This document shows, piece by piece, positions 1 through 64,000 of a DNA stretch of 64,000 bases. This DNA is from Peptococcaceae bacterium. GTDB lineage: Bacteria; Bacillota; Desulfitobacteriia; Desulfitobacteriales; Syntrophobotulaceae. The stretch is from NCBI GenBank assembly GCA_012517475.1, contig JAAYUV010000022.1, positions 1-64,000 of the forward strand, read 5' to 3'. A model generated the notes under the pieces. It saw only the letters and a list, made by a program, of their open reading frames with translations, was not told the origin of the DNA and did no database searches. Each line of letters begins with the position of its first letter. Position 1 is the first letter of the stretch. A program made the translations under genes and the position numbers.

Positions 1-958
<958 letters not shown>

Positions 959-974
959 CTTTTAGTTTCAGTAA

Positions 975-1015
975 GCCTTCCACAATACTTTCTGTATTTT
1001 GGAAGGCCTTTTATA
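975..1015 (+). terminator. Rho-independent terminator of the collagen-like gene
   Basis: A 14-bp stem with one mismatch (975-988 with 994-1007), GCCTTCC pairing with GGAAGGC at the base and a 5-nt loop, is followed by CTTTTATATTATT. It lies 16 bp after the stop codon. Confidence 0.85.
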
Positions 1016-1130
1016 TTATTGAATCAGCAGCCCTCTAGTTATTGGAATAAACCCTAATGACAATAACAAATCTTATTCGGAAAAAATATTATATTTTATA
1101 GCTCATTCCATTATGTAGAGAGGTAATAAT

Positions 1131-2204
1131 ATGCCGACAATCAGTTTATGTATGATCGTTAAAAATGAAGAAGAAACACTCGCAAGATGTCTTGATTCCA
1201 TTCAGGAGATTGCAGATGAGATCATCATTGTGGATACCGGTTCTACCGATAAAACAAAAGAAATTGCAGGGAAGTATACAGACAAGATCTATGACTTTGT
1301 CTGGATAGATGATTTCTCTGCGGCAAGGAATTTTTCTTTTTCCAAAGCAACCATGGATTATATTATGTGGTTGGATGCTGATGATATCATTTTGGAAGAA
1401 GACAGAATAAAATTTTTGAGACTAAAAAAAACTCTTGACCGGTCTGTTGATTTTGTCACGATGAAATATAACACCGGATTTGATAACCAGGGGAATGTGA
1501 CTTTTTCCTATTATAGAGAAAGATTATCCAAGAGGTCCCTCAATCCAAAATGGGAGGAACCGGTTCACGAATATTTGCAAATGAGCGGAAAAATTATTAA
1601 TATCAATATTTGTATTACTCATCAAAAAATACACCCTCCCACTAAGGGAAGGAATCTGGCCATATATGAAAAAATAGTTGCTTCAGGGAAAGAATTAACT
1701 CCTCGGGGACAGTATTACTTTGCCCGCGAATTGAAGGACAATGGCCGGTTCGATGAAGCTATCGAATATTTCAATAAGTTTTTGGATTCGGGGAAGGGGT
1801 GGATAGAAGATAACATCAGTGCATGTAGTGGGCTTGCTTCCTGTTATCAGGCGAAAGGAGAAAGCGGGAATTATCTTCAAGCTCTTTTCAGAAGCTTTGA
1901 ATATGCTGTGCCCAGAGCTGAAGCGTGTTGCCAGATAGGCTATCATTTTAAAGCCAAGGAGAGCTACCGGGAGGCGCAATTCTGGTTTGAGTTAGCGACG
2001 AAACTAAAAAAACCTGAGAGCAGCTGGGGTTTTTGTCAAGAAGATTATTGGGGATACATCCCCTGTATGGAATTATGCGTTTGCCATTACGCACTTGGCA
2101 ATATTCAAGAAGCAATTGAGTATAACAATAAAGCTGCAACCTTTAAACCTAATGATCCTGCAGTAATTTTTAATAATAATTTTTTTAAAAATTTAACCCC
2201 TTAG
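1131..2204 (+). CDS. Family 2 glycosyltransferase with C-terminal TPR-like repeats
   Basis: 357 residues. The N-terminus is a GT-A fold of the GT2 family: SLCMIVKNEEETLARCL opening strand, the IIIVDTGSTDKT nucleotide-binding segment near residue 35, and the WLDADD metal-binding motif near residue 83. Residues from about 185 onward contain helical repeats of TPR type (for example the AIEYFNKFLDSGKGW and AIEYNNKAATFKPNDPA segments). The start is supported by AGAGAGG 7 nt upstream of the ATG. It follows the collagen-like gene on the same strand, an arrangement like the sgtA-bclA3 pair of Clostridioides difficile, where the glycosyltransferase modifies the spore filament. Acceptor and donor cannot be read from the sequence; modification of the neighbouring Thr-rich protein is an inference. 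Confidence 0.85.
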   Translation: MPTISLCMIVKNEEETLARCLDSIQEIADEIIIVDTGSTDKTKEIAGKYTDKIYDFVWIDDFSAARNFSFSKATMDYIMWLDADDIILEEDRIKFLRLKKTLDRSVDFVTMKYNTGFDNQGNVTFSYYRERLSKRSLNPKWEEPVHEYLQMSGKIININICITHQKIHPPTKGRNLAIYEKIVASGKELTPRGQYYFARELKDNGRFDEAIEYFNKFLDSGKGWIEDNISACSGLASCYQAKGESGNYLQALFRSFEYAVPRAEACCQIGYHFKAKESYREAQFWFELATKLKKPESSWGFCQEDYWGYIPCMELCVCHYALGNIQEAIEYNNKAATFKPNDPAVIFNNNFFKNLTP

Positions 2205-2286
2205 AACGTCTCTTGAAAATAAAGGCCCTATTATATTTGTTTTAAAATAAAATGCCCTGTTATCTTTTAAGGTGATTTCTAAGTGC

Positions 2287-2335
2287 AAAAACCCTGTTTT
2301 CAAACTATTAGGATTGGAAAGAGGGTTTTTTCTAT
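2287..2335. terminator. Candidate bidirectional terminator between convergent glycosyltransferase genes
   Basis: AAAAACCCT (2287-2295) pairs with AGGGTTTTT around an imperfect inner stem, and T-runs follow on both strands. It lies between the stop at 2204 (+) and the stop at 2406 (-). The rest of the 200-bp gap shows nothing recognisable. Confidence 0.55.
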
Positions 2336-2405
2336 TTATAATAAAAACATTTTTCATTATGATTCATATTTCTATCAAGCGTTTTCAACTGCATAAATTG
2401 CTGTA

Positions 2406-4334
2406 TCAATTCACGCTGATTATATGATAAGACAATTCATTTTTGAAGTCTTTAAGGGTTAAATCCTGACTGAGGCGTTCCTTCTCCTGTCTTATTTTCG
2501 GAGTATCTAAGCCACCTTTTATAGCCCGATTTAAATACTGAAGAGCTGAATCGGGATCCCCGAGTGTCCAGTAGATTTTTCCAAGGTAATAGACGGTAAG
2601 CGGGTAGTCCTGGCCGGTTCTTAGCAGGGAAAGATACTCTTCCCGAGCCAATTCAAACTTGGCAAAGTTATAGTATGTTTCCGCCAATAGTCTGGAAGGC
2701 CGCTTGCCAAGTAAAGGGCCAAGGCTGTTAAATATTTGCGTAATTTGGTTTTCTTCACAAATTTCAACTGCCAGCTCAATGAATTCTTTCGCCAGATCAT
2801 AAGCCCGATTCAGGTCAATACCAGAATTATTAGCCGGATTACATGTTATCAGGTTTAAAACATACAGTGTTGTCGGATCAGCTCCGGCATTTTTTATTTG
2901 CTTCAGATATTCCAATGCCAGAGGGCTATTCTTAATAACCCTATGGTAAAATAGCAGGTACTGCCCGGCATTGATGAAAAGCTCCGTGCTTTGGGTTATC
3001 TTTTGAAGTACTTCTTCAAACTCGGGAAACTTTTTTAGTCGAAGCAAACATAAACCTTTAAGAAGCATGGTCTTTTCTGATATTTGTCTGTTTCCCTCAA
3101 ATTTTTCCAGGTAATCAAGGGCAAGCTGGTAAGCGCCTTCAGCATAAAAGATGGATGCTAATTCAACCTGCAAACTTGGATCGCTCAGATCAAAAACCCG
3201 ATTTAAGGAATCAACAGTATAATCAGGGTTTTTGCGGGGGTTAAGTATGGTGATTATCCTATGAAGGGAAGCAACCAAATAGGGGTTATTTTTAAGTGAT
3301 TCCAAGTAATAAACAAGAGCATTGTCCATATCCATAAAATACTCTGCTAAACAACCTAATAAGTACTGGCAAGTATATTTGGCACGATAATAAATGATAT
3401 CACGGTAGGGAGGGCCGGGATAGCTTGAGAGAGCTGATTCCAGAGATTGATAAGCTTCCCGGTAGAGACCAAGGGTAAGATAAATTATTCCCTTGAGATA
3501 ATAAAGATCTGCCGAACCGGGCGTAATAATAAGGACATTATTCAAAAAGGTTAAAGCTTCAGACATCTTACCCAGCTTATATAAACACACAATAATCAAA
3601 CTTAACAGTTCAGGTATATCTTTGGATCCTTCGCTTTGATTCTCATAGGCCAATTTAAGATGCTTCAAGGCTTCACCATATTTGTAATGACGGTAGTATT
3701 CCCGGCCCAGTAAAAAATCCTTAAAAAAAAGTTTGTTTTTTCCCGGAAAAACAAGATCTATCAGGTTGACGTTTCGTTTTAATCTGCATTCCCCACTATT
3801 ATCTTCCCAATTGCTTCCGCGATGAATAATAATTATTTCCTCGGCTGTTTTTATCATAGCTAGAGGATTAGACTCAAGTATGCTGTCTAAAACCTGTTCA
3901 TGAATAAAATCCCGAAAACGGTAATTTGGATTATTTCTAAATAGTCTTAACTGCAAAGAAAATATATCAATGAATTCGGGTTGACTATGGTCAGAAGGAC
4001 TTAGGGTAACGAAATAGGCCTCTGTATTTGGATCCTCTATCTTTTTTTTTACTAAGTGAAGGCATTTCATATCCATTTCTTCGTCCGCATCAATGATCAA
4101 TATCCAATCACAATTGGCTTTGGTCAGGCCATAATTACGGGCTGAACTAAAGTCGTTTTCCCATTCCGAATAAAACACCTGAGCTCCAAATTCCAAAGCT
4201 ATCCGGATAGAGTTATCTGTTGAACCGGTGTCCACTACAATGATTTCGTCAGCAATAGTCTTAATACTGGAGAGACAGCGATAAAGGCAATTTTCTTCGT
4301 TCTTTATAATAAGGCAGACGCTGAGTGTAGCCAT
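2406..4334 (-). CDS. Large GT2 glycosyltransferase with extended TPR domain
   Basis: 642 residues. The first 230 or so form a GT2 domain: SVCLIIKNEENCLYRCL, then IIVVDTGSTDNS, an ARNYGLTKANCDW segment and a LIIDADEEMD metal-binding motif. It resembles the upstream 357-residue enzyme, so the two are probably paralogues. The remaining 400 residues are a long array of TPR-like helical pairs (for example YYLKGIIYLTLGLYREAYQSLESAL and AETYYNFAKFELAREEYLSLLR). TPR arrays on GT2 enzymes are known to bind polypeptide acceptors, which favours protein glycosylation. The gene is transcribed convergently to the first GT2 gene and divergently from the DUF6385 gene. The acceptor is unknown. Confidence 0.85.
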   Translation of the reverse strand: MATLSVCLIIKNEENCLYRCLSSIKTIADEIIVVDTGSTDNSIRIALEFGAQVFYSEWENDFSSARNYGLTKANCDWILIIDADEEMDMKCLHLVKKKIEDPNTEAYFVTLSPSDHSQPEFIDIFSLQLRLFRNNPNYRFRDFIHEQVLDSILESNPLAMIKTAEEIIIIHRGSNWEDNSGECRLKRNVNLIDLVFPGKNKLFFKDFLLGREYYRHYKYGEALKHLKLAYENQSEGSKDIPELLSLIIVCLYKLGKMSEALTFLNNVLIITPGSADLYYLKGIIYLTLGLYREAYQSLESALSSYPGPPYRDIIYYRAKYTCQYLLGCLAEYFMDMDNALVYYLESLKNNPYLVASLHRIITILNPRKNPDYTVDSLNRVFDLSDPSLQVELASIFYAEGAYQLALDYLEKFEGNRQISEKTMLLKGLCLLRLKKFPEFEEVLQKITQSTELFINAGQYLLFYHRVIKNSPLALEYLKQIKNAGADPTTLYVLNLITCNPANNSGIDLNRAYDLAKEFIELAVEICEENQITQIFNSLGPLLGKRPSRLLAETYYNFAKFELAREEYLSLLRTGQDYPLTVYYLGKIYWTLGDPDSALQYLNRAIKGGLDTPKIRQEKERLSQDLTLKDFKNELSYHIISVN

Positions 4335-4453
4335 CAGGTCAACAACCCCTTCAGAGCTTTCTATACCTTATGTCACAGTTAGACAAGTTGTTACATAGTA
4401 TGAAGCAGATTAATAGTACAAGCATTAAAGTCTATGGAATGGGGAGTGAACTG

Positions 4454-5041
4454 ATGCCTAACTATAAAGTCTTCCAGGATACCGCCAATGAAATGCGGGT
4501 AAAGATTTATGGGGCTGACAGTACCGGCAACGACCAACCAGTTTTAACAAGTACCAGCGGGGCGATGAATGTCGGAGGCACGGTAGGCGTAAGCGGCAGC
4601 GTAGCGGTAAGCGGGCCAGTTGAGATCAGCGGCATGGTAGGAGTCAGCGGAAACGTGGGTGTCAGCGGAACCGTTACTTTAAGCGGGCATACTGTTTTGG
4701 ATTCCGGGCCTGTCAATACAACTATAAATTCCGGTCAAACCGGTGAATCGGGAGTAGTAAGTGGCGGAGTATATGATGTATTGAGTTATTCCTCATGGAC
4801 GCTGGCGGTTAAATACAGCGGTGCCAGCGGAGATCAGGTAACTGTCCAGTTGCAGACCTCGGCTCTGAGCGGTGGCGTAGCTACAAACAGCGATTTTGTC
4901 ACTGATACAACCAAAACCTTTACCAGCGGAAGCTGGAATTTCTATACTGGCGGAATAACACCGAGATATGCGCGCCTTTATTATATTGATACAGGTGCGG
5001 CCTCCGGAGCTTTGTTAACGTACTTCCAGGCCCAAAACTAA
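4454..5041 (+). CDS. DUF6385-type protein with Val-Ser-Gly repeats
   Basis: 195 residues from the chosen start. The ATG at 4454 is preceded by GGGGAG with 7-nt spacing; a longer frame from 4370 has no visible ribosome site and leaves only 35 bp to the divergent gene, so I prefer 4454. After a short NYKVFQDTANEMRVKIYG opening there are about seven short G-x-V-x-V-S-G type repeats (about residues 36-77), predicted as regular beta turns. A C-terminal domain (DVLSYSSWTLAVKYSG ... YARLYYIDTGAASGALLTYFQAQ) resembles that of the DNRLRE protein at 17019-17870. I recognise the family as DUF6385 from memory only. There is no clear signal peptide. A structural surface or spore component is likely but unproven. 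Confidence 0.7.
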   Translation: MPNYKVFQDTANEMRVKIYGADSTGNDQPVLTSTSGAMNVGGTVGVSGSVAVSGPVEISGMVGVSGNVGVSGTVTLSGHTVLDSGPVNTTINSGQTGESGVVSGGVYDVLSYSSWTLAVKYSGASGDQVTVQLQTSALSGGVATNSDFVTDTTKTFTSGSWNFYTGGITPRYARLYYIDTGAASGALLTYFQAQN

Positions 5042-5089
5042 GATTAATCGGATAACCCGGATTTAATTGAAGCATTGAATACCATAAGA

Positions 5090-5116
5090 TTAAAAGGCGA
5101 GTTCTCGCCTTTTAAT
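5090..5116. terminator. Bidirectional terminator between convergent genes
   Basis: A near-perfect dyad, TTAAAAGGCGAG then TT then CTCGCCTTTTAA, lies 4 bp before the end of the minus-strand MAF gene and 49 bp after the plus-strand stop. The A/T arms give U-runs in either direction. Confidence 0.75.
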
Positions 5117-5119
5117 TAT

Positions 5120-7474
5120 TTAATATTGGCTTTTGCTCTTTGCAATTATTTCTGCAATTTCTAAGATTACACCTTCTCCACAACACGTCGTTAGGATGTA
5201 GTCAACGTCTTGCCGAAAACCTTCAGAAGCATTTTTCATAGCGATACTCAAGCCCGTTGTTCTGAATAATTCCGGATGGCACAGGTCGTTAAAAAGACAG
5301 GCAATCGCGGTATCATCAAGTAAGAAATTTTTCTTAATATCAGATATAATTCTTTCTATATTCCGGTTTCCACAGACAGTATCATTAACCCCTAGCTTTT
5401 TTGCGGCATTTTTTAGTACTTCTTCTCCCTCAGGAATAATAAGAACAGTTTTTATGCCTAACTCTTGCAGACGCAGGATTCCCACCCGGTCTTTAACATT
5501 AAATCTTTTCAGTTCTTCCCCGGATGCCGAATAATAAACAGATCCGTCCGTAAGGATTCCATCTGCGTCAAGCAGCAGCAGTTTAATCGAGGCAGCTTTT
5601 TTCTGCAGCTGGTAATTTTGATAGTACTGCCGGATAGAATTGTTTAATTCCTGGAACAGAGGAAGAATCGTGTTTATATCTTGTTCACAGGTTTTAAGGT
5701 AAGGGCGAAACTCCTTTTCCATCATCTGTGCTTTTTTCGCGGGGTCCCTTTCTCCGGAGATTTCCGGGATGGAGAGAAGGAGGAACTCCAGTTCGACGCG
5801 ACTCATCGGTGTGACGAAAATAGAGAAAAATAAGTTGCTTCTTAGATTTTCCATGCTGAGATTAAATTGCTCATAGCTCCGTTCGATACTTATTAAATCA
5901 TCGCTGGTGGCAACCTCTCCGATTTTAGTCAGATCATGCATACACCTGTCCAGCAAGGCAGAGATCTTTTCCTTAGCATTTTCCATATTCAGGTTTTGGG
6001 CAAGCAAATGTTCCGGATCGTAACAGTGCTTGTTCATTTTTGCCCAATCTTCTTCAACAACAGGTTTACGCAGGTATTCTTTCATGACCTTTGCCAGCGG
6101 CTGAAATTTGGTCCCCTTAATCTCCGCGCCGCCTTTAGTGGTATTAATCACTTTTATTTCCTGAGAAGAACTCAAGTAATTTTCTAATTGCAGCCTCATG
6201 CTGATAAAGCTGCTGTTGCTGAGAACTTCCTTGCCATCAACACCCTTTACGGGGATAGCATCATTTGAATCTGCCAGGACAGTCTCATACGAAGGATAGG
6301 TACACCCGGCCGTATAATTTTTTCCATGAAGGTAAGCAAGATTTTGCCCTACCAGAATAATGGGATTAAAGCCCAGCTTGAATAAAAGCTGCAGGGCAAT
6401 AACGGCAATGGAGGCGGCATCATTAACATATTCCAGTTCTCTTCCTTTGAGGGGTTTTAAAAAGTACGATGCCGGAGTATCTTGATTAATAAGCATATGC
6501 ATTTTGGAGCCGGGGTAAGTTTCCAGGGTCTCGTAGCCTACGGTGCTGCCAAAAATCAGAGGAATCGATTGAATATCCCTGGCCAGGACTTCTTTGCATA
6601 CGATCCGGTTTTCTTCACTGGGATCATAGGTACAGGCCGCATGAGGGTAAATGCCTCGTTTCACCAGGGCATTGACAGCGGTGCCAACGGCAAAAATATA
6701 GGCTGACCCGTTAGTCCGGATCTTTCTTACATTCTCAATTTCCTCTTCCAGGGAAGGACCGGAAGCCACCAACAGAGCAGGTTTATTCTTAAAAAAGCCT
6801 TTTTTCTCCAACAGAATGTTCGGGCTGCTTAAAACCTCCGCAAGATTTTTCATACTGTTAATGGTCCAGCGCTTTTGAAAAGTTGAACACGTAGCCAGCG
6901 ACATGCGGCGTTCTCTTAAATGCTTTTCAAAATGAGAGAAAAAAGCCTGGTGTTTATCAGGGAAGGCCTTTTTATAAAAAGGATGATCAATGATTAATAT
7001 GGAACTGCGGATTTTTTTAACCAGACTGAAGCAAAACATGTCAGGATCATCCGGGTGGCTTTCGATATAAATGCTTTTTAATGAATCAGGCGGGTACTGT
7101 CCCAGATCAGCGTGGTGCAGAAACTGGTAAAATATTTCGGGAACAGGTTCATAGATATTAAAAGGTTTATCCGGGTATCTCTCCCTAAAAGCCTTAATCT
7201 GGTACCCTAAACCACACCCATAAAAAAGGATATCCGAATGACTGTCTATATTTTTAAATTGGTCGATAAATGCAAACGCTTCGTCAAGGGGATTCTCTTG
7301 ATTATAGAGGTATTCGTCATTTATAAGGAGATTTGCCAGGCCACTTTTCGAGACAACCGCCTGAACCAGACTCTTGTCCAAGGTTGCCTCAGTTGTTTTA
7401 ACTTTCTGCCAAATATCTGGGAAAGACGCCTTAAGCGTTTTTAAGTTTTTTATATAGTTCTCGTTATTACCCAT
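5120..7474 (-). CDS. MAF/DUF115 glycosyltransferase fused to a degenerate KdsC-like HAD domain
   Basis: 784 residues. The N-terminal and central part matches motility-associated-factor proteins (DUF115, MptE-like), which transfer nonulosonic acids such as pseudaminic or legionaminic acid to flagellin in known systems: LFYGCGLGYQI near residue 82 and ALLVASGPSLEEE near 235. The last 154 residues (631-784) look like a KdsC-type HAD phosphatase. HAD motif I is kept (LLDADGILTDG, Asp636 and Asp638). The Thr of motif II is replaced by PEG (IIPEGEE), the motif III Lys is not evident, and motif IV reads LFNDLCHPEL instead of GDDxxDLP. The HAD part may be catalytically dead. The gene ends the legionaminate operon, 20 bp after legF, which implies use of CMP-legionaminate. 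The target could be flagellin or another surface protein. Confidence 0.82.
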   Translation of the reverse strand: MGNNENYIKNLKTLKASFPDIWQKVKTTEATLDKSLVQAVVSKSGLANLLINDEYLYNQENPLDEAFAFIDQFKNIDSHSDILFYGCGLGYQIKAFRERYPDKPFNIYEPVPEIFYQFLHHADLGQYPPDSLKSIYIESHPDDPDMFCFSLVKKIRSSILIIDHPFYKKAFPDKHQAFFSHFEKHLRERRMSLATCSTFQKRWTINSMKNLAEVLSSPNILLEKKGFFKNKPALLVASGPSLEEEIENVRKIRTNGSAYIFAVGTAVNALVKRGIYPHAACTYDPSEENRIVCKEVLARDIQSIPLIFGSTVGYETLETYPGSKMHMLINQDTPASYFLKPLKGRELEYVNDAASIAVIALQLLFKLGFNPIILVGQNLAYLHGKNYTAGCTYPSYETVLADSNDAIPVKGVDGKEVLSNSSFISMRLQLENYLSSSQEIKVINTTKGGAEIKGTKFQPLAKVMKEYLRKPVVEEDWAKMNKHCYDPEHLLAQNLNMENAKEKISALLDRCMHDLTKIGEVATSDDLISIERSYEQFNLSMENLRSNLFFSIFVTPMSRVELEFLLLSIPEISGERDPAKKAQMMEKEFRPYLKTCEQDINTILPLFQELNNSIRQYYQNYQLQKKAASIKLLLLDADGILTDGSVYYSASGEELKRFNVKDRVGILRLQELGIKTVLIIPEGEEVLKNAAKKLGVNDTVCGNRNIERIISDIKKNFLLDDTAIACLFNDLCHPELFRTTGLSIAMKNASEGFRQDVDYILTTCCGEGVILEIAEIIAKSKSQY

Positions 7475-7494
7475 AAAATTCTCCTTAAAAAAGG

Positions 7495-8208
7495 TTAGCT
7501 TATTGGATTAACCATTCTCCCCGTCCCGGATTTTAAAAATGTGCAATAGAAGAAATCCCAATCATCGTCAATATCCCAGGAACGTTCACGAGGCATGATG
7601 TAGGCCAGAGTATCCCTGGTGATAAAACGTTTTTTCATAAGCAGGTAGTCCGTTCGGGCGACGTAAATGGCGCCGTTTTCCACATATACCCGTGGTGATT
7701 CCTGCCTCTGCTTAATTTCTGCTTCGGTTTTCAAAAGCGGGCATAAACGGTGATGTTCATTCAAGGTATGCATCCAGTACGGATTTTGATCAGCAAGACA
7801 TACCGAAACGCAAACCGGTGCATCTTCTTGGATGCAGTAGCTGAGACAGCCGTCTATGTCGTCTGCTGTACGCAGGGGAGAAGTGGGTTGGAGCAGGATA
7901 ATATAGTGGTAATGTTCATTAATATTGTTTAAAGCGTGGATCACGGGTTCTATCCCGGGGGTATCGTCCTGAGCCAGCTCAATTGGCCGGACGAAAGGGG
8001 CTTCACATCCCCAGGCTCTGGCAACTTCAATAATCTCTATATCATCTGAGGACAGGATAAGGCGGTCGAGGTAACAGGACTTCAGGGCCTCTTCGATGGT
8101 CCAAGCAATCAGCGGCTTGCCGGCCAGGAGTTTGAGATTTTTACGGGGGATTGACTTGGAACCGCCACGGGCGGTGATTAATCCCAATACCTTTTTGCCA
8201 TTAATCAT
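7495..8208 (-). CDS. legF: CMP-legionaminic/neuraminic acid synthetase (acylneuraminate cytidylyltransferase)
   Basis: 237 residues, the usual length for NeuA/LegF/PseF enzymes, which couple CTP and a nonulosonic acid to give the CMP-sugar donor in the cytoplasm. The N-terminal signature LGLITARGGSKSIPRKNLKLLAGKPLIAW carries the CTP-binding loop. LQPTSPLRTADDID and the late WDIDDDWDF metal-binding stretch are also family features. The ATG overlaps the ptmE stop by 4 nt, so translation is probably coupled. The neighbours (PtmE, LegI, LegG, LegC, LegB) point to legionaminic acid rather than sialic or pseudaminic acid, so the gene symbol rests on context. Confidence 0.88.
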   Translation of the reverse strand: MINGKKVLGLITARGGSKSIPRKNLKLLAGKPLIAWTIEEALKSCYLDRLILSSDDIEIIEVARAWGCEAPFVRPIELAQDDTPGIEPVIHALNNINEHYHYIILLQPTSPLRTADDIDGCLSYCIQEDAPVCVSVCLADQNPYWMHTLNEHHRLCPLLKTEAEIKQRQESPRVYVENGAIYVARTDYLLMKKRFITRDTLAYIMPRERSWDIDDDWDFFYCTFLKSGTGRMVNPIS

Positions 8209-9248
8209 TGGAATACCTTCCCAAAATCATAATTCGCTTTTTCATAATCATGATGACGTCCGATATCGATCCAATATTCCCGGATGGGAAATGCGCCAAT
8301 ATCTTTTCCTTCCTTCAACAGCGTTTGAAGAAAGTCCGGAATGTCCTGGCAGGAACCTCCAGGTAAATAATCAAGAACCCCAGGATTAAACACATATAAC
8401 CCTCCATTGATAAAGAACCGCAGCTGTGGTTTTTCTTCTATTTTCAAGAGGAGATTCTTCCTGACGGTTACCACTCCATAAGGAATCTGGCTGGTGTTTT
8501 CTTTAACGCAAATGGTTGCTTCAAACAGGTTCTTATGATGGAAATCCAGCAGCTTGCCAAAGTTTACTTTGGTCAGGATATCGCCGTTCATCACCAGGAA
8601 CGGCAGTTCCGGCTTATGCGGAAGGGTCCCCAAGGCGCCTGCTGTTCCAAGAGGTTTATTTTCCTCCAGGTATTTGATTTCTACACCCCAGCGGGACCCA
8701 TTTCCAAAATGTTTCATAATCATCTCGGCTTTATAATTGACCGAGACATAGAAGTGCCGGAAGCCCTGTTCTATAAAACTTTCCAGGATAGTCTCCAGGA
8801 TTGGTTTGTGACCTATTTTAAGCAGCGGTTTGGGGCAGTTCTCTGTCAATGGACGTAAACGCTGGCCCAGCCCGCCCGCCATGAGAATAACCCAATTTTC
8901 CCGAGGCGGAGCTGTCAGCAAATCGTCAGCAATTTCCAGGCCAACAACCCGCTTGTTCTCGTCGAGAACAGGTATCTGATGAACTTTCTTGCTTTTCATA
9001 AGGAGGATTGCCGCTTCCCGGGATTGATCGTGACGAATGCAGGCAGGAACGGAATTCATTGCCCTGGTTACCGGTTCTTCAAGGCTGATCTGTTTGAGGA
9101 TAGCGCGTCGGATATCCCCGTCGGTAACCGTTCCCAGCAATTGACCGTCTTCATTTACGACCAGGGCGATCTGCAGCCCTGAATTGTCTATAATTTCTAT
9201 TGCTTTAGCAATAGCGGTTTCAGAGGAAATAATAATATTTTGCCACAT
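8205..9248 (-). CDS. ptmE: Glucosamine-1-phosphate guanylyltransferase with CBS pair (PtmE-like)
   Basis: 347 residues. Two CBS domains (about 1-120; MWQNIIISSETAIAKAIEIID ... GTVTDGDIRRAIL) precede a nucleotidyltransferase domain with the signature VILMAGGLGQRLRPLTENCPKPLL. This architecture is that of PtmE, which makes the GDP-activated hexosamine that enters the Campylobacter legionaminate pathway. I chose the ATG at 9248 because AGGGGAGC lies a few bases upstream and the CBS domain begins there; a longer frame from 9422 adds 58 residues without family character. The 184-bp gap to the preceding gene (9249-9432) is longer than other gaps in the operon and could hold an internal promoter, though none is clear. 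Confidence 0.85.
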   Translation of the reverse strand: MWQNIIISSETAIAKAIEIIDNSGLQIALVVNEDGQLLGTVTDGDIRRAILKQISLEEPVTRAMNSVPACIRHDQSREAAILLMKSKKVHQIPVLDENKRVVGLEIADDLLTAPPRENWVILMAGGLGQRLRPLTENCPKPLLKIGHKPILETILESFIEQGFRHFYVSVNYKAEMIMKHFGNGSRWGVEIKYLEENKPLGTAGALGTLPHKPELPFLVMNGDILTKVNFGKLLDFHHKNLFEATICVKENTSQIPYGVVTVRKNLLLKIEEKPQLRFFINGGLYVFNPGVLDYLPGGSCQDIPDFLQTLLKEGKDIGAFPIREYWIDIGRHHDYEKANYDFGKVFQ

Positions 9249-9432
9249 CTTGAGCTCCCCTAGTGCTGGTATAAGAATAACTACTTGTCTCTTATTAACA
9301 TAATATGGAAAGCTCTTGAAAAGGGTGTCTAAATAAAAACACGCCTTAGTATTCAAATAAGTGCGTGCCGGAGATACAAAATCGGTTTTTAAGATATTTA
9401 GAAAGTGTAAGCGCTTAGACATCTAAGATTCT

Positions 9433-10476
9433 TCAAGAAATATCTGGCGGGAATCTATAAAACAATATTTTTTCAGTTATTTGGCCGAATCTATCCTGCC
9501 ATTTCTTTTGCAGTTTTTCATATTCGCGAGGCGCGTGGATGATTTTCCCGATTCGAAAAAAAGCTCTCTTTGGGGAGAAGCCAGACTTAAAAAAAAGGAG
9601 GGAATTGCCGGGGGTGTTATCCGTACCTCCACCCAGATGGAGCTTCCGGCAGCCTAAGTCTTGAGCCATCTTTGCAGCCTCATCTAAGATAAGATTGGCG
9701 GCGCACAGCTTTTGGCCTTCGGTTCGGGTCCCAGCCAGGTGATATTCCATCAGGTAGGACTGTTTCATAAAAAGTGCCGCACCTAATACGGTATCTTTTT
9801 GAAAGCACAAGGCCAAGTAAGTCTGGGGCCAGCTCATTAATTTATCGAAATACGCGTCGGGAAAGAAATAGAATTTGTCTGCCTGGAGTTTCAACATAGC
9901 CTCTGTATATAAGTTAATAAAAACCTGACCTGGGTTGTCCGAACCTGAGTTCTCCTGGCTTGGATTTTCAGCTGTTCTCCATTCTACGCGTAAGCCGTTT
10001 GTTGCAGCTTTGCGGATGGCGGTCCGCACTCGTGTAGTGTACGAAGCAAAACGGTTATTCTCCTGAAGGTCGAGCCAGACTGTTTCCCGCATCGGGAGAA
10101 TCTCGCCGGGATAAAACCTCCAGTTTTCCAATAAGGGGTGGAACCGGATAAATTCTGCCAGGACCCGGTTCTCCCGGCACCAGGTCAAATAATGCTGCCA
10201 GGCATGGGCGAGAAAGTCAGGTTCACATGTAGTGGCTAAAGGCCCCCCGTAATCATAGGGTGACTGAATGTCAAAAAACAAGGTACCTTCAACTTTTCCT
10301 AAGTGAAAAGCATGGTAGAATATCTCTCCGCCTTCTTGGTATACAAAAAAAAGTGGTGTTAGAGAGGGGTCCCGGAGAGAATCATTCACCACAAAATAGG
10401 GATGGAAGTAAGGGGATTTAAGCTCTTCCGGCAATTTTGCAAAGATATCGTCCGCAGTAGAGAGGTCGACCAGCAT
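9433..10476 (-). CDS. FemAB/GNAT-type acyltransferase, candidate for the LegH step
   Basis: 347 residues with the layout of FemAB-like or BioF2-like GNAT proteins: an N-terminal half with FFVYQEGGEIFYHAFHLGK, a TRVRTAIRKAATNGLRVEW segment and a C-terminal acyl-CoA or acyl-tRNA-binding half (LALCFQKDTVLGAALFM ... YHLAGTRTEGQKLCAANLILDEAAKMAQDLGCRKLHLGGG). The start at 10476 follows the legI stop by one base, with GAGGAG about 10 nt upstream; a longer frame from 10554 would overlap legI by 77 bp. The legionaminate route needs an N-acetyltransferase (LegH) after LegC. No LegH of the usual hexapeptide-repeat type is visible in the cluster, so this gene is the best candidate. That assignment is inferred from position only. 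Confidence 0.7.
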   Translation of the reverse strand: MLVDLSTADDIFAKLPEELKSPYFHPYFVVNDSLRDPSLTPLFFVYQEGGEIFYHAFHLGKVEGTLFFDIQSPYDYGGPLATTCEPDFLAHAWQHYLTWCRENRVLAEFIRFHPLLENWRFYPGEILPMRETVWLDLQENNRFASYTTRVRTAIRKAATNGLRVEWRTAENPSQENSGSDNPGQVFINLYTEAMLKLQADKFYFFPDAYFDKLMSWPQTYLALCFQKDTVLGAALFMKQSYLMEYHLAGTRTEGQKLCAANLILDEAAKMAQDLGCRKLHLGGGTDNTPGNSLLFFKSGFSPKRAFFRIGKIIHAPREYEKLQKKWQDRFGQITEKILFYRFPPDIS

Positions 10477-10477
10477 G

Positions 10478-11551
10478 TTACTCGATCTCCTCATCTGTTT
10501 GGTAGGTCTTTTCGGCTTTTCGTCCAAGATAATCCCAGTAGCGGGCAGGCTCAATTCCTGTGCCGGGACGCTTAAGACCTAAATTATCTTCGGTGAACAT
10601 CTCGCCTTTTTTGATTTCCTTTTTTGCTACCAAGCTTTTGCGTACAAGTGTTAGGTTCCGCAGCTCGGACGGAGCAGGAATTTTACGGGGAGAGCCCAGC
10701 GCCAGTTCGATTTGACGGACAGACCTGACCATTTGTTTTAACTCATCAGGTGAGAGAGAGGCTTGGTGGTCCGGACCAGGCAGGTTCTTATTCAGCGTAA
10801 AATGTTTTTCCAGCACTGATGCTCCCCTGGCTGCGGCAGCGATAGAGACTGCGATGCCTTGGCTGTGATCGGAGTAGCCTACGGGTAAGCCAAAGGTCTG
10901 CCGCAGGGTATCCATGGCCAGCAGGTTGATATCCTCAAAAGGGGCAGGGTATTCACTGGTGCAGTGAAGCAAGGTAACTTTTTCCTGCAGGGCCTTTTGT
11001 CCTTCAGAGGATAAATAGTTTTCGCGGAATGCTTTTGTGGAAGGAGAGGTGTCTTTGGTACAATAGCCAAAAGCGATAACCATCAGGGCGTTTTCAATTT
11101 CTCCCAGGCTGCTTATTCCGGTTGAAAGAATGATATCTGTGCCGGAACGGGCTGCTCTTAAAAGTAAGGGCAAGTTGGTAATTTCACCGGAGGCGACTTT
11201 TATTCTGGGAAGATGCAGGCGGCAGGTTAACAGTTCCAAGCTTGGCAGGTCAAACGGTGTGGAAAGAAAATCAAGGCCCTGTGACCGGCTGAAAGCGAGC
11301 AGTTCCTTATGATGGTCTTCATCAAGCTGAAATTTCCGGACCATTTCCAACTGACTTTCATTTTCGGAGGTAAGCCGTTCCTGATAGGGAGCCTTGGGAG
11401 CCTTGCTGCTGATTACTTCCCCGGCAATAAAGGTTTGAAATTTTACCGCATCAGCACCGGCATCTGCCGCCAGACGGATCATTTCCAGGGCCAGATCCGG
11501 GGAACCGTTATGATTTACGCCTGCTTCGGCGATGATATATACTTTTGTCAA
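10478..11551 (-). CDS. legI: Legionaminic acid synthase (NeuB family)
   Basis: 357 residues, normal for the family. It condenses a 2,4-diamino-2,4,6-trideoxyhexose (or ManNAc in NeuB proper) with phosphoenolpyruvate to form the nine-carbon acid. The NeuB TIM barrel opens with YIIAEAGVNHNGSPDLALEMIRLAADAGADAVKFQ. FLSTPFD, KVASGEITN, LHCTSEYPAP and GYSDHSQGI are diagnostic, and LEKHFTLNKNLPGPDHQASL contains catalytic-site residues. The last 70 residues form the SAF (antifreeze-like) domain (KSLVAKKEIKKGEMFTEDNL). It lies 5 bp after the aminotransferase-like gene in the same operon. NeuB, PseI and LegI cannot be separated by motif alone; PtmE and a NeuC-type epimerase nearby favour LegI. Confidence 0.88.
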   Translation of the reverse strand: MTKVYIIAEAGVNHNGSPDLALEMIRLAADAGADAVKFQTFIAGEVISSKAPKAPYQERLTSENESQLEMVRKFQLDEDHHKELLAFSRSQGLDFLSTPFDLPSLELLTCRLHLPRIKVASGEITNLPLLLRAARSGTDIILSTGISSLGEIENALMVIAFGYCTKDTSPSTKAFRENYLSSEGQKALQEKVTLLHCTSEYPAPFEDINLLAMDTLRQTFGLPVGYSDHSQGIAVSIAAAARGASVLEKHFTLNKNLPGPDHQASLSPDELKQMVRSVRQIELALGSPRKIPAPSELRNLTLVRKSLVAKKEIKKGEMFTEDNLGLKRPGTGIEPARYWDYLGRKAEKTYQTDEEIE

Positions 11552-11556
11552 TTCTT

Positions 11557-12672
11557 TTACACCTTCTTTGTCTGAAAAAAGTCGGAAAGTTTAGCCAGTA
11601 AATTATCTAAAGATGAAAAGTCAAGTCTCTGATCCAAAGGAAGAGTGAGGATGGAACGGCTGAGTTCAAGTTCGTGCCGCCATAGTGAATCTTCTTTCAT
11701 TTTTAACTGCCAGTGGACGGGACAAAAGACTCTTTGGTCTGCAAGATATTCCCGAAGCCTGTCTCTGTAGGATGGCGCTACGACAATCGGCAGACCCAGG
11801 GGAACTTCTCCTTGCTCTAAAGAATCGAAGAGGGGATGGATAAGATCTTCATCGTATTCTCGCCGCTTTAGGCCATTGATAAGATAAAAAAAGTTATTCC
11901 GCCTTTTCGCCGTGATTTCCGCCGCATTTGTCCTCGACAGCAAGTATTTGGAGATATAAGAAATTTTTCTGGGTTTGGCGAAATTATCGATCATATTCTC
12001 AGCTTCGGCAAACAAATCCAAAAATATCTTATCGCTGCTATACGGACGTATTAATTTGCCGATAAGCCTGCGGGAAACAAAAGCCTCGTCGGCAGGTTCG
12101 ATCATATTGCCTTCTTCAAGGGGATAGTGGGAATAAAGCAAAGCACCGTCCGGCTGGGGAAAGAATTTACGAAAACTGCAGACCGCATAGTCAAATTTTC
12201 CGGGATGGCTGTTGAGCATGGCTTGTACGCAGTCTTCAATAATAAAAAATGAGTGCCGTTCTTTCATTGCTTCCAGGTATTGTTCCAAAATTAGATTTCT
12301 TTTTCCAAAGTAATGGATGAAAAGAAAGGTCTCGCCGGCCAGTTTTTCGGGCAAACCGCAAGGGGTATTAAGATCGCGGCCTGTAGAATAATAGTTCAGT
12401 GTAAACCCCAATTTTAAGAACGGCAATTCTACGGATTGGCAGCAATAACGCGGCAGCCAGGCTTCCCGCTTTCCACCTTGGCTAAGTATATCTGAAAGGG
12501 CTAAATAAATAGCTGAGCGACCGCTGTCCAGGTAAAGGGTGTTTTCTTTGCTGCACAGCGGCACGATAGAGTTTGATTCAGGCTTGAGGAAGTCTTCTAA
12601 GGTGATCTCCAGTTCTCCCCCCAGAGTGACGTTGAGCTCATTCCCGGTAGTTAAGACAGTTGTCGAGGTCAT
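11557..12672 (-). CDS. DegT/DnrJ/EryC1-like PLP-dependent sugar aminotransferase, second in cluster
   Basis: 371 residues. Fold-type I aminotransferase features are visible but diverged: LYLDSGRSAIYLALSDIL near residue 45, FFIIEDCVQAML with the Asp that contacts the PLP ring nitrogen, and CSFRKFFPQPDGALLYS, whose Lys is the likely Schiff-base residue. The protein is clearly distinct from the LegC enzyme in the same cluster. The start has AAGGAAG upstream and overlaps legG by 35 bp. Because LegC already performs the known transamination, this enzyme may make a modified sugar or act on another substrate. It might also have lost activity, although the key Asp and Lys are present. Substrate unknown. 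Confidence 0.65.
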   Translation of the reverse strand: MTSTTVLTTGNELNVTLGGELEITLEDFLKPESNSIVPLCSKENTLYLDSGRSAIYLALSDILSQGGKREAWLPRYCCQSVELPFLKLGFTLNYYSTGRDLNTPCGLPEKLAGETFLFIHYFGKRNLILEQYLEAMKERHSFFIIEDCVQAMLNSHPGKFDYAVCSFRKFFPQPDGALLYSHYPLEEGNMIEPADEAFVSRRLIGKLIRPYSSDKIFLDLFAEAENMIDNFAKPRKISYISKYLLSRTNAAEITAKRRNNFFYLINGLKRREYDEDLIHPLFDSLEQGEVPLGLPIVVAPSYRDRLREYLADQRVFCPVHWQLKMKEDSLWRHELELSRSILTLPLDQRLDFSSLDNLLAKLSDFFQTKKV

Positions 12673-13822
12673 AGAATTTCTTCCTTACAATATTTTTAAG
12701 ATCAATATCTTTAAGCTTTTCTTTTATCTGTTTTGAAGCGTTGCAGTCTCCGTATAACGACTCTACTTTGGCCAGCTTATTTTGGAATTCTTCCGAAAGG
12801 GCACGGTCGATCGCAGCGATGATATCCTTCCTGTCTTCAAGGCAATCAATAATGGAGGAAGCCTTTAACCGGCCTTGCTGCCTGCTGCCGATATTAACGG
12901 TCGCCTTCTTTAAAGCGGGTGCTTCCACAATGCCGCTGGATGAATTGCCGATGATTACCTGGCAGTGCTGCATTAAGCTTAAGTAATTCAGCTGTCCGAG
13001 GGAGATAAAGAATCCTACTTTTTCTTTGTGCTTAAGTGCGTATTGTTTGAGTAGCCTTGTAATGGTTTTTCCGCCCATATCGGCATTGGGTGCTGTAATA
13101 ATAATTCTTGCTTCCGGATAATGATCCAGGGCGGCCAGCAGTTCCCCTACATCCTTTTCGATATCCTTTTCTTCAAGGGTGACCGGATGGTAGGTAACCA
13201 GGAAATTCAATGGTCCGAGTTGGAAATCGATTTGCTGTTCCAATTTGTCGCGGGAGAGAAGCGGGAGTCTTTTTAAGTTATCCAGAGCCGGATCGCCGAA
13301 ATTGAAAACGCGACAGGGTTCTTCCCCCAGTTGAATTACTCTTTGTCGATAGCAGGCATTAGCGACAAAATGCAGGTGGGACATTTTGGTAATGGAGTGA
13401 CGGATGGCTTCATCTACTGCTCCTTCTGTGCTTTCACCGCCGGAAATATGGGCAATCGGAAGTCTGGCAAGCAAGGCGGCCTGGGCGGCGGCCAGGATTT
13501 CGTACCTGTCTCCCAGCAGCACGAGGAGTTCCGGCTGCAGCCGCTCTATGGCATCGGCGAAGCCGATTATACCCAGTCCCAGGGACTTGGCCATACCGGT
13601 CGAGGAGTCGCTGGCAAGGAGTATTTCCAGTTTTTCATTAATATAAAAACCGTCTTGCTCGATTTTCCGGTAGGTAAGCCCGTATTCAGGAGCCAAATGA
13701 GATCCGGTCGCGATGAGCTGCAATTCCATCCCGGGATCAGCCTCAATTTCTTTCAGCAGCCAATAAAGCAAGCCGTACTCAGCCCTGCTGCCGGTGACAA
13801 CGCATATCTTCCTTCTTGGCAT
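12638..13822 (-). CDS. legG: Hydrolysing UDP/GDP-sugar 2-epimerase (NeuC/LegG family)
   Basis: 394 residues with the GT-B-like fold of NeuC enzymes: ICVVTGSRAEYGLLYWLL at the N-terminus, LLVLLGDRYEILAAAQAALLARLPIAHISGGE near residue 100, VTYHPVTLE in the middle, and IIGNSSSGIVEAPALKKATVNIGSRQQGR towards the C-terminus. These enzymes remove the nucleotide and invert C2 to give the mannose-type precursor for LegI. This is the first gene of a seven-gene minus-strand operon running to 5120; its ATG follows GGAGGGGG. A NeuC-type epimerase rather than a PseG-type hydrolase is the main reason to call the pathway legionaminate. Confidence 0.88.
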   Translation of the reverse strand: MPRRKICVVTGSRAEYGLLYWLLKEIEADPGMELQLIATGSHLAPEYGLTYRKIEQDGFYINEKLEILLASDSSTGMAKSLGLGIIGFADAIERLQPELLVLLGDRYEILAAAQAALLARLPIAHISGGESTEGAVDEAIRHSITKMSHLHFVANACYRQRVIQLGEEPCRVFNFGDPALDNLKRLPLLSRDKLEQQIDFQLGPLNFLVTYHPVTLEEKDIEKDVGELLAALDHYPEARIIITAPNADMGGKTITRLLKQYALKHKEKVGFFISLGQLNYLSLMQHCQVIIGNSSSGIVEAPALKKATVNIGSRQQGRLKASSIIDCLEDRKDIIAAIDRALSEEFQNKLAKVESLYGDCNASKQIKEKLKDIDLKNIVRKKFYDLDNCLNYRE

Positions 13823-13954
13823 AGGCCCCCTCCGTAACCAGCTTTAGCTTTTAACATAGGTCTAATTGTTATCATAATATGAGTTGATAATAAGCTTTGG
13901 TGCTAAACGGCCGGGTAATATCAAAAAAGTGCCAAACATGGAGGAAGCTAAAAT

Positions 13955-14623
13955 ATGAAAAGTTTTGACACGGTTTGGGAAGAAATTCACGGAGAACGGG
14001 AATGGGGCAAATACCCCAGTGAAGAGGTAATTCGATTCATTGCCAGAAACTTTTATGACAAAAAAAAATCCGGGATAAAATTGCTGGATGCCGGCTGCGG
14101 GACAGGGGCTGTCACCTGGTTTATGGCCCGGGAAGGGTTTGAAGTTTATGCGTTTGACGGCTCAGAAGCAGCAGTTTGTAAAGCCAGGCAAAGATTACAG
14201 GCAGAGGGACTGGCTGCCGAGGTTATCAGGAGTGACGCCGCCCCTATGCCTTACCCGGATGGATTTTTTGACGGGGTTGTAGATTCAGCTATGCTTTATG
14301 CCAATACGGTGGAAAATATTAAAGCAATTTTAAAGGAATGCTGCAGGGTGCTGAAAGAAGGGGGAAGATTCTTTTCCACCGGCTTGTTTAAAACAGGTAT
14401 GACCGGATATGGCACAGGTGAAAAGCTGGAAGAAAACACCTACCGGGAGATCACGGTGGGGAGTTTGGCCCACCGGGGCACTGCCCATTTTTTCGAGAAA
14501 GAGGAAATTATACAGTTATGGTCCGGGGCCGGGTTCAAAAGCATCATGGTTGATTCCCTGGAAAGAACTGATCGAGGTGGTACGGACAGGGTAAGCTACT
14601 TCATGGCGGAAGCACAAAAGTAA
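13955..14623 (+). CDS. Class I SAM-dependent methyltransferase
   Basis: 222 residues. The SAM-binding motif I is LLDAGCGTGAVTWFMAREG (about residues 44-62), followed by YAFDGSEAAV, a RSDAAPMPYPDGFFDGVVDSAML segment and LKECCRVLKEGGRFFSTGL (post-motif II), the pattern of Methyltransf_11 enzymes. GGAGG lies 10 nt upstream of the ATG. It interrupts the legionaminate genes on the opposite strand, between legG and legC. Sugar or protein methylation in the same decoration system is plausible, since methylated legionaminate derivatives are known in other bacteria, but the substrate cannot be read here. Confidence 0.8.
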   Translation: MKSFDTVWEEIHGEREWGKYPSEEVIRFIARNFYDKKKSGIKLLDAGCGTGAVTWFMAREGFEVYAFDGSEAAVCKARQRLQAEGLAAEVIRSDAAPMPYPDGFFDGVVDSAMLYANTVENIKAILKECCRVLKEGGRFFSTGLFKTGMTGYGTGEKLEENTYREITVGSLAHRGTAHFFEKEEIIQLWSGAGFKSIMVDSLERTDRGGTDRVSYFMAEAQK

Positions 14624-14642
14624 CTCTCGTTAGAAAGCTTTC

Positions 14643-15809
14643 TTAGAGAAAGGCGCTGCTGGGAAGATTGATCAGGCGGCGTTCCAGGCTTTCAGCCACG
14701 CTCAGGTCCATTTGCGGGCAGCTTTGATACATGGGGAGCTTGGGTATCAAGGTCCAGGCCGGTCTGGTTTTGATGCCTAAGCCATTGGTTAACTCCAGAA
14801 GGGTGTCCCGGTTTGACGAGTATTTCTCGTCCAGGAGCAGCACGTTTAACCAGTAATTGCTGCGGGCAAAATCTGCTTCTCTAAATATTTTTACCCCTTC
14901 TATCTCCGCAAAGGCCTTCTGATAGCGTAAGGCTAACGACCTTTTTTTCTCCAGAAAATCAGGAAGCTGTTCAAGCTGGGCGCAGCCCAGGGCAGCGTTA
15001 ATATCCGGCATTCTGTAATTGTATCCCACCCGGTCATGATGAAAGGACCAGGGATGGGGTAATTTAGCCTGAGTAGTGAGGTGTTTGGCAGATGCGGCCA
15101 GGGAAGCATTGTTGGTCAGAATTGCACCACCGCCGCCGGTAGTAATAATTTTATTGCCGTTAAAGCTAAGTGCCGAAAATTCACTCCGGCTTCCGGTATG
15201 GTAACCTTTATAAAATGAACCTAAAGATTCCGCAGCATCTTCCACCAGCACAAGCCGGAATCGCCGGCAAACCTCCAACAAGGGGTCAATGTCCACCGGC
15301 TGCCCGAATGTGTGCATCGGTATTACTGCTCTGATGCGACGGCCGCTTTTTTTATTGAAACAGCCGTCAGGTCTTAGTTCTGAGATTTCTTCCAGATAAG
15401 CTGCAAGCTTAAAGGGATCCAGCCCCAGAGTTCTTTCCTCGCAGTCGGCAAAATGGGGCACAGCCCCACAGTAGCTAACGGCATTGGCAGTGGCCACAAA
15501 AGTAAGAGCCGGTACGAAAACTTCGTCGTCCCTTGTTACTCCAGCCAGGAGCAGACAGGTGTAGAGCGCTGCGGTGCCGTTGACAACTGCTATCACGTGC
15601 TTTGCCCCGGTATATTCGGACAGATATTTTTCAAAGCGGTCAACATATTTCCCCGCCGACGAAACCCAGCCGCTGTCCAAAGATTCTTTAACGTAATTCC
15701 ATTCATTCCCCTGAAATAGCGGCTCGTGCAGAGCAACCGGCTTTTGTCCACTGGGTAAAACACTCAGTAGAGTATCGAGGATTGTATCCAGATCAAATTT
15801 CTTTTTCAT
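14643..15809 (-). CDS. legC: LegC-family sugar aminotransferase
   Basis: 388 residues of DegT/DnrJ/EryC1 type. Motifs include HEPLFQGNEWNYVKESLDSGWVSSAGKYVDRFEKYL at the N-terminus, AVVNGTAALYTCLLLAGV, LVEDAAESLGS with the PLP-ring Asp, and SFNGNKIITTGGGGAIL with the Schiff-base Lys. In the known pathway LegC adds the 4-amino group to the keto sugar made by LegB, using glutamate and PLP. Its ATG overlaps the legB stop (ATGA), so the two are translationally coupled. The convergent methyltransferase ends 19 bp beyond its stop. Confidence 0.9.
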   Translation of the reverse strand: MKKKFDLDTILDTLLSVLPSGQKPVALHEPLFQGNEWNYVKESLDSGWVSSAGKYVDRFEKYLSEYTGAKHVIAVVNGTAALYTCLLLAGVTRDDEVFVPALTFVATANAVSYCGAVPHFADCEERTLGLDPFKLAAYLEEISELRPDGCFNKKSGRRIRAVIPMHTFGQPVDIDPLLEVCRRFRLVLVEDAAESLGSFYKGYHTGSRSEFSALSFNGNKIITTGGGGAILTNNASLAASAKHLTTQAKLPHPWSFHHDRVGYNYRMPDINAALGCAQLEQLPDFLEKKRSLALRYQKAFAEIEGVKIFREADFARSNYWLNVLLLDEKYSSNRDTLLELTNGLGIKTRPAWTLIPKLPMYQSCPQMDLSVAESLERRLINLPSSAFL

Positions 15810-16816
15810 AGGTTATAGACTCCCGGACGATATTTTTTTAGATTCCGGCTTTTGCTGAACCAGGCTATCGTTTCATCTAATCCTTTTTGCAGTCCTTTAT
15901 AACCTGCATATGACGGTTCCCACCCCAGCAGTTTTTTGGCTTTACCGTTATCTGACAGCAAACGTTCTACCTCGCTCTTTTCGGGACGGGCCCGTTCCGC
16001 TTCGCTTTTGATTTCTACTTGTACTTGCATCCGTTCTGCAATACATTTTACTAATTCCCCGATAGAAATTTCGAAGCCGGTTCCTAAATTAATGACATTA
16101 CCTGACGCAGCATCGGATTGAGCTCCGCTTATCACTCCTCTTACGGTGTCCGGGACGTAGCTGAAATCCCGGGTAGGATGGGTTGAGCCTAATTTGATGA
16201 TACGCTGCCCCCCGGCAATTTGGGTAATGATGGCAGGGATGACTGCCCGCGTCGATTGCCGGGGGCCGTAGGTGTTAAAGGGGCGGATGATGGTGACAGG
16301 CGTTTCAAAGGAATGATAAAACGCCAGGGCCATCTGATCGGCGGCAATCTTGGTGGCTGAGTAAGGTGACTGACCGAGCAGGGGATGGTCCTCGTGAATC
16401 GGAGTAAAACGGGCAGTACCGTAAACCTCGCTGGTAGAAGTGTGGACGACTTTTTCCACACCAAGATTGCGGGCGGCTTTTAGAATATTTAGAGTGCCTT
16501 TGATATTGGTATCCACATAGGTATCCGGAGAATGATAGGAGTAGGGAATGGCGACCAAAGCCGCCAGGTGGATCACTACTTGGCAGCCTTTTACGGCATC
16601 TTGGACTCTTTGCGGATCACGGATATCTCCGGGGAATATATCGAGATTTTCCTGGAGTGACTTTGGGGTATAGTCCAACCAACCCCAGGAATTAAATGAA
16701 TTGTAGAAAACAAAAGCGCGTACGCTGTACCCTGAACGCAGCAGTTCTTCCGTTAAATGCGAGCCGATAAAACCGTCGGCCCCGGTTACCAAAATTTTTT
16801 TACCCTGCAGATTCAT
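15806..16816 (-). CDS. legB: NAD-dependent sugar 4,6-dehydratase (LegB family)
   Basis: 336 residues of the extended short-chain dehydrogenase family. The dinucleotide motif is ILVTGADGFIGSHL, followed by DIRDPQRV, HLAALVAIPYSY, HTSTSEVYGTA and the catalytic SPYSATK (YxxxK). It dehydrates GDP- or UDP-GlcNAc to the 4-keto-6-deoxy sugar, the first pathway step. I chose the ATG at 16816, preceded by GGGGGA; a GTG at 16843 is also in frame but adds a nine-residue unsupported extension. legB and legC form a separate two-gene unit upstream of the main operon on the same strand. Confidence 0.9.
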   Translation of the reverse strand: MNLQGKKILVTGADGFIGSHLTEELLRSGYSVRAFVFYNSFNSWGWLDYTPKSLQENLDIFPGDIRDPQRVQDAVKGCQVVIHLAALVAIPYSYHSPDTYVDTNIKGTLNILKAARNLGVEKVVHTSTSEVYGTARFTPIHEDHPLLGQSPYSATKIAADQMALAFYHSFETPVTIIRPFNTYGPRQSTRAVIPAIITQIAGGQRIIKLGSTHPTRDFSYVPDTVRGVISGAQSDAASGNVINLGTGFEISIGELVKCIAERMQVQVEIKSEAERARPEKSEVERLLSDNGKAKKLLGWEPSYAGYKGLQKGLDETIAWFSKSRNLKKYRPGVYNL

Positions 16817-17018
16817 GCAAATCCCCCGTTTACTAATTTTCACCTAAAGAATTACCTGTTTGTAAAGTATTCAACTGCGGGAGGATTTGCTTAAAAATTA
16901 TTTATAAAAAGGACTCTATAAGTAATGTTTATTCTATATCAAAAGGGACAAGAGTCAGTGCCCGGACATATTATGGATATTAGAAAGAACTGTTTGATGA
17001 GGACAGGTGGAACGATTG

Positions 17019-17870
17019 ATGTCGGAACGGATTTTCATTCCGGTTAAACGTCTTGAAGTTGTCAATAACGTAATTCGATTACCTTATCCTGATTCTCAGG
17101 AAACGAGAATAGGGACGGTAAATAATGTTGTTTACAGGTCAATTATGCAGTTTGACTTCAGTGCTTTACCGGTGGGATCAACCGTTGATAATTCTTTCTT
17201 TACATTATACATTGAATATCAGGCCCAACCTTTGGAAGACAAGGTTTTTGCCATACACAAGATAACTCAAAACTGGTCATCAGCACCTAATACTATCTGT
17301 CCTATATTTGACCCTGTACCCGCGGCTGTGTTTACGGTAGGACAAGGAACTACGCAGGTAAATGTAGATATCACCGGTCTTACGGAAGATTGGATCAGGG
17401 ATCCCCAGCGGAATTTTGGCATGCTCATTAAGTCCCTTGACGAGAATATCGGGAACACGGAAATAAGGGTATACTGCACAAAGGCAAAAAATACTCAATT
17501 ATGGCCGTCTTTAACTCTTAGTTTCAACAATATTGAAGTGAATGTTGAGCCAATATTTGTAAAACAAACTGAAAACGGCTTGATTGCTCAGACCTATTCC
17601 CAATTCAGTGCGGCAAGAAAAATGGGAAAGGCTATTTTCAGTTCATTCTTTGTAAAGAATACAGGTTTGAACAGCTTAATTGTACAGCTTCAGGTATCCG
17701 CCGATGGGTTAAGCTATGTTCCTGACGGCAAGGAGAAAGAAGTCCTTTCCGGAGAGGAGGCAATATTTGTTCCCAAATATTTCGGAGAATTTGACCGGAT
17801 AGCTTACCGTTCCGGCAGTGCCGGCCAGGTAACTACGCTGGACATTATTTACGTTGCCAAACTCATATAA
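17019..17870 (+). CDS. DNRLRE-domain protein with DUF6385-like C-terminus
   Basis: 283 residues. The first 165 or so match the DNRLRE (disaggregatase-related) beta-sandwich domain: SERIFIPVKRLEVV, YRSIMQFDFSALPVGSTVDNSFFTLYIEYQ and HKITQNWSSAPNTI, then VNVDITGLTEDWIRDPQRNFGMLIKSLDE. The C-terminal 110 residues (GKAIFSSFFVKNTGLNSLIVQLQVSADG ... RIAYRSGSAGQVTTLDIIYVAKL) resemble the C-terminal domain of the protein at 4454-5041. AGGTGG precedes the ATG at 17019; a GTG at 17007 is the alternative. No signal peptide is seen. DNRLRE domains are typically found in extracellular structural proteins, so a surface or spore-coat component is plausible. Confidence 0.75.
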   Translation: MSERIFIPVKRLEVVNNVIRLPYPDSQETRIGTVNNVVYRSIMQFDFSALPVGSTVDNSFFTLYIEYQAQPLEDKVFAIHKITQNWSSAPNTICPIFDPVPAAVFTVGQGTTQVNVDITGLTEDWIRDPQRNFGMLIKSLDENIGNTEIRVYCTKAKNTQLWPSLTLSFNNIEVNVEPIFVKQTENGLIAQTYSQFSAARKMGKAIFSSFFVKNTGLNSLIVQLQVSADGLSYVPDGKEKEVLSGEEAIFVPKYFGEFDRIAYRSGSAGQVTTLDIIYVAKLI

Positions 17871-18010
17871 ACGAGTTAACGGCTTTTTCTCCAAATTTAT
17901 TTTTGAGTTAAAGAAAGTTTTACTTATCTCAGAGATTATCCAATAAAATAGAGGGTGTTGCAAAACTACTTAATTAGTTAACGATGCCAAAGTAGCGTTA
18001 TTATCCAGGC

Positions 18011-18200
18011 AGGTCTCCGAAACGTATAGCCGCTTTCGGCAGATCGTGAAGGCCACTAGCCTTCACGCATCCATGGCCGCCGCTCCTTGCCATCCATGGC
18101 ATCGCGGCACTAGGCCTTCCATAGCCGTTTAAACAACCGCGCTCCGCGTCGCGTTACGCATGCGTAACGCGCTTAACGCGATCCATACATTTCGGAGACT
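18011..18200. repeat. Inner inverted-repeat element
   Basis: GGTCTCCGAAACGTAT (18012-18027) and ATACATTTCGGAGACT (18185-18200) form an inverted repeat matching at 14 of 16 positions. Inside are a 9-bp stem CGTGAAGGC/GCCTTCACG (18045-18067), the CCATGG repeat core, and a 22-bp perfect palindrome at 18150-18171 centred on GCATGC. The element is nested within the outer inverted repeats. Confidence 0.7.
18067..18129 (+). repeat. Dispersed CCATGG repeat, copy A
   Basis: The core contains CATCCATGGC twice (18069 and 18091) and a diverged third unit TTCCATAGCC (18118), spaced 22-27 bp, with CGCTCCTTG and ATCGCGGCA between them. The same core occurs at 38952-39019 and, inverted, at 53514-53579. Confidence 0.85.
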
Positions 18201-18349
18201 TAATCTGTGGTCTTTTAAGTATTTCCTGAACAGAAAAAGGAGCCGTTGCCTACGAATTTTATGATTCGTTGTGCAACAGCCCCTATAGATAAGTCGTGTT
18301 TCTCTGTTTCAGGTCCACTATGAAAAATTTGCGAAGAGAATGTTAGATC

Positions 18350-19552
18350 CTATTCTTCTGCGGCTTCGGGAAGAATAAGGTTAAGTCCGATACCTACCAA
18401 AGTGGCCCAGGCAACACCATGGTTGCTGACGCCGATACCAATAGCAAAAATGACTGAAGCGATGATCAGGTTTTTGGACTTGGAAAAATCAACCTTGGCT
18501 TCGATCAGGTTACGTAAACCTGCTGCACCGATCATACCAAAGAGAAGAATGCATACGCCGCCCATAACTGCTGTTGGGATGGACATGATAGCGGCTTGCA
18601 AAGGGTTGATGCAGCTGAGCAAGATGGCGATAATTCCGGCTACCCAAAGGTTAAAGGTGCTATACACACGGGTTACGGCAAGAACGCCGATATTTTCCCC
18701 GTAAGTGGTGAGCGGAGGACCCCCTAGAAAGCTTCCGATAGCAGTAGCCACGCCGTTTCCAAGGAGAACCCTGTGGAAACCGGGTTTGGTTAACGGATCG
18801 GAGTGTGTTATATTACCGAGTACGATCATGTGTCCAAGGTCTTCAATGATGGTAACGAAAGCTAATGGTGCAAACATAAGTACAGCAGTTTTATCGAAGG
18901 CTGGCAGACTGTATGAGCTAAAGTTTACCGGAAAGGCAATAAAGTTCTTAAAAGAATCCATAATTGGCTGGTAAACAACTATACCCATGGCGAAAGCTGC
19001 AATATAGCCAAAGATAATCGCCATAAGGATAGGGATAATTTTAAAGAAGCCTTTGCCAAAGATAGAGAAGAAAATAGCAACGGCTAAAGTAAAAATGGCA
19101 ATGCCCCAATTCTGGGAAGCCATACTGGTTGCAACCGGAGTAAGGCTTAAGCCGATAATAGCAACAACAGGGCCTGCAACAACTGGCGGTACGACTTTTT
19201 GTAACCATGAAGTACCAAAAACAGACATGAGAAGGAATACAAGTATATAAATAATACCGATTGTTAAAGCTCCGCCCATTGCGGCGGCAATATTATTCTG
19301 GTCTTTGATGAAATAAGTAAGCGCGCCAATGTAAGCAAAGGAAGAACCCAGGTAAGCAGGAATTTTACTTCCAGTCAGGAGCAAAAAGACGATGGAGCCG
19401 ATACCGGATGCCAGGAGTGCAACGGCGGGGCTGAGTCCGGTAAGGAAGGGAACAAGTACGGTTGCTCCGAACATCGCGAAAACATGTTGCAGTCCAAGGG
19501 GAATAGTTTTGCCAAGTGACAGCTTCTCATGAATTTGGACTTCAGTAGCCAT
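18350..19552 (-). CDS. uraA: Uracil permease (NCS2 family)
   Basis: 400 residues, nearly all hydrophobic with 12-14 predicted membrane segments. Family features include GLQHVFAMFGATVLVPFLTGLSPAVALLASGIGS at the N-terminus, VVAGPVVAIIGLSL, FAPLAFVTIIEDLGHM (the conserved transport Glu region) and GGPPLTTYGENIGVLAVTRVYS. It imports uracil with protons across the cytoplasmic membrane. AAGGAGG precedes the ATG. The leader contains a PyrR-type attenuator, consistent with control by the pyrimidine nucleotide pool. It stands alone, with no pyr genes nearby. Confidence 0.93.
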   Translation of the reverse strand: MATEVQIHEKLSLGKTIPLGLQHVFAMFGATVLVPFLTGLSPAVALLASGIGSIVFLLLTGSKIPAYLGSSFAYIGALTYFIKDQNNIAAAMGGALTIGIIYILVFLLMSVFGTSWLQKVVPPVVAGPVVAIIGLSLTPVATSMASQNWGIAIFTLAVAIFFSIFGKGFFKIIPILMAIIFGYIAAFAMGIVVYQPIMDSFKNFIAFPVNFSSYSLPAFDKTAVLMFAPLAFVTIIEDLGHMIVLGNITHSDPLTKPGFHRVLLGNGVATAIGSFLGGPPLTTYGENIGVLAVTRVYSTFNLWVAGIIAILLSCINPLQAAIMSIPTAVMGGVCILLFGMIGAAGLRNLIEAKVDFSKSKNLIIASVIFAIGIGVSNHGVAWATLVGIGLNLILPEAAEE

Positions 19553-19565
19553 GTAGAAACCTCCT

Positions 19566-19604
19566 TAAAAATAATAACCTCTTCCGGCCGTGAGCAGGAA
19601 GAGG
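19566..19604 (-). terminator. Attenuator terminator in the uraA leader
   Basis: On the minus strand CCTCTTCC and GGAAGAGG (19597-19604 and 19578-19585) form an 8-bp stem with an 11-nt loop, followed by TTATTATTTTT. It lies just upstream of the uraA ribosome site, so it must be conditional. Confidence 0.85.
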
Positions 19605-19625
19605 TGTACTTGCAAATAGGTTCTT

Positions 19626-19656
19626 CTGGTTATCCTTTCCAGTCTCACGGGACCAG
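19626..19656 (-). promoter_or_regulatory. PyrR-binding hairpin of the uraA leader
   Basis: The minus-strand RNA has CTGGT ... ACCAG at the base, enclosing TCCCGTGAGACTGGAAAGG. This resembles the conserved PyrR recognition loop (TCCNGNGAGGYT-like) of pyr operons. With the terminator at 19566-19604 it forms the usual PyrR attenuation layout: UMP-bound PyrR would stabilise this hairpin and favour termination. The assignment rests on pattern similarity. Confidence 0.8.
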
Positions 19657-19814
19657 ATTAAAGGTATTTAATAATTCCTCAACAAGAATATCATATGAAT
19701 AGAGTCTTTCGCAACTTATTTTTGGGGATTATATCATTTTCTGTAGAAAAATGTGTAATAGATTTTTTCTTGATATTATTAATGGCAGTTATCGTCAAAC
19801 TGCATAGAAAAATC

Positions 19815-19823
19815 TGTTATAAT
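19815..19823 (+). promoter_or_regulatory. Extended -10 promoter for priA
   Basis: TGTTATAAT, an extended -10 with a perfect TATAAT at 19818-19823, lies 35 bp before the priA start. The -35 region at 19795-19800 (TCAAAC) is poor, as is common with extended -10 promoters. Confidence 0.6.
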
Positions 19824-19858
19824 TCAAGATATCAGGAAACAAGGAGGCGTCTAAAGAT

Positions 19859-22141
19859 TTGGGAAATTATGCGGAAGTGCTCGTTGATGTAGCGAACAGG
19901 CGTCTCGATCAAAGTTATTCCTATCTTATTCCGGAAAATATGGATCTGAAAGTTGGGATGACGGTGATTGTCAGCCTGAAAAACAGAAAAGTACAAGGTT
20001 TGGTAGTCAGAATCAGTGAAAATGCATCAGGTATGGATGAAGGAAAGTTAAAACCCATCGAGAGCATTCTCGAGGACCAGTACCTGATTCCTCCGGAACT
20101 GATCGAATTAGCTTCCTGGTTGGCAGAGACCACTATCTGTTCTATTGCTCAGGCTTTGCATACGGTTTGGCCTTTTCTGAAGGGAAAAATGGAGCAATGG
20201 GTTATCCCATTAGCCGATCTGAATGATAATGATGTGAAAGTCTTGGAATTGCTCGATCCTGATACGTACCGTGTTTTAGTTGTGTTGAATAGGTCAAGAC
20301 GAAAGGAATTACCCTTAAGCATTCTTTTAAAGAGGGCAAATGTTAAACAGATCCTGATCGAGGAAATGATCAGACAAGGATGGATCAAGAAAGAATTTAA
20401 ATTTTCCAAGGCAGGTCAATTGAATTCCAAACCGGAGAAAGAAAACAGAAGCTTCTTATTGCCCCATCCCTCCGGGGGTGAAGCTCAACCATTTCAATTT
20501 GGGAAAGACCTGTCATTAAGTTTTGCTCAGAACAAAGCGGCAGAAAGTATATGGGAGGAATATCAAAAGAGAAATGGTAAGACGGTTCTGCTTCATGGAA
20601 TAACCGGGAGCGGTAAAACGGAAGTATACAGGGAAACAGTAACAAAAGTAATACAGTCTGGCGGGGATGCAATTATCCTGGTACCAGAAATATCTCTGAC
20701 TTCGCAAATCTCGAAAGTGTTTCTAGAATTCTTCGGAGAATGGGTGGGAATTATCCATTCAGGAATAAGTCCCGGGGAGAAGCTTGAGTTATGGGAACAA
20801 ATACTGGCGGGGAAGAAAAGAATTATTATCGGAGCGCGTTCCGCTGTATTTGCCCCTTTGCCTCATCTAAGCCTGATCATTCTTGACGAGGAGCATGATA
20901 ATGCCTATAAACAGGATGAAAACCCCAAATACCATGCCAGGGATGTAGCACGCAAAAGGATGATGCAGAGACAAGGACTTGTTGTTCTGGGAAGCGCAAC
21001 CCCTTCTCTGGAAGCCTACGCGGCTTCTCAAAGGGGAAAGGTGGATTTGATCAGCTTAAGTGAACGATATAATCAGAGGTCTTTGCCTGCTGTTCAAATC
21101 GTAGATATGAAACAGGAATTAGCCGGCGGCAACAAGACAATGTTTTCTTTCCTATTACGGGAAAAGCTTGGAGAGAGGATTGAGAGGGGAGAACAAAGTA
21201 TCTTGTTTCTCAACCGCAGGGGATATTCTACGTTTGTATTCTGCCGGGAGTGCGGTTTTGTCGCCCGCTGCCCTCAATGTGATGTTTCCCTGACTTTTCA
21301 CAGCCAGAAGCAGGAACTTTGCTGCCATTACTGTAATTACCGCCAAGAGGTATTCCATCGCTGTCCGGATTGCGGGAGCAGGTTTATCCGATTTTTTGGA
21401 CAAGGGACACAAAAGGTGGAAGAGGAGGTTGCTGCCCTTTTTCCCGGTATTGAAGTTCTAAGGCTGGATACCGATACAACGGCAGGTTCACATAAACATA
21501 TAGAAATTCTAAACCGATTCCGCAATGAAAGAATCCCTGTTCTGGTTGGAACACAGATGTTAGCCAAAGGACTGGATTTTCCCAATGTTACTCTGGTAGG
21601 GGTGATTTCCGCCGACCAGCTTCTGAATATGCCCGATTTTCGTTCGCGGGAAAGAGCTTTCCAGCTTTTGACCCAAGTAGCCGGAAGGGCAGGACGCGGA
21701 GAAAAAACAGGAGATGTGATAATACAGACCTATTCACCTCAAGACAGGGCTGTAATCCGGGCTGCCAGACAGGATTATCCCGCATTTTTCTGGGAAGAAA
21801 TAGCTTACAGAAAACAACTCGGATATCCTCCATTCTCCCATATTATTCGTATTATGGTCTATCATGAAAAGGAGGAGCGGGTTATCCGCGCGTCCCATGA
21901 ATTGACTGATTGGATTAAAAGATCAATGAGTAAGGAAGAAACGGAAAAGTATCAGATTCTAGGTCCCGCCCCTGCCGTTTTAACCCGGTTGAAAAATGAA
22001 TTTCGGTGGCAGGTCTCAGTAAAGGGAAAAAACCCCGAAGAAATACGAAAGATTGTATATGACGGAGTTCAGGCATTTTACCGGGATTCAGCAAGCTCCG
22101 GCATGAAGATCAGTATTGATGTAAACCCTCTGTCCCAGTAA
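19859..22141 (+). CDS. priA: Primosomal protein N', replication restart helicase PriA
   Basis: 760 residues. An N-terminal DNA-binding region (YAEVLVDVANRRLDQSYSYLIPE) precedes a superfamily 2 helicase: Walker A HGITGSGKTEVY near residue 248 and Walker B as ILDEEHD near 342. A zinc-binding insert has eight Cys between about residues 461 and 505 (CRECGFVARCPQC ... CCHYC ... CPDCG), and ATPSLEAY and QVAGRAGRGEK are helicase motifs III and VI. It reloads the replisome at stalled forks. The start is TTG at 19859 with AAGGAGG 11 nt upstream. It heads the run priA-def-fmt, a conserved Firmicutes order. Confidence 0.95.
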   Translation: MGNYAEVLVDVANRRLDQSYSYLIPENMDLKVGMTVIVSLKNRKVQGLVVRISENASGMDEGKLKPIESILEDQYLIPPELIELASWLAETTICSIAQALHTVWPFLKGKMEQWVIPLADLNDNDVKVLELLDPDTYRVLVVLNRSRRKELPLSILLKRANVKQILIEEMIRQGWIKKEFKFSKAGQLNSKPEKENRSFLLPHPSGGEAQPFQFGKDLSLSFAQNKAAESIWEEYQKRNGKTVLLHGITGSGKTEVYRETVTKVIQSGGDAIILVPEISLTSQISKVFLEFFGEWVGIIHSGISPGEKLELWEQILAGKKRIIIGARSAVFAPLPHLSLIILDEEHDNAYKQDENPKYHARDVARKRMMQRQGLVVLGSATPSLEAYAASQRGKVDLISLSERYNQRSLPAVQIVDMKQELAGGNKTMFSFLLREKLGERIERGEQSILFLNRRGYSTFVFCRECGFVARCPQCDVSLTFHSQKQELCCHYCNYRQEVFHRCPDCGSRFIRFFGQGTQKVEEEVAALFPGIEVLRLDTDTTAGSHKHIEILNRFRNERIPVLVGTQMLAKGLDFPNVTLVGVISADQLLNMPDFRSRERAFQLLTQVAGRAGRGEKTGDVIIQTYSPQDRAVIRAARQDYPAFFWEEIAYRKQLGYPPFSHIIRIMVYHEKEERVIRASHELTDWIKRSMSKEETEKYQILGPAPAVLTRLKNEFRWQVSVKGKNPEEIRKIVYDGVQAFYRDSASSGMKISIDVNPLSQ

Positions 22142-22317
22142 GTATTTTTAAAAACTGAATAATCTTTTTAAGCATAAGCTGTATAGAAGGATGGTGAGAA
22201 AGAAAATTGCTTAAAAAGATCATTCTAGGTATAATTACTATATCGGCTCGTTTAGGCATGAAAATTCAAAATTTAACCTGTTTCATTTGGTCAAAGAGAA
22301 GGGAAGGAGTGGACAGG

Positions 22318-22779
22318 ATGGCTGTCTATCAAATATTACGTATCGGGGAAGATATTTTAAGGGAAAAAGCTCAGAATGTCAGTAAAATAACCCCTAATAT
22401 TCATAAATTACTGGATAATATGGCTGAAACCATGTACCAGGCTAATGGGGTTGGTCTTGCCGCTCCTCAGATTGGTGTGCCAAAAAGGGTAGTGGTTATT
22501 GATTCAGGAGAAGGACAGGGTTTAATTGAGCTGATCAATCCTGTTATTATTGAGAAAAGCGGAGAGGAAACCGAACAAGAAGGATGTTTAAGCATTCCTC
22601 ATCTTGTCGGGGACGTAAAAAGAGCAACAAGAGTGGTTGCCCAGGCCTTGAACAGGGATGGAGAACTGATGGAATATGAGGCTGAAGGTCTCCTGGCAAG
22701 AGCTTTTCAACATGAGATTGATCATTTGGACGGGATTTTATTTGTCGATGTTGCCGAGAAAGTTTATGATAAAAACTAA
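22318..22779 (+). CDS. def: Peptide deformylase
   Basis: 153 residues. It removes the N-formyl group from nascent proteins using a bound metal. All three motifs are present: [10 protein letters not shown] (about 44-53), EGCLSIP with the metal-binding Cys, and QHEIDHLDG with both metal His and the catalytic Glu. The ATG at 22318 is preceded by GGAAGGAG 8 nt upstream; a frame open from 22207 adds 37 residues with no family character. fmt follows, so formylation and deformylation genes are adjacent. Confidence 0.95.
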
Positions 22780-22840
22780 ATTCTAAAACCGGTTGTTTTC
22801 TAAATCTTATTTGTCACGTTTTGAAATGGGATGTGAGTGT

Positions 22841-23785
22841 ATGAGACTTGTATTTATGGGTACTCCCGATTTTTCTGTTCCTTCTTTGGAGGCTCTTTAT
22901 ACTGCAGGACATGAAATTGTTGGAGTATTTACCCAGCCTGACAGGCCTGCCGGAAGAGGCAATAAAATTACCGCATGTCCGGTTAAGATCCTGGCACAAA
23001 CCCTAAAGCTCCCTCTCTTTCAGCCCGCAAAGATAAAGACCCCGGAAATAGTGAATCTGATTAAGAATCTTCAGCCTGAATGTATTATTGTGGTTGCTTT
23101 TGGCCAGATTTTATCTAAAGAGATTTTGCAATTGCCTCCTTTCGGGTGCGTAAATGTACATGCCTCTCTTCTTCCTGCGTATCGTGGAGCGGCACCCATC
23201 CATTGGGCTGTCATAAACGGGGAATCCTTAACCGGAGTTACCACCATGCTGATGGATGAAGGTCTGGATACGGGGGATATGCTGTTAGCAAGGGAATATC
23301 GCATTTCTTCTTCTGCAACAACAGGGGAAGTACATGATGCTTTAGCTAAGATCGGCGCGGAGGTTTTGATTGAAACAATTCAAGGGCTGGAAAAGGGCAT
23401 TCTTACACCAATTCCACAACCCACAGAATTTACTTATGCTCCGCTTCTGAAAAGGGAACATGAAAAATTAGAGTGGTCCTGGAACTCAGCTACCATACAT
23501 AACCGGATAAGAGGTTTAAACCCCTGGCCCGGAGCCTTTACTACGTTTCGTCATGAACAAGTGAAAATCTGGCAAGGGAATATGCCTGACGGTACTGTGA
23601 ATAAAAATAAGCTTCAGGGAGCAGTTCCCGGTCAAATTATTGCTCTTACTGCTAACGGTTTTATGGTTCAGACCGGGGAAGGTGCAATTGAAATCGCTGA
23701 ACTGCAGCCCGCGGGGAAAAAGAAAATGAAGGCATCAGACTTTTTCAACGGGCGGCGGGTTCAGCTTGGAGAATGTTTTTCCTGA
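22841..23785 (+). CDS. fmt: Methionyl-tRNA formyltransferase
   Basis: 314 residues. It transfers a formyl group from 10-formyl-THF to initiator Met-tRNA. Visible are the Rossmann opening RLVFMGTPDFSVPSLEAL, the folate-binding catalytic signature HASLLPAYRGAAPIHWAVINGE (Asn, His and the downstream Asp in MLMDEGLDTGDML), and the C-terminal OB-like domain with RGLNPWPGAFT. The ATG at 22841 matches the conserved family N-terminus; upstream frame to 22793 is not conserved. The 217 bp after the gene show only weak dyads and a TTGACA at 23930 without a good -10 box. Confidence 0.95.
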   Translation: MRLVFMGTPDFSVPSLEALYTAGHEIVGVFTQPDRPAGRGNKITACPVKILAQTLKLPLFQPAKIKTPEIVNLIKNLQPECIIVVAFGQILSKEILQLPPFGCVNVHASLLPAYRGAAPIHWAVINGESLTGVTTMLMDEGLDTGDMLLAREYRISSSATTGEVHDALAKIGAEVLIETIQGLEKGILTPIPQPTEFTYAPLLKREHEKLEWSWNSATIHNRIRGLNPWPGAFTTFRHEQVKIWQGNMPDGTVNKNKLQGAVPGQIIALTANGFMVQTGEGAIEIAELQPAGKKKMKASDFFNGRRVQLGECFS

Positions 23786-24002
23786 ACGGAATAATATTTT
23801 CACCATGAAAGTATTAATAATTTACACTTGTTTGGAGTATTATTTAATTAAAATAGTTTTAAGCAAAATCTAAGCAAACCGGGATATATTAATAATAATT
23901 CACAATACTCAGTCGAATGCATTTATCATTTGACATTAGGCGCATCCTGGAATCGTATCAACATGGACGTTTTTAGAGATGTTTACTTGAAGGAGGAAAA
24001 TT

Positions 24003-24704
24003 ATGTTTTTTGACCCATTCTTGTATCATCCGTCAACGATACTACTGATCCCTGCTCTGATTCTTACTTTTATTGCCCAGTCAAAAATCAGCAGTGCCTA
24101 TCGCCGCTACTCGCGGGTCAGAAGCAGTTCAGGCAGAACCGGTGCGGAAATAGCCCGAATGATCTTAAATGAGAACGGCCTTTATGATGTCAGAGTCGAA
24201 CAAGTAGCAGGGGATCTAACCGACCATTATGATCCTCGCTCTCAGGTAGTAAGACTCAGCAGTGGGGTTTACGGAAGCACATCAATTGCTGCAATTGCCG
24301 TGGCGGCCCATGAAACAGGGCATGCTGTGCAGCACGCAGACGGATATGTACCTTTAAAAATCCGTTCAGCCTTTGTTCCGGTTGCTTCATTTGGCAGCCA
24401 GGTCGGTCCGCTTCTTATTCTCCTGGGATTTTTCCTGCCGTCCTTTCCTTTCTTACTGACACTGGGAATTTATGCCTTTGCTTTTGCAGTTTTATTCCAG
24501 ATCGTAACCTTACCCGTTGAGTATAATGCGAGTAACAGAGCCTTAGCCTTTTTAGAAGGAAACGGGGTTGTCGGGAGTAACGAAGAAGCTATGGGCGCAA
24601 GAAAAATGTTAAGTGCTGCTGCACTGACCTATGTAGCTGCGGCATTAACCGCCATCCTTACTTTATTACGTTTTGTCTGGATTGCTCAGGGACGGGATGA
24701 ATAA
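24003..24704 (+). CDS. YugP-type neutral zinc metallopeptidase, membrane protein
   Basis: 233 residues. The zinc motif HETGHAVQH lies near residues 101-109, and a distal NASNRAL segment follows. Hydrophobic segments occur at the N-terminus (STILLIPALILTFIA), in the middle (VGPLLILLGFFL and LLTLGIYAFAFAVLFQI) and at the C-terminus (ALTYVAAALTAILTLLRFVWIA), giving an integral membrane protease. It matches the family PF04298, whose substrate is not established. AAGGAGG precedes the ATG. It overlaps rsmB by a few bases and is co-directional with fmt. Confidence 0.88.
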   Translation: MFFDPFLYHPSTILLIPALILTFIAQSKISSAYRRYSRVRSSSGRTGAEIARMILNENGLYDVRVEQVAGDLTDHYDPRSQVVRLSSGVYGSTSIAAIAVAAHETGHAVQHADGYVPLKIRSAFVPVASFGSQVGPLLILLGFFLPSFPFLLTLGIYAFAFAVLFQIVTLPVEYNASNRALAFLEGNGVVGSNEEAMGARKMLSAAALTYVAAALTAILTLLRFVWIAQGRDE

Positions 24705-26112
24705 GGAAAAGATGATGAAGAAACAGGATAAAGATGCAGGCATAAAAAATAAAAGAATCAACGAAATGAACGCACGGCAAGTTGCCGTGCGTATTCTTAC
24801 GAGAGTAGAAAAAGAGGGCGCGTATGCAACCCTTCTTCTGCGTACACAACTTACGGGGATGGAAGATGTTCGGGAACGTAACCTGGCAACAGCATTGGTG
24901 AATGGGGTGTTAAAAAACAAATCCGTTTTGGACTATGCGTTAAGAAAGCATCTGACGAAACCCATGTCCGCCCTTCCATATGAAGTAAGGGCAGTTCTTC
25001 GGACAGGAGCCTTTCAGGTTCTTTTCCTGGACAAGATTCCAGGGCCGGTTGCCATTAACGAATCAGTCAATGTCACCAAATGGATTAACCCAAATTATGT
25101 TTCCCTGGTAAACAGTGTTTTGCGGAAAACTGCTCAAATCGGCTGGTCCTTCCAGTGGCCGGACAAAAATAAAGAACTTCTGCGATATCTGGCAATAAAA
25201 TATTCACATCCCGAGTGGATGGTAAGCAGATGGTTAAAAAGATGGGGAGCGGAGGAAACAGAAGAACTGTTGCAGGCCGATAATCATCCGTCGCCTACCT
25301 GTATTCGGGTTAATACATTGAAAACGACTCCGGAAAATCTTCAAGCAGCGCTCATGGAAAAAGGCATAAAAGTTCAGCGGAGTTCCCGGGTCCCGGAGAG
25401 CCTATATATCGAAGATTTTGGAGCAATTGAAAAGCTGGAAGTCTTTACAGGGGGGCATATGACGGTCCAGGATGAAAGTTCTCAGCTGGTGGCTCATATT
25501 TTAGACCCTGCTCCGGGAGACAGGGTATTGGATGTTTGCAGTGCTCCCGGGGGTAAAACAACCCATCTTGCCCAAATCATGAAGAATACAGGCCAAATTA
25601 TCGCTGTGGATTTGTACCCCCAAAAACTTCAGCTGGTCAATGAACTTGCCCGGAGATTGGGGATTACCATTATCCATACTATTCCGGGCGATGCCAGGGA
25701 ACTTGAGGGAATAGAAGGAAAATTCAACCGTGTCCTGGTGGATGCTCCGTGTTCCGGTTTAGGAGTGATCCGGAGAAGGGCAGACCTTCGATGGCAGAAA
25801 CGCGAAGATGAGATTAAAAAATTACCGGAATTGCAGCTTGCAATTCTGATGAAAGCATCCGAATATGTACTTCCCGGGGGGGAACTTGTGTATTCCACTT
25901 GTACAACAGAACCCGAGGAAAATTTTGAAGTTGTGAAAGCTTTTCGCAAGATGAAACCGGAGTTTGAGCCGGTAGACATCTCTCAAAGCCTGCCTTTTGA
26001 GGTTACGGAGGAGAGAGACCTGGCACAACTGAAAAAAGGGGTATGGCAAATTTTACCCCATCATCACAGAATGGACGGTTTCTTCCTTTCGAAAATGAAA
26101 TTAATGATGTAA
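24697..26112 (+). CDS. rsmB: 16S rRNA m5C967 methyltransferase RsmB
   Basis: 471 residues from the ATG at 24697; ATG codons at 24712 and 24715 with AAGGA upstream are equally possible starts. A NusB-like RNA-binding domain (ARQVAVRILTRVEKEGAYATLLL ... INESVNVTKWI) is followed by the SAM-dependent methyltransferase: VLDVCSAPGGKTTHLAQI, DAPCSGLGVIRRRADLRW near residue 348 and YSTCTTEPEENFEVV with the catalytic Cys near 398. It modifies C967 of 16S rRNA. A frame from 24673 would overlap the preceding gene further. A 9-bp stem AGAAAATGG/CCATTTTCT (26113-26143) follows the stop but lacks a T-run. Confidence 0.92.
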   Translation: MNKEKMMKKQDKDAGIKNKRINEMNARQVAVRILTRVEKEGAYATLLLRTQLTGMEDVRERNLATALVNGVLKNKSVLDYALRKHLTKPMSALPYEVRAVLRTGAFQVLFLDKIPGPVAINESVNVTKWINPNYVSLVNSVLRKTAQIGWSFQWPDKNKELLRYLAIKYSHPEWMVSRWLKRWGAEETEELLQADNHPSPTCIRVNTLKTTPENLQAALMEKGIKVQRSSRVPESLYIEDFGAIEKLEVFTGGHMTVQDESSQLVAHILDPAPGDRVLDVCSAPGGKTTHLAQIMKNTGQIIAVDLYPQKLQLVNELARRLGITIIHTIPGDARELEGIEGKFNRVLVDAPCSGLGVIRRRADLRWQKREDEIKKLPELQLAILMKASEYVLPGGELVYSTCTTEPEENFEVVKAFRKMKPEFEPVDISQSLPFEVTEERDLAQLKKGVWQILPHHHRMDGFFLSKMKLMM

Positions 26113-26197
26113 AGAAAATGGTTTATTCCAAAAGCCATTTTCTCCGGCGAATTGTCAGTATGTTTATAATGGAAGAATTGGGTGAATAATACTTAAT

Positions 26198-27280
26198 ATG
26201 GAAAAGATGGATTCTCGTTCCTTTCTGGAAGAAGAATTTGGGGAAATCTGTCTGGAAAATAACATTCGGAAATTCCGTTCCAGCCAGATTTTCAAATGGA
26301 TCAACCAAAAAGGAGCTCATAACTGGGATGAAATGAGGAATATCGGTAAGGAAGACAAAGAAACGCTCAGCAGGGTTTTATTCATTCACCCTTTAGAAAT
26401 TGTGAGGGAACAGCGTTCCCAGGATGGAACCCGCAAGTTTCTTTTTCGCCTGGCAGATGGAGAAAAGATTGAAACTGTACTGATGGACTATGACCCTCTG
26501 AATTCCAGAGACAGACACACCATTTGTGTATCAACTCAAGTAGGGTGCCCTGTGGGCTGCTCCTTTTGCGCCACCGGAATGGATGGATTTCGCAGAAATC
26601 TTACAGCAGGTGAGATTTCCGGACAGGTTCTGGACGTGATGAGGCGGGTGCAAGAGGAAGATCCTGAGTTTAAAGTGACCAATATCGTTTTTATGGGAAT
26701 GGGTGAACCTTTTCTGAACTATGACGGGGTTATGAAGTCTATTCAGATCTTAAACAGTGAAAATGGGCAGAATATCGGCATGCGCAGGATGACCATCTCC
26801 ACCAGCGGAGTCGCGCCAAAAATTATACAGCTTGCCCATGATAATCCACAGGTGGGTTTGGCGGTTTCTCTTCATTCCTCAAGCGATGAGGTCAGGGATA
26901 GTCTGGTTCCCATGAACCGGAAATATCCCCTTGCTGTTCTCATGGAGGCTTGCAGGAAGTATACACACATGACAAACAGGAGAATTACATTTGAGGTAGC
27001 ATTAAGTAATCAAAATGCCAGCAGGAAAGAAGCAGAACAGCTTGTCAGTTTGTTAAAAGGGATGACTGTTCATGTTAACCTTATACCGGTCAATCCTGTA
27101 AAAGGAAGTACAGTGAAAAGACCAGCCAAAGAGAATACCATGATGTTCAAGAGGGTTTTGGAAGCAGGCAAGATCCCTGTGTCAATCCGGGAGGAAAAAG
27201 GCTCGGATATCGATGCAGCCTGCGGCCAACTCAGACAGCGCTTGGAGTGTGAAGGTTATGAGTCTGTTAACCAGAGTTGA
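26198..27280 (+). CDS. rlmN: Dual-specificity 23S rRNA/tRNA adenine-C2 methyltransferase RlmN
   Basis: 360 residues of the radical SAM family. The cluster motif CPVGCSFC uses Cys117, Cys121 and Cys124; NIVFMGMGEPFLNYDGVM and TISTSGVAP are RlmN signatures, and the late DIDAACGQLR holds the methyl-accepting Cys. It methylates A2503 of 23S rRNA and A37 of some tRNAs. Its 3' end overlaps the FHA gene by 23 bp, so rlmN probably belongs to the same transcript as the following cell-wall regulation genes. Confidence 0.95.
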   Translation: MEKMDSRSFLEEEFGEICLENNIRKFRSSQIFKWINQKGAHNWDEMRNIGKEDKETLSRVLFIHPLEIVREQRSQDGTRKFLFRLADGEKIETVLMDYDPLNSRDRHTICVSTQVGCPVGCSFCATGMDGFRRNLTAGEISGQVLDVMRRVQEEDPEFKVTNIVFMGMGEPFLNYDGVMKSIQILNSENGQNIGMRRMTISTSGVAPKIIQLAHDNPQVGLAVSLHSSSDEVRDSLVPMNRKYPLAVLMEACRKYTHMTNRRITFEVALSNQNASRKEAEQLVSLLKGMTVHVNLIPVNPVKGSTVKRPAKENTMMFKRVLEAGKIPVSIREEKGSDIDAACGQLRQRLECEGYESVNQS

Positions 27281-28043
27281 GGGGGTTGCAGAATTTATTA
27301 TTACCTATTTTTTTCGAAAGCCTGACGGAAATATACAGCCCGTTCATGTAGCAAAAGAACTATTAAGGGCAATGTTAAAAAATAAGCAGGTCAGCATTTC
27401 CAATGTGTATGTTCCCAACATCTACAAGGTCTTTGTTAATCCAACCGATTACGCAATTCTGGAAAGCTTCGGAGAAACTTTCCGGGTTGAATTGGCCAAA
27501 CATCTTTATGATGAGGGAAGAAAACAGGGGTATACTTTTCTTACTCTTCCGGTAGTGGAAATCAAAGCAGCCGAAGAGGTTTCCTTGGGTTGTACCAATA
27601 TCCGGGCAGAGTTTAATGATTCCATTGTCGCTAACTGGGAAATACAAGAAGAAAAAGGAAATAATAAGACTGAAGAACTAGAAAAAACAACCATTCTGGT
27701 TGACAGTGTAAGATTAACGAGTTCATTAAGAGTCCATTCCAGCAGGAAAACGCGTTCCTATCTAGAAATTATAAAAGGAAACGAAGAAGGAAAAATCTTC
27801 TATATTGATAAAGATGAAATTGTGGTAGGCCGGCATGAGGATTGCGATATTGAAATACAGGATGCCGAGATCTCACGCAAACATCTAAAAATCTTTTTAG
27901 AGAACAGAAGGTGGTTTGTGCAGGATCTGGGCAGCACGAACGGGACTTATGTCAATAAATTTCGGGTGGACAGGTATATGGTTCATCCAGGGGATAAGAT
28001 CAAGGCCGGACAGACCCAATTTCGTTTTAATGTAGAAAAATAG
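27258..28043 (+). CDS. FhaA-like protein: DUF3662 plus FHA domain
   Basis: 261 residues. The N-terminal 120 residues (LTRVEGVAEFIITYFFRKPDGNIQPVHVAKELLRAML) match DUF3662, the N-terminal domain of actinobacterial FhaA. A variable linker follows, then an FHA domain: GRHEDCDIEIQDAEISRKHLKIFLENRRWFVQDLGSTNGTYVN, with the phosphothreonine-binding Arg, Ser-Arg-Lys-His and Asn-Gly motifs intact. It should bind Thr-phosphorylated partners of the kinase encoded downstream. The ATG at 27258 is chosen over 27213 because the family begins there. Confidence 0.85.
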   Translation: MSLLTRVEGVAEFIITYFFRKPDGNIQPVHVAKELLRAMLKNKQVSISNVYVPNIYKVFVNPTDYAILESFGETFRVELAKHLYDEGRKQGYTFLTLPVVEIKAAEEVSLGCTNIRAEFNDSIVANWEIQEEKGNNKTEELEKTTILVDSVRLTSSLRVHSSRKTRSYLEIIKGNEEGKIFYIDKDEIVVGRHEDCDIEIQDAEISRKHLKIFLENRRWFVQDLGSTNGTYVNKFRVDRYMVHPGDKIKAGQTQFRFNVEK

Positions 28044-28057
28044 AGCGGTGGTTTTCT

Positions 28058-28501
28058 ATGCAAATCATGACGGTTTTTGGAAGAATTCTGTTTGTTGGCT
28101 TTATTTATCTTTTTTTATTGCGGATTTTAACGGTAATGCTTGCAGATTTACGGGCCAAAGGGGTACTCACCAAAGTAGAGTCTGACCTGGGTTGTCTGGA
28201 AGTTCTCAGCGGGTCTGAAACCCTGCCTAAAGGACGGAAGATCAGGATTGATTCCCGGGGACTTACGATTGGAAGGGGCAAACATAATGATATCGTAATG
28301 CCGGATCACTACTGTTCTTTGGATCATGCGGAATTCAAGCAAAGCAGGGGAATTACAACCCTGGAAGACGTAGGGAGTACAAATGGAACGTGGGTTAACG
28401 GAGAGAGAATAAATTCCCAGGTGCAGCTTGTCGCGGGGGATTTCATTAAAATTGGCAGTATCACTTTTCTTTATTCGAGGTGGAGAAATGAAAACAATTA
28501 G
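28058..28501 (+). CDS. Membrane-anchored FHA-domain protein (FhaB-like)
   Basis: 147 residues. One N-terminal membrane helix (GRILFVGFIYLFLLRILTVML) precedes a short linker and an FHA domain with IGRGKHNDIVMPDHYCSLDHAEF and DVGSTNGTWVNGERI. The layout equals actinobacterial FhaB (FipA-interacting protein), a substrate and reader of the PASTA kinase at the division site. It overlaps the PP2C gene by 14 bp. Confidence 0.85.
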   Translation: MQIMTVFGRILFVGFIYLFLLRILTVMLADLRAKGVLTKVESDLGCLEVLSGSETLPKGRKIRIDSRGLTIGRGKHNDIVMPDHYCSLDHAEFKQSRGITTLEDVGSTNGTWVNGERINSQVQLVAGDFIKIGSITFLYSRWRNENN

Positions 28502-29228
28502 TATCTATGAAACCGGTTGTGTAAGAAAGAACAATGAAGATTCTTTTTTGATTCTTCCTGAGTTTAACTTGTTTGCCGTTGCTGACGGCATGGGGGGGCA
28601 CAACGCGGGTGAGATTGCTTCCGCCCTTGCCATTGAAGAGTTAAGGAAAAAAGCTCCCGAACTCAATTTCATAGATACTGAGGGAATTCAGAATTGGATG
28701 CAGGAGACCATCAGTGAAGCCAACCGGGAAGTGTTCGAAGCTTCGTTTAGGGATAAACAAACCGAGGGGATGGGAACCACCTTGACAGCCCTGGTCATCA
28801 GGGACAAGAAAGCTGTGATCGGCCATGTCGGGGACAGCCGAATTTATCTCTGGCGGGACTCTGCGATTTCTCTTCTTTCTGAAGATCATTCCATGGTAAA
28901 TGAGCTTGTCCGGCTTGGGCAGCTTACAGAGGAAAAAGCCAGGAATCACCCGCATAAAAATGTTCTGTCCCGGGCTCTGGGAGTAGACAGGACAACGACA
29001 ATCGATTGTTATCAACTGGAGGTGCAGGAGGATGATGTTCTTCTTCTCTGCACGGACGGTTTAACCAATATGATAGACGACGAAGAGATGGCTTCAGAAT
29101 TTTCAGTGCCGGGAACCTGGGAAGATCACCTGGAGAACCTGAAAAAAATCGTAATACAACGGGGAGCCCCCGATAATTTTACAGCGGTATGCTGCGTTTT
29201 GGAGCGGTGTGAAAATAATGCTTTATAG
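28488..29228 (+). CDS. prpC: PP2C-type Ser/Thr protein phosphatase
   Basis: 246 residues. Metal-binding motifs of bacterial PP2C phosphatases are complete: VRKNNEDSF, FAVADGMGGHNAGEIAS, GTTLTALVI, IGHVGDSRIYLWR, LLLCTDGLTNMI and APDNFTAVCC. It reverses phosphorylation by the PASTA kinase encoded three genes downstream. The ATG at 28488 has AGGTGG upstream and overlaps the preceding FHA gene; a longer frame from 28428 is not supported. Confidence 0.93.
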   Translation: MKTISIYETGCVRKNNEDSFLILPEFNLFAVADGMGGHNAGEIASALAIEELRKKAPELNFIDTEGIQNWMQETISEANREVFEASFRDKQTEGMGTTLTALVIRDKKAVIGHVGDSRIYLWRDSAISLLSEDHSMVNELVRLGQLTEEKARNHPHKNVLSRALGVDRTTTIDCYQLEVQEDDVLLLCTDGLTNMIDDEEMASEFSVPGTWEDHLENLKKIVIQRGAPDNFTAVCCVLERCENNAL

Positions 29229-30507
29229 TTTTTCACTGCGCATTCTTACCCTGGCCATTCTATGGACTGGTTTGGGCGTGCTGAAGTCAAATGACATATT
29301 AAACAGTCAGTTTCTCTGGCAGGCTGCAGTATTTTCTGTTCTGGTGCTGGCAGGGGTCTTTGTCGAGTACTTTTTTGGTTATGACGGGGACCAAAATTTA
29401 TTGCCTGTTGTTCAGACCATCCTGGCCATAGGACTGGTCTTTCTTATAAGAATAAAGCCTTCCATGGCGGAGGATCAATTTGTTTGGGCCAATATCGGTC
29501 TGCTGGTTTTCTATTTTGTGCTATTCGGATTGAGAGATTACCGAAAACTGGGGAGCTATCAATATCTTTGGGGGCTGGCAGCTTTGCTTTTGCTCTTCAT
29601 CACGTTTTTATTTGGAACGACTATTAACGGGGCGACGAGTTGGATCCGTTTCGGACAATTTGGCTTTCAGGCCGAAGAACTAGTAAAGGTTGCTCTTCTT
29701 CTTTTTATGTCATCATACCTTGATCAAAACAAAGAACTTTTGCGGTTTGGAACAATTCAAGCCGGAAGATTTTCTATCCCCGATAAGAGAACCTTAGGAC
29801 CATTTATTTTTATTGGTGTTTTTGTTCTTGGCCTTTTGGCGGCTCAAAAAAGCTTGGGTACAGCGTTGGTGTTTTTCCTTCTGATGGTGTTTATTATCTA
29901 TATGGTCACAGAAAGGCTGCTGTATCTTTTCTTTTCTGTCCCGGTTGTCATCTTAACAGGGACCGCAGGTTATTTTCTTTTCGGCCATGTCAGGGTAAGG
30001 GTGGCGACCTGGCTCAATCCCTGGGTGGATTCCAACGGGGGCGGATTTCAGATTGCCCAATCTATTTTTGCAATAAGCGGGGGGAGACTACTCGGAACCG
30101 GGCTTGGTAACGGAATCGGGGCTTATCAGATTCCTCACGCCGATACAGATTTTATTTTTTCAGTGATTGCAGAAGAACTTGGTTTTCTGGGGGCCATGGC
30201 GGTAATCTGCCTGTTCATTATGATTGTTTTACGGGCTTTTGCTGTGAGTATGAGAGCGGTTGACAGGTTCGGACAGATCCTGGCGGCAGGGATAGGTATA
30301 CTGATCGGTGTGGAAGCACTGATTATACTGGCGGGGGTAACCAAAATGCTTCCGCTTACGGGACTTCCTCTTCCCTGGATGAGTTATGGAGGCAGCTCGA
30401 TGCTCGTTCACTTCTTTTTGTTAGGACTGCTGGCCAATATTTCCCATAGCTCTTCTTTTTCCCTGAATGAGGTTCAAATCGGAAAGCGGGCGGGTGCTTT
30501 AGGATGA
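29209..30507 (+). CDS. RodA/FtsW/SpoVE-family peptidoglycan glycosyltransferase
   Basis: 432 residues, about ten membrane segments. SEDS family features: NGATSWIRFGQFGFQAEELVKVALLLFMSSYL, the QIAQSIFAISGGRLLGTGLGNGIGAYQIPHADTDFIFSVIAEELGF block with the catalytic Asp, and LPLTGLPLPWMSYGGSSM. It polymerises glycan strands from lipid II together with a class B PBP, here encoded next. The start is GTG at 29209 or ATG at 29218, both overlapping prpC. RodA and FtsW cannot be told apart by motif. Confidence 0.92.
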   Translation: MKIMLYSFSLRILTLAILWTGLGVLKSNDILNSQFLWQAAVFSVLVLAGVFVEYFFGYDGDQNLLPVVQTILAIGLVFLIRIKPSMAEDQFVWANIGLLVFYFVLFGLRDYRKLGSYQYLWGLAALLLLFITFLFGTTINGATSWIRFGQFGFQAEELVKVALLLFMSSYLDQNKELLRFGTIQAGRFSIPDKRTLGPFIFIGVFVLGLLAAQKSLGTALVFFLLMVFIIYMVTERLLYLFFSVPVVILTGTAGYFLFGHVRVRVATWLNPWVDSNGGGFQIAQSIFAISGGRLLGTGLGNGIGAYQIPHADTDFIFSVIAEELGFLGAMAVICLFIMIVLRAFAVSMRAVDRFGQILAAGIGILIGVEALIILAGVTKMLPLTGLPLPWMSYGGSSMLVHFFLLGLLANISHSSSFSLNEVQIGKRAGALG

Positions 30508-31916
30508 ATGGCATTCGAAAAATTGCTTTGATTATTGTCTTCAGCTTTATATTCCTCTCTCTTGGCCTTGTCTACTGGCAGGTCGTAAACGCTGATACCA
30601 TGCTGGACCATCCTGCAAACCGCAGAACAATATATATGGAAAAAAGGATTACCCGGGGCGGCATTTACGATCGCAGCGGGGTTGTTCTGGCTCAAACCCA
30701 GAAAGATGGCAACACAAAAGTTCGTGTTTATCCCCAAAGAGATCTGTTTCAACCCCTATTAGGATATACAAGTATTCAATATGGATCATCCGGCTTAGAG
30801 GCGACTCAAGCGGCGACACTATTGGGGATGAATGATACATCCGTTCTTAGAAAAATCCAGAATACCTTCGATTTGGAACGTCAGGGAAATGATCTCATTC
30901 TGACTCTGGATTCCCGCTTGCAAGAGGCTGCTTATCAAGGGCTTAAAGGGAAAACCGGAGCGGTGGTAGCGATTGACCCGCGGAACGGCGATGTTTTGGC
31001 TTTGGTCAGCCAGCCGAGTTTTGATGCCAATAAGTTAAATGAGGAATGGAATAAGATCATGAATCAAGAAGGAAGCCCTCTGCTGAACCATGCCTTAGCA
31101 CTCTTTCCTCCCGGATCGATTATGAAGGTTGTGACCTCCGCTGCCTTATTCCAGGCAGGTTTGGATACCACCGAACTTTACAATTGTCAAGGGTCCACGG
31201 TCATCAACGGTCAAACAATTATGGAGCAAAATGAAAAGGCTCATGGCTGGGTTAATTACGACCTGGCTCTGGCCTATTCCTGTAACACGTATTTTGCTGT
31301 GCATGGAATTGTTGCCGGAGAAAAAAATTTCCTTAATGCGGCATCCGTATTTGGATTTGGCCGGGAAATACCCTCTGAACTGAATATACCGGTTAGTTCT
31401 GTTACCAGGAATAAGGCCTTGCCCGAAAACCTTAACCTGAATCTTTTTGCCGCAAGTACTTTCGGGCAGGGAGAAGTCATGGTAAGTCCCTTCCATGTTG
31501 CCCTGATTGCAGCGGGAGTTGCAAATAAAGGGAAAATAATGGTACCTCATCTCATTGACAGAGTCACAGATTCCAAGCAAAATATAATATATGAGAGTAA
31601 ACCTGAAGTTTGGTTAAATCCGCTCAGTGAAGACCAGGCAGAAAAAGTAAAGAGCGCGATGATTCTGGCGGTTGATAAAGGGACTGCTTCTCCGGGAGCC
31701 ATACCAGGGGTCCAGGTTGCCGCGAAGACGGGGTCGGCCGAGCCCGGCGGTAACCAAAAAACGCACGCTTGGTATATTGCTTTTGCACCGGCTGAACAAC
31801 CCAAAATTGCAGTGGCTGTTTTGATAGAACACGGCGGGACCGGTGGCGGTACCGCGGCTCCTATAGCCAAAGCGGTGATAGAAAAAGCACTGGAAATGAA
31901 AGAAGGTGATAAATAG
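30504..31916 (+). CDS. Class B penicillin-binding protein (transpeptidase)
   Basis: 470 residues. One N-terminal membrane anchor (IALIIVFSFIFLSLGLVYWQVV) and a dimerisation region containing RGGIYDRSGVVLA precede the transpeptidase domain, with Ser205 in PGSIMK, the SCN motif at about 259-261 and KTG at 408-410. It cross-links peptidoglycan as partner of the SEDS protein, whose stop codon it overlaps by 4 nt. At 470 residues without PASTA domains it resembles actinobacterial PbpA more than FtsI/SpoVD. Confidence 0.92.
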   Translation: MNGIRKIALIIVFSFIFLSLGLVYWQVVNADTMLDHPANRRTIYMEKRITRGGIYDRSGVVLAQTQKDGNTKVRVYPQRDLFQPLLGYTSIQYGSSGLEATQAATLLGMNDTSVLRKIQNTFDLERQGNDLILTLDSRLQEAAYQGLKGKTGAVVAIDPRNGDVLALVSQPSFDANKLNEEWNKIMNQEGSPLLNHALALFPPGSIMKVVTSAALFQAGLDTTELYNCQGSTVINGQTIMEQNEKAHGWVNYDLALAYSCNTYFAVHGIVAGEKNFLNAASVFGFGREIPSELNIPVSSVTRNKALPENLNLNLFAASTFGQGEVMVSPFHVALIAAGVANKGKIMVPHLIDRVTDSKQNIIYESKPEVWLNPLSEDQAEKVKSAMILAVDKGTASPGAIPGVQVAAKTGSAEPGGNQKTHAWYIAFAPAEQPKIAVAVLIEHGGTGGGTAAPIAKAVIEKALEMKEGDK

Positions 31917-33598
31917 TGGACAGGATGTACGGTGGGCGATATCAAATAGAAGAGAAAATCGGGGCGGGCGGGATGGCTATTGTTTATAAGGCCAAAGACA
32001 CTCTTCTGAACAGAACGGTTGCCATCAAAGTTCTTAGAGAACAATTCGCTTCCGACGACGGTTTTATTCGCCGGTTTCGCCGGGAAGCTCAGTCTGCTGC
32101 TAGTTTATCCCATCAGAATATTGTGTCCATCTATGATGTCGGAAAAGACGGGCAAGAAGATTATATTGTCATGGAATGCGTCAGGGGCATGACCTTAAAA
32201 GATATGATCCGCAACCAAGCGCCTTTTTCTCCTGAAAAAGCAATTCACATCGCTTACCAAATTGGTGAAGCCCTTGCCCATGCGCATGCCAACCATATTA
32301 TTCACCGTGATATTAAACCACAAAATATTCTTATTACTTTAGACGGAAAGGTCAAAGTTACGGATTTTGGCATAGCCAGGGCTGCATCTGCATCTACCTT
32401 GACCCATACGGGAGACATTGTGGGGTCGGTGCATTATTTATCGCCTGAACAAGCTAAAGGTGCTCAAACAAACGAGCAATCCGATATTTATTCTCTCGGT
32501 ATTATCCTCTACGAAATGATTACCGGTAAACTCCCGTATGATGGGGATACTCCCATTACCATTGCCCTGAAACATATTCAGGAGGAAGCAGAGCAACCCG
32601 GTAAAATCGTTTCCGGAGTCTCTTCCGAGCTTAACACAGTTATTATGAAGGCCTTAGCCAAATCTGTAGATGACCGGTATAAAACAGCGAATGAATTCCT
32701 GGGTGATCTGGATAAAATCTTAACCGGCCAGACCATTATTTGGGAGAAAAAGCTTGCTTTGGAATCCCCGGATTCTCTTCAGACTCAGGTTCATAAGGGA
32801 TTACGGGATAAAATCGCTGCTGCCAATAAAGGGGATTTGGAAGATACACTGCATAAACCCAGAAAAACCAAAAAAGTATCCGCGGCAATCTATGCCCTTC
32901 TGGTTATTTTAGTTGTATCAGGGATCTCGTTTGCGATTTGGAACTATATGTATGTTCCCGATGTAAAGGTTCCTGATTTGAAAGGACTGACATTAGAACA
33001 AGCTTCTGTAAAGCTCAAAAAAGAGCGCTTGAACTTAGGTCAAAATGTACAATTTGCTTTTAGTGATGCGGTGGAAGCCGACAAGATTATTGCACAAAAT
33101 TACGAACCCAATACCATGGTAAAGGTAGGCAGAACAATTGATGTGACGGTAAGTAAAGGAATGCAGATCATAGAATTGCCGGATGTTACCACAAACAACC
33201 CGGAAGTGGAAAACGCCGTAAATACCATCCGTGCGGCCGGATTTGACGGGGAGATAATCTTTAGGGAAATGCTCCATCCCACTACTCCCCAAGGAAAAGT
33301 AATCGGTCAGAACCCGGCGCCTAAGTCCAAGTGGCCGAAGAACGGCAGAATTGAACTTTTTGTCAGTAAGGGGATTGAGCTGACGATTGCCGTCATGCCG
33401 GATGTTACCGGAATGTCTGCAGAGGAAGCGAAGTCTATTTTGGAGGCATATAAATTAATTGTTACGGCAGATACGGAGGGTTCTCTTCTCTTTCCGCCTA
33501 ATGCGGTCATTACTACCCAGCCGGGACCAGGAAAACCGGTTAAACAGGGGACGGAAGCAAAAATGATCGTATCTTTGGGACCGGGCCCGCCTCCGTAA
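31916..33598 (+). CDS. prkC: PASTA-domain Ser/Thr protein kinase (PrkC/PknB type)
   Basis: 560 residues. The cytoplasmic Hanks kinase has IGAGGMAIVYKA (Gly loop), VAIKVLREQF (ATP Lys), IIHRDIKPQNILI (catalytic loop, Asp near 131), KVTDFGIARA (DFG) and SPEQAKG. A membrane helix (IYALLVILVVSGISFAIW, about 323-340) follows. Three extracellular PASTA repeats (about 345-560) begin at VPDLKG, LPDVTT and MPDVTG; they sense muropeptides or lipid II in known kinases. The start is GTG at 31916, overlapping the PBP stop by one base; ATG at 31925 is the alternative. In spore formers such kinases control germination and wall growth. Confidence 0.94.
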   Translation: MDRMYGGRYQIEEKIGAGGMAIVYKAKDTLLNRTVAIKVLREQFASDDGFIRRFRREAQSAASLSHQNIVSIYDVGKDGQEDYIVMECVRGMTLKDMIRNQAPFSPEKAIHIAYQIGEALAHAHANHIIHRDIKPQNILITLDGKVKVTDFGIARAASASTLTHTGDIVGSVHYLSPEQAKGAQTNEQSDIYSLGIILYEMITGKLPYDGDTPITIALKHIQEEAEQPGKIVSGVSSELNTVIMKALAKSVDDRYKTANEFLGDLDKILTGQTIIWEKKLALESPDSLQTQVHKGLRDKIAAANKGDLEDTLHKPRKTKKVSAAIYALLVILVVSGISFAIWNYMYVPDVKVPDLKGLTLEQASVKLKKERLNLGQNVQFAFSDAVEADKIIAQNYEPNTMVKVGRTIDVTVSKGMQIIELPDVTTNNPEVENAVNTIRAAGFDGEIIFREMLHPTTPQGKVIGQNPAPKSKWPKNGRIELFVSKGIELTIAVMPDVTGMSAEEAKSILEAYKLIVTADTEGSLLFPPNAVITTQPGPGKPVKQGTEAKMIVSLGPGPPP

Positions 33599-33696
33599 AA
33601 AGGGGAACCTTCTTAATAACGAAGGAAGATTCAAAAAGAGTTTACATTTAAGATGCGGAATTTCACTTTGATTTTGGGGGAAAAACTAAAAACGAT

Positions 33697-34569
33697 ATGC
33701 AGGTTCAGGGAATATTGATGAAAGGATATGCGGGTTTTTATTATGTTTATGCTAATGACCGGGTATGGGAATGCTCCTTGCGCGGTCGTTTTCGTGTCAA
33801 AAAACAAGACTTTATTCCGGGAGACAGGGTCCTTATTTTGGAAGGGGCAGGGGACAAGGCTACGATTGAAGAAGTGTCGGAACGCCGCAACTTCCTGGTA
33901 AGACCGAATATCGCCAATGTCGACCAGGCCATTGTCGTATCTGCATTAACAAAGCCTGATCCGGATTATAATCTGCTTGACAGGCTTTTAGTCCAGATCG
34001 CCAGGGCAGGAATCGATATTCTTATTGTTTTTACCAAGGTGGACTTGGTTGCAGAACCTGTTTATCCAACAATAGAATACTATCGCCAAATTGGTTACAA
34101 GGTTTTGGTTGTGTCCAATAAAACGCGTCAAGGAATAGATCAAATCAAAGAATGCCTGAAAGAACGTGTATCTGTTTTAGCAGGTCCTTCAGGTTCCGGT
34201 AAATCGAGCCTGTTAAATTCGCTTGACCCCCTCAGAGAACGAAAAACCGGGGAAGTAAGTCAAAAAATTGGAAGAGGGAAACATACCACCCGGCATGTCG
34301 AGCTGATATCTGTTGCCGGAGGACTGGTCGCGGATACTCCGGGCTTTTCTTCTCTTTACCTGCCGGAAATGAAAAGGGAAGAACTGCAATCCTATTTCAG
34401 GGAATTTGAAAAATATAGAGGAGAATGCCGTTTTAAGACTTGTCTGCATGATAAAGAGCCGGACTGCGCGGTAAAAAACGCACTTCAGAACAACGAGATT
34501 TTAAGCTCGAGATATGAAAACTATATTCAGTTTTTAAAGGAAGTCATCGAGAACGAAAGAAAGTATTAA
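33697..34569 (+). CDS. rsgA: Small ribosomal subunit biogenesis GTPase RsgA
   Basis: 290 residues, a circularly permuted GTPase. An OB domain (GILMKGYAGFYYVYA ... VLILEGAGDKATIEEV) is followed by G4 FTKVDLV, G5, the P-loop GPSGSGKSSLLN near residue 163, G3 DTPGFSS and a zinc knuckle with CRFKTCLHDKEPDC. It acts late in 30S assembly. Start ATG 33697 follows GGGGGAAAAAC. prkC-rsgA-rpe-thiN is the classical Firmicutes order. Confidence 0.95.
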   Translation: MQVQGILMKGYAGFYYVYANDRVWECSLRGRFRVKKQDFIPGDRVLILEGAGDKATIEEVSERRNFLVRPNIANVDQAIVVSALTKPDPDYNLLDRLLVQIARAGIDILIVFTKVDLVAEPVYPTIEYYRQIGYKVLVVSNKTRQGIDQIKECLKERVSVLAGPSGSGKSSLLNSLDPLRERKTGEVSQKIGRGKHTTRHVELISVAGGLVADTPGFSSLYLPEMKREELQSYFREFEKYRGECRFKTCLHDKEPDCAVKNALQNNEILSSRYENYIQFLKEVIENERKY

Positions 34570-34589
34570 ACCTATTTGATTTGATGGAA

Positions 34590-34628
34590 TGTAATATTTG
34601 AGCGGCTCAAATATTACACTTTTTTTTA
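34590..34628 (+). terminator. Strong Rho-independent terminator after rsgA
   Basis: A perfect 13-bp stem, TGTAATATTTGAG with CTCAAATATTACA and a CGG loop, is followed by CTTTTTTTT. It ends the long transcript that includes the kinase cluster. Confidence 0.92.
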
Positions 34629-34738
34629 GGACTAAATCGAAGAAAATTAAAAGAAAATTAGTTTAAAGAAGGGTTTCTGGAAAAGATAAAGAATAGAACA
34701 AAGTTAAAAAATATCACAATGTTCGAAAGAGGGATACT

Positions 34739-35410
34739 ATGGCTATTACGATTGCTCCATCCATTCTCTCAGCGGATTTTTCCCGGCTGGGGGAAGACGT
34801 TAGAATGATTCAAAATGCAGGTGCTGAAATGCTCCATATCGATGTAATGGACGGGCATTTTGTTCCGAACATTACAATTGGGCCGGTGGTAGTGGAGTCA
34901 TTGCGTAAGGTATCCTCTCTAAAATTTGATGTTCATCTTATGATTGAGAATCCGGAAAAGTATGCCGAGGCTTTTGTTAAGGCCGGAGCTGACCATATCA
35001 CCATCAGCCTGGAGTCAACGCGTCATGTTCACAGGGTAATCCAGCAAATCAAGTCATTGGGTGTAACTGTGGGAGTAGCCTTAAATCCGGCTACGCCGCT
35101 TGAAACACTAACTTATATTTTGCAAGAACTGGACATGGTATTACTGATGACCGTTAATCCCGGATTTGGCGGACAGAAGTTTATCCAGGCTGTGCTGCCG
35201 AAAATCATAGCCTTATCAGAAATTCTGAAAGAGGTGAACCCGCTTTGCCTCATTGAAGTTGATGGCGGAATTAACATGGACACAGCCAGACTTGCAAGCC
35301 GGGCGGGAGCGGAAATACTTGTCGCGGGTGCGGCAGTGTTTAATACTCCTGACCCGGGTCAATCATTCAAAGACATTTTGCAGGCGGCTGAGGAAGAACA
35401 AGATTCATGA
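34739..35410 (+). CDS. rpe: Ribulose-phosphate 3-epimerase
   Basis: 223 residues, a TIM-barrel enzyme of the pentose phosphate pathway. Signatures: IAPSILSADFSRLGEDVRMI, HIDVMDGHFVPNITIGP with metal-binding His and catalytic Asp, FDVHLMIENPE, MTVNPGFGGQKFI and EVDGGINMDTA. It stands 10 bp upstream of thiN, co-transcribed with it. Confidence 0.95.
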   Translation: MAITIAPSILSADFSRLGEDVRMIQNAGAEMLHIDVMDGHFVPNITIGPVVVESLRKVSSLKFDVHLMIENPEKYAEAFVKAGADHITISLESTRHVHRVIQQIKSLGVTVGVALNPATPLETLTYILQELDMVLLMTVNPGFGGQKFIQAVLPKIIALSEILKEVNPLCLIEVDGGINMDTARLASRAGAEILVAGAAVFNTPDPGQSFKDILQAAEEEQDS

Positions 35411-35420
35411 GGATATAAGG

Positions 35421-36083
35421 ATGAAAGTTGTCGTAATTGCCAACGGAGAGTGGGATGCTCACTGGGGGCAGATGAAATTAGAACAGGAAAAAATTGATTG
35501 CTTGATATGTGCGGATGGAGGCGGAAATCTGGCCATCTCTTCCGGCAAAGTCCCGGATATTCTTGTAGGTGATCTCGATTCTATTACACCTGAAAACTTA
35601 AAAATATGCAGGGAGAATAATACTCAAATTGAGGAATATCCGAGGAAAAAAAATGAGACGGACCTTGAACTGGCTTTAAAGTATGCGGAAACGGTTCTTC
35701 AATCCCATGGAAAACAGGAAGATGAAATCCATCTGTATGCAGGCGGGGGTAAAAGGCTGGATCATTTACTCGGCAATATAGCCTTATTGCTGCATGCAGC
35801 TGAAAACAACCGAAGAGTAAAAATGATCGACCAAACTTTTTCGGCATGGGTTATCCTTCCGGGTAAAGAAACGATTTGCGGAATCCCCGGGCAGGAATTA
35901 TCGCTTATCCCCCTGTCTGAAAGCGCTGAAGTGACCTCACGGGGTTTGTATTATGAATTAAACCGCCTTTGCCTCAGGCAAGATACTGCCAGGGGAATCA
36001 GTAACGTATTCCGGGACAACGGGGCGGAAATAGAAGTCCATCATGGTAAGGTGTTCCTTGTTCTTCTGGAGAAAAAGAGCTAA
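35421..36083 (+). CDS. thiN: Thiamine pyrophosphokinase
   Basis: 220 residues. It phosphorylates thiamine to TPP. Family motifs: ICADGGGNLAISSGKVPDILVGDLDSI, EYPRKKNETDLELALKYA and YAGGGKRLDHLLGNIALL. The C-terminal beta domain carries the substrate-binding Ser/Leu stretch (GQELSLIPLSESAEVTSRGLYYEL). The ATG at 35421 has AAGG upstream and lies just after rpe; an overlapping frame from 35253 inside rpe is spurious. Confidence 0.92.
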   Translation: MKVVVIANGEWDAHWGQMKLEQEKIDCLICADGGGNLAISSGKVPDILVGDLDSITPENLKICRENNTQIEEYPRKKNETDLELALKYAETVLQSHGKQEDEIHLYAGGGKRLDHLLGNIALLLHAAENNRRVKMIDQTFSAWVILPGKETICGIPGQELSLIPLSESAEVTSRGLYYELNRLCLRQDTARGISNVFRDNGAEIEVHHGKVFLVLLEKKS

Positions 36084-36109
36084 AGAAAACTCAATACAAA
36101 ATTGCATAT

Positions 36110-36146
36110 TTGTCCAAAAATTAAAAGCCCCGGTAAAACCGGGGCT
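36110..36146 (-). terminator. Terminator of rpmB
   Basis: A perfect 9-bp stem AGCCCCGGT/ACCGGGGCT (36126-36146) is followed on the minus strand by TTTAATTTTT. It may also stop convergent thiN transcription. Confidence 0.85.
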
Positions 36147-36207
36147 AATTGAACTATTTCATGAAGTCCAATATAAATTGTTCTTTTATCAGCGTAAGAA
36201 AACCGAA

Positions 36208-36399
36208 TCAAATTGCACGCTGAACTTTACCGGAACGCAGGCATCTTGTGCAGACCTTGACATGGGTGGGAGTGCCGTTTACGACAGCCCGGACACGCTG
36301 GAGGTTCGGTTTCCAGGTACGCTTAGAGCGAATATGGGAGTGACTGACATTCATTCCTGTAGAAACTCCTTTACCGCAAATCGCACAAATATTAGCCAT
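36208..36399 (-). CDS. rpmB: 50S ribosomal protein L28, zinc-ribbon form
   Basis: 63 residues: MANICAICGKGVSTGMNVSHSHIRSKRTWKPNLQRVR is typical L28. The CAIC and CTRC pairs mark the zinc-binding (C+) variant. The ATG at 36399 has AAAAGGAGG 8 nt upstream; a longer frame from 36432 adds 11 unconserved residues. The gene stands alone on the minus strand between thiN and asp23, as in many Firmicutes. Confidence 0.95.
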   Translation of the reverse strand: MANICAICGKGVSTGMNVSHSHIRSKRTWKPNLQRVRAVVNGTPTHVKVCTRCLRSGKVQRAI

Positions 36400-36438
36400 G
36401 ATTACTACCTCCTTTTCACCCAAAAATGACACTACTAC

Positions 36439-36467
36439 AGTTTAGCAGATCATAAGAAAATTGGCAA
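36439..36467 (-). promoter_or_regulatory. Candidate sigma-A promoter of rpmB
   Basis: On the minus strand TTGCCA (36462-36467) and TAAACT (36439-36444) are spaced by 17 bp, about 40 bp before the rpmB start. Confidence 0.55.
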
Positions 36468-36615
36468 GAGGATAAGTGGAAGCCGACATATAAAAAAAGG
36501 AATTGTATGATATTATAAAAAATTCATGCTCAATGAGGTTATACCATAAAAAGTTCAATTGAAAAAATTTCTGTATTTGACTAAAACCTGTTTAGTATAT
36601 TATCCTATTTGTAAA

Positions 36616-36624
36616 TGATATAAT
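36616..36624 (+). promoter_or_regulatory. Extended -10 promoter for the asp23-DAK2 unit
   Basis: TGATATAAT gives an extended -10 with TATAAT at 36619-36624. It lies in the 346-bp divergent gap 36400-36745, which otherwise holds only the rpmB promoter and A/T-rich sequence. A second possible box pair, TTGACT/TATTAT at 36577-36603, has only 15-bp spacing. Confidence 0.5.
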
Positions 36625-36745
36625 CATCCATATCATGTAAAAAAATGAAGTTGTCCTTAGGTTTAAGCAGTTTAATTATTGAATAATTTTTAACAGAAAA
36701 CTATTTAATGTCCAATAATACCTTGAGAAAGTGAGGTTTCAAAAG

Positions 36746-37102
36746 ATGGGGAAACTAATGGAAACCAAACTGGGGAAAGTAGAAATTTCTGAAGAAGTAA
36801 TTGCTACTATTGCCGGGGCAGCGGCGATCGAATGTTATGGATTAGTGGGGATGGCTTCCCGAAAAATCTCCGATGGTGTTTCGGGCTTGTTAAAAAGAGA
36901 GAACTTATCTAAGGGTGTTGTTGTTACTTTCAGGGAAAATACTGTTGTGATTGATCTGAATATCATTGTTGGCTACGGTATCAAGATCTCAGAAGTTGCT
37001 TCCAACGTCATGGATAGGGTCCGTTATACTGTTGAAACCATGACTGGACTTCAAGTCGCAGAAGTAAATGTAAACGTTCAAGGAGTAAGGTTTTTAGAAT
37101 AG
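36746..37102 (+). CDS. Asp23/Gls24-family protein (YloU-like)
   Basis: 118 residues: KLGKVEISEEVIATIAGAAAIECYGLVGMASRK and the later GYGIKISEVASNVMDRVRYTVETMTGLQVAEVNVNVQGV define the Asp23 family. Proteins of this group are cytoplasmic or membrane-associated and linked to envelope homeostasis. It sits directly before the DAK2 gene, as yloU precedes yloV in Bacillus. ATG 36746 follows GTGAGG; GTG 36731 and ATG 36758 are alternatives. Confidence 0.9.
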   Translation: MGKLMETKLGKVEISEEVIATIAGAAAIECYGLVGMASRKISDGVSGLLKRENLSKGVVVTFRENTVVIDLNIIVGYGIKISEVASNVMDRVRYTVETMTGLQVAEVNVNVQGVRFLE

Positions 37103-37148
37103 TAAAAAAACGGAATGCAGACCTTATTGATGAGTAGGAGGATAAGTT

Positions 37149-38858
37149 TTGAAAGTGGTGACTGACTCGAAAACCGTGACGATGGACGGAAATAAGTTTA
37201 AAGAATTGTTGAGATCGGGGTCCGGACTTTTAGAACAGAAAAAGAAGGAAATCGATGCTTTAAATGTTTTTCCGGTTCCCGATGGGGATACCGGAACAAA
37301 TATGAATTTAACTTTTCGGGCTGCATTTCAAGCAGCTGACAAAGTAACCGGGAATTCTATCTATGAGGTGGCCGGAGCTGCGTCAGCTGGTTCTCTGATG
37401 GGTGCCAGGGGGAATTCGGGTGTAATCTTATCACAGATTATGAGGGGGATTGCCAAGGGCCTGGAGGGACTTAAAGAGGCCAATGCCCTTCAAATTGCTT
37501 ATGCTTTGCAAACCGGGGTGGATACAGCTTATAAAGCTGTAATGAAACCGGTAGAAGGGACGATTTTGACCGTTTCACGGGAGACTGCCCGAGGGGCGCT
37601 GAGTAAAGCAAAAAGCGGAGAAACGGATATTCTTGAAGTGTTAAAGGCGGGTTTTGACAGGGGTAACGCTGCTTTAATACGTACCCCCGAGATGCTGCCT
37701 GTACTGAAACAGGCAGGAGTGGTAGATGCAGGTGGACAAGGTTTTCTTACCATTATCAATGGCTGGGTTTTTGCTTTGGAAGGCAAATCTCCTATCCTTA
37801 CAGGTCCGAAAATTGAAGATTTCCGCGAACCTGTAAATATTGGGATTGCTGCAGTGGAAAGTCTGGAATATCCTTACTGTACAGAATTCTTAGTAAAAGG
37901 AAAAGAACTTGATCCGGATACGATAAGACAAAAATTATCCAATGAGGGAGATTGTTTATTGGTCGTTGGAACCGATGGAGTGGTGAAAATACACATTCAT
38001 ACTAAAAATCCCGGGTGGATTCTAGACTATGCGATAAAGCTCGGAAGTTTACATGAAGTCCAGATTCATAATATGCTGGAACAGAATGAAGCTGCAGCTC
38101 ATAAGGCAAAGGAGTCATCAGAGGGAAATTTTGACAGCACCGGCTCATCTGAGAAAATTCCGGATAGGATTGCCGCTCCTTCCACTGATATAGAATTTAA
38201 AGAATATGGTATCGTAGCAGTCTCTATGGGAGAAGGAATTGCCGAAATATTTAAAAGCCTGGGAGTGGACCAGGTTGTCTTTGGCGGGCAGACCATGAAT
38301 CCGAGCACAAGTGATTTAGCTGAAGCTGTCATGAGAGTTCCGGCTCGTACCGTATACATTCTACCGAATAACGGCAATATTATTATGGCTGCAAGCCAGG
38401 TGAATGAGATCGTTGAGGGTCGGGAAGTTTATGTAATATCGACAAAATCTATTCCTCAAGCCATTACCGCCCTTCTGGCTTTTAATGCCGATAACACTCC
38501 TGAAGAAAATTTTCAGGGAATGTCCAATGCCTTATCCCAGGTTACTTCAGGAGAAGTGACTTATGCTGTAAGAAATTCACAATATGGAGATCTCGAAATC
38601 TCTGAGGGTGATATTTTGGGGCTGGTAGAAGATAAAATTAGCACAACAGGAAGGAATATATTTGAAGTAGCCAAGAAAGTTTTTGAGAAAATGAATTGGC
38701 GGGATAAAGATCTGATCACAGTTTTTTATGGAAAAGACATGGCCGAAGAAGATGTTGAAATCCTGGCTGATTGGTTGAAAAAGGAGAAACCGGATATCGA
38801 AGTGGAAGTATACTCAGGAAAACAGCCATTATACTATTATATTTTCGGTGTTGAATAA
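37149..38858 (+). CDS. DAK2 domain fatty-acid kinase-like protein (FakA/YloV)
   Basis: 569 residues. The N-terminal DAK2 (DhaL-like) domain has LNVFPVPDGDTGTNMNLTF, whose Asp residues bind Mg-ATP, and GARGNSGVILSQIMRGI. A middle domain and a C-terminal DegV-like half (VAVSMGEGIAEIFKSLGVDQVVFGGQTMNPSTSDL) follow. Relatives phosphorylate fatty acids bound to FakB (DegV) proteins for phospholipid synthesis. The start is TTG at 37149 with AGGAGG 7 nt upstream. No fakB is visible nearby. Confidence 0.88.
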   Translation: MKVVTDSKTVTMDGNKFKELLRSGSGLLEQKKKEIDALNVFPVPDGDTGTNMNLTFRAAFQAADKVTGNSIYEVAGAASAGSLMGARGNSGVILSQIMRGIAKGLEGLKEANALQIAYALQTGVDTAYKAVMKPVEGTILTVSRETARGALSKAKSGETDILEVLKAGFDRGNAALIRTPEMLPVLKQAGVVDAGGQGFLTIINGWVFALEGKSPILTGPKIEDFREPVNIGIAAVESLEYPYCTEFLVKGKELDPDTIRQKLSNEGDCLLVVGTDGVVKIHIHTKNPGWILDYAIKLGSLHEVQIHNMLEQNEAAAHKAKESSEGNFDSTGSSEKIPDRIAAPSTDIEFKEYGIVAVSMGEGIAEIFKSLGVDQVVFGGQTMNPSTSDLAEAVMRVPARTVYILPNNGNIIMAASQVNEIVEGREVYVISTKSIPQAITALLAFNADNTPEENFQGMSNALSQVTSGEVTYAVRNSQYGDLEISEGDILGLVEDKISTTGRNIFEVAKKVFEKMNWRDKDLITVFYGKDMAEEDVEILADWLKKEKPDIEVEVYSGKQPLYYYIFGVE

Positions 38859-38866
38859 AACATATT

Positions 38867-38896
38867 CCCTTCGGTTCAAACCGAGGGTTTTTTTTG
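38867..38896 (+). terminator. Rho-independent terminator after the DAK2 gene
   Basis: CCCTTCGGTT pairs with AACCGAGGG (one bulged T) and is followed by eight or nine T residues. Confidence 0.9.
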
Positions 38897-38897
38897 C

Positions 38898-39073
38898 AGA
38901 GAAGCACCTCGCTTGCTGATTTCGCTAATGCACAAAACCTATTGCGGCTCTTTGCCATCCGTGGCCTTGTCGCTCCTTGTCATCCATGACACCGCGACAT
39001 TAGGCCCTCCGTGGCCGTTAACCGTTGTGCATTTTTACGCTGTATCAGCTTCGCTCCCAACGCTTCTCTGCTT
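38898..39073. repeat. MITE-like palindromic element containing CCATGG repeat copy B
   Basis: GCAGAGAAGC (38898-38907) and its exact complement GCTTCTCTGC (39064-39073) bound the element. A second inverted pair inside is AATGCACAA (38929-38937) and TTGTGCATT (39024-39032). The centre carries the dispersed repeat. It occupies most of the 289-bp gap between the DAK2 terminator and sdaAB and encodes nothing. Confidence 0.75.
38952..39019 (+). repeat. Dispersed CCATGG repeat, copy B (diverged)
   Basis: Reads CCATCCGTGGCC, then TCGCTCCTTGTCATCCATGAC, then ACCGCGACATTAGGCC and CTCCGTGGCC, colinear with copy A at 18067-18129. Base substitutions have eroded two of the CCATGG palindromes to CCGTGG and one to CCATGA. 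Confidence 0.8.
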
Positions 39074-39147
39074 CACGGTTCGCTCTGTAATGTACAAATA
39101 TTGCTGGAGGACGATGAGCTTAAGCTGTACGGTTTAGGGGGGATTGT

Positions 39148-39816
39148 ATGAAAGCCGGTATTTTTGATATGCTTGGGCCCATTATGGTTGGTCCATCCAG
39201 TTCTCATACAGCGGGGGCAGTAAGATTGGGGCTGATGGCCCGGAAGATCTTGGGAACGAATATAACTTCTGCAAAGATAATTCTTCACGGGTCGTTTGCA
39301 GAGACCGGAAAGGGCCATGGAACTCACTTTGCTTTAATTGCCGGCCTGTTGGGAATGCAGCCGGATGACAGCAGGATCAAGCAAGCTCTGGAGATTGCCG
39401 AAAAAGAAAAGATGTTGGTTCAGTTTGAGAATGCCCATCTGGGTGATGTCCATCCGAATTCCGTAAAATTTCTCTTAACGGGGGCGGGCGGAGAAAAAGC
39501 GCAGGTTACGGGATGTTCGGTTGGCGGCGGCAGAATTCTGATCACGGAAGTGAACGAATTTGCGGTAGAATTTACCGGGGAATATCCTGCCCTCGTCCTA
39601 CAGTATTTGGATTCTCCGGGAATGGTGGCAGAAATTACAAAAATTCTGGCGGTTGCCAGGATTAATATTGCACAGATGAGAGTATCCCGAGAAGGAAAAG
39701 GAAGAAAAGCACTGGCGGTTATTGAGACGGATGAGAAAATCAGAAAAGAGGTTCTCCAGGCGATAGGAGAACTAGCTAAGATTGACCGCGTGATGTTCAT
39801 TGAACCGCTAAATTAG
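39148..39816 (+). CDS. sdaAB: L-serine dehydratase, iron-sulfur type, beta subunit
   Basis: 222 residues. The N-terminal half matches the SDH beta domain: FDMLGPIMVGPSSSHTAGAVRLGLMARKIL and HGSFAETGKGHGTHFALIAGLLGM. The last 75 residues form an ACT domain (YPALVLQYLDSPGMVAEITKILAVARINIAQMRVSRE). With the alpha subunit it deaminates L-serine to pyruvate and ammonia. AGGGGGGATT precedes the ATG. Its 3' end lies 14 bp before sdaAA, so the two are one operon. Confidence 0.95.
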   Translation: MKAGIFDMLGPIMVGPSSSHTAGAVRLGLMARKILGTNITSAKIILHGSFAETGKGHGTHFALIAGLLGMQPDDSRIKQALEIAEKEKMLVQFENAHLGDVHPNSVKFLLTGAGGEKAQVTGCSVGGGRILITEVNEFAVEFTGEYPALVLQYLDSPGMVAEITKILAVARINIAQMRVSREGKGRKALAVIETDEKIRKEVLQAIGELAKIDRVMFIEPLN

Positions 39817-39830
39817 GGAGGTTTTCTGAA

Positions 39831-40697
39831 ATGCGTTCTGCTTATGAACTCATCGAAAAGGCCGGCAAGATGAACTGCACAGTCGGTGAAATTATTCTTC
39901 TGGAAGAGTCGGAGATGACTGGAACTCCCAGGGAACAGCTTATAGAGAGAATGAATCAGAATTATATCGTGATGAAGGAATCCGTAGAACAAGGAATGAC
40001 CGGCAAGTGGAAATCCCTTTCCGGTCTTGTTGGCGGGGATGCCGCCAGGATGGAGGCACTGCGGGCCAGCGGAAAAAGCCTTTTGGGTGACCGGATGAAT
40101 CAAGCTGCTGCGCGGGCAATAGCTGTAGCTGAAGTCAACGCAGGCATGGGGAGGATTGTAGCCGCTCCAACAGCCGGATCATGTGGGGTCTTGCCCGGTG
40201 TTCTTCTTACAGTGAGGGATGTTACCGGCACTTCAGACGAGAAAGTGATCATGTCCCTTTTTACAGCTGCAGGTCTGGGTATGGTAATAGCCGAAAGGGC
40301 CAGTGTGTCGGGGGCTGAGGGTGGCTGCCAGGCGGAAATAGGATCTGCCGCAGGGATGGCTGCGGCCGCTGCGGTAGAATTAGCGGGGGGTTCCCCGGAG
40401 GATACCGGGCATGCTGCGGCAATTGCTTTGAAAAGTTTTTTAGGTCTTGTGTGTGATCCGGTAGCCGGATTGGTTGAGGTCCCTTGTGTCAAAAGAAATG
40501 CAATGGCCGCTGTGATTGCTGTTACCGCGGCAGAAATGGTATTGGCGGGAATAAAAAGCGCTATTCCGGTGGATGAGGTCATTGATGCCATGGCGGCAAT
40601 CGGAAGGCAAATGCCCTGCAGTCTGAAGGAAACAGCTCATGGTGGGCTGGCAGTGACGCCAACAGGGGAAAAAATAAGAAATACCTATCATCAATAA
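39831..40697 (+). CDS. sdaAA: L-serine dehydratase, iron-sulfur type, alpha subunit
   Basis: 288 residues. Catalytic subunit with an oxygen-sensitive 4Fe-4S cluster; conserved Cys occur in APTAGSCGVLPGVLL, EVPCVKRNAMAAV and MPCSLKETAHGGLAVTPTG, with GAEGGCQAEIGSAAGMAAAA between. The separate alpha and beta genes are typical of anaerobic Firmicutes. The ribosome site GGGAGG precedes the ATG. Confidence 0.95.
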   Translation: MRSAYELIEKAGKMNCTVGEIILLEESEMTGTPREQLIERMNQNYIVMKESVEQGMTGKWKSLSGLVGGDAARMEALRASGKSLLGDRMNQAAARAIAVAEVNAGMGRIVAAPTAGSCGVLPGVLLTVRDVTGTSDEKVIMSLFTAAGLGMVIAERASVSGAEGGCQAEIGSAAGMAAAAAVELAGGSPEDTGHAAAIALKSFLGLVCDPVAGLVEVPCVKRNAMAAVIAVTAAEMVLAGIKSAIPVDEVIDAMAAIGRQMPCSLKETAHGGLAVTPTGEKIRNTYHQ

Positions 40698-40726
40698 GAT
40701 GAAATATTTTGTGATCGGGTGAGAAT

Positions 40727-43105
40727 GTGTCCGATATAGAACGTATGATTCAAAGCATTCACCGGGCTGTTAGGGCAGAAGAAAAGCAAGGGTTTATTAA
40801 TACCGGAGCAATGGGAAGCTTTAGCCGTTTTTTGCTGGAAACCCTTCCGTCTTTTTCTGATTTTCTTTCAGACGAATTGGTTATGAGGCTTATTCGAATC
40901 ATAGAGGATTATAACCATTCGAGTCCATATCGGAGAAGAGCTCTATTAAGCCAGTTTAAGGACCTTTTTCAAAAGGCTGTAGGGACATCTTCTCCAATCA
41001 TTCATCACAACTTGTCTAAAACAGGTAAAGATATTACCCAAACGGAAGAGAACGTCGTCGTGCAGGCTAATGTTGCTATGAGTAATCATCGTAAAAATCC
41101 CCAGCCTGAAAACAGAAGCATGCAATATATTAAAGGGGTTGGACCTTATCGTGCCAGACAGTTTGAGAATCTTGGCATTCTCACTGTGGAAGATCTTTTT
41201 CGGCATTACCCAAGAAAATATGAGATGAGGTCCAAAAAAAAGATAGAAGACCTTCAGGACGGAGAACTCGCAACGATTACCGGGAAAGTTACTTCTTCTC
41301 AGGTAAGCAGGGGCCGGATCAAGGTCATTAAATTGAATATTGAGCAAGATGGAAGAAACATATACGCTGTTTGGTTTAATCAAATTCATATACCAAAACA
41401 GTTTCCGGCAGGCACTGAGGTAACGGTAACAGGGAAGGTCCAGTGGAACAAACGAATTCCGGAAATATTGGCAAGCGAAATTGTTAAGGGCGATAACAAT
41501 GGGCCGCAGGAAGAGATCGTACCCGTCTACCCCGAGACAGCGGGACTTCATTCCAAAATTATCCGCGGCGTTATCAAAAACGTCTTGAACCAGGCAGAGA
41601 ATATATTTAACGAAATTCTGCCCGGAGAATCTGATCTGTTAGGACGAAGGCAAGCCTATCAGGAAATCCACTTTCCAACCAGCCTGGAAAGCATCCATAA
41701 AGCCAGGGAGAGGCTTGTGGTGGAAGAAGTTCTCTTCCTTCAATTAGCCCTGGCCCGATTGCGTTCTCCGAGTCAGGCAGGGTGGAGCCCCGTCATGAAA
41801 GACGGCGGAGAACTGATCGAAAAGTTTGTCCTTTCTCTTCCCTTTCAGCTCACGGATGCCCAAAAAAGAGTCATTCAAGAGATTTTTAACGATTTGGAAA
41901 ACGGAAAAAAAGGAATGACCCGTTTGGTTCAGGGGGATGTCGGATCGGGCAAAACGGTCGTGGCAATGGCTGCAATCCTCAGGGCGGTCGGATCAGGCTT
42001 TCAGGCAGCCATGATGGCTCCTACCGAAGTTTTGGCCTTGCAGCATTACCAGTCCCTCGAAAATCTTTTTAAGCCTTTGGGAATAGAAGTTGTTTTTCTT
42101 GCAGGAAGCCAGGGAAAAAGTGAAAGAGAACAAATCTTAGGCAGGATATACAGTGGGAAAGCCCATGTTGTAGTCGGAACGCATGCGCTAATCCAAGAAA
42201 CCGTCCGGTTCAACTCTCTGGGTTTGGTGGTTACCGATGAACAACACCGTTTTGGGGTCAGACAAAGATTGTTGCTGGAGGATAAAGGAGAAAATCCACA
42301 TGTATTAGTTATGACGGCTACACCGATTCCAAGGACGCTGGCTCTTACTCTATATGGTGATCTCCAGCTCTCGGTTCTTGATCAAATGCCCGCGGGAAGA
42401 AAGCCGATTATTACCAGGAAAATTTCTGAGCGTAACCGGCCCAATTTGGAGAAATTTTTGGAAAAACATATGTCACTCGGCAGACAAATTTATGTGGTTT
42501 GTCCTTTAGTCGAAGAAACTGAAAAATCGGACCTGGTTTCTGCCACACAGATGGCGGAAAGCTTAAAGGAACGTTTCTGCGGGAGAAAGATTGCCCTACT
42601 GCATGGAAGAATGAAAAGCCAAGAAAAAGAATCGATCATGGAGGGTTTTCGTCAAGGCGAGATTGATATGCTGGTAGCCACTACCGTGGTCGAAGTCGGA
42701 GTAAATGTACCCAATGCCTCCGTGATGGTGGTGGAGGGAGCTGAGCGATTTGGCTTGGCCCAGCTTCATCAGCTCAGAGGGAGAGTAGGCCGGGGCAGGG
42801 AACAATCTTATTGTATCCTTGTCAGCAATATTCAGGACAGTTCCCGCCTGAACATCCTTTGCGGAACGGAAGACGGCTTTAAAATCGCGGAAGAGGATCT
42901 TAAGATCCGGGGGCCGGGGGAGCTGCTCGGACTTCGCCAGCATGGTGTTCCGGAATTGAAGTTGACTGACTTAAGCAAAGACGGGGTCTTTGTGGAAAAA
43001 GCCTACCAAATACTGCAGAAGGCGTTGGACCATCCGGAAAGATATGAAAAACTCTATCATGAAGTAGACAGGCTTTATCCCAAGGATAAAGTGGGTCTCA
43101 ACTGA
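40727..43105 (+). CDS. recG: ATP-dependent DNA helicase RecG
   Basis: 792 residues. The wedge/OB domain (MQYIKGVGPYRARQFENLGILTVEDLFRHYPRKYEMR ... GELATITGKVTSSQVSRG) is followed by helicase motifs: Walker A QGDVGSGKTVVAM near residue 402, DEQHRFGVRQR near 503, MTATPIPRTLAL, and LHQLRGRVGRGREQSYCIL. It remodels stalled forks and Holliday junctions. The first 125 or so residues are an extension beyond the usual 680-residue RecG, helical in character (FSRFLLETLPSFSDFLSDELV). The start is GTG at 40727 after GGGTGAG. Confidence 0.95.
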   Translation: MSDIERMIQSIHRAVRAEEKQGFINTGAMGSFSRFLLETLPSFSDFLSDELVMRLIRIIEDYNHSSPYRRRALLSQFKDLFQKAVGTSSPIIHHNLSKTGKDITQTEENVVVQANVAMSNHRKNPQPENRSMQYIKGVGPYRARQFENLGILTVEDLFRHYPRKYEMRSKKKIEDLQDGELATITGKVTSSQVSRGRIKVIKLNIEQDGRNIYAVWFNQIHIPKQFPAGTEVTVTGKVQWNKRIPEILASEIVKGDNNGPQEEIVPVYPETAGLHSKIIRGVIKNVLNQAENIFNEILPGESDLLGRRQAYQEIHFPTSLESIHKARERLVVEEVLFLQLALARLRSPSQAGWSPVMKDGGELIEKFVLSLPFQLTDAQKRVIQEIFNDLENGKKGMTRLVQGDVGSGKTVVAMAAILRAVGSGFQAAMMAPTEVLALQHYQSLENLFKPLGIEVVFLAGSQGKSEREQILGRIYSGKAHVVVGTHALIQETVRFNSLGLVVTDEQHRFGVRQRLLLEDKGENPHVLVMTATPIPRTLALTLYGDLQLSVLDQMPAGRKPIITRKISERNRPNLEKFLEKHMSLGRQIYVVCPLVEETEKSDLVSATQMAESLKERFCGRKIALLHGRMKSQEKESIMEGFRQGEIDMLVATTVVEVGVNVPNASVMVVEGAERFGLAQLHQLRGRVGRGREQSYCILVSNIQDSSRLNILCGTEDGFKIAEEDLKIRGPGELLGLRQHGVPELKLTDLSKDGVFVEKAYQILQKALDHPERYEKLYHEVDRLYPKDKVGLN

Positions 43106-43119
43106 TCCTGTATATCAAT

Positions 43120-43155
43120 AAATACCAGCAATTAACTGGTATTTTTCTTTTTTTC
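43120..43155 (+). terminator. Terminator after recG
   Basis: AAATACCAG (43120-43128) pairs with CTGGTATTT (43136-43144); the following run TTTTTCTTTTTTT is U-rich. Confidence 0.88.
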
Positions 43156-43197
43156 CTGTTGATACTATTTCTAGAATAATAAGGAGGTTAACAAAGA

Positions 43198-43308
43198 ATG
43201 GCGAAAAAGAATCGGGACAAAATGCAGGAAATGGAGAATGTAAAATATGAAGTAGCTCAAGAAATGGGCTTACCGCAGACTAAATCCAAGAAAAAAGGCA
43301 GCAGATAA
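43198..43308 (+). CDS. Short SASP-like spore protein, 36 residues
   Basis: A small ORF with an excellent ribosome site (AAGGAGG ending 10 nt before the ATG). The product begins MAKKNRDKMQEMENVKYEV, continues AQEMGLPQTKSKKKGSR and is highly charged. The segment VKYEVAQEMGL resembles the first conserved block of alpha/beta-type small acid-soluble spore proteins (LKYEIAxELG), which includes the site cut by the Gpr protease. The second SASP block is absent, so this is half-length. gpr lies 2.7 kb away. It could also be an unrelated small basic protein. Confidence 0.6.
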   Translation: MAKKNRDKMQEMENVKYEVAQEMGLPQTKSKKKGSR

Positions 43309-43348
43309 TTATGGGCTGACAATAGATATACAATTCTAAAATCAGTAA

Positions 43349-43415
43349 AGGGGCCATTGCACAACGAAAGAAAAATAATTTGTAGGCAAAGGCTCCTTTT
43401 TTATCAGGAAATATA
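43349..43415 (+). repeat. Solo copy of the end of the 17.95-18.28 kb element
   Basis: AGGGGCCATTGCACAACGAA followed by ATTTGTAGGCAAAGGCTCC and ATCAGGAAATA matches, in inverted orientation, the right end of the element at 18217-18284, with few substitutions and a small indel. Only one end is present, so it is an IS or MITE remnant. The 166 bp between the stop at 43308 and the next gene hold nothing else recognisable. Confidence 0.75.
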
Positions 43416-43482
43416 AGCGACAACTTGACGTTGAAAATCCGCTGCAGACCTGGCATGAGGAACTGTTGGCAGAAGGCTGCGG

Positions 43483-44145
43483 TTATAGATTAATATTTGA
43501 ACCGGGAACTGTGTTTTCCTTTCTATTCTTTTTATCAGTCCGGTACTGAATATTATTTTTTGGGCATGCGGAAGTACATTTTCCGCAGCATAAGCAATGC
43601 TTCTTTGCTGTTAACATCCCTGAACAGGGGTCAAAGCTCAGACAATTGTTAGGGCAGATATTGATACACCGAAAACAGGCTGAACATTTTTCAGGATTGG
43701 CCAGGTAAGTTTTATACGAAAAACGCCCTAACCAGCTATAAATTATTCCTATCAGACAGTTGCGGTGAGCGCTGGTCTCACCGAACAAAAAGGTTAGGAT
43801 CAAGCCATAAAAAATGATCAGGATAAAAAAAGGGATTCCGGAATTGGTCTTAATAAAGTAAATCATATAGAAAAGCATGCAGAAGAAAAGGATTACGTTT
43901 GTTGTCCGATTGAGCATCACAGGCGTATATTTTTTAAGAGGTGCTTCCGGAAAAACCGGTTTTAATAGGTCGATACTTGTGGATACAGGGCAAAGCCACC
44001 CGCAATATAACCTTCCGAAAAGAGGGACTGCAATTAACCCGGCAAATACCAAAGGCCCCCATAAACCGGTTTTACCGGTATACCATAGAAACAGTATAAC
44101 CCCGAGAAAAAAGACCCTCACGATGAGCCGTATGTTCTTCGTCAT
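43483..44145 (-). CDS. NapH/MauN-like membrane ferredoxin (two 4Fe-4S clusters)
   Basis: 220 residues. About four membrane helices occupy the first 140 residues, with the family motif RLYCGWLCPVSTSIDL between them. The C-terminal part has two ferredoxin clusters: CSACFRCINICPNNC and CLCCGKCTSACPKNN. Such proteins carry electrons between the quinone pool and a periplasmic or cytoplasmic partner. No partner reductase is in the window. The ATG at 44145 follows AAAGGCGG; ATG or GTG codons further up to 44169 are less likely. A partner could be encoded elsewhere. Confidence 0.8.
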   Translation of the reverse strand: MTKNIRLIVRVFFLGVILFLWYTGKTGLWGPLVFAGLIAVPLFGRLYCGWLCPVSTSIDLLKPVFPEAPLKKYTPVMLNRTTNVILFFCMLFYMIYFIKTNSGIPFFILIIFYGLILTFLFGETSAHRNCLIGIIYSWLGRFSYKTYLANPEKCSACFRCINICPNNCLSFDPCSGMLTAKKHCLCCGKCTSACPKNNIQYRTDKKNRKENTVPGSNINL

Positions 44146-44206
44146 AACTATCCGCCTTTCATAAACCAATCACGATGAGACCGCGGGTATCTAAACCCCA
44201 GTACCA

Positions 44207-45388
44207 TTACAAGGTACTAGCAGCTTTCGTTTTTCCGAGGTATAGATAGAGAGAGAAGGCGATGATAACCGGAATTACCGCTAAAAGATACATGGTGCTA
44301 TACCCGGTAAATTTCGCTGTAACTCCCCATATCATAGATCCAACTCCAATCCCCAGGTCAAATCCGCTCATAAATGTTCCGTTGGCCGCACCGCGTCTTT
44401 GTGGAGGAACATCAAAAACAGCCATCGCTTGCAGACTCGGTTGGACCGCTCCAAACCCTATTCCGTAAATAATGGCTGCCGCCAAAAAGAAATAGAGGTT
44501 ATGAGCAAAAAAGAGAACAATCATGGTAAGGCCTACACAAACAGTTCCCGGAATAATTGTAAAATCAAAACCCTTCTTGTCTGCAACTTTTCCGAACAAT
44601 GGCCTGGAGATTAATAACGTTAAGGCATAAACAGTAAAGAAGATGCCAATGTTTTCTATCTTAAATTCAGCGGCATACAAGGCAATAAAACTAACAACTG
44701 CCCCATATGTAAGCGTAATGAAAAAGACGACTACAGCAGGTTTATAGGCGCTTTTTTCAAAGAGAGCAGGTTTGGCTTTATTGGTATTGCTAACTTGAGG
44801 GGGATTAATTTTTTGATACTTAATAAACGAAGCAAAGATAGCCCCCAGAACAGCCAAAAAAGCAGATATAACAAAAAGATAGGTAAATCCCCAGGACTGA
44901 ATAACCTGTAAGCCGATCACAGGTGCAATTGCCATGGAGATAACCGAGGTGAGACCGTAAAATCCCATTCCTTCCCCAAGTCTTTGTTTTGGGATCACAT
45001 CGGTTGCGATGGTCCCTGCGGCTGTCGTAGAAGCGCCCCAGCCAATACCATGAACCAGACGGATCAACAAAACCATGAAGACGGAAGAAACCAGACTGTA
45101 AGCAAAAATGGAAAGGATGATGATGGTCAAGCCGAAAAAATATACAACCTTGCGTCCCTTTGTATCCAGCACTCTTCCGGCAAATGGGCGTAAACCGACA
45201 GCTGTAACGGTAAAAATCCCCATGATCAGGCCAACAATGTCCTCCGCAGCGCCCAGATGCTGGACATAGATAGGCATTGACGGCAAAAGCATGTGAAAAC
45301 TAATGAAAACAAAAGCATTTGCCAACATGATCAGGATAAAATTTTTTGTCCAGAGCTTTGCTTTGGCAATCTCCTGCGGCTGATTCAT
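44207..45388 (-). CDS. Major facilitator superfamily transporter
   Basis: 393 residues with 12 predicted membrane helices. MFS motif A is GRVLDTKGRKVVYFFG, and the half-repeat KVADKKGFDF occurs in the second half. RLVHGIGWGASTTAAGTIATDVIP is the motif-C-like region of drug/proton antiporters. It lies 10 bp after a MarR-type regulator in the same direction, which suggests induced efflux of a small toxic compound. Substrate unknown. Confidence 0.87.
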   Translation of the reverse strand: MNQPQEIAKAKLWTKNFILIMLANAFVFISFHMLLPSMPIYVQHLGAAEDIVGLIMGIFTVTAVGLRPFAGRVLDTKGRKVVYFFGLTIIILSIFAYSLVSSVFMVLLIRLVHGIGWGASTTAAGTIATDVIPKQRLGEGMGFYGLTSVISMAIAPVIGLQVIQSWGFTYLFVISAFLAVLGAIFASFIKYQKINPPQVSNTNKAKPALFEKSAYKPAVVVFFITLTYGAVVSFIALYAAEFKIENIGIFFTVYALTLLISRPLFGKVADKKGFDFTIIPGTVCVGLTMIVLFFAHNLYFFLAAAIIYGIGFGAVQPSLQAMAVFDVPPQRRGAANGTFMSGFDLGIGVGSMIWGVTAKFTGYSTMYLLAVIPVIIAFSLYLYLGKTKAASTL

Positions 45389-45398
45389 AGAATACCTC

Positions 45399-45818
45399 CT
45401 ATTTTTGTTCTAGGTTATGTGATATTCGTAACAATAATTGTTTAAAGAGACGGATTTCCTCAGGGGATAATCCGAACATGGCTTTATCCAAAGTTCCCAG
45501 AGCATACGGATAGATTTTGTTTCTTAATTCCTTTCCCTCTTCGGTAAGGTAGAGGCTGTAAGAACGTTTATCTTCACAATGATATTTCTTTGAGACAAAC
45601 CCTTTAGCCACCAGCTTATCCAGGATTCTGGTAACAGAAGCTTCATCCTTTGCAGTTTTTTGAGCCAGCGTTTTTTGGGAAAGCCCTTCTTCAAGATAAA
45701 TCGAGTTGAGAAGATCCCACTGTTCAGATGTCACATCAAAGCAATGAACCCGCATATTAAGGTCTTGTTTGAGTTTCACGTGGATGAAATGGATTAAATG
45801 GCCAATTGTTCTTTCCAT
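45399..45818 (-). CDS. MarR-family transcriptional regulator
   Basis: 139 residues. The winged-helix core is VTSEQWDLLNSIYLEEGLSQKTLAQKTAKDEASVTRILDKLVAKGFVSKKYHCEDKRSYSLYLTEEG, a standard MarR DNA-binding domain. Dimerisation helices flank it. The ATG at 45818 follows GGAGAAAG; a longer frame to 45917 has a Cys-rich, unconserved extension that runs across the operator and is rejected. Probably represses itself and the MFS gene through the dyad at 45863-45893. Confidence 0.88.
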   Translation of the reverse strand: MERTIGHLIHFIHVKLKQDLNMRVHCFDVTSEQWDLLNSIYLEEGLSQKTLAQKTAKDEASVTRILDKLVAKGFVSKKYHCEDKRSYSLYLTEEGKELRNKIYPYALGTLDKAMFGLSPEEIRLFKQLLLRISHNLEQK

Positions 45819-45862
45819 AACTTTCTCCGGTGTGCAATGATTGCATAGTTCCGATAAACATA

Positions 45863-45893
45863 ATTGACATACCAATAATTGATATGTCAATTT
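45863..45893. promoter_or_regulatory. MarR-type operator dyad
   Basis: AATTGACATA and TATGTCAATT form a perfect 10-bp inverted repeat 11 bp apart, 45 bp upstream of the marR start. Size and A/T-rich half sites fit a MarR dimer. Confidence 0.7.
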
Positions 45894-45998
45894 TATCATG
45901 GGCACTTTTAAAGTCAACGTAGATTATGACGAAATTTTGGAAAAGTTATTAATTTTTCTTTACTGATTTAATAGAGCTTCGTGGAAATAAGGAGCAGG

Positions 45999-46985
45999 TT
46001 ATTGCAGATAAGTTTCATAATTATCAGCCGAAATGCCTGGGTGAATACTGAGGTTTAAGGCGCTGGCGATAATTCTGGAGCTGCGGTCGATTAAATCATC
46101 AACTTCTTTCGGAGTAACCATTAAACTGTCCTTGAATGGTGAGAGAGCCTTATTCATTACGTTAAGAAATACTTGCTGGTTTTCTTCATTATAGATTTTT
46201 GCCAGGACCGGCTCTGATTCCATCTGACCAAAAAACTCTTCGATTGTTTTATGAGCAATAACAGCGGCATTAACAACGGTTGGGACACCGATGGCTATGA
46301 CTTTGCATCCAAGGGTCTCTTGATTCAAACCTTTGCGGTAATTACCGATTCCTGAACCCGGATTAATACCTGTATCCGCTAATTGAATCGTTGTGCCGAT
46401 TCGTTCCAGAGCACCGGCGGCGAGCGCATCAATTGCGATGACATAATCCGGTTTAACATGCTCTACCAAACCCCGAATAACTTCTGCTGTCTCTATGCCC
46501 GTTAGTCCCAGGACGCCGGGTGAAATAGCAGAGACTTTACGCATCTTTCCTTTCATCTCTTCAGGAGTATAATAGAAAAGATGACGGGTTACCATAATTT
46601 TCTCTACAACTTTAGGTCCAAGTGCATCAGGGGTAGCCTGCCAATTGCCCAGGCCTACGATTAATATGCTGGAATCCTCTTTAAATTGAAACAACTTGGA
46701 AAGATGTTTGGACATAACCTCGATTACTTTTTTATGATCATGAAAGTCATTGTCTTTTATGGCAGGAGCATCAATCGTTATATAATGACCTTTTGGTCTT
46801 CCCAGTTCCTTTTCTCCTTGTTGGTTGGTTATGGTAATTGTTGTTACGACAATGTCCTCTAATTGCTCTTTATCCATGATAACACCGGATACTTCGGCGC
46901 CCCTTTCTCCCCTGAGCAGGTCATGGGCTTCAACTGCCAAATCCAAATAGACATTCATATTTTTGTAAAGAATGGATTTCTTCAA
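45999..46985 (-). CDS. gpr: Germination protease GPR
   Basis: 328 residues. GPR degrades small acid-soluble spore proteins during germination. Family stretches: YLDLAVEAHDLLRGERGAEVSGV near the N-terminus with the autoprocessing region, ILIVGLGNWQATPDALGPKVVEKIMVTRHL, SAISPGVLGLTGIETAEVIRGLV, DYVIAIDALAAGALERIGTTIQLADTGINPGSG and VIAIGVPTVVNA. The start is TTG at 46985 with AAGGAG 9 nt upstream. Its presence shows that the organism descends from, or is, a spore former. Confidence 0.95.
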   Translation of the reverse strand: MKKSILYKNMNVYLDLAVEAHDLLRGERGAEVSGVIMDKEQLEDIVVTTITITNQQGEKELGRPKGHYITIDAPAIKDNDFHDHKKVIEVMSKHLSKLFQFKEDSSILIVGLGNWQATPDALGPKVVEKIMVTRHLFYYTPEEMKGKMRKVSAISPGVLGLTGIETAEVIRGLVEHVKPDYVIAIDALAAGALERIGTTIQLADTGINPGSGIGNYRKGLNQETLGCKVIAIGVPTVVNAAVIAHKTIEEFFGQMESEPVLAKIYNEENQQVFLNVMNKALSPFKDSLMVTPKEVDDLIDRSSRIIASALNLSIHPGISADNYETYLQ

Positions 46986-47402
46986 TGTTCGACACTCCTT
47001 GTAAAGCAGATCTGACCGAATGACTCAAGATCATCGTTCTTTCGATTGAAAAGAACTGGCCGCGTGGCCAGTAAAAAATGATGAGTAGGTTAAAAGTTGT
47101 AGTTTCGAAACTTGTTTTAGTATGTTTTTTTTTATGAGAGGCTATTCATTTTCTGAGCGTGTGTCTTTTTTTTAGGACAGTGTGATATACTAAAATGCAG
47201 AAATAGTGTATATTGTTTGTAAAGTTAAAGTGTTTAAAACAACGGAAATCATTTGTATAATGGAAAGTAGAAACAATTTATTAACATTTGGTTTTTTGTG
47301 ATAAATTCGCGTATATTATAAAATAACATGATGTCAAAAGAAGGACTATTATACCTAAATCGAATTACCCTGGTTTTCTGGTAGTAAGGTGGATGAAATA
47401 GG
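46986..47402. other. 417-bp divergent intergenic region between gpr and rsmD
   Basis: No gene is visible. It contains a compact hairpin ACTGGCCGCGTGGCCAGT (47055-47072) and A/T-rich stretches. TGATATACT at 47183-47191 is an extended -10 candidate for the plus strand. I could not find a convincing sigma-G promoter for gpr. Confidence 0.5.
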
Positions 47403-47963
47403 ATGCGGGTTATTGCTGGAAACTGGAAAGGACGGCGTTTAAAATCTGTAAAAGGGATGCAAACCCGTCCAACTGCAAATAAGGTCAAAGGGGCAATTTT
47501 TAATATATTAAGCGATAAGGTAATCAATGCCAGGGTTCTGGATCTGTTTGCAGGAACCGGGAGCTTAGCCATAGAAGCTTTATCAAGAGGGGCTGCCAAA
47601 GCCGTCCTTGTGGAGAAAAACAGCTCTGCCTGGGAAACAATCCATGAAAATCTTCATCTGCTTGGAGCTGACGAAAAATTCGCGTTACTGAGAATGGATG
47701 CTTTTTCATTTCTAAATCATAATACAGAAGAATTTGACCTGATTTTTCTGGATCCTCCGTATCACCAGGGGATGATCAACAAAGTACTATCCTACTTAAA
47801 TCGTCGTCCCATTTTACATCCTAAGGGAGTCATTATTATAGAGACGGCCTCAGATGAGGAAATCGGCCAGGATTTGTTTCCATATGAAATCATGATTGAA
47901 AGAGAATACGGAGATACAAAATTATGGTTTCTTCAGGAGACTGAAGAAAAAGAGGAGGAATGA
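47403..47963 (+). CDS. rsmD: 16S rRNA m2G966 methyltransferase RsmD
   Basis: 186 residues. It begins MRVIAGNWKGRRLKSVKG, a conserved RsmD opening, then RPTANKVKGAIFNIL, the SAM motif VLDLFAGTGSLAIEALSRGA and the catalytic LIFLDPPY. In most Firmicutes coaD follows rsmD; here the next gene is a coiled-coil protein instead. The stop codon overlaps that gene by ATGA. Confidence 0.93.
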   Translation: MRVIAGNWKGRRLKSVKGMQTRPTANKVKGAIFNILSDKVINARVLDLFAGTGSLAIEALSRGAAKAVLVEKNSSAWETIHENLHLLGADEKFALLRMDAFSFLNHNTEEFDLIFLDPPYHQGMINKVLSYLNRRPILHPKGVIIIETASDEEIGQDLFPYEIMIEREYGDTKLWFLQETEEKEEE

Positions 47964-48457
47964 GTTTATTGGAAAACCGGTTAATTGATTTAATTGAGCA
48001 ATTAGAGGAGATTTTGGATCGTGGAACAAAAGTTCCTCTTACCGGTAAGATTATGGTTGATGAGGAAGTTGTCCTGGAAATACTGGATGGAATACGTTCC
48101 GTATTGCCGGAAGAAATAAGACAAGCGAATCTTGTACTGGCTGATCGTGACCGCTTAATGGAAGATGCCCGGAATGAAGGGCAAAGAATAGTTGATCGCG
48201 CCCAAAAACAGGCTGAACAATTGATCCAGGAAAATGAAATTGTTGCTCAGTCCAGGGCCTATGCGGAAGACATTGCCAGAAAGGCACAGCAATACTCTCG
48301 TGATGTAAAACTTGGGGCTTTAAAGTATTCGGATGACCTGCTTCACGATGTGGAAAAAAAGCTGGAAGAGACATTTAAGGCGGTAAAGTCCAGCCGGGAT
48401 GAGCTTAATGTGATGGCTCGCTGGGATGAAAGAATTCAAAACAATCTGGACGATTAA
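47960..48457 (+). CDS. Coiled-coil protein of unknown function (often labelled ATPase or V-ATPase H-like)
   Basis: 165 residues, acidic, helical. A short N-terminal region (LIDLIEQLEEILDRGTKVPLTGKIMVDEEVVLEILDGIRSVLPEEI) precedes a long coiled coil rich in Ala, Glu and Gln (DRDRLMEDARNEGQRIVDRAQKQAEQLIQENEIVAQSRAYAEDIARKA). There is no nucleotide-binding motif, so the automatic ATPase label used for such proteins is not supported; resemblance to DivIVA/SepIVA-like or F0-b-like helices is generic. GAGGAGGA precedes the ATG, which overlaps rsmD. A structural role in the cell envelope or spore is possible but unproven. Confidence 0.75.
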   Translation: MSLLENRLIDLIEQLEEILDRGTKVPLTGKIMVDEEVVLEILDGIRSVLPEEIRQANLVLADRDRLMEDARNEGQRIVDRAQKQAEQLIQENEIVAQSRAYAEDIARKAQQYSRDVKLGALKYSDDLLHDVEKKLEETFKAVKSSRDELNVMARWDERIQNNLDD

Positions 48458-49627
48458 TCATCTCTTCCGAATCACTCTTTTGCTCATTTTATAGGTCAGT
48501 CCTACTATCAACAGTATTAAAATAATCCAAAAGAAATAATAACAACTTAATTTTAAGGTGAAAATCCAGCCATTTTCCATGCCCGTTAACGTAACAGGAA
48601 GTTTTAATGTTGGGATTTCACTAAACCTTAATAATACTTGACTGGTAACGAAGGCAAGACAAGCATGAAGGCATCTCCCTAATACGAAGGGGTAAAAACG
48701 CAAATCCGTCGTGGTCGTAAAGCTTGCAACCTGGGCAAAAACGGAAAGGCCGCCCCAACCCATTAGAAAAGAAAGCATTCCGACTTTGGCATTCAGAGAA
48801 CCGAATGCGGTCACAGCTGCTTTACAGCCAAGGGTAGTTTCCAAAAACCCCTGAATCAGAGCATTCCCTCCGGACGGAGGAAGCAATCCTCTTGTTAAAA
48901 CCGTAGTCCCTGCCGAAAATATTGTATTAATGTGCAGGACAGTTATCATTTGAGTAATTACCGAGAAGAACACAATAAAGCCGCCCACCAGCAGAATTGT
49001 TGATGTGCTGTCACGAACCGCGTCAGCTAACATTGCTCCGAACGGTTTTTTATTTTTTTCCTGAATGAGTGCTAATTCATTCCAGGCTTTGCGGAAAGAA
49101 AATGGATATGTAGAATGATTATCATTGGCTAGTCCATAAAAACGGAATAGAAACCCGACAATGAGGTTGGATATGTATACGGACCCCGCCAGAATAATCC
49201 CTAAAGTTGGATTTCCCAGCATTCCGGATGCCACGGCTCCAAACATAAATCCCGGGCTTGGATTGCTGGTAAACGCGAGAAGCCTTTCTCCTTCGGTTTT
49301 GGTGATTTCACCGTCTTTTCTCATCTTGCAGGTGAGAATTGCACCGATTGGAATGCCCGAAGTATGAGTCATAGCAACGACGAAGGATGCTTTGCCGGGA
49401 AGATGAAAAACCGGGCGCATGAAGGGTTCAAGCAGCGCTCCGAGAAAATGCACAAAACCTTGTTTCATCAACAAGTCGGAAATAATAAAGAAGGGAAATA
49501 GCGCAGGAAGTACGAAATTAGCCCAAAGAGAGAGACCTGTGGAGGCAGATTTCAATACTTCTTGCGGGTAAAAAAACATTACCGTGATCAAAAGCAAAAA
49601 AGGAAGGATTCTCAGGGCAATAGACAC
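48458..49627 (-). CDS. ylbJ: Sporulation integral membrane protein YlbJ
   Basis: 389 residues with many membrane segments and two Gate-type (nucleoside-recognition) half domains. Diagnostic stretches are LSLWANFVLPALFPFFIISDLLMKQGFV, HTSGIPIGAILTCKMRKDGEITKTEGERLLAFTSNPSPGFMFGAVASGMLGNP and PPSGGNALIQGFLETTLGCKAAVTAF. YlbJ is needed for spore cortex formation in Bacillus. The start is GTG at 49627. It is convergent with the rsmD pair, its end abutting their stop at 48457. Confidence 0.92.
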   Translation of the reverse strand: MSIALRILPFLLLITVMFFYPQEVLKSASTGLSLWANFVLPALFPFFIISDLLMKQGFVHFLGALLEPFMRPVFHLPGKASFVVAMTHTSGIPIGAILTCKMRKDGEITKTEGERLLAFTSNPSPGFMFGAVASGMLGNPTLGIILAGSVYISNLIVGFLFRFYGLANDNHSTYPFSFRKAWNELALIQEKNKKPFGAMLADAVRDSTSTILLVGGFIVFFSVITQMITVLHINTIFSAGTTVLTRGLLPPSGGNALIQGFLETTLGCKAAVTAFGSLNAKVGMLSFLMGWGGLSVFAQVASFTTTTDLRFYPFVLGRCLHACLAFVTSQVLLRFSEIPTLKLPVTLTGMENGWIFTLKLSCYYFFWIILILLIVGLTYKMSKRVIRKR

Positions 49628-49928
49628 CTAATCACCAGCCTTAATGGTCTTTAATGTATAACAAATAATAAAGAACCTTTTATATGATTCATGTATATGA
49701 AGGAACGTCTGAGGAAATTCTGAAATACGAATGCAAATAAAGTCAGTAGTTTAAAATTTTTTTAAAATATGATAGACTACAAATGAAAAAGAAAAATAAT
49801 GGTTTGGGAAAAGAAAAAAGGGTAAGATATTTTGAGGACATGAGAGTAGAGCGAGAGCTGCACTTAATAAAGCAGACCGGAGAGTCTGATAATAATGGGT
49901 GGAAGAGAGAGTAAAGGAGCTGTCGCAC
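49628..49928. other. 301-bp divergent region between ylbJ and ackA
   Basis: A/T-rich. It holds a TATGAT box at 49768-49773 and a possible 43-codon ORF at 49783-49914 (MKKKNNGLGKEKRVRYFEDM at its start) that has no ribosome site. The ORF ends 14 bp before ackA. I see no riboswitch or clear operator. Confidence 0.4.
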
Positions 49929-51134
49929 ATGAAAATTCTCGTGATTAACTGTGGAAGTTCATCACTCAAGTACCAACTGATGGACATGGAAACCAAAAGT
50001 CCCTTAGCCAAAGGTCTGGTCGAGAGAATCGGGCTTCCGGGAGCAATGCTTACCCATCGACCCACAGACGGTGAAAAAGAAGTCATCACTGCTGAATTAC
50101 CAGATCATGTTGCAGCGATCAAATTAGTACTTGATGCTGTTATTGATCCGGAATTCGGGGTACTTCAATCTTTATCGGAGATTGATGCCGTTGGACACAG
50201 GGTTTTACATGGTGGGGAAAAAGTATCCGGCTCGGTTCTGATTAATGATGATGTTAAAAAGGCAATTGAAGAATGTATTGAATTAGGTCCTCTCCACAAC
50301 CCGGCAAATTTGGCGGGAATTTTAGCCTGTGAAAAAATGATGCCTGGAACACCTCAGGTAGCTGTGTTCGATACAGCGTTTCACCAAACCATGCCCCCTG
50401 AGTCTTATCTATACGGGATTCCCTATGAGCTTTATGAGAAGTATAAAATCCGTCGTTATGGTTTTCACGGTACTTCTCATAAATATGTCAGTCAAAGGGC
50501 AGCAGAAATGCTGGGTAAAAGAATTGATAAGCTGAAATTGATCAGCTGCCATCTTGGCAACGGTTCTTCCATCACGGCTATTAAATATGGCAAATCGATA
50601 GAAACTTCCATGGGTTTTACCCCTCTTGAAGGACTTATGATGGGAACAAGATCCGGTGACCTTGACCCGTCTATTGTTTCGTTCATTATGAATAAAGAAC
50701 ATTGGTCCGGCGATGAGGTCAATGATTTTCTCAATAAAAAATGCGGTGTATTAGGACTGTCCGGAGTGAGCAGTGATTTCAGGGACTTGCAGAAAGCCGC
50801 TGAAGAAGGGAATTACCGGGCACAGCTGGCTCTTGATGTTTTTGTGCATGACGTAAAAAAATATGTTGGAGCCTATGCCGCTTTGCTTGACGGGGTGGAC
50901 GGAATTATCTTTACTGCCGGGCTTGGAGAGAATTCTCCCTTAATCAGGCAATCTATCTGTGATACGCTTAGCTACCTGGGGGTCAGCATCGATCAGGAAA
51001 AAAACGAAACAGCCAGAGGGCAAGAGGTAGATGTCTCCAAATGGGGGGCTAAATGCCGGGTGCTGGTGATTCCTACCAACGAGGAAATGATGATTGCGCT
51101 TGATACGAAAGACATCGTCAAACAAAGTCATTAA
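49929..51134 (+). CDS. ackA: Acetate kinase
   Basis: 401 residues. It converts acetyl phosphate and ADP to acetate and ATP, a main energy step in anaerobes. Signatures: [17 protein letters not shown] at the N-terminus, [68 protein letters not shown] and [15 protein letters not shown]. The ATG at 49929 has AAAGGAG 9 nt upstream; an upstream frame from 49899 adds only 10 residues. pta is not adjacent in this window. Confidence 0.95.
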
Positions 51135-51144
51135 AACCCTTTCT

Positions 51145-51173
51145 TGACAAAGAAAAATGTGATAACTATAATA
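51145..51173 (+). promoter_or_regulatory. Consensus sigma-A promoter for DUF177-rpmF
   Basis: TTGACA (51145-51150), a 17-bp spacer and TATAAT (51168-51173) form a perfect consensus promoter. It lies 11 bp after the ackA stop and 27 bp before the DUF177 start. It would uncouple ribosomal protein synthesis from ackA. Confidence 0.9.
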
Positions 51174-51199
51174 ACAGTTGTTGTATAATGAGGTGAAAC

Positions 51200-51712
51200 T
51201 TGGTGAAAGTGAATGTTGCTCAACTGAGACGAACTGAGGGCGCTTCGGCGAGATTCCTGTTCAGTGAGACTTTTCCTCCTCTGCAGCTTGGAAATGAAGA
51301 GTATTTCTTTCAAGCCCCAATGGAAGTGCAACTGGATGTGACCAATACAGGGAAATCACTTCTGGTTAAAGGAAAACTCTCCTCAGTGATCAATGTGAAC
51401 TGTTCTCGGTGCCTCAAAGAATTTCCATTTCCGCTGGCATTTGAGTTTGAAGATGAATGGCTTCCTATTGAGTTTTCAGAACTGGATGAGGAAGAAAGTG
51501 CCTTTATTTTCGAAAAGGATGAATTTTGTATCGATGAATGCGTGATGGAACATGTTCTTGTTCATATTCCAATGAAATTCATGTGTTCGGAGGATTGTAA
51601 AGGGTTGTGCCCGAAATGCGGGGCCGACCGTAATAAGGAATCTTGTGTTTGTGCCGGCGCGGACATCGATCCCCGCCTGGAAATACTATCAAAATGGAAT
51701 AAGGGGGTGTAA
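51200..51712 (+). CDS. DUF177/YceD-family protein
   Basis: 170 residues. Two zinc-ribbon-like Cys pairs (VNCSRCLKEF and CSEDCKGLCPKCGADRNKESCVC) occur within the DUF177 fold. YceD homologues are co-transcribed with rpmF and are involved in 23S rRNA accumulation in plants and E. coli. The start is TTG at 51200 or GTG at 51203 after AGGTGA. It ends 4 bp before rpmF. Confidence 0.9.
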   Translation: MVKVNVAQLRRTEGASARFLFSETFPPLQLGNEEYFFQAPMEVQLDVTNTGKSLLVKGKLSSVINVNCSRCLKEFPFPLAFEFEDEWLPIEFSELDEEESAFIFEKDEFCIDECVMEHVLVHIPMKFMCSEDCKGLCPKCGADRNKESCVCAGADIDPRLEILSKWNKGV

Positions 51713-51716
51713 TAGA

Positions 51717-51896
51717 ATGGGTGTTCATCAAAACAAACAATCCAAATCACGTGTCCGCATGCGTAGGGCCATGGACAAATTGTCCTCTCCTAATCTTGTG
51801 GAATGCCCCCAATGCCATAAACAGAAACTTCAGCATCATATCTGTCCCAACTGTGGCTATTATAAGGGCAAAGAAGTCGTATCCGCGGGAGAGTAA
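51717..51896 (+). CDS. rpmF: 50S ribosomal protein L32, zinc form
   Basis: 59 residues. MGVHQNKQSKSRVRMRRAMDKL is a slight variant of the usual L32 N-terminus (MAVPKRKTSKSR), and CPQCHKQKLQHHICPNCG carries the four zinc-binding Cys. AAGGGGGTG precedes the ATG. The DUF177-rpmF-plsX order is the standard one. Confidence 0.95.
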   Translation: MGVHQNKQSKSRVRMRRAMDKLSSPNLVECPQCHKQKLQHHICPNCGYYKGKEVVSAGE

Positions 51897-51911
51897 AGTA
51901 GATATCTTTGT

Positions 51912-51948
51912 AAAAGCTGTTGACTTACATTTGTTCAACAGCTTTTTC
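51912..51948 (+). terminator. Terminator after rpmF
   Basis: AAAGCTGTTGA pairs with TCAACAGCTTT around an 11-nt loop and is followed by TTCTG. The weak T-run suggests partial read-through into plsX. Confidence 0.75.
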
Positions 51949-52036
51949 TGTATACTTTGCCTTTACCGCTTTTATCAACTTTTACATAATAAAGCATGGA
52001 TTGAATATATTTGGGTGTAAAGAGAGGATGATATCA

Positions 52037-53035
52037 ATGAGAATAGCGGTTGATGCCATGGGAGGGGACTACGCGCCGGCCGAGATCGTAAAGGGCGCTT
52101 TAAAAGCGGCTGCGGTCTATCCGGATATCCATATTATCCTTGTCGGACAGAAGGATAAGATTATGGAGCATATTCCGGGGCAAAAGCTTGGACCGAATCT
52201 GGAGATCCATGAAGCTTCCGAAGTAATCGCCATGGATGAACATCCTGCAGCTGCGATTAAGAAGAAGAAGGATGCTTCTATTGTTGTGGCAACAAGTTTA
52301 GTTAAAGAAGGAACTGCAGATGCTTTGGTTTCGGCTGGAAGCACAGGGGCACAAATGGCTGCGGCGCTGCTGGGCTTAGGCAGAATAAAGGGGATTAACC
52401 GGCCCGCCATTGGAACAGTCATCCCTACACTTCAAGCTGGAAAACTCTTAATCGATGTAGGGGCAAATCCTGATGCAAAACCTGTGAATCTGCTCCAGTA
52501 CGGGATGATGGGAAGTATCTATGCTGAAATGATTCTGGGTATTAAGAAACCAAAAGTGGCCTTGCTCAACATTGGGAGTGAAGAAGGAAAAGGGAATGAG
52601 CTGGTTCAGGAGGCATATGAATTACTAAAGAATTCATCGCTTAATTTTATCGGGAATGTTGAAGGCAGGGATATCCCTTATGGGGCGGCGGACGTGATTG
52701 TCTGCGATGCGTTTGTTGGAAATATCGTTTTAAAAACGATTGAAGGAATGGCGTCTTCTCTATTTCAGTTGATAAAGGAAAAAATAACGGCTAATTCGGC
52801 AAGGAAACTCGGAGCTTTGCTTATCAAACCCGGTTTAAAGGAAATAGCTCATACCTTAGACTATTCGGAATATGGGGGAGCCCCTTTGCTTGGCGTAAAT
52901 GGAACCAGTGTCATTTGTCATGGCAGTTCCAAAGAAAAAGCTATCTTCAACGCCATCAGGGTAGCTAAAGAGTGTGTTGAGGAAAAAATTATCGATAAAA
53001 TTACTGCACAATTGGAAAAAAGTACGGAAATTTAG
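52037..53035 (+). CDS. plsX: Phosphate acyltransferase PlsX
   Basis: 332 residues. It makes acyl phosphate from acyl-ACP for phospholipid synthesis. The N-terminus MRIAVDAMGGDYAPAEIVKGAL is diagnostic, as are ALVSAGSTGAQMAAAL, LLIDVGANPDAKPVNLLQYGMMGSIYAE, EEGKGNELVQEAYELL and NIVLKTIEGMASSLF. GAGAGG lies 9-10 nt before the ATG at 52037; an in-frame ATG at 52028 is too close to that site. No fapR or fab genes lie next to it here. Confidence 0.95.
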   Translation: MRIAVDAMGGDYAPAEIVKGALKAAAVYPDIHIILVGQKDKIMEHIPGQKLGPNLEIHEASEVIAMDEHPAAAIKKKKDASIVVATSLVKEGTADALVSAGSTGAQMAAALLGLGRIKGINRPAIGTVIPTLQAGKLLIDVGANPDAKPVNLLQYGMMGSIYAEMILGIKKPKVALLNIGSEEGKGNELVQEAYELLKNSSLNFIGNVEGRDIPYGAADVIVCDAFVGNIVLKTIEGMASSLFQLIKEKITANSARKLGALLIKPGLKEIAHTLDYSEYGGAPLLGVNGTSVICHGSSKEKAIFNAIRVAKECVEEKIIDKITAQLEKSTEI

Positions 53036-53188
53036 GGCTCCGGCTGGTAAAAGTAGCTTGCATTATTGATAAATACTGGTACAATTCTGAATAAAAGGTT
53101 TAATACCTCAAGATAATAGGTGAAGAACTCCAAGTAAGTATTTAATCGAAGAGCAAGATTACACGATGAGAGGGGGTGGCAAATAATC

Positions 53189-53416
53189 ATGGACGTATAT
53201 GAAAAGGTAAAAGCTATTGTGATCGACCAACTAGGGGTAGATGAAGAAGAAATCACTCCTACTACATCTTTTCAAGCTCTGAATGCAGATTCTCTGGATA
53301 TCGTTGAACTCGTAATGGCACTTGAAGAAGAATTTAACCTCGATATTGCCGATGAAGAGGTGGAGAACATCCAGACCATTGCAGATGTGGTCAAATACGT
53401 TAAGGAGAATCAATAA
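53189..53416 (+). CDS. acpP: Acyl carrier protein
   Basis: 75 residues, acidic, normal ACP length. The phosphopantetheine attachment site is Ser35 in ALNADSLDIVELVMALEEEF. AGAGGGGG lies upstream of the ATG. Located between plsX and rnc as in most Firmicutes, but without fabD, fabG or fabF between plsX and acpP. Confidence 0.95.
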   Translation: MDVYEKVKAIVIDQLGVDEEEITPTTSFQALNADSLDIVELVMALEEEFNLDIADEEVENIQTIADVVKYVKENQ

Positions 53417-53422
53417 GCCCTG

Positions 53423-53510
53423 AAAAGCCCCGTAATGCTGAAAGGGGACACACCTGTGAAGAGAAAATTCTCCGGACAGGAATGTCTCCACCACGTGCTA
53501 CGGGGCTTTT
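53423..53510 (+). other. Long three-part hairpin between acpP and rnc
   Basis: AAAAGCCCCGTA (53423-53434) pairs perfectly with TACGGGGCTTTT (53499-53510). Inside, GGGGACACACCTGT (53444-53457) pairs with ACAGGAATGTCTCC (53476-53489) with few mismatches, and GAGAA/TTCTC closes the tip (53461-53472). The whole 88 nt folds as one rod. It might be an attenuating terminator, a processing site or a mobile palindrome arm; the CCATGG repeat copy C follows at once. Confidence 0.7.
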
Positions 53511-53513
53511 GAA

Positions 53514-53579
53514 GTCCATGGAAGGACAAATGCCGCGATGCCATGGACGGCAAGGAGCGGCGAAAGCCCATGGACGCAT
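53514..53579 (-). repeat. Dispersed CCATGG repeat, copy C (inverted)
   Basis: On the minus strand it reads GCGTCCATGGGC, CGCCGCTCCTTGCCGTCCATGG, then CATCGCGGCA and CCTTCCATGGAC, colinear with copies A and B. It lies 30 bp before the rnc start and leaves an open frame that joins rnc. Confidence 0.85.
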
Positions 53580-53609
53580 AAATGTGAAAGGGGGAGTAAA
53601 TTTATCCCC

Positions 53610-54365
53610 ATGGTTAAGAAAAATAATCGTTACTATCTGAAAAAAAATATTCATCATGATAAGATTCTATATAAAGGTGAAGTCGAATTGTTTTCAAAGA
53701 GACTTGGATTCGAGAATCCCCAGGGCGAGCTAATATGTACAGCACTCACCCACCCTTCCTATACTTTTGAGAATCCCTCCAGCGGATTGGAGAATAATCA
53801 GCGAATGGAGTTTCTCGGTGATGCTGTCCTGGATTTCGTAATTGGTGAGTATCTTTACCTAAATTACCCTGAAAGGCCGGAAGGAGAACTCACAAAAATG
53901 AGAGCGGCAGTGGTCAATGAAACCACGCTGGCCCGGAAAGCCAAGAGCATTGATCTAGGACAAGCTCTTTTTCTGGGTAAGGGAGAGCAATCCTCCGGCG
54001 GAAGGGAAAGGCCTTCGATCCTTGCTGATGCATTAGAGGCTGTGATCGGAGCAATATACTTGCAGTATGGCTTTGAAAAAGTTCGTAAGTTCATACTTGA
54101 CATGTTGGTTCCTGAGATAAAGGAGCTGGATGATGGAAATTACGGAGATTTTAAAACCATGCTTCAAGAAAAGGCCCAGAAAATTGAGTACGATGTGATA
54201 TACCGGATTATAGATGAAACCGGACCTGACCATGATAAACTTTTTACCGCCGGTGTTTACGTTCACAGTGAACTAAAAGGAAAAGGTACCGGCAAAACAA
54301 AAAAAGAGGCTGAACAGAATGCAGCCCGGTTGGCTCTGAAAAAATGGGAGGGAAAAGACGAGTGA
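53610..54365 (+). CDS. rnc: Ribonuclease III
   Basis: 251 residues. It cleaves double-stranded RNA in rRNA processing. The RNase III signature is NNQRMEFLGDAVLDFVIGEYLY with the catalytic Glu and Asp; the second acidic pair is in RPSILADALEAVIGAIYL. The C-terminal dsRNA-binding domain contains GDFKTMLQEKAQK and GKGTGKTKKEAEQNAARLAL. The ATG at 53610 has AGGGGGAG about 13 nt upstream. The frame stays open back to an ATG at 53538 inside repeat copy C, which would add a 24-residue repeat-derived leader; I consider that unlikely. Confidence 0.93.
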   Translation: MVKKNNRYYLKKNIHHDKILYKGEVELFSKRLGFENPQGELICTALTHPSYTFENPSSGLENNQRMEFLGDAVLDFVIGEYLYLNYPERPEGELTKMRAAVVNETTLARKAKSIDLGQALFLGKGEQSSGGRERPSILADALEAVIGAIYLQYGFEKVRKFILDMLVPEIKELDDGNYGDFKTMLQEKAQKIEYDVIYRIIDETGPDHDKLFTAGVYVHSELKGKGTGKTKKEAEQNAARLALKKWEGKDE

Positions 54366-57300
54366 CAGCTAGGAAGAATGCTGAAGTTTTCCTGAAGGCT
54401 ATCCAGATCCAAGGGTTTAAATCATTCGCCGATAAAATCAGGTTGGAATTGCAGCCTGGGTTAAGCGTGATCGTAGGTCCTAACGGGAGCGGAAAAAGCA
54501 ATGTTGCTGATGCTGTCCGTTGGGTTTTGGGAGAACAGAGCGCCAAGAGTTTAAGAGGAAGTAAGATGGAAGATGTCATTTTTGCCGGGAGCTCGGCCAG
54601 GAGACCGGTAGGGATGGCAGAGGTTTCACTTATCTTTGATAACTCTTCCGGTCTTTTTTCTTTGGATTATGATGAGGTGGTCATTACCCGAAGGGTTTAC
54701 CGGGATGGAGACGGACAATTCTTCATTAACCGGACCCCTTGCCGCTTAAAAGATATTCAGGAACTGTTTATGGATACCGGTTCCGGCAAAGAAGGTTTTT
54801 CTATCATTGGGCAGGGACGGGTAGAAGAAATATTAAACCTCAAATCCGAAGAACGCAGGTTATTGATCGAAGAAGTGGCGGGTATCAGCAAATACCGCCT
54901 TCGGAAAAAAGAAGCATTAAAAAAGCTGGAAGAAACCCAGCAAAACGTCAACAGGTTAAATGATATTATCGCGGAAATAGAAACCAGGATTGAGCCTCTT
55001 GCAAAGCAAGCTGAAGTGGCGAGGGTCAGTAAAGGATTGATTGCTGAGCTGGAGGAAACCGAAATAAAGCTCATTGTGAATGAGCTATCCGAAATTAACA
55101 ATAAGTTAATCAATTCTCAAAGCGGAATGGATGGGCTGACTAAGGAAATAACGGTTCTTACGACAAGGATTGTTGAAGAGGAAAATCTGAATATCAGAAG
55201 TAAATATGAACTGAACCAACTGGAAGAACGCCTTCAGGCTCTTCAGAGTGAAGTTTATAATTTGGAAAACAGTGTAAAAGAAACAGCCTATGAGCTCTCT
55301 TTATTATCCGAAAGACAGGGATATGCCAAAGAACAGCTAACCCGCTTAGAAAAAGAAATCTGTGCCACTGAAGAAAAAATTGGCCAATCTGACATGAAGA
55401 TCACCAGCTTGACTGGCAAAGAAGCGGTTCTTCAGAATAATTTATTTGAAGTATCTAAAATGCTGCAGGCACATGAAAACCGTATGGCAGAACTCAGGGA
55501 GCTGAGTGGAAGCACTCGTCTGGAAGATTTGAAGACCGAAATCTTTGAGGAAATGTCCAACAGAAGTAAGTTGATCAATGAAAAGACGGAGATAGAACAT
55601 AAAAAAGAAACTCTTTTGAAAAAAGAAGAACAGTGTCAACAGGATCTTTTATCAAGAGAAGCGGAAAAAGAAGTCCTTCTGCAGGAGATTCGGGAGCAGG
55701 AGGCTGAAAAGGTCAGAATTGAGAACCGGGAATCCGAGTTGCTGAGTAGGTTGGAAATTACCAATAACGGGTTAGAGGAAAAAAGAAAAGAACAATCAAA
55801 ACTGGAAGAGTATTCTGCGAACTTAGTCCGGAGAATGGACCAGGCAGGAGCCAGACTAAATGCCCTCCAAACCCTTGAAGATAATTTGGAGGGTTATCAG
55901 AAAGGGGTAAAGGAAACTCTTTTTGCTTTTCGTAAAGGGGAAATTCATTGTCGGTCTATTTTTGGAACGGTAGCAGAAAATATTGAAGTCCAGGAAAAGT
56001 ATGAGCTGGCTGTAGAGACAGCTCTGGGAAACTCTCTTCAAAATATTATTGTAGAAACGACAGAAGACGGGAAAGAATGCATTGCCTATCTGAAGAAAAC
56101 CAACAATGGAAGAGCAACTTTCCTGCCTTTGGATGCAATCAGAGGGGGCAGAACGTCTTTAGAGTCAAAGACGCTGCATCATAAAGGGTTTCAGGGACTG
56201 GCAGTAGATCTTGTCAAATATGACAAAAAGTTCAATGAAATCATGGAATCCTTATTGGGTAGAATCCTCATCGCGGATAACATGGATTCGGCTATAGATA
56301 TTGCAAAGATAAACAATTACCGGGTCCGGGTGGTAACTCTCCAGGGCGACCAGGTGAATATCGGCGGTTCTCTGACCGGTGGGAGTGCCAGAAATCAGAG
56401 CAGCGGTCTCTTAAGCAGGGTAAGGGAAATTGAAGAGATTACACAGAAAGTAAAAGAATTCCAGGCAGAACTGGAAGGGAAAAAACAGGAGAAAGCTTCT
56501 CTTATGAAAGGCATTGAGAGCCTTCTTCAAGATAAGGAGAATTTAGAACAGGAACTGAAAGGCCAGAGCGAAGCAAAAGGGATACTGGCTGTAGAAAAAA
56601 AACATAGGGAAGATCGAAGCAGACACCTGGAAGAGGCTTTGCGTGTACTTCACTTTGACCTTTCGGACATCGCCAATCAGTTGGAAGGGCTCCGAGAAAG
56701 GGATAATACAACAGGGAAGCAGGTTTCCGAATCTGAGGACCGGATCAAGGAGTTACAGGATGAACAAGCGAGTCTGGAAAAAATGGTTAAAGAAACCAAT
56801 ACCCTCGTGCAGGAGCTAACAGAAGAAATTACTTCAGCCAAAGTTGAATCTGCCCGCTGGGAACAGGAAAGGGATCAAACCCGGCATTTGATTCAGGAAG
56901 AGAATGACCGGTTGCAGAGAAATCATCAATTGATAGAAGAAAAAAAGCAAGAGTTGGCAGGGGTCGTTCAATTTGAGGAAGAGTTGATCAAGGGCCAGGA
57001 CGATGCAGAGAAAAGTATACAGGAAACGACAAAAGAGTTAAACGAGAAAAAGCTGCATCTTGTGCAGCTGCGTAAGGAGAAGGAAGCTTTTTCTTCTGCG
57101 ACGATTAAACAGGAAGAAGATATCCATATCAAGCGCAGGCAGGCAAAAGATATGGAACAGCAGCTTCACCAGTATGAGCTTCGTATCGCCCGCTGGCAGA
57201 CCGAATGGGAGACAGGCTGTATAAGACTTCAGGAGGAGTACAATTTAGCCTGGGATCAGGCCAGTGGATATATCAGTCAGGACAAAAAAGATTTTCTTCA

Positions 57301-57967
57301 GGAGAAAATCCTTTCCCTGAAAACGCAAATTGAAGACCTGGGACCCGTTAATTATACGGCTTTAGAAGAATATCCCGAAACACTGCAGCGCTTTGAATTT
57401 ATGTCCTCCCAAAGAAATGATCTGATAGAGGCAGGCAACTCCCTTATGGGGTTGATAGGGGAACTGGATAAAAGTATGATAGAGCGCTTTGAAGAAGGTT
57501 TTAAAGCGGTAAATGAAGCATTCAAAGAGGTATTCAAAGAGCTCTTTAATGGAGGCAATGCCGAACTTCAGCTTGATGATCCGGATAACCTTCTGGAGAC
57601 AGGAGTCAGGATTATAGCACAACCCCCCGGCAAGAAACCACAATTACTATCGCTTCTTTCCGGAGGAGAACGTTCCTTCACAGCCATTGCTCTTCTCTTC
57701 GCTTTCTTAAAGGTCAAACCAAGTCCATTCTGTCTTTTGGATGAAATTGAGGCGGCTTTGGATGAAGCAAATGTCAAACGTTTTGTGCATTACTTGCATA
57801 CCCTTTCTGATCATACCCAATTCATAGTGATTTCCCACCGGAGGGGGACAATGGAGTCGGCAGACCGGTTATATGGGATTACCATGGAGGAATCCGGCGT
57901 TTCCAAACTGTTAACGGTAGAATTGGAAGACCGGGAAACAGGGAATCCTTTACCATCTGCTATTTGA
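54362..57967 (+). CDS. smc: Chromosome segregation protein SMC
   Basis: 1201 residues, the usual SMC length. The N-terminal ATPase half has Walker A VGPNGSGKSNVADAVRWVLGEQ near residue 38. Long coiled coils (about 165-500 and 680-1030) flank the hinge (about 515-665, with IFGTVAENIEV and GDQVNIGGSLTGG). The C-terminal half has the signature LSLLSGGERSFTAIALLFAFL and Walker B FCLLDEIEAALDEANVKRF. It forms the condensin ring with ScpA and ScpB. The start is GTG at 54362, overlapping the rnc stop by 4 nt. Confidence 0.95.
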   Translation: MTARKNAEVFLKAIQIQGFKSFADKIRLELQPGLSVIVGPNGSGKSNVADAVRWVLGEQSAKSLRGSKMEDVIFAGSSARRPVGMAEVSLIFDNSSGLFSLDYDEVVITRRVYRDGDGQFFINRTPCRLKDIQELFMDTGSGKEGFSIIGQGRVEEILNLKSEERRLLIEEVAGISKYRLRKKEALKKLEETQQNVNRLNDIIAEIETRIEPLAKQAEVARVSKGLIAELEETEIKLIVNELSEINNKLINSQSGMDGLTKEITVLTTRIVEEENLNIRSKYELNQLEERLQALQSEVYNLENSVKETAYELSLLSERQGYAKEQLTRLEKEICATEEKIGQSDMKITSLTGKEAVLQNNLFEVSKMLQAHENRMAELRELSGSTRLEDLKTEIFEEMSNRSKLINEKTEIEHKKETLLKKEEQCQQDLLSREAEKEVLLQEIREQEAEKVRIENRESELLSRLEITNNGLEEKRKEQSKLEEYSANLVRRMDQAGARLNALQTLEDNLEGYQKGVKETLFAFRKGEIHCRSIFGTVAENIEVQEKYELAVETALGNSLQNIIVETTEDGKECIAYLKKTNNGRATFLPLDAIRGGRTSLESKTLHHKGFQGLAVDLVKYDKKFNEIMESLLGRILIADNMDSAIDIAKINNYRVRVVTLQGDQVNIGGSLTGGSARNQSSGLLSRVREIEEITQKVKEFQAELEGKKQEKASLMKGIESLLQDKENLEQELKGQSEAKGILAVEKKHREDRSRHLEEALRVLHFDLSDIANQLEGLRERDNTTGKQVSESEDRIKELQDEQASLEKMVKETNTLVQELTEEITSAKVESARWEQERDQTRHLIQEENDRLQRNHQLIEEKKQELAGVVQFEEELIKGQDDAEKSIQETTKELNEKKLHLVQLRKEKEAFSSATIKQEEDIHIKRRQAKDMEQQLHQYELRIARWQTEWETGCIRLQEEYNLAWDQASGYISQDKKDFLQEKILSLKTQIEDLGPVNYTALEEYPETLQRFEFMSSQRNDLIEAGNSLMGLIGELDKSMIERFEEGFKAVNEAFKEVFKELFNGGNAELQLDDPDNLLETGVRIIAQPPGKKPQLLSLLSGGERSFTAIALLFAFLKVKPSPFCLLDEIEAALDEANVKRFVHYLHTLSDHTQFIVISHRRGTMESADRLYGITMEESGVSKLLTVELEDRETGNPLPSAI

Positions 57968-58067
57968 TTCCTGAACAATAATTTGTGAGCGATTGTCAAA
58001 TATGCTAAAATTTTGTTGATTGAGACTATATCCCGATGGCAAAGGTAAAATAAAAGGAGAAGTGACA

Positions 58068-58994
58068 GTGGCAGGTATCTTTAATAAACTCAAGGAAAAG
58101 TTGACAAAAACTCGTCAGGGGTTTGTAGATAAAGTAGAATCGATTTTCACCGGAGCTAGACGCATTGATGAAGACCTCTATGAGGAATTGGAAGAAGTTC
58201 TTATCCAATCTGATGTGGGAGTCGCGACAAGTCTTGAACTGGTTACCTTGCTGCGCCAATCTGTAAAGGAAAGAAAAATATCAGATCCTCTTCAGCTGCC
58301 GGAAGTTTTGAAGGAGCATATCACAAATCTGCTGGGTGAGGAGAATCCTTTGTGTATAGCTGAGGACAACCTCTCTGTATATTTGGTTGTGGGCGTAAAC
58401 GGAGTAGGAAAAACGACAACGATTGGAAAATTAGCCAAAAACCTGACGTCCCAGGGGAAAAGCGTTCTTTTGGCAGCGGGGGATACGTTTAGGGCGGCCG
58501 CAATTGAACAATTGGAAGTATGGGGAGAACGGGCCGGTGTTGAAGTAATTAAACAGGCGGAAGGAGCTGATCCTGCTGCTGTAGCCTATGATGCGGTCCG
58601 GGCTGCAAAATCCAGAAACGTAGATATTCTTATTGTAGACACTGCCGGAAGGCTTCACAATAAAGTCAATCTCATGAAAGAATTAAGCAAAATAAAGAAA
58701 GTGATTGAAAGGGAAGTGCCCGGGGCGCCTCATGAAGTCTTGTTGGTTCTTGATGCGACTACAGGACAGAATGCCATACAGCAAGTCAAACTTTTCCAGG
58801 AAGCAGCCGATGTTACCGGGATTATCCTTACGAAACTGGATGGTACGGCGAAGGGCGGTGTCATCCTTGGCATTCAGGGTGAGGCCCAGGTTCCGGTAAA
58901 GTTAATCGGGATCGGGGAAGGAATTGATGACCTAAAACCATTTGATCCTGCAGAATTTGCTAATGCGTTATTTGCCAAGTCCGAGGAGGGATAA
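58068..58994 (+). CDS. ftsY: Signal recognition particle receptor FtsY
   Basis: 308 residues, short form without a long acidic A domain. The N domain (FNKLKEKLTKTRQGFVDKVESIF ... LYEELEEVLIQSDVG) precedes the SRP GTPase G domain: GVNGVGKTTTIGKLA near residue 109, DTFRAAAIEQL, DTAGRLHNKVNLM, TKLDGTAKGG and GIGEGIDDLKPF. GTG at 58068 is chosen because AAGGAG ends 8 nt upstream; a TTG at 58020 would extend it without conservation. Confidence 0.94.
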   Translation: MAGIFNKLKEKLTKTRQGFVDKVESIFTGARRIDEDLYEELEEVLIQSDVGVATSLELVTLLRQSVKERKISDPLQLPEVLKEHITNLLGEENPLCIAEDNLSVYLVVGVNGVGKTTTIGKLAKNLTSQGKSVLLAAGDTFRAAAIEQLEVWGERAGVEVIKQAEGADPAAVAYDAVRAAKSRNVDILIVDTAGRLHNKVNLMKELSKIKKVIEREVPGAPHEVLLVLDATTGQNAIQQVKLFQEAADVTGIILTKLDGTAKGGVILGIQGEAQVPVKLIGIGEGIDDLKPFDPAEFANALFAKSEEG

Positions 58995-58996
58995 AC

Positions 58997-59779
58997 TTGG
59001 ATTTTGCACTGATTGGCGGTACCGGGGTAGAAAACCTTTCTTTGGCTGATAAAACTGAAATTACGGTTGATACTCCGTATGGATCCGTTCCTCTTCAAAC
59101 CGGGAAAATCGGAAATGTAGAGATGGCTTTTCTAAGGAGACATGGTTCGGGGCACACCGTACCGCCTCATCGAATAAACTATAGGGGCAATATCTGGGCA
59201 TTAAGGGAGCTCGGAGTCCGAAAAATCCTTGCTACCGGAGCGGTAGGTTCGATATCTCCTGAATTTCGGACTGGGGATATCGTCTTGGTCGATCAGTTTT
59301 TGGACTTTACCAAGAACCGTCCCCAAACATTTTTTGAGGGTGGGGAGCAGGGAGTACTGCACGTGGATGTATCTGACCCTTACTGTCCCGAATTGCGGAA
59401 AAATATAATCTCTGGTGCTCAAACTATCGGATTAGACGTTAAAGAGGGCGGAGTTTATGTTTGTACCGAAGGACCCCGTTTTGAGACGCCTGCAGAAATT
59501 AAGATGTATAATATTTTAGGCGGTCATTTGGTTGGAATGACCGGAGTACCGGAAGTTGTCCTGGCCAGGGAGTTGGGTTTATGTTACGCTACCATGGCGC
59601 TTGTTACCAATGAAGCTGCGGGAATCTCAAAGCAACCGTTGACACATTCGGAAGTAATCGCTACTATGAACATGTTAGGAGCAACTGTAGCTAAGCTTAT
59701 TGAAAGCACCTGCAGATTTCTTAAAAAAGAACAAAGTTGTTACTGCTTAACCGGTTGCACGGAAGCAGGCTTGTTTTAG
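58997..59779 (+). CDS. mtnP: S-methyl-5'-thioadenosine phosphorylase
   Basis: 260 residues. It phosphorolyses methylthioadenosine to adenine and methylthioribose-1-phosphate in methionine salvage. Motifs: LIGGTGVENLSLADK, RHGSGHTVPPHRINYRGNIWAL, TGAVGSISPEF, VYVCTEGPRFETPAEIKMY and LVGMTGVPEVVLARELGLCYATMALVTNEAAG. The start is TTG at 58997, 2 bp after ftsY, with GAGGAGG upstream. The C-terminus ends in an unusual Cys-rich tail (SCYCLTGCTEAG). mtnA follows, so both products work in sequence. Confidence 0.93.
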   Translation: MDFALIGGTGVENLSLADKTEITVDTPYGSVPLQTGKIGNVEMAFLRRHGSGHTVPPHRINYRGNIWALRELGVRKILATGAVGSISPEFRTGDIVLVDQFLDFTKNRPQTFFEGGEQGVLHVDVSDPYCPELRKNIISGAQTIGLDVKEGGVYVCTEGPRFETPAEIKMYNILGGHLVGMTGVPEVVLARELGLCYATMALVTNEAAGISKQPLTHSEVIATMNMLGATVAKLIESTCRFLKKEQSCYCLTGCTEAGLF

Positions 59780-59794
59780 AAAGGCGGAAAAACT

Positions 59795-60826
59795 GTGAAA
59801 GCGCTTCAATGGCAGGGTGATTATCTCCTGATCCTTGATCAGACTAAGCTACCGTTTGAAGAAAAATACCGTGAAGCCAGATCCTATTTGGAGGTAGCGG
59901 AAGCTATTAAAAATATGGAAGTGCGTGGGGCGCCGGTTATTGGTGCTGCCGCTGCTTATGGATTTGCTCTGGGAGCCATGGAATACCAGGGTGAAATGAA
60001 CGGGCTTCAGGAACACATGAAAGAAGTCAGGGCTGTGTTGGAAAGTACTCGCCCTACAGCGGTAAATCTATTCTGGGCATTGCGGAAGATGGAAGACAAG
60101 CTGCGAGAAGTGCAAAATTCCAGTCTGGATCAAATAAAACAGGCTTTGGTCAATGAGGCAAATACCATTGCTGAAGATGACCGCAGGATGAACAGGCTGA
60201 TTGGAGAATACGGCAATACGATAGTTCCCGAAAAAGCCAATATTTTAACTCACTGTAACACCGGAACACTGGCTACCGTGGAATATGGCACTGCTCTTGG
60301 CATCGTCCGTGCTGCCTATGAATCGGGGAAGAAAGTTCACGTATATGCCGGAGAGACCAGGCCATTCCTTCAAGGCGCAAGACTTACGGCATGGGAACTT
60401 TTGCAGGAGAAAATTCCTCACACACTGATCACCGATAGCATGGCAGGTTATTTGATGCAGCAGAACAAGGTGGACATGGTCATTGTGGGGGCTGACAGGA
60501 TTGCCGCAAATGGAGACACGGCAAACAAGATTGGAACGTATTCACTGGCCGTTCTGGCATTTGCCCATGAGATTCCTTTCTATGTGGCTGCACCGACCAG
60601 TACCATAGACCTAAAGCTTTCGAGCGGAGACGAAATTCCTGTAGAAGAACGGGAAGGCAAAGAGATCAGAATGTTTATGGGAGTAAGAGTTGTTCCCGAA
60701 GAAGTACAGGTGTATAATCCAGCTTTTGATATAACCCCTGCCAAATATATATCAGGGATCATCACTGAAAAAGGCATTATTTCCCCGCCGTTTACCGTTA
60801 ATCTGGTAAAAATGCTGGTTAAATAA
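59795..60826 (+). CDS. mtnA: S-methyl-5-thioribose-1-phosphate isomerase
   Basis: 343 residues of the eIF2B-like isomerase family. It converts methylthioribose-1-phosphate to methylthioribulose-1-phosphate. MEVRGAPVIGAAAAYGFALG, LTHCNTGTLATVEYGTALGIVR with the catalytic Cys, YAGETRPFLQGARLTAWEL and VDMVIVGADRIAANGDTANKIGTYSLAVLA with the catalytic Asp are present. The start is GTG at 59795 after AAAGGCGG. The rest of the salvage pathway is not in the window. Confidence 0.94.
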   Translation: MKALQWQGDYLLILDQTKLPFEEKYREARSYLEVAEAIKNMEVRGAPVIGAAAAYGFALGAMEYQGEMNGLQEHMKEVRAVLESTRPTAVNLFWALRKMEDKLREVQNSSLDQIKQALVNEANTIAEDDRRMNRLIGEYGNTIVPEKANILTHCNTGTLATVEYGTALGIVRAAYESGKKVHVYAGETRPFLQGARLTAWELLQEKIPHTLITDSMAGYLMQQNKVDMVIVGADRIAANGDTANKIGTYSLAVLAFAHEIPFYVAAPTSTIDLKLSSGDEIPVEEREGKEIRMFMGVRVVPEEVQVYNPAFDITPAKYISGIITEKGIISPPFTVNLVKMLVK

Positions 60827-60841
60827 CAGTAATATAATATA

Positions 60842-60886
60842 CAGCGGCTTAGAAGGCGAATAGCCCCTAAGACGCTGATTTTTTAT
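60842..60886 (+). terminator. Terminator after mtnA
   Basis: CAGCGGCTTAG and CTAAGACGCTG pair with one G-A mismatch; the inner GGC/GCC pairs too, and GATTTTTTATT follows. Confidence 0.85.
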
Positions 60887-60895
60887 TATACTGCC

Positions 60896-60924
60896 TTGAC
60901 AAATCACCGTACTCAAGTTAAAAT
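60896..60924 (+). promoter_or_regulatory. Sigma-A promoter of ylxM-ffh
   Basis: TTGACA (60896-60901) with a 17-bp spacer to TAAAAT (60919-60924) lies 46 bp before the ylxM ATG. The -35 box is perfect and the -10 box has one mismatch. Confidence 0.85.
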
Positions 60925-60953
60925 ACTTGAGTGTAAAGCAAAAATACTTTACA
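60911..60953. promoter_or_regulatory. Two adjacent dyads overlapping the ylxM promoter
   Basis: ACTCAAGT (60911-60918) and ACTTGAGT (60925-60932) are perfect inverted repeats that bracket the -10 box exactly. TGTAAAG (60932-60938) and CTTTACA (60947-60953) follow in the predicted initial transcript. The first looks like an operator; the second could be an operator or an early RNA hairpin. Confidence 0.6.
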
Positions 60954-60969
60954 ACCTTGGGGAATTACC

Positions 60970-61341
60970 ATGAAAGAAATTACCGGAAAAGCCTTATTAT
61001 ATGATTTTTATGGCCCTTTGCTGACAACTAAGCAAGGCAACATATGGGATCTATATTATCAACAGGATTATACTCTTGCAGAAATTGCAGCGGAAGAAGG
61101 CATCAGCAGGCAAGCCGTACATGATTTGCTGAAGCGGACCGAGAAAATTCTGGAAAGCTATGAAGAAAAACTTGGACTGATTTCCCGTTTTTTAAGAGAA
61201 AAGGAAAAGCTTGTTGAAATCCAAACTCTGCTCGACAAGATTTCCAGAGATGATTTTACTAATGAAAAGGCCTGGGAAAGACAAAAAGACATTAACAGCC
61301 GGATCAGAGAAATTATTGTTGAAGCTCTGGAAGATGTGTAA
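60970..61341 (+). CDS. ylxM: YlxM-family SRP-associated HTH protein (UPF0122)
   Basis: 123 residues. [62 protein letters not shown] is a sigma-70 region-4-like helix-turn-helix typical of YlxM. It modulates SRP GTPase activity in streptococci and stands next to ffh. The remaining residues are charged helices. GGGG precedes the ATG by about 7 nt. It could also bind DNA at the dyads in its own promoter, but nothing proves that. Confidence 0.9.
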
Positions 61342-61395
61342 TTCGTTAAATCATAACGCTATCTGAAGATAAACAAGGAAAGAAGGAACGCCGGG

Positions 61396-62793
61396 ATGGC
61401 CATGTTTGAAGGCTTAAGTGAAAAGCTCCAGGCTACTTTCAAACGTCTCAGGGGAAAAGGGAGACTGACGGAAGCGGATGTCAATGAGGCAATGCGTGAG
61501 GTCAGGGTAGCACTCCTTGAAGCGGATGTTAACTTCAAAGTTGTCAAAGACCTGATTTCCCGGATAAAAGAGAGAGCAATCGGTCAGGAAGTTTTAGAAT
61601 CTCTTACTCCCGGGCAGCAGGTTGTGAAGATTGTACATGAGGAAATGATCAGCCTCATGGGGGGATCGGAAAGCAAGATTCAAATATCCTCCAAACCTCC
61701 GACGGTTATTATGCTGGTAGGATTGCAAGGCGCCGGCAAAACCACTCATGGCGCTAAACTTGCCAACCTGATGAAGAAGCAGGGCAAACGTCCGCTGCTT
61801 GTCGCTTGCGATATTTATCGCCCGGCTGCCATCAAGCAGTTGGAGGTACTTGGTGAACAAATTAAGGTACCGGTATTTTCTTTGGGCCAGATTTCACCGG
61901 TAAAGATTGCCGGTGACAGTCTGGAGCATGCCAGGAAGAACGGCAATGATGTTCTTATTATTGATACGGCCGGACGGCTGCATATTAATGAAGAACTGAT
62001 GGATGAACTTTCTAACATCCGGGAAAAGGTTCAACCGAATGAAATCCTGCTTGTAGTGGATGCCATGACCGGACAGGATGCTGTAAATGTGGCTGAAGCC
62101 TTTCATAATCAGTTGGGACTGGATGGGGTTATTCTATCAAAGCTGGACGGGGATACCCGAGGTGGGGCAGCACTCTCTGTCAAAGCGGTTACCGGCTGTC
62201 CTATCAAATTCGCCGGAATGGGAGAAAAAATTGATGCCCTTGAAGTATTTCACCCTGACCGTATGGCGTCAAGGATTCTTGGGATGGGGGATGTACTGAC
62301 TCTCATTGAGAAAGCCCAGCAGAATTTCGATGAAAAGAAAGCCAGGGAAATGGAAGAGAAAATTCGCAAACAGGAGTTAACCCTGGAAGATTTTCTCGAT
62401 CAGATTAAACAATTAAGAAGTATGGGGCCACTTTCTTCTATTCTTGAGATGATCCCCGGGATGGGAAAACAACTCAAGGATGTTCAGATTGACGAAAATG
62501 AATTTAACAGGGCTGAAGCGATTATCTATTCGATGACACCGGAAGAAAGAAGAAAACCACTTATCATTAAAGACTCCCGTAAAAAGAGAATTGCTAAGGG
62601 AAGCGGGACTACGATTCAAGATGTGGGCAAACTTTTAAAACAATATGAACAAACCAAAAAGATGATGAAACAACTTTCCGGGCTCCCGGGAATGGGAGGA
62701 CCAGGAAGCAAGGGTGGTTCCAAAAAAGGGAAAAAAGGAAAAAAAGGCGGGCAGGGTAAAAAATCATTCTTAAAGCTGCCTTTTCCATTCTGA
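61396..62793 (+). CDS. ffh: Signal recognition particle protein Ffh
   Basis: 465 residues. The N domain ([44 protein letters not shown]) is followed by the G domain: [18 protein letters not shown] near residue 110, [43 protein letters not shown] and [16 protein letters not shown]. The Met-rich M domain ends with [20 protein letters not shown] and a Lys/Gly-rich tail. The P-loop has His where Thr is usual (KTTH rather than KTTT). It targets membrane proteins together with 4.5S RNA and FtsY; the RNA gene is not seen here. Confidence 0.95.
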
Positions 62794-62875
62794 CATCACT
62801 AATTTCTTTTATATATAGTGATACTGGACTTATCCATGGAACAATATTTTTGTTACTTGCTGAGGAGGTGAAATC

Positions 62876-63139
62876 ATGGCAACAACGATTCGTCTGCGCC
62901 GTATGGGCGCCAAGAAAAATCCCTTCTACCGTCTTGTCGTTTGCGATTCCGCATCCCGTCGTGACGGAAGGGCTATTGAGGAGATCGGTTATTACGATCC
63001 TACGAAAAATCCTCATGAAATCAAGGTTGATGAGATCAGAGCATTGGATTGGCTTACAAAAGGTGCCCTGCCTTCTGACACAGCAAAATCCCTGCTCAGT
63101 CAAGCTGGAATTATGGAGAAATTTCATAAATCCAAGTAA
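62876..63139 (+). CDS. rpsP: 30S ribosomal protein S16
   Basis: 87 residues: [40 protein letters not shown] is diagnostic. GAGGAGGTG precedes the ATG. The 82-bp gap after ffh contains only a weak dyad ATCACTA/TAGTGAT. rpsP-khpA-rimM is a conserved order. Confidence 0.96.
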
Positions 63140-63156
63140 GCATGGGGGTGGCTCCT

Positions 63157-63387
63157 GTGAAGGAAGTTGTAGAGGTATTAGCCAAAGCTTTGGTTGACCA
63201 TCCTGACCAGGTAATTGTTGCCCAGCATGCCACAGAGAAAACCGTACATCTTCAATTGTCGGTTGCTCCTGAGGATATGGGCAAGGTAATCGGGAAGCAG
63301 GGGAAAATTGCCAATGCAATACGAACCATTGTCAAAGCCGCTGCAGTCAAAGATGGCCGTAGGGTTATTGTTGACATTGACCAGTAA
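63157..63387 (+). CDS. khpA: KH-domain RNA-binding protein KhpA
   Basis: 76 residues. KEVVEVLAKALVDHPDQVIV precedes the KH core VAPEDMGKVIGKQGKIANAIRTIVKAAA, whose GKQG loop is the GXXG RNA-binding motif. It forms a heterodimer with KhpB (Jag) in other Firmicutes. I chose GTG 63157 with GGGGGTGG upstream; ATG 63142 is in frame but has no ribosome site. Confidence 0.92.
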   Translation: MKEVVEVLAKALVDHPDQVIVAQHATEKTVHLQLSVAPEDMGKVIGKQGKIANAIRTIVKAAAVKDGRRVIVDIDQ

Positions 63388-63393
63388 GGTTGG

Positions 63394-63415
63394 AAAGGGC
63401 TTAGGCCCTTTTTAA
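63394..63415 (+). terminator. Small hairpin terminator after khpA
   Basis: AAAGGGC-TTAG-GCCCTTT followed by TTAAC. The weak T-run suggests partial termination before rimM. Confidence 0.7.
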
Positions 63416-63477
63416 CTTTACAGCGAAGTTTTTAAAGGCCTGCCATAGGCTATACTACGAATATATTAATAAATAAA

Positions 63478-63999
63478 ATGAAAGGGCGTTATCCCTTGGA
63501 AACCATAGTTATTGGAGAAGTCCTTAAGCCTCAGGGAGTAAAAGGAGAACTGAAGATCTACCCGCTTACCGATAACGTTGCTCGTTTTAAAAGACTTAAA
63601 AAAATATACCTTTCGGATGGAAAGAGAGAGTTACCTTATGAAATCCGGGGGGTAAGAATTGATCCCAAAGAAATGGTTTTCTTGAAACTTAACGGAATAG
63701 AAACTCCTGAAGAGGTTGAAAAGTTCCGTGGTTATCAAGTTAGGATTGATCGTACGGACGTTCAGCCTTTAAAAGACCGTTGGTATTATTTCGAATTAGA
63801 AGGTATGAAAGTATACGAAAAAGGAATTTTGCTTGGAACACTTACCCGGGTGTTGGAGACGGGAGCCAACGATATCTATCTGGTTCAGGGTGAGAAGGGC
63901 GAAATATGTGTGCCAGCTTTGAAATCGGTTGTCATGAATGTGGATGTTCCCGGAAAAAGAATGGATGTAGAGCTGCCTCCGGGACTCCTGGAAGATTGA
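63478..63999 (+). CDS. rimM: Ribosome maturation factor RimM
   Basis: 173 residues. The N-terminal RimM domain (IVIGEVLKPQGVKGELKIYPLTDNVARF) and the PRC-barrel half (RWYYFELEGMKVYEKGILLGTLTRVLETGANDIYLVQGEKGEICVPAL) are complete. It assists 30S head assembly with S19. ATG 63478 lacks a clear ribosome site; TTG 63496 has AAAGGG upstream and matches the family N-terminus better, so the protein may be six residues shorter. The stop lies one base before the window end. Confidence 0.94.
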   Translation: MKGRYPLETIVIGEVLKPQGVKGELKIYPLTDNVARFKRLKKIYLSDGKRELPYEIRGVRIDPKEMVFLKLNGIETPEEVEKFRGYQVRIDRTDVQPLKDRWYYFELEGMKVYEKGILLGTLTRVLETGANDIYLVQGEKGEICVPALKSVVMNVDVPGKRMDVELPPGLLED

Positions 64000-64000
64000 A

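Follow-up and report, generated by a model that had tools for sequence, protein, structure and literature searches.

A dispersed double-hairpin unit nested in other palindromes is a candidate mobile element of Bacillota and Gammaproteobacteria

The window, by which we mean the whole stretch of 64,000 nucleotides analysed here, carries three copies of a double-hairpin unit, all of which lie between likely genes in mechanical ORF calls, as the initial annotation had maintained. A covariance model (R1) places copy 1 at 18079-18129 on the plus strand (74.5 bits, E 4e-18), copy 2 at 38969-39019, likewise on the plus strand (72.5 bits, E 1.3e-17), and copy 3 at 53511-53561 on the minus strand (67 bits, E 3.8e-16). 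The three copies reported earlier are thereby confirmed, and their positions had been roughly right, with limits that were off by up to ~18 bp. The mechanical ORF at 53538-54365 reaches into copy 3 solely via an upstream ATG, and this copy looks to be downstream of an acpP-like gene and upstream of rnc, judging by names read off the sequence.

Each copy is accompanied by further inverted repeats, and those initially listed in or beside the copies are exact: two enclose the core, and the third adjoins copy 3. Copy 1 sits within a 333-bp palindromic host element (17951-18283) with the ends GAGGGTGTTGCAAAACTAC and GGGGCTGTTGCACAACGAA (reverse), which gives a nested hairpin fold (z -6.1); inside it, exact arms GTCTCCGAAA (18013-18022 and 18190-18199) enclose the copy, and an extra hairpin, CGTGAAGGC..GCCTTCACG (18045-18067), adjoins it. 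Copy 2 is enclosed by exact outer arms GCAGAGAAGC (38896-38905 and 39062-39071) and by a second, nested pair AATGCACAA (38927-38935 and 39025-39033), a region (38896-39071) whose fold reaches a z of -5.4, and the copy itself shows compensatory stem changes (GTCGC/GCGAC and GTCAT/ATGAC). Immediately 5' of it, a partial unit on the plus strand (38949-38968; model R1 13.7 bits, E 0.06) is the leftover of a tandem arrangement. Copy 3 is abutted by a terminator-like, exact inverted repeat, AAAAGCCCCGTA..TACGGGGCTTTT (53423-53434 and 53499-53510).

The unit measures 50-51 bp and consists of GCCGCTCCTTGCCATCCATGGCATCGCGGC, a linker AYTAG, GGCCATCCATGGCC and GTY. Hairpin A reads GCCGC TCCTT GCCA TCCA TGGC AYC GCGGC and is followed by the linker AYTA and hairpin B, GGCCA TCCA TGGCC, after which GTY ends the unit. 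When 75 non-redundant copies are aligned, the information at the left edge drops abruptly from 1.4 to 0.1 bit, and at the right edge from 1.4 to ~0.1 bit within three positions, just beyond position 52. Neither the aligned copies nor the orthologous sites reveal terminal inverted repeats or a target-site duplication of the unit itself. CCATGG, at first taken for the repeat unit, turns out to be the incidental tip of a hairpin (GCCAT-CC-ATGGC), which in distant relatives is changed to e.g. CGCATCCATGCG with the ATCC loop kept. Tandem units are present at two loci (L095 and L099). Diverged sister double-hairpin units of unchanged architecture were also encountered, namely GTCGATTGCTTTGTCATCC..GTGCCGTC and AGCCATTTATGCC..GTGCCGTTT (L024, L019, L046, L069), and at four loci (L010, L014, L016, L018) hairpin B gives way after ATCC to another hairpin, CGTGAAGGC..GCCTTCACG, in a manner suggestive of template switching.

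The core is far from restricted to the window. With the covariance model we found ~77 copies at E<0.001 in the 3.68-Mb genome to which it belongs (~21 per Mb), a number that is decisive against chance; an initial DNA search of the same genome had returned 41. The count of ~77 is a lower bound, because the assembly breaks inside these palindromes (contigs C5, C12, C74, C95 and C108). Within the order, 52 of 74 genomes are carriers, with up to 64 copies in relatives and 31-64 in each of the five genomes of a single genus (g4), both among the matches listed. A sample of the phylum contained 19 carriers in 398 genomes, 10 of them outside the order, and a second carrier group, which takes the range as far as marine proteobacteria, exists around Thalassomonas in the Gammaproteobacteria (32 of 198 genomes). 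This hairpin repeat is thus widespread, with ~70% of genomes carrying it in one order and ~16% in the sample around Thalassomonas. Exact-pattern matches came from Gracilibacter sp. BRH_c7a, from Peptococcaceae and Syntrophomonadaceae MAGs and from Thalassomonas sp. M1454. The unit was not found in plasmid, phage and E. coli collections, viral contigs held no exact match to it, and Rfam gave no match, whether at the gathering threshold or with E allowed up to 1. Searching by sequence letters or keywords in largely open-access literature, we found no published description of the unit.

A constant core with changing arms had been noted from the three copies in the window, and this holds across the family. 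Of 79 non-redundant copies, 33 have a mutual inverted repeat scoring >=11 between their left and right 150-bp flanks, compared to 5/237 for mismatched flanks (p 2e-12) and 5/241 for shifted positions. Since the controls reach only ~2%, we regard this as a general property of the family. Several loci show how such nesting looks in detail. In the genome under study, a diverged double-hairpin unit is inserted in the hairpin loop of another unit, GCCATC^CATGGC (L046); in Thalassomonas, an empty palindrome (ACCATGGAGGGTGTAG) adjoins a filled copy of the palindrome; and two loci (L220 and L233) have a host palindrome in common but differ in where the unit sits in it and which way round it lies. As such, the unit accounts for giant nested palindromes.

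One of these hosts is a family separate from the double-hairpin unit. The 333-bp element around copy 1 is bounded by GGGGCTGTTGCAMAAC-type ends, of which there are 71 sites in the genome, and 12 of the 77 unit copies lie inside a larger palindrome with GGGGCTGTTGCAMAAC as terminal inverted repeats. These elements come in sizes of 45, 62, 153-167, 235-257 and 333 bp (window 17951-18283; L034, L056, L072, L074, L086), and versions of 153-167 bp, 62 bp and 45 bp exist without the unit. Most members have an A-rich left and a T-rich right flank, by which the element resembles a bidirectional terminator; an autonomous partner was not recognised among the loci retrieved. The presence of those 12 copies within a multi-site palindrome with terminal inverted repeats is reminiscent of the MITEs of DDE insertion sequences, but the unit differs from these in also occurring outside the GGGGCTGTTGCAMAAC element and in having no full-length partner that we could see.

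So what does the constraint on the unit act on? When 30 copies were aligned with plain MAFFT, without fitting to the model, double stem changes numbered 20 versus 4.2 in shuffles, and the observed score was reached by 0 of 500 shuffles. Across phyla there are 206 double changes versus 48 in an alignment of 105 copies that was fitted to the model, such that these counts lean towards structure, and in the same model-fitted alignment the covariation score is 0.446 versus at most 0.113 for slid partners. Stems 1, 2 and 3 vary freely, whereas hardly any change is seen, in either carrier group, at TCNTT, at the first and second ATCC or in the linker. Stems that covary around a fixed set of loops and a fixed linker point to selection on a folded single strand. 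The suggestion that the copies form a plain protein-binding array finds no support, given the covarying stems and the gain or loss of the unit in one piece. Furthermore, G-U pairs make up ~1% of pair cells in the 105-copy alignment and double changes ~15%, a combination that fits selection on DNA better than selection on RNA. We infer that the constraint bears on folded DNA, in both strands, to a greater degree than on RNA, or else that palindromes are corrected from a template.

Rare G-U pairs also weigh against the reading of the unit as a structured RNA, in which dispersed copies would serve as CsrA sites or as a sponge. What prompted it is the GGA that both loops and the internal loop show on the reverse strand, e.g. 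GUACAAGGAUGUAC (L136, L141, L146, L156); in addition, 60 of 74 genomes possess csrA. The GGA loops of that strand resemble the CsrA-binding consensus. However, the GGA strand is the sense strand in only 17 of 49 copies between co-directional genes (p 0.04 in the opposite direction), and some carriers lack csrA altogether (G039 with 7 units and G026 with 2), making a function of this kind highly improbable.

Comparison of orthologous sites provides an indication for mobility. The flanks of 12 copies from one genome (G057) were searched and aligned in three others (G058, G059 and G060), a four-genome comparison that does not polarise gain versus loss of the unit. At one clean site, GGCG-(51 bp)-CAAAAAGCC (L226) stands against GGCGCAAAAAGCC (L250), where the exact 51-bp unit is the sole difference within an otherwise near-identical palindrome, and where there is no target duplication and no microhomology. 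A second clean comparison of filled and empty sites is provided by L214/L247 versus L246, and these two are the only fully clean orthologous empty sites. At L220, L217 and L213, the entire outer palindrome is missing in a relative.

The main rival to enzyme-driven movement is that similar palindromes switch templates and exchange strands as the DNA replicates, units being lost by slippage, all of which would need no dedicated enzyme. It would account for hybrid hairpins, in which for instance GGCCATCC continues into another 3' half (L010, L014, L016, L018), and for an array whose tandem copy number differs between genomes (L221 versus L235). Likewise, two further sites differ by 51 and 50 bp (L228 and L229) with direct repeats at the flanks, so slippage (deletion) is possible there, and the scarcity of intermediates among the double stem changes is also compatible with templated correction of palindromes. 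Conversely, both the clean presence or absence of 51 bp without microhomology at L226/L250 and the copies at many unrelated loci in different phyla would be difficult to produce by template switching alone, and we therefore consider it a rather unlikely, though serious, explanation for the whole. The unit is scattered over many loci, has sharp boundaries and a constrained structure, is either there or missing as a block at orthologous sites, and is enriched in other palindromes; on balance, it is probably a non-autonomous mobile double hairpin of ~51 bp, its mobility being read from presence and absence.

The initial proposal of a REP/BIME-like or MITE-like family is borne out as far as dispersal, high copy number and apparent mobility at empty sites are concerned, and fails with respect to a REP-associated transposase, since Y1 genes are absent or unlinked in carriers. 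A REP or REPIN moved by a Y1 (RAYT) transposase would agree with the size, palindromy, intergenic dispersal and absence of target duplication of the unit, as well as with three Y1 matches in the genome under study and Y1 genes in 50 of the 74 genomes of the order. Yet three carriers that are 99% complete, with 43, 39 and 41 units, have no Y1 (G057, G059 and G060), the order as a whole (74 genomes) shows no association of Y1 with the unit by Fisher's test (p 0.17), and the surroundings of 23 Y1 loci hold no significant unit. On these three grounds RAYT was rejected as the present mover, and this type of mobilisation is very unlikely, although a Y1 gene may formerly have been present and since been lost. 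Another mobilising enzyme is proposed instead.

REP sequences fall into GTAG and CGTC super-families with the tag at one hairpin end (PMC3733652); the main text of that paper names neither Desulfitobacterium, Clostridia nor Alteromonas. Like REPs, REPINs and BIMEs, the unit is short, palindromic and mostly intergenic, with many copies, some in tandem, and strong hairpins; short, palindromic, dispersed and mostly intergenic as it is, it falls under the REP definition in a loose sense. In contrast to a single end-tagged hairpin, it is made up of two unequal hairpins with AYTAG conserved internally as a linker and an end that is mostly GTY, and no RAYT is linked to it. The double-hairpin elements of Allomyces (DHE) and of sponges (RHE) are dispersed in mitochondrial genomes, with mobility inferred from related species and no flanking duplication (PMC2800124). 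Our unit shares these features, residing instead in bacterial chromosomes, and its fixed loops and covarying stems are the reverse of the sponge elements, in which stems are kept and loops vary (PMC2800124). With its two hairpins, its lack of target duplication and a mobility read from presence and absence, it qualifies as a double-hairpin element, which does not imply common descent with the mitochondrial ones. Its kinship in kind is most likely with REPs, MITEs and these mitochondrial elements.

How might such a unit move? It could travel folded as a single strand, lagging-strand DNA being one example, and be recognised through its fixed loops and linker (TCNTT, ATCC, AYTAG, ATCC) and not by stem sequence, by an enzyme other than the resident Y1/RAYT transposase. 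Single-stranded stretches exposed in other hairpins would be the favoured sites of joining, and this would give rise to nested palindromes whose arms differ around a shared core; tandem copies could later expand or contract through ordinary slippage. That the element is known by its hairpin shape and fixed loops, lands in hairpins including its own kind, and depends on an undiscovered enzyme common to Bacillota and Gammaproteobacteria is a more speculative extension, which we consider less likely than not. With frozen loops, freely changing stems and nesting, the unit offers a clean system for the spread of hairpin repeats without RAYT, and direct tests are feasible in carrier genera with complete genomes. 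At two loci from two genera (L026 and L223), units are located in similar tRNA-adjacent palindromic sequence (AAAATGCTTCCATAGGTCGCATTTT).
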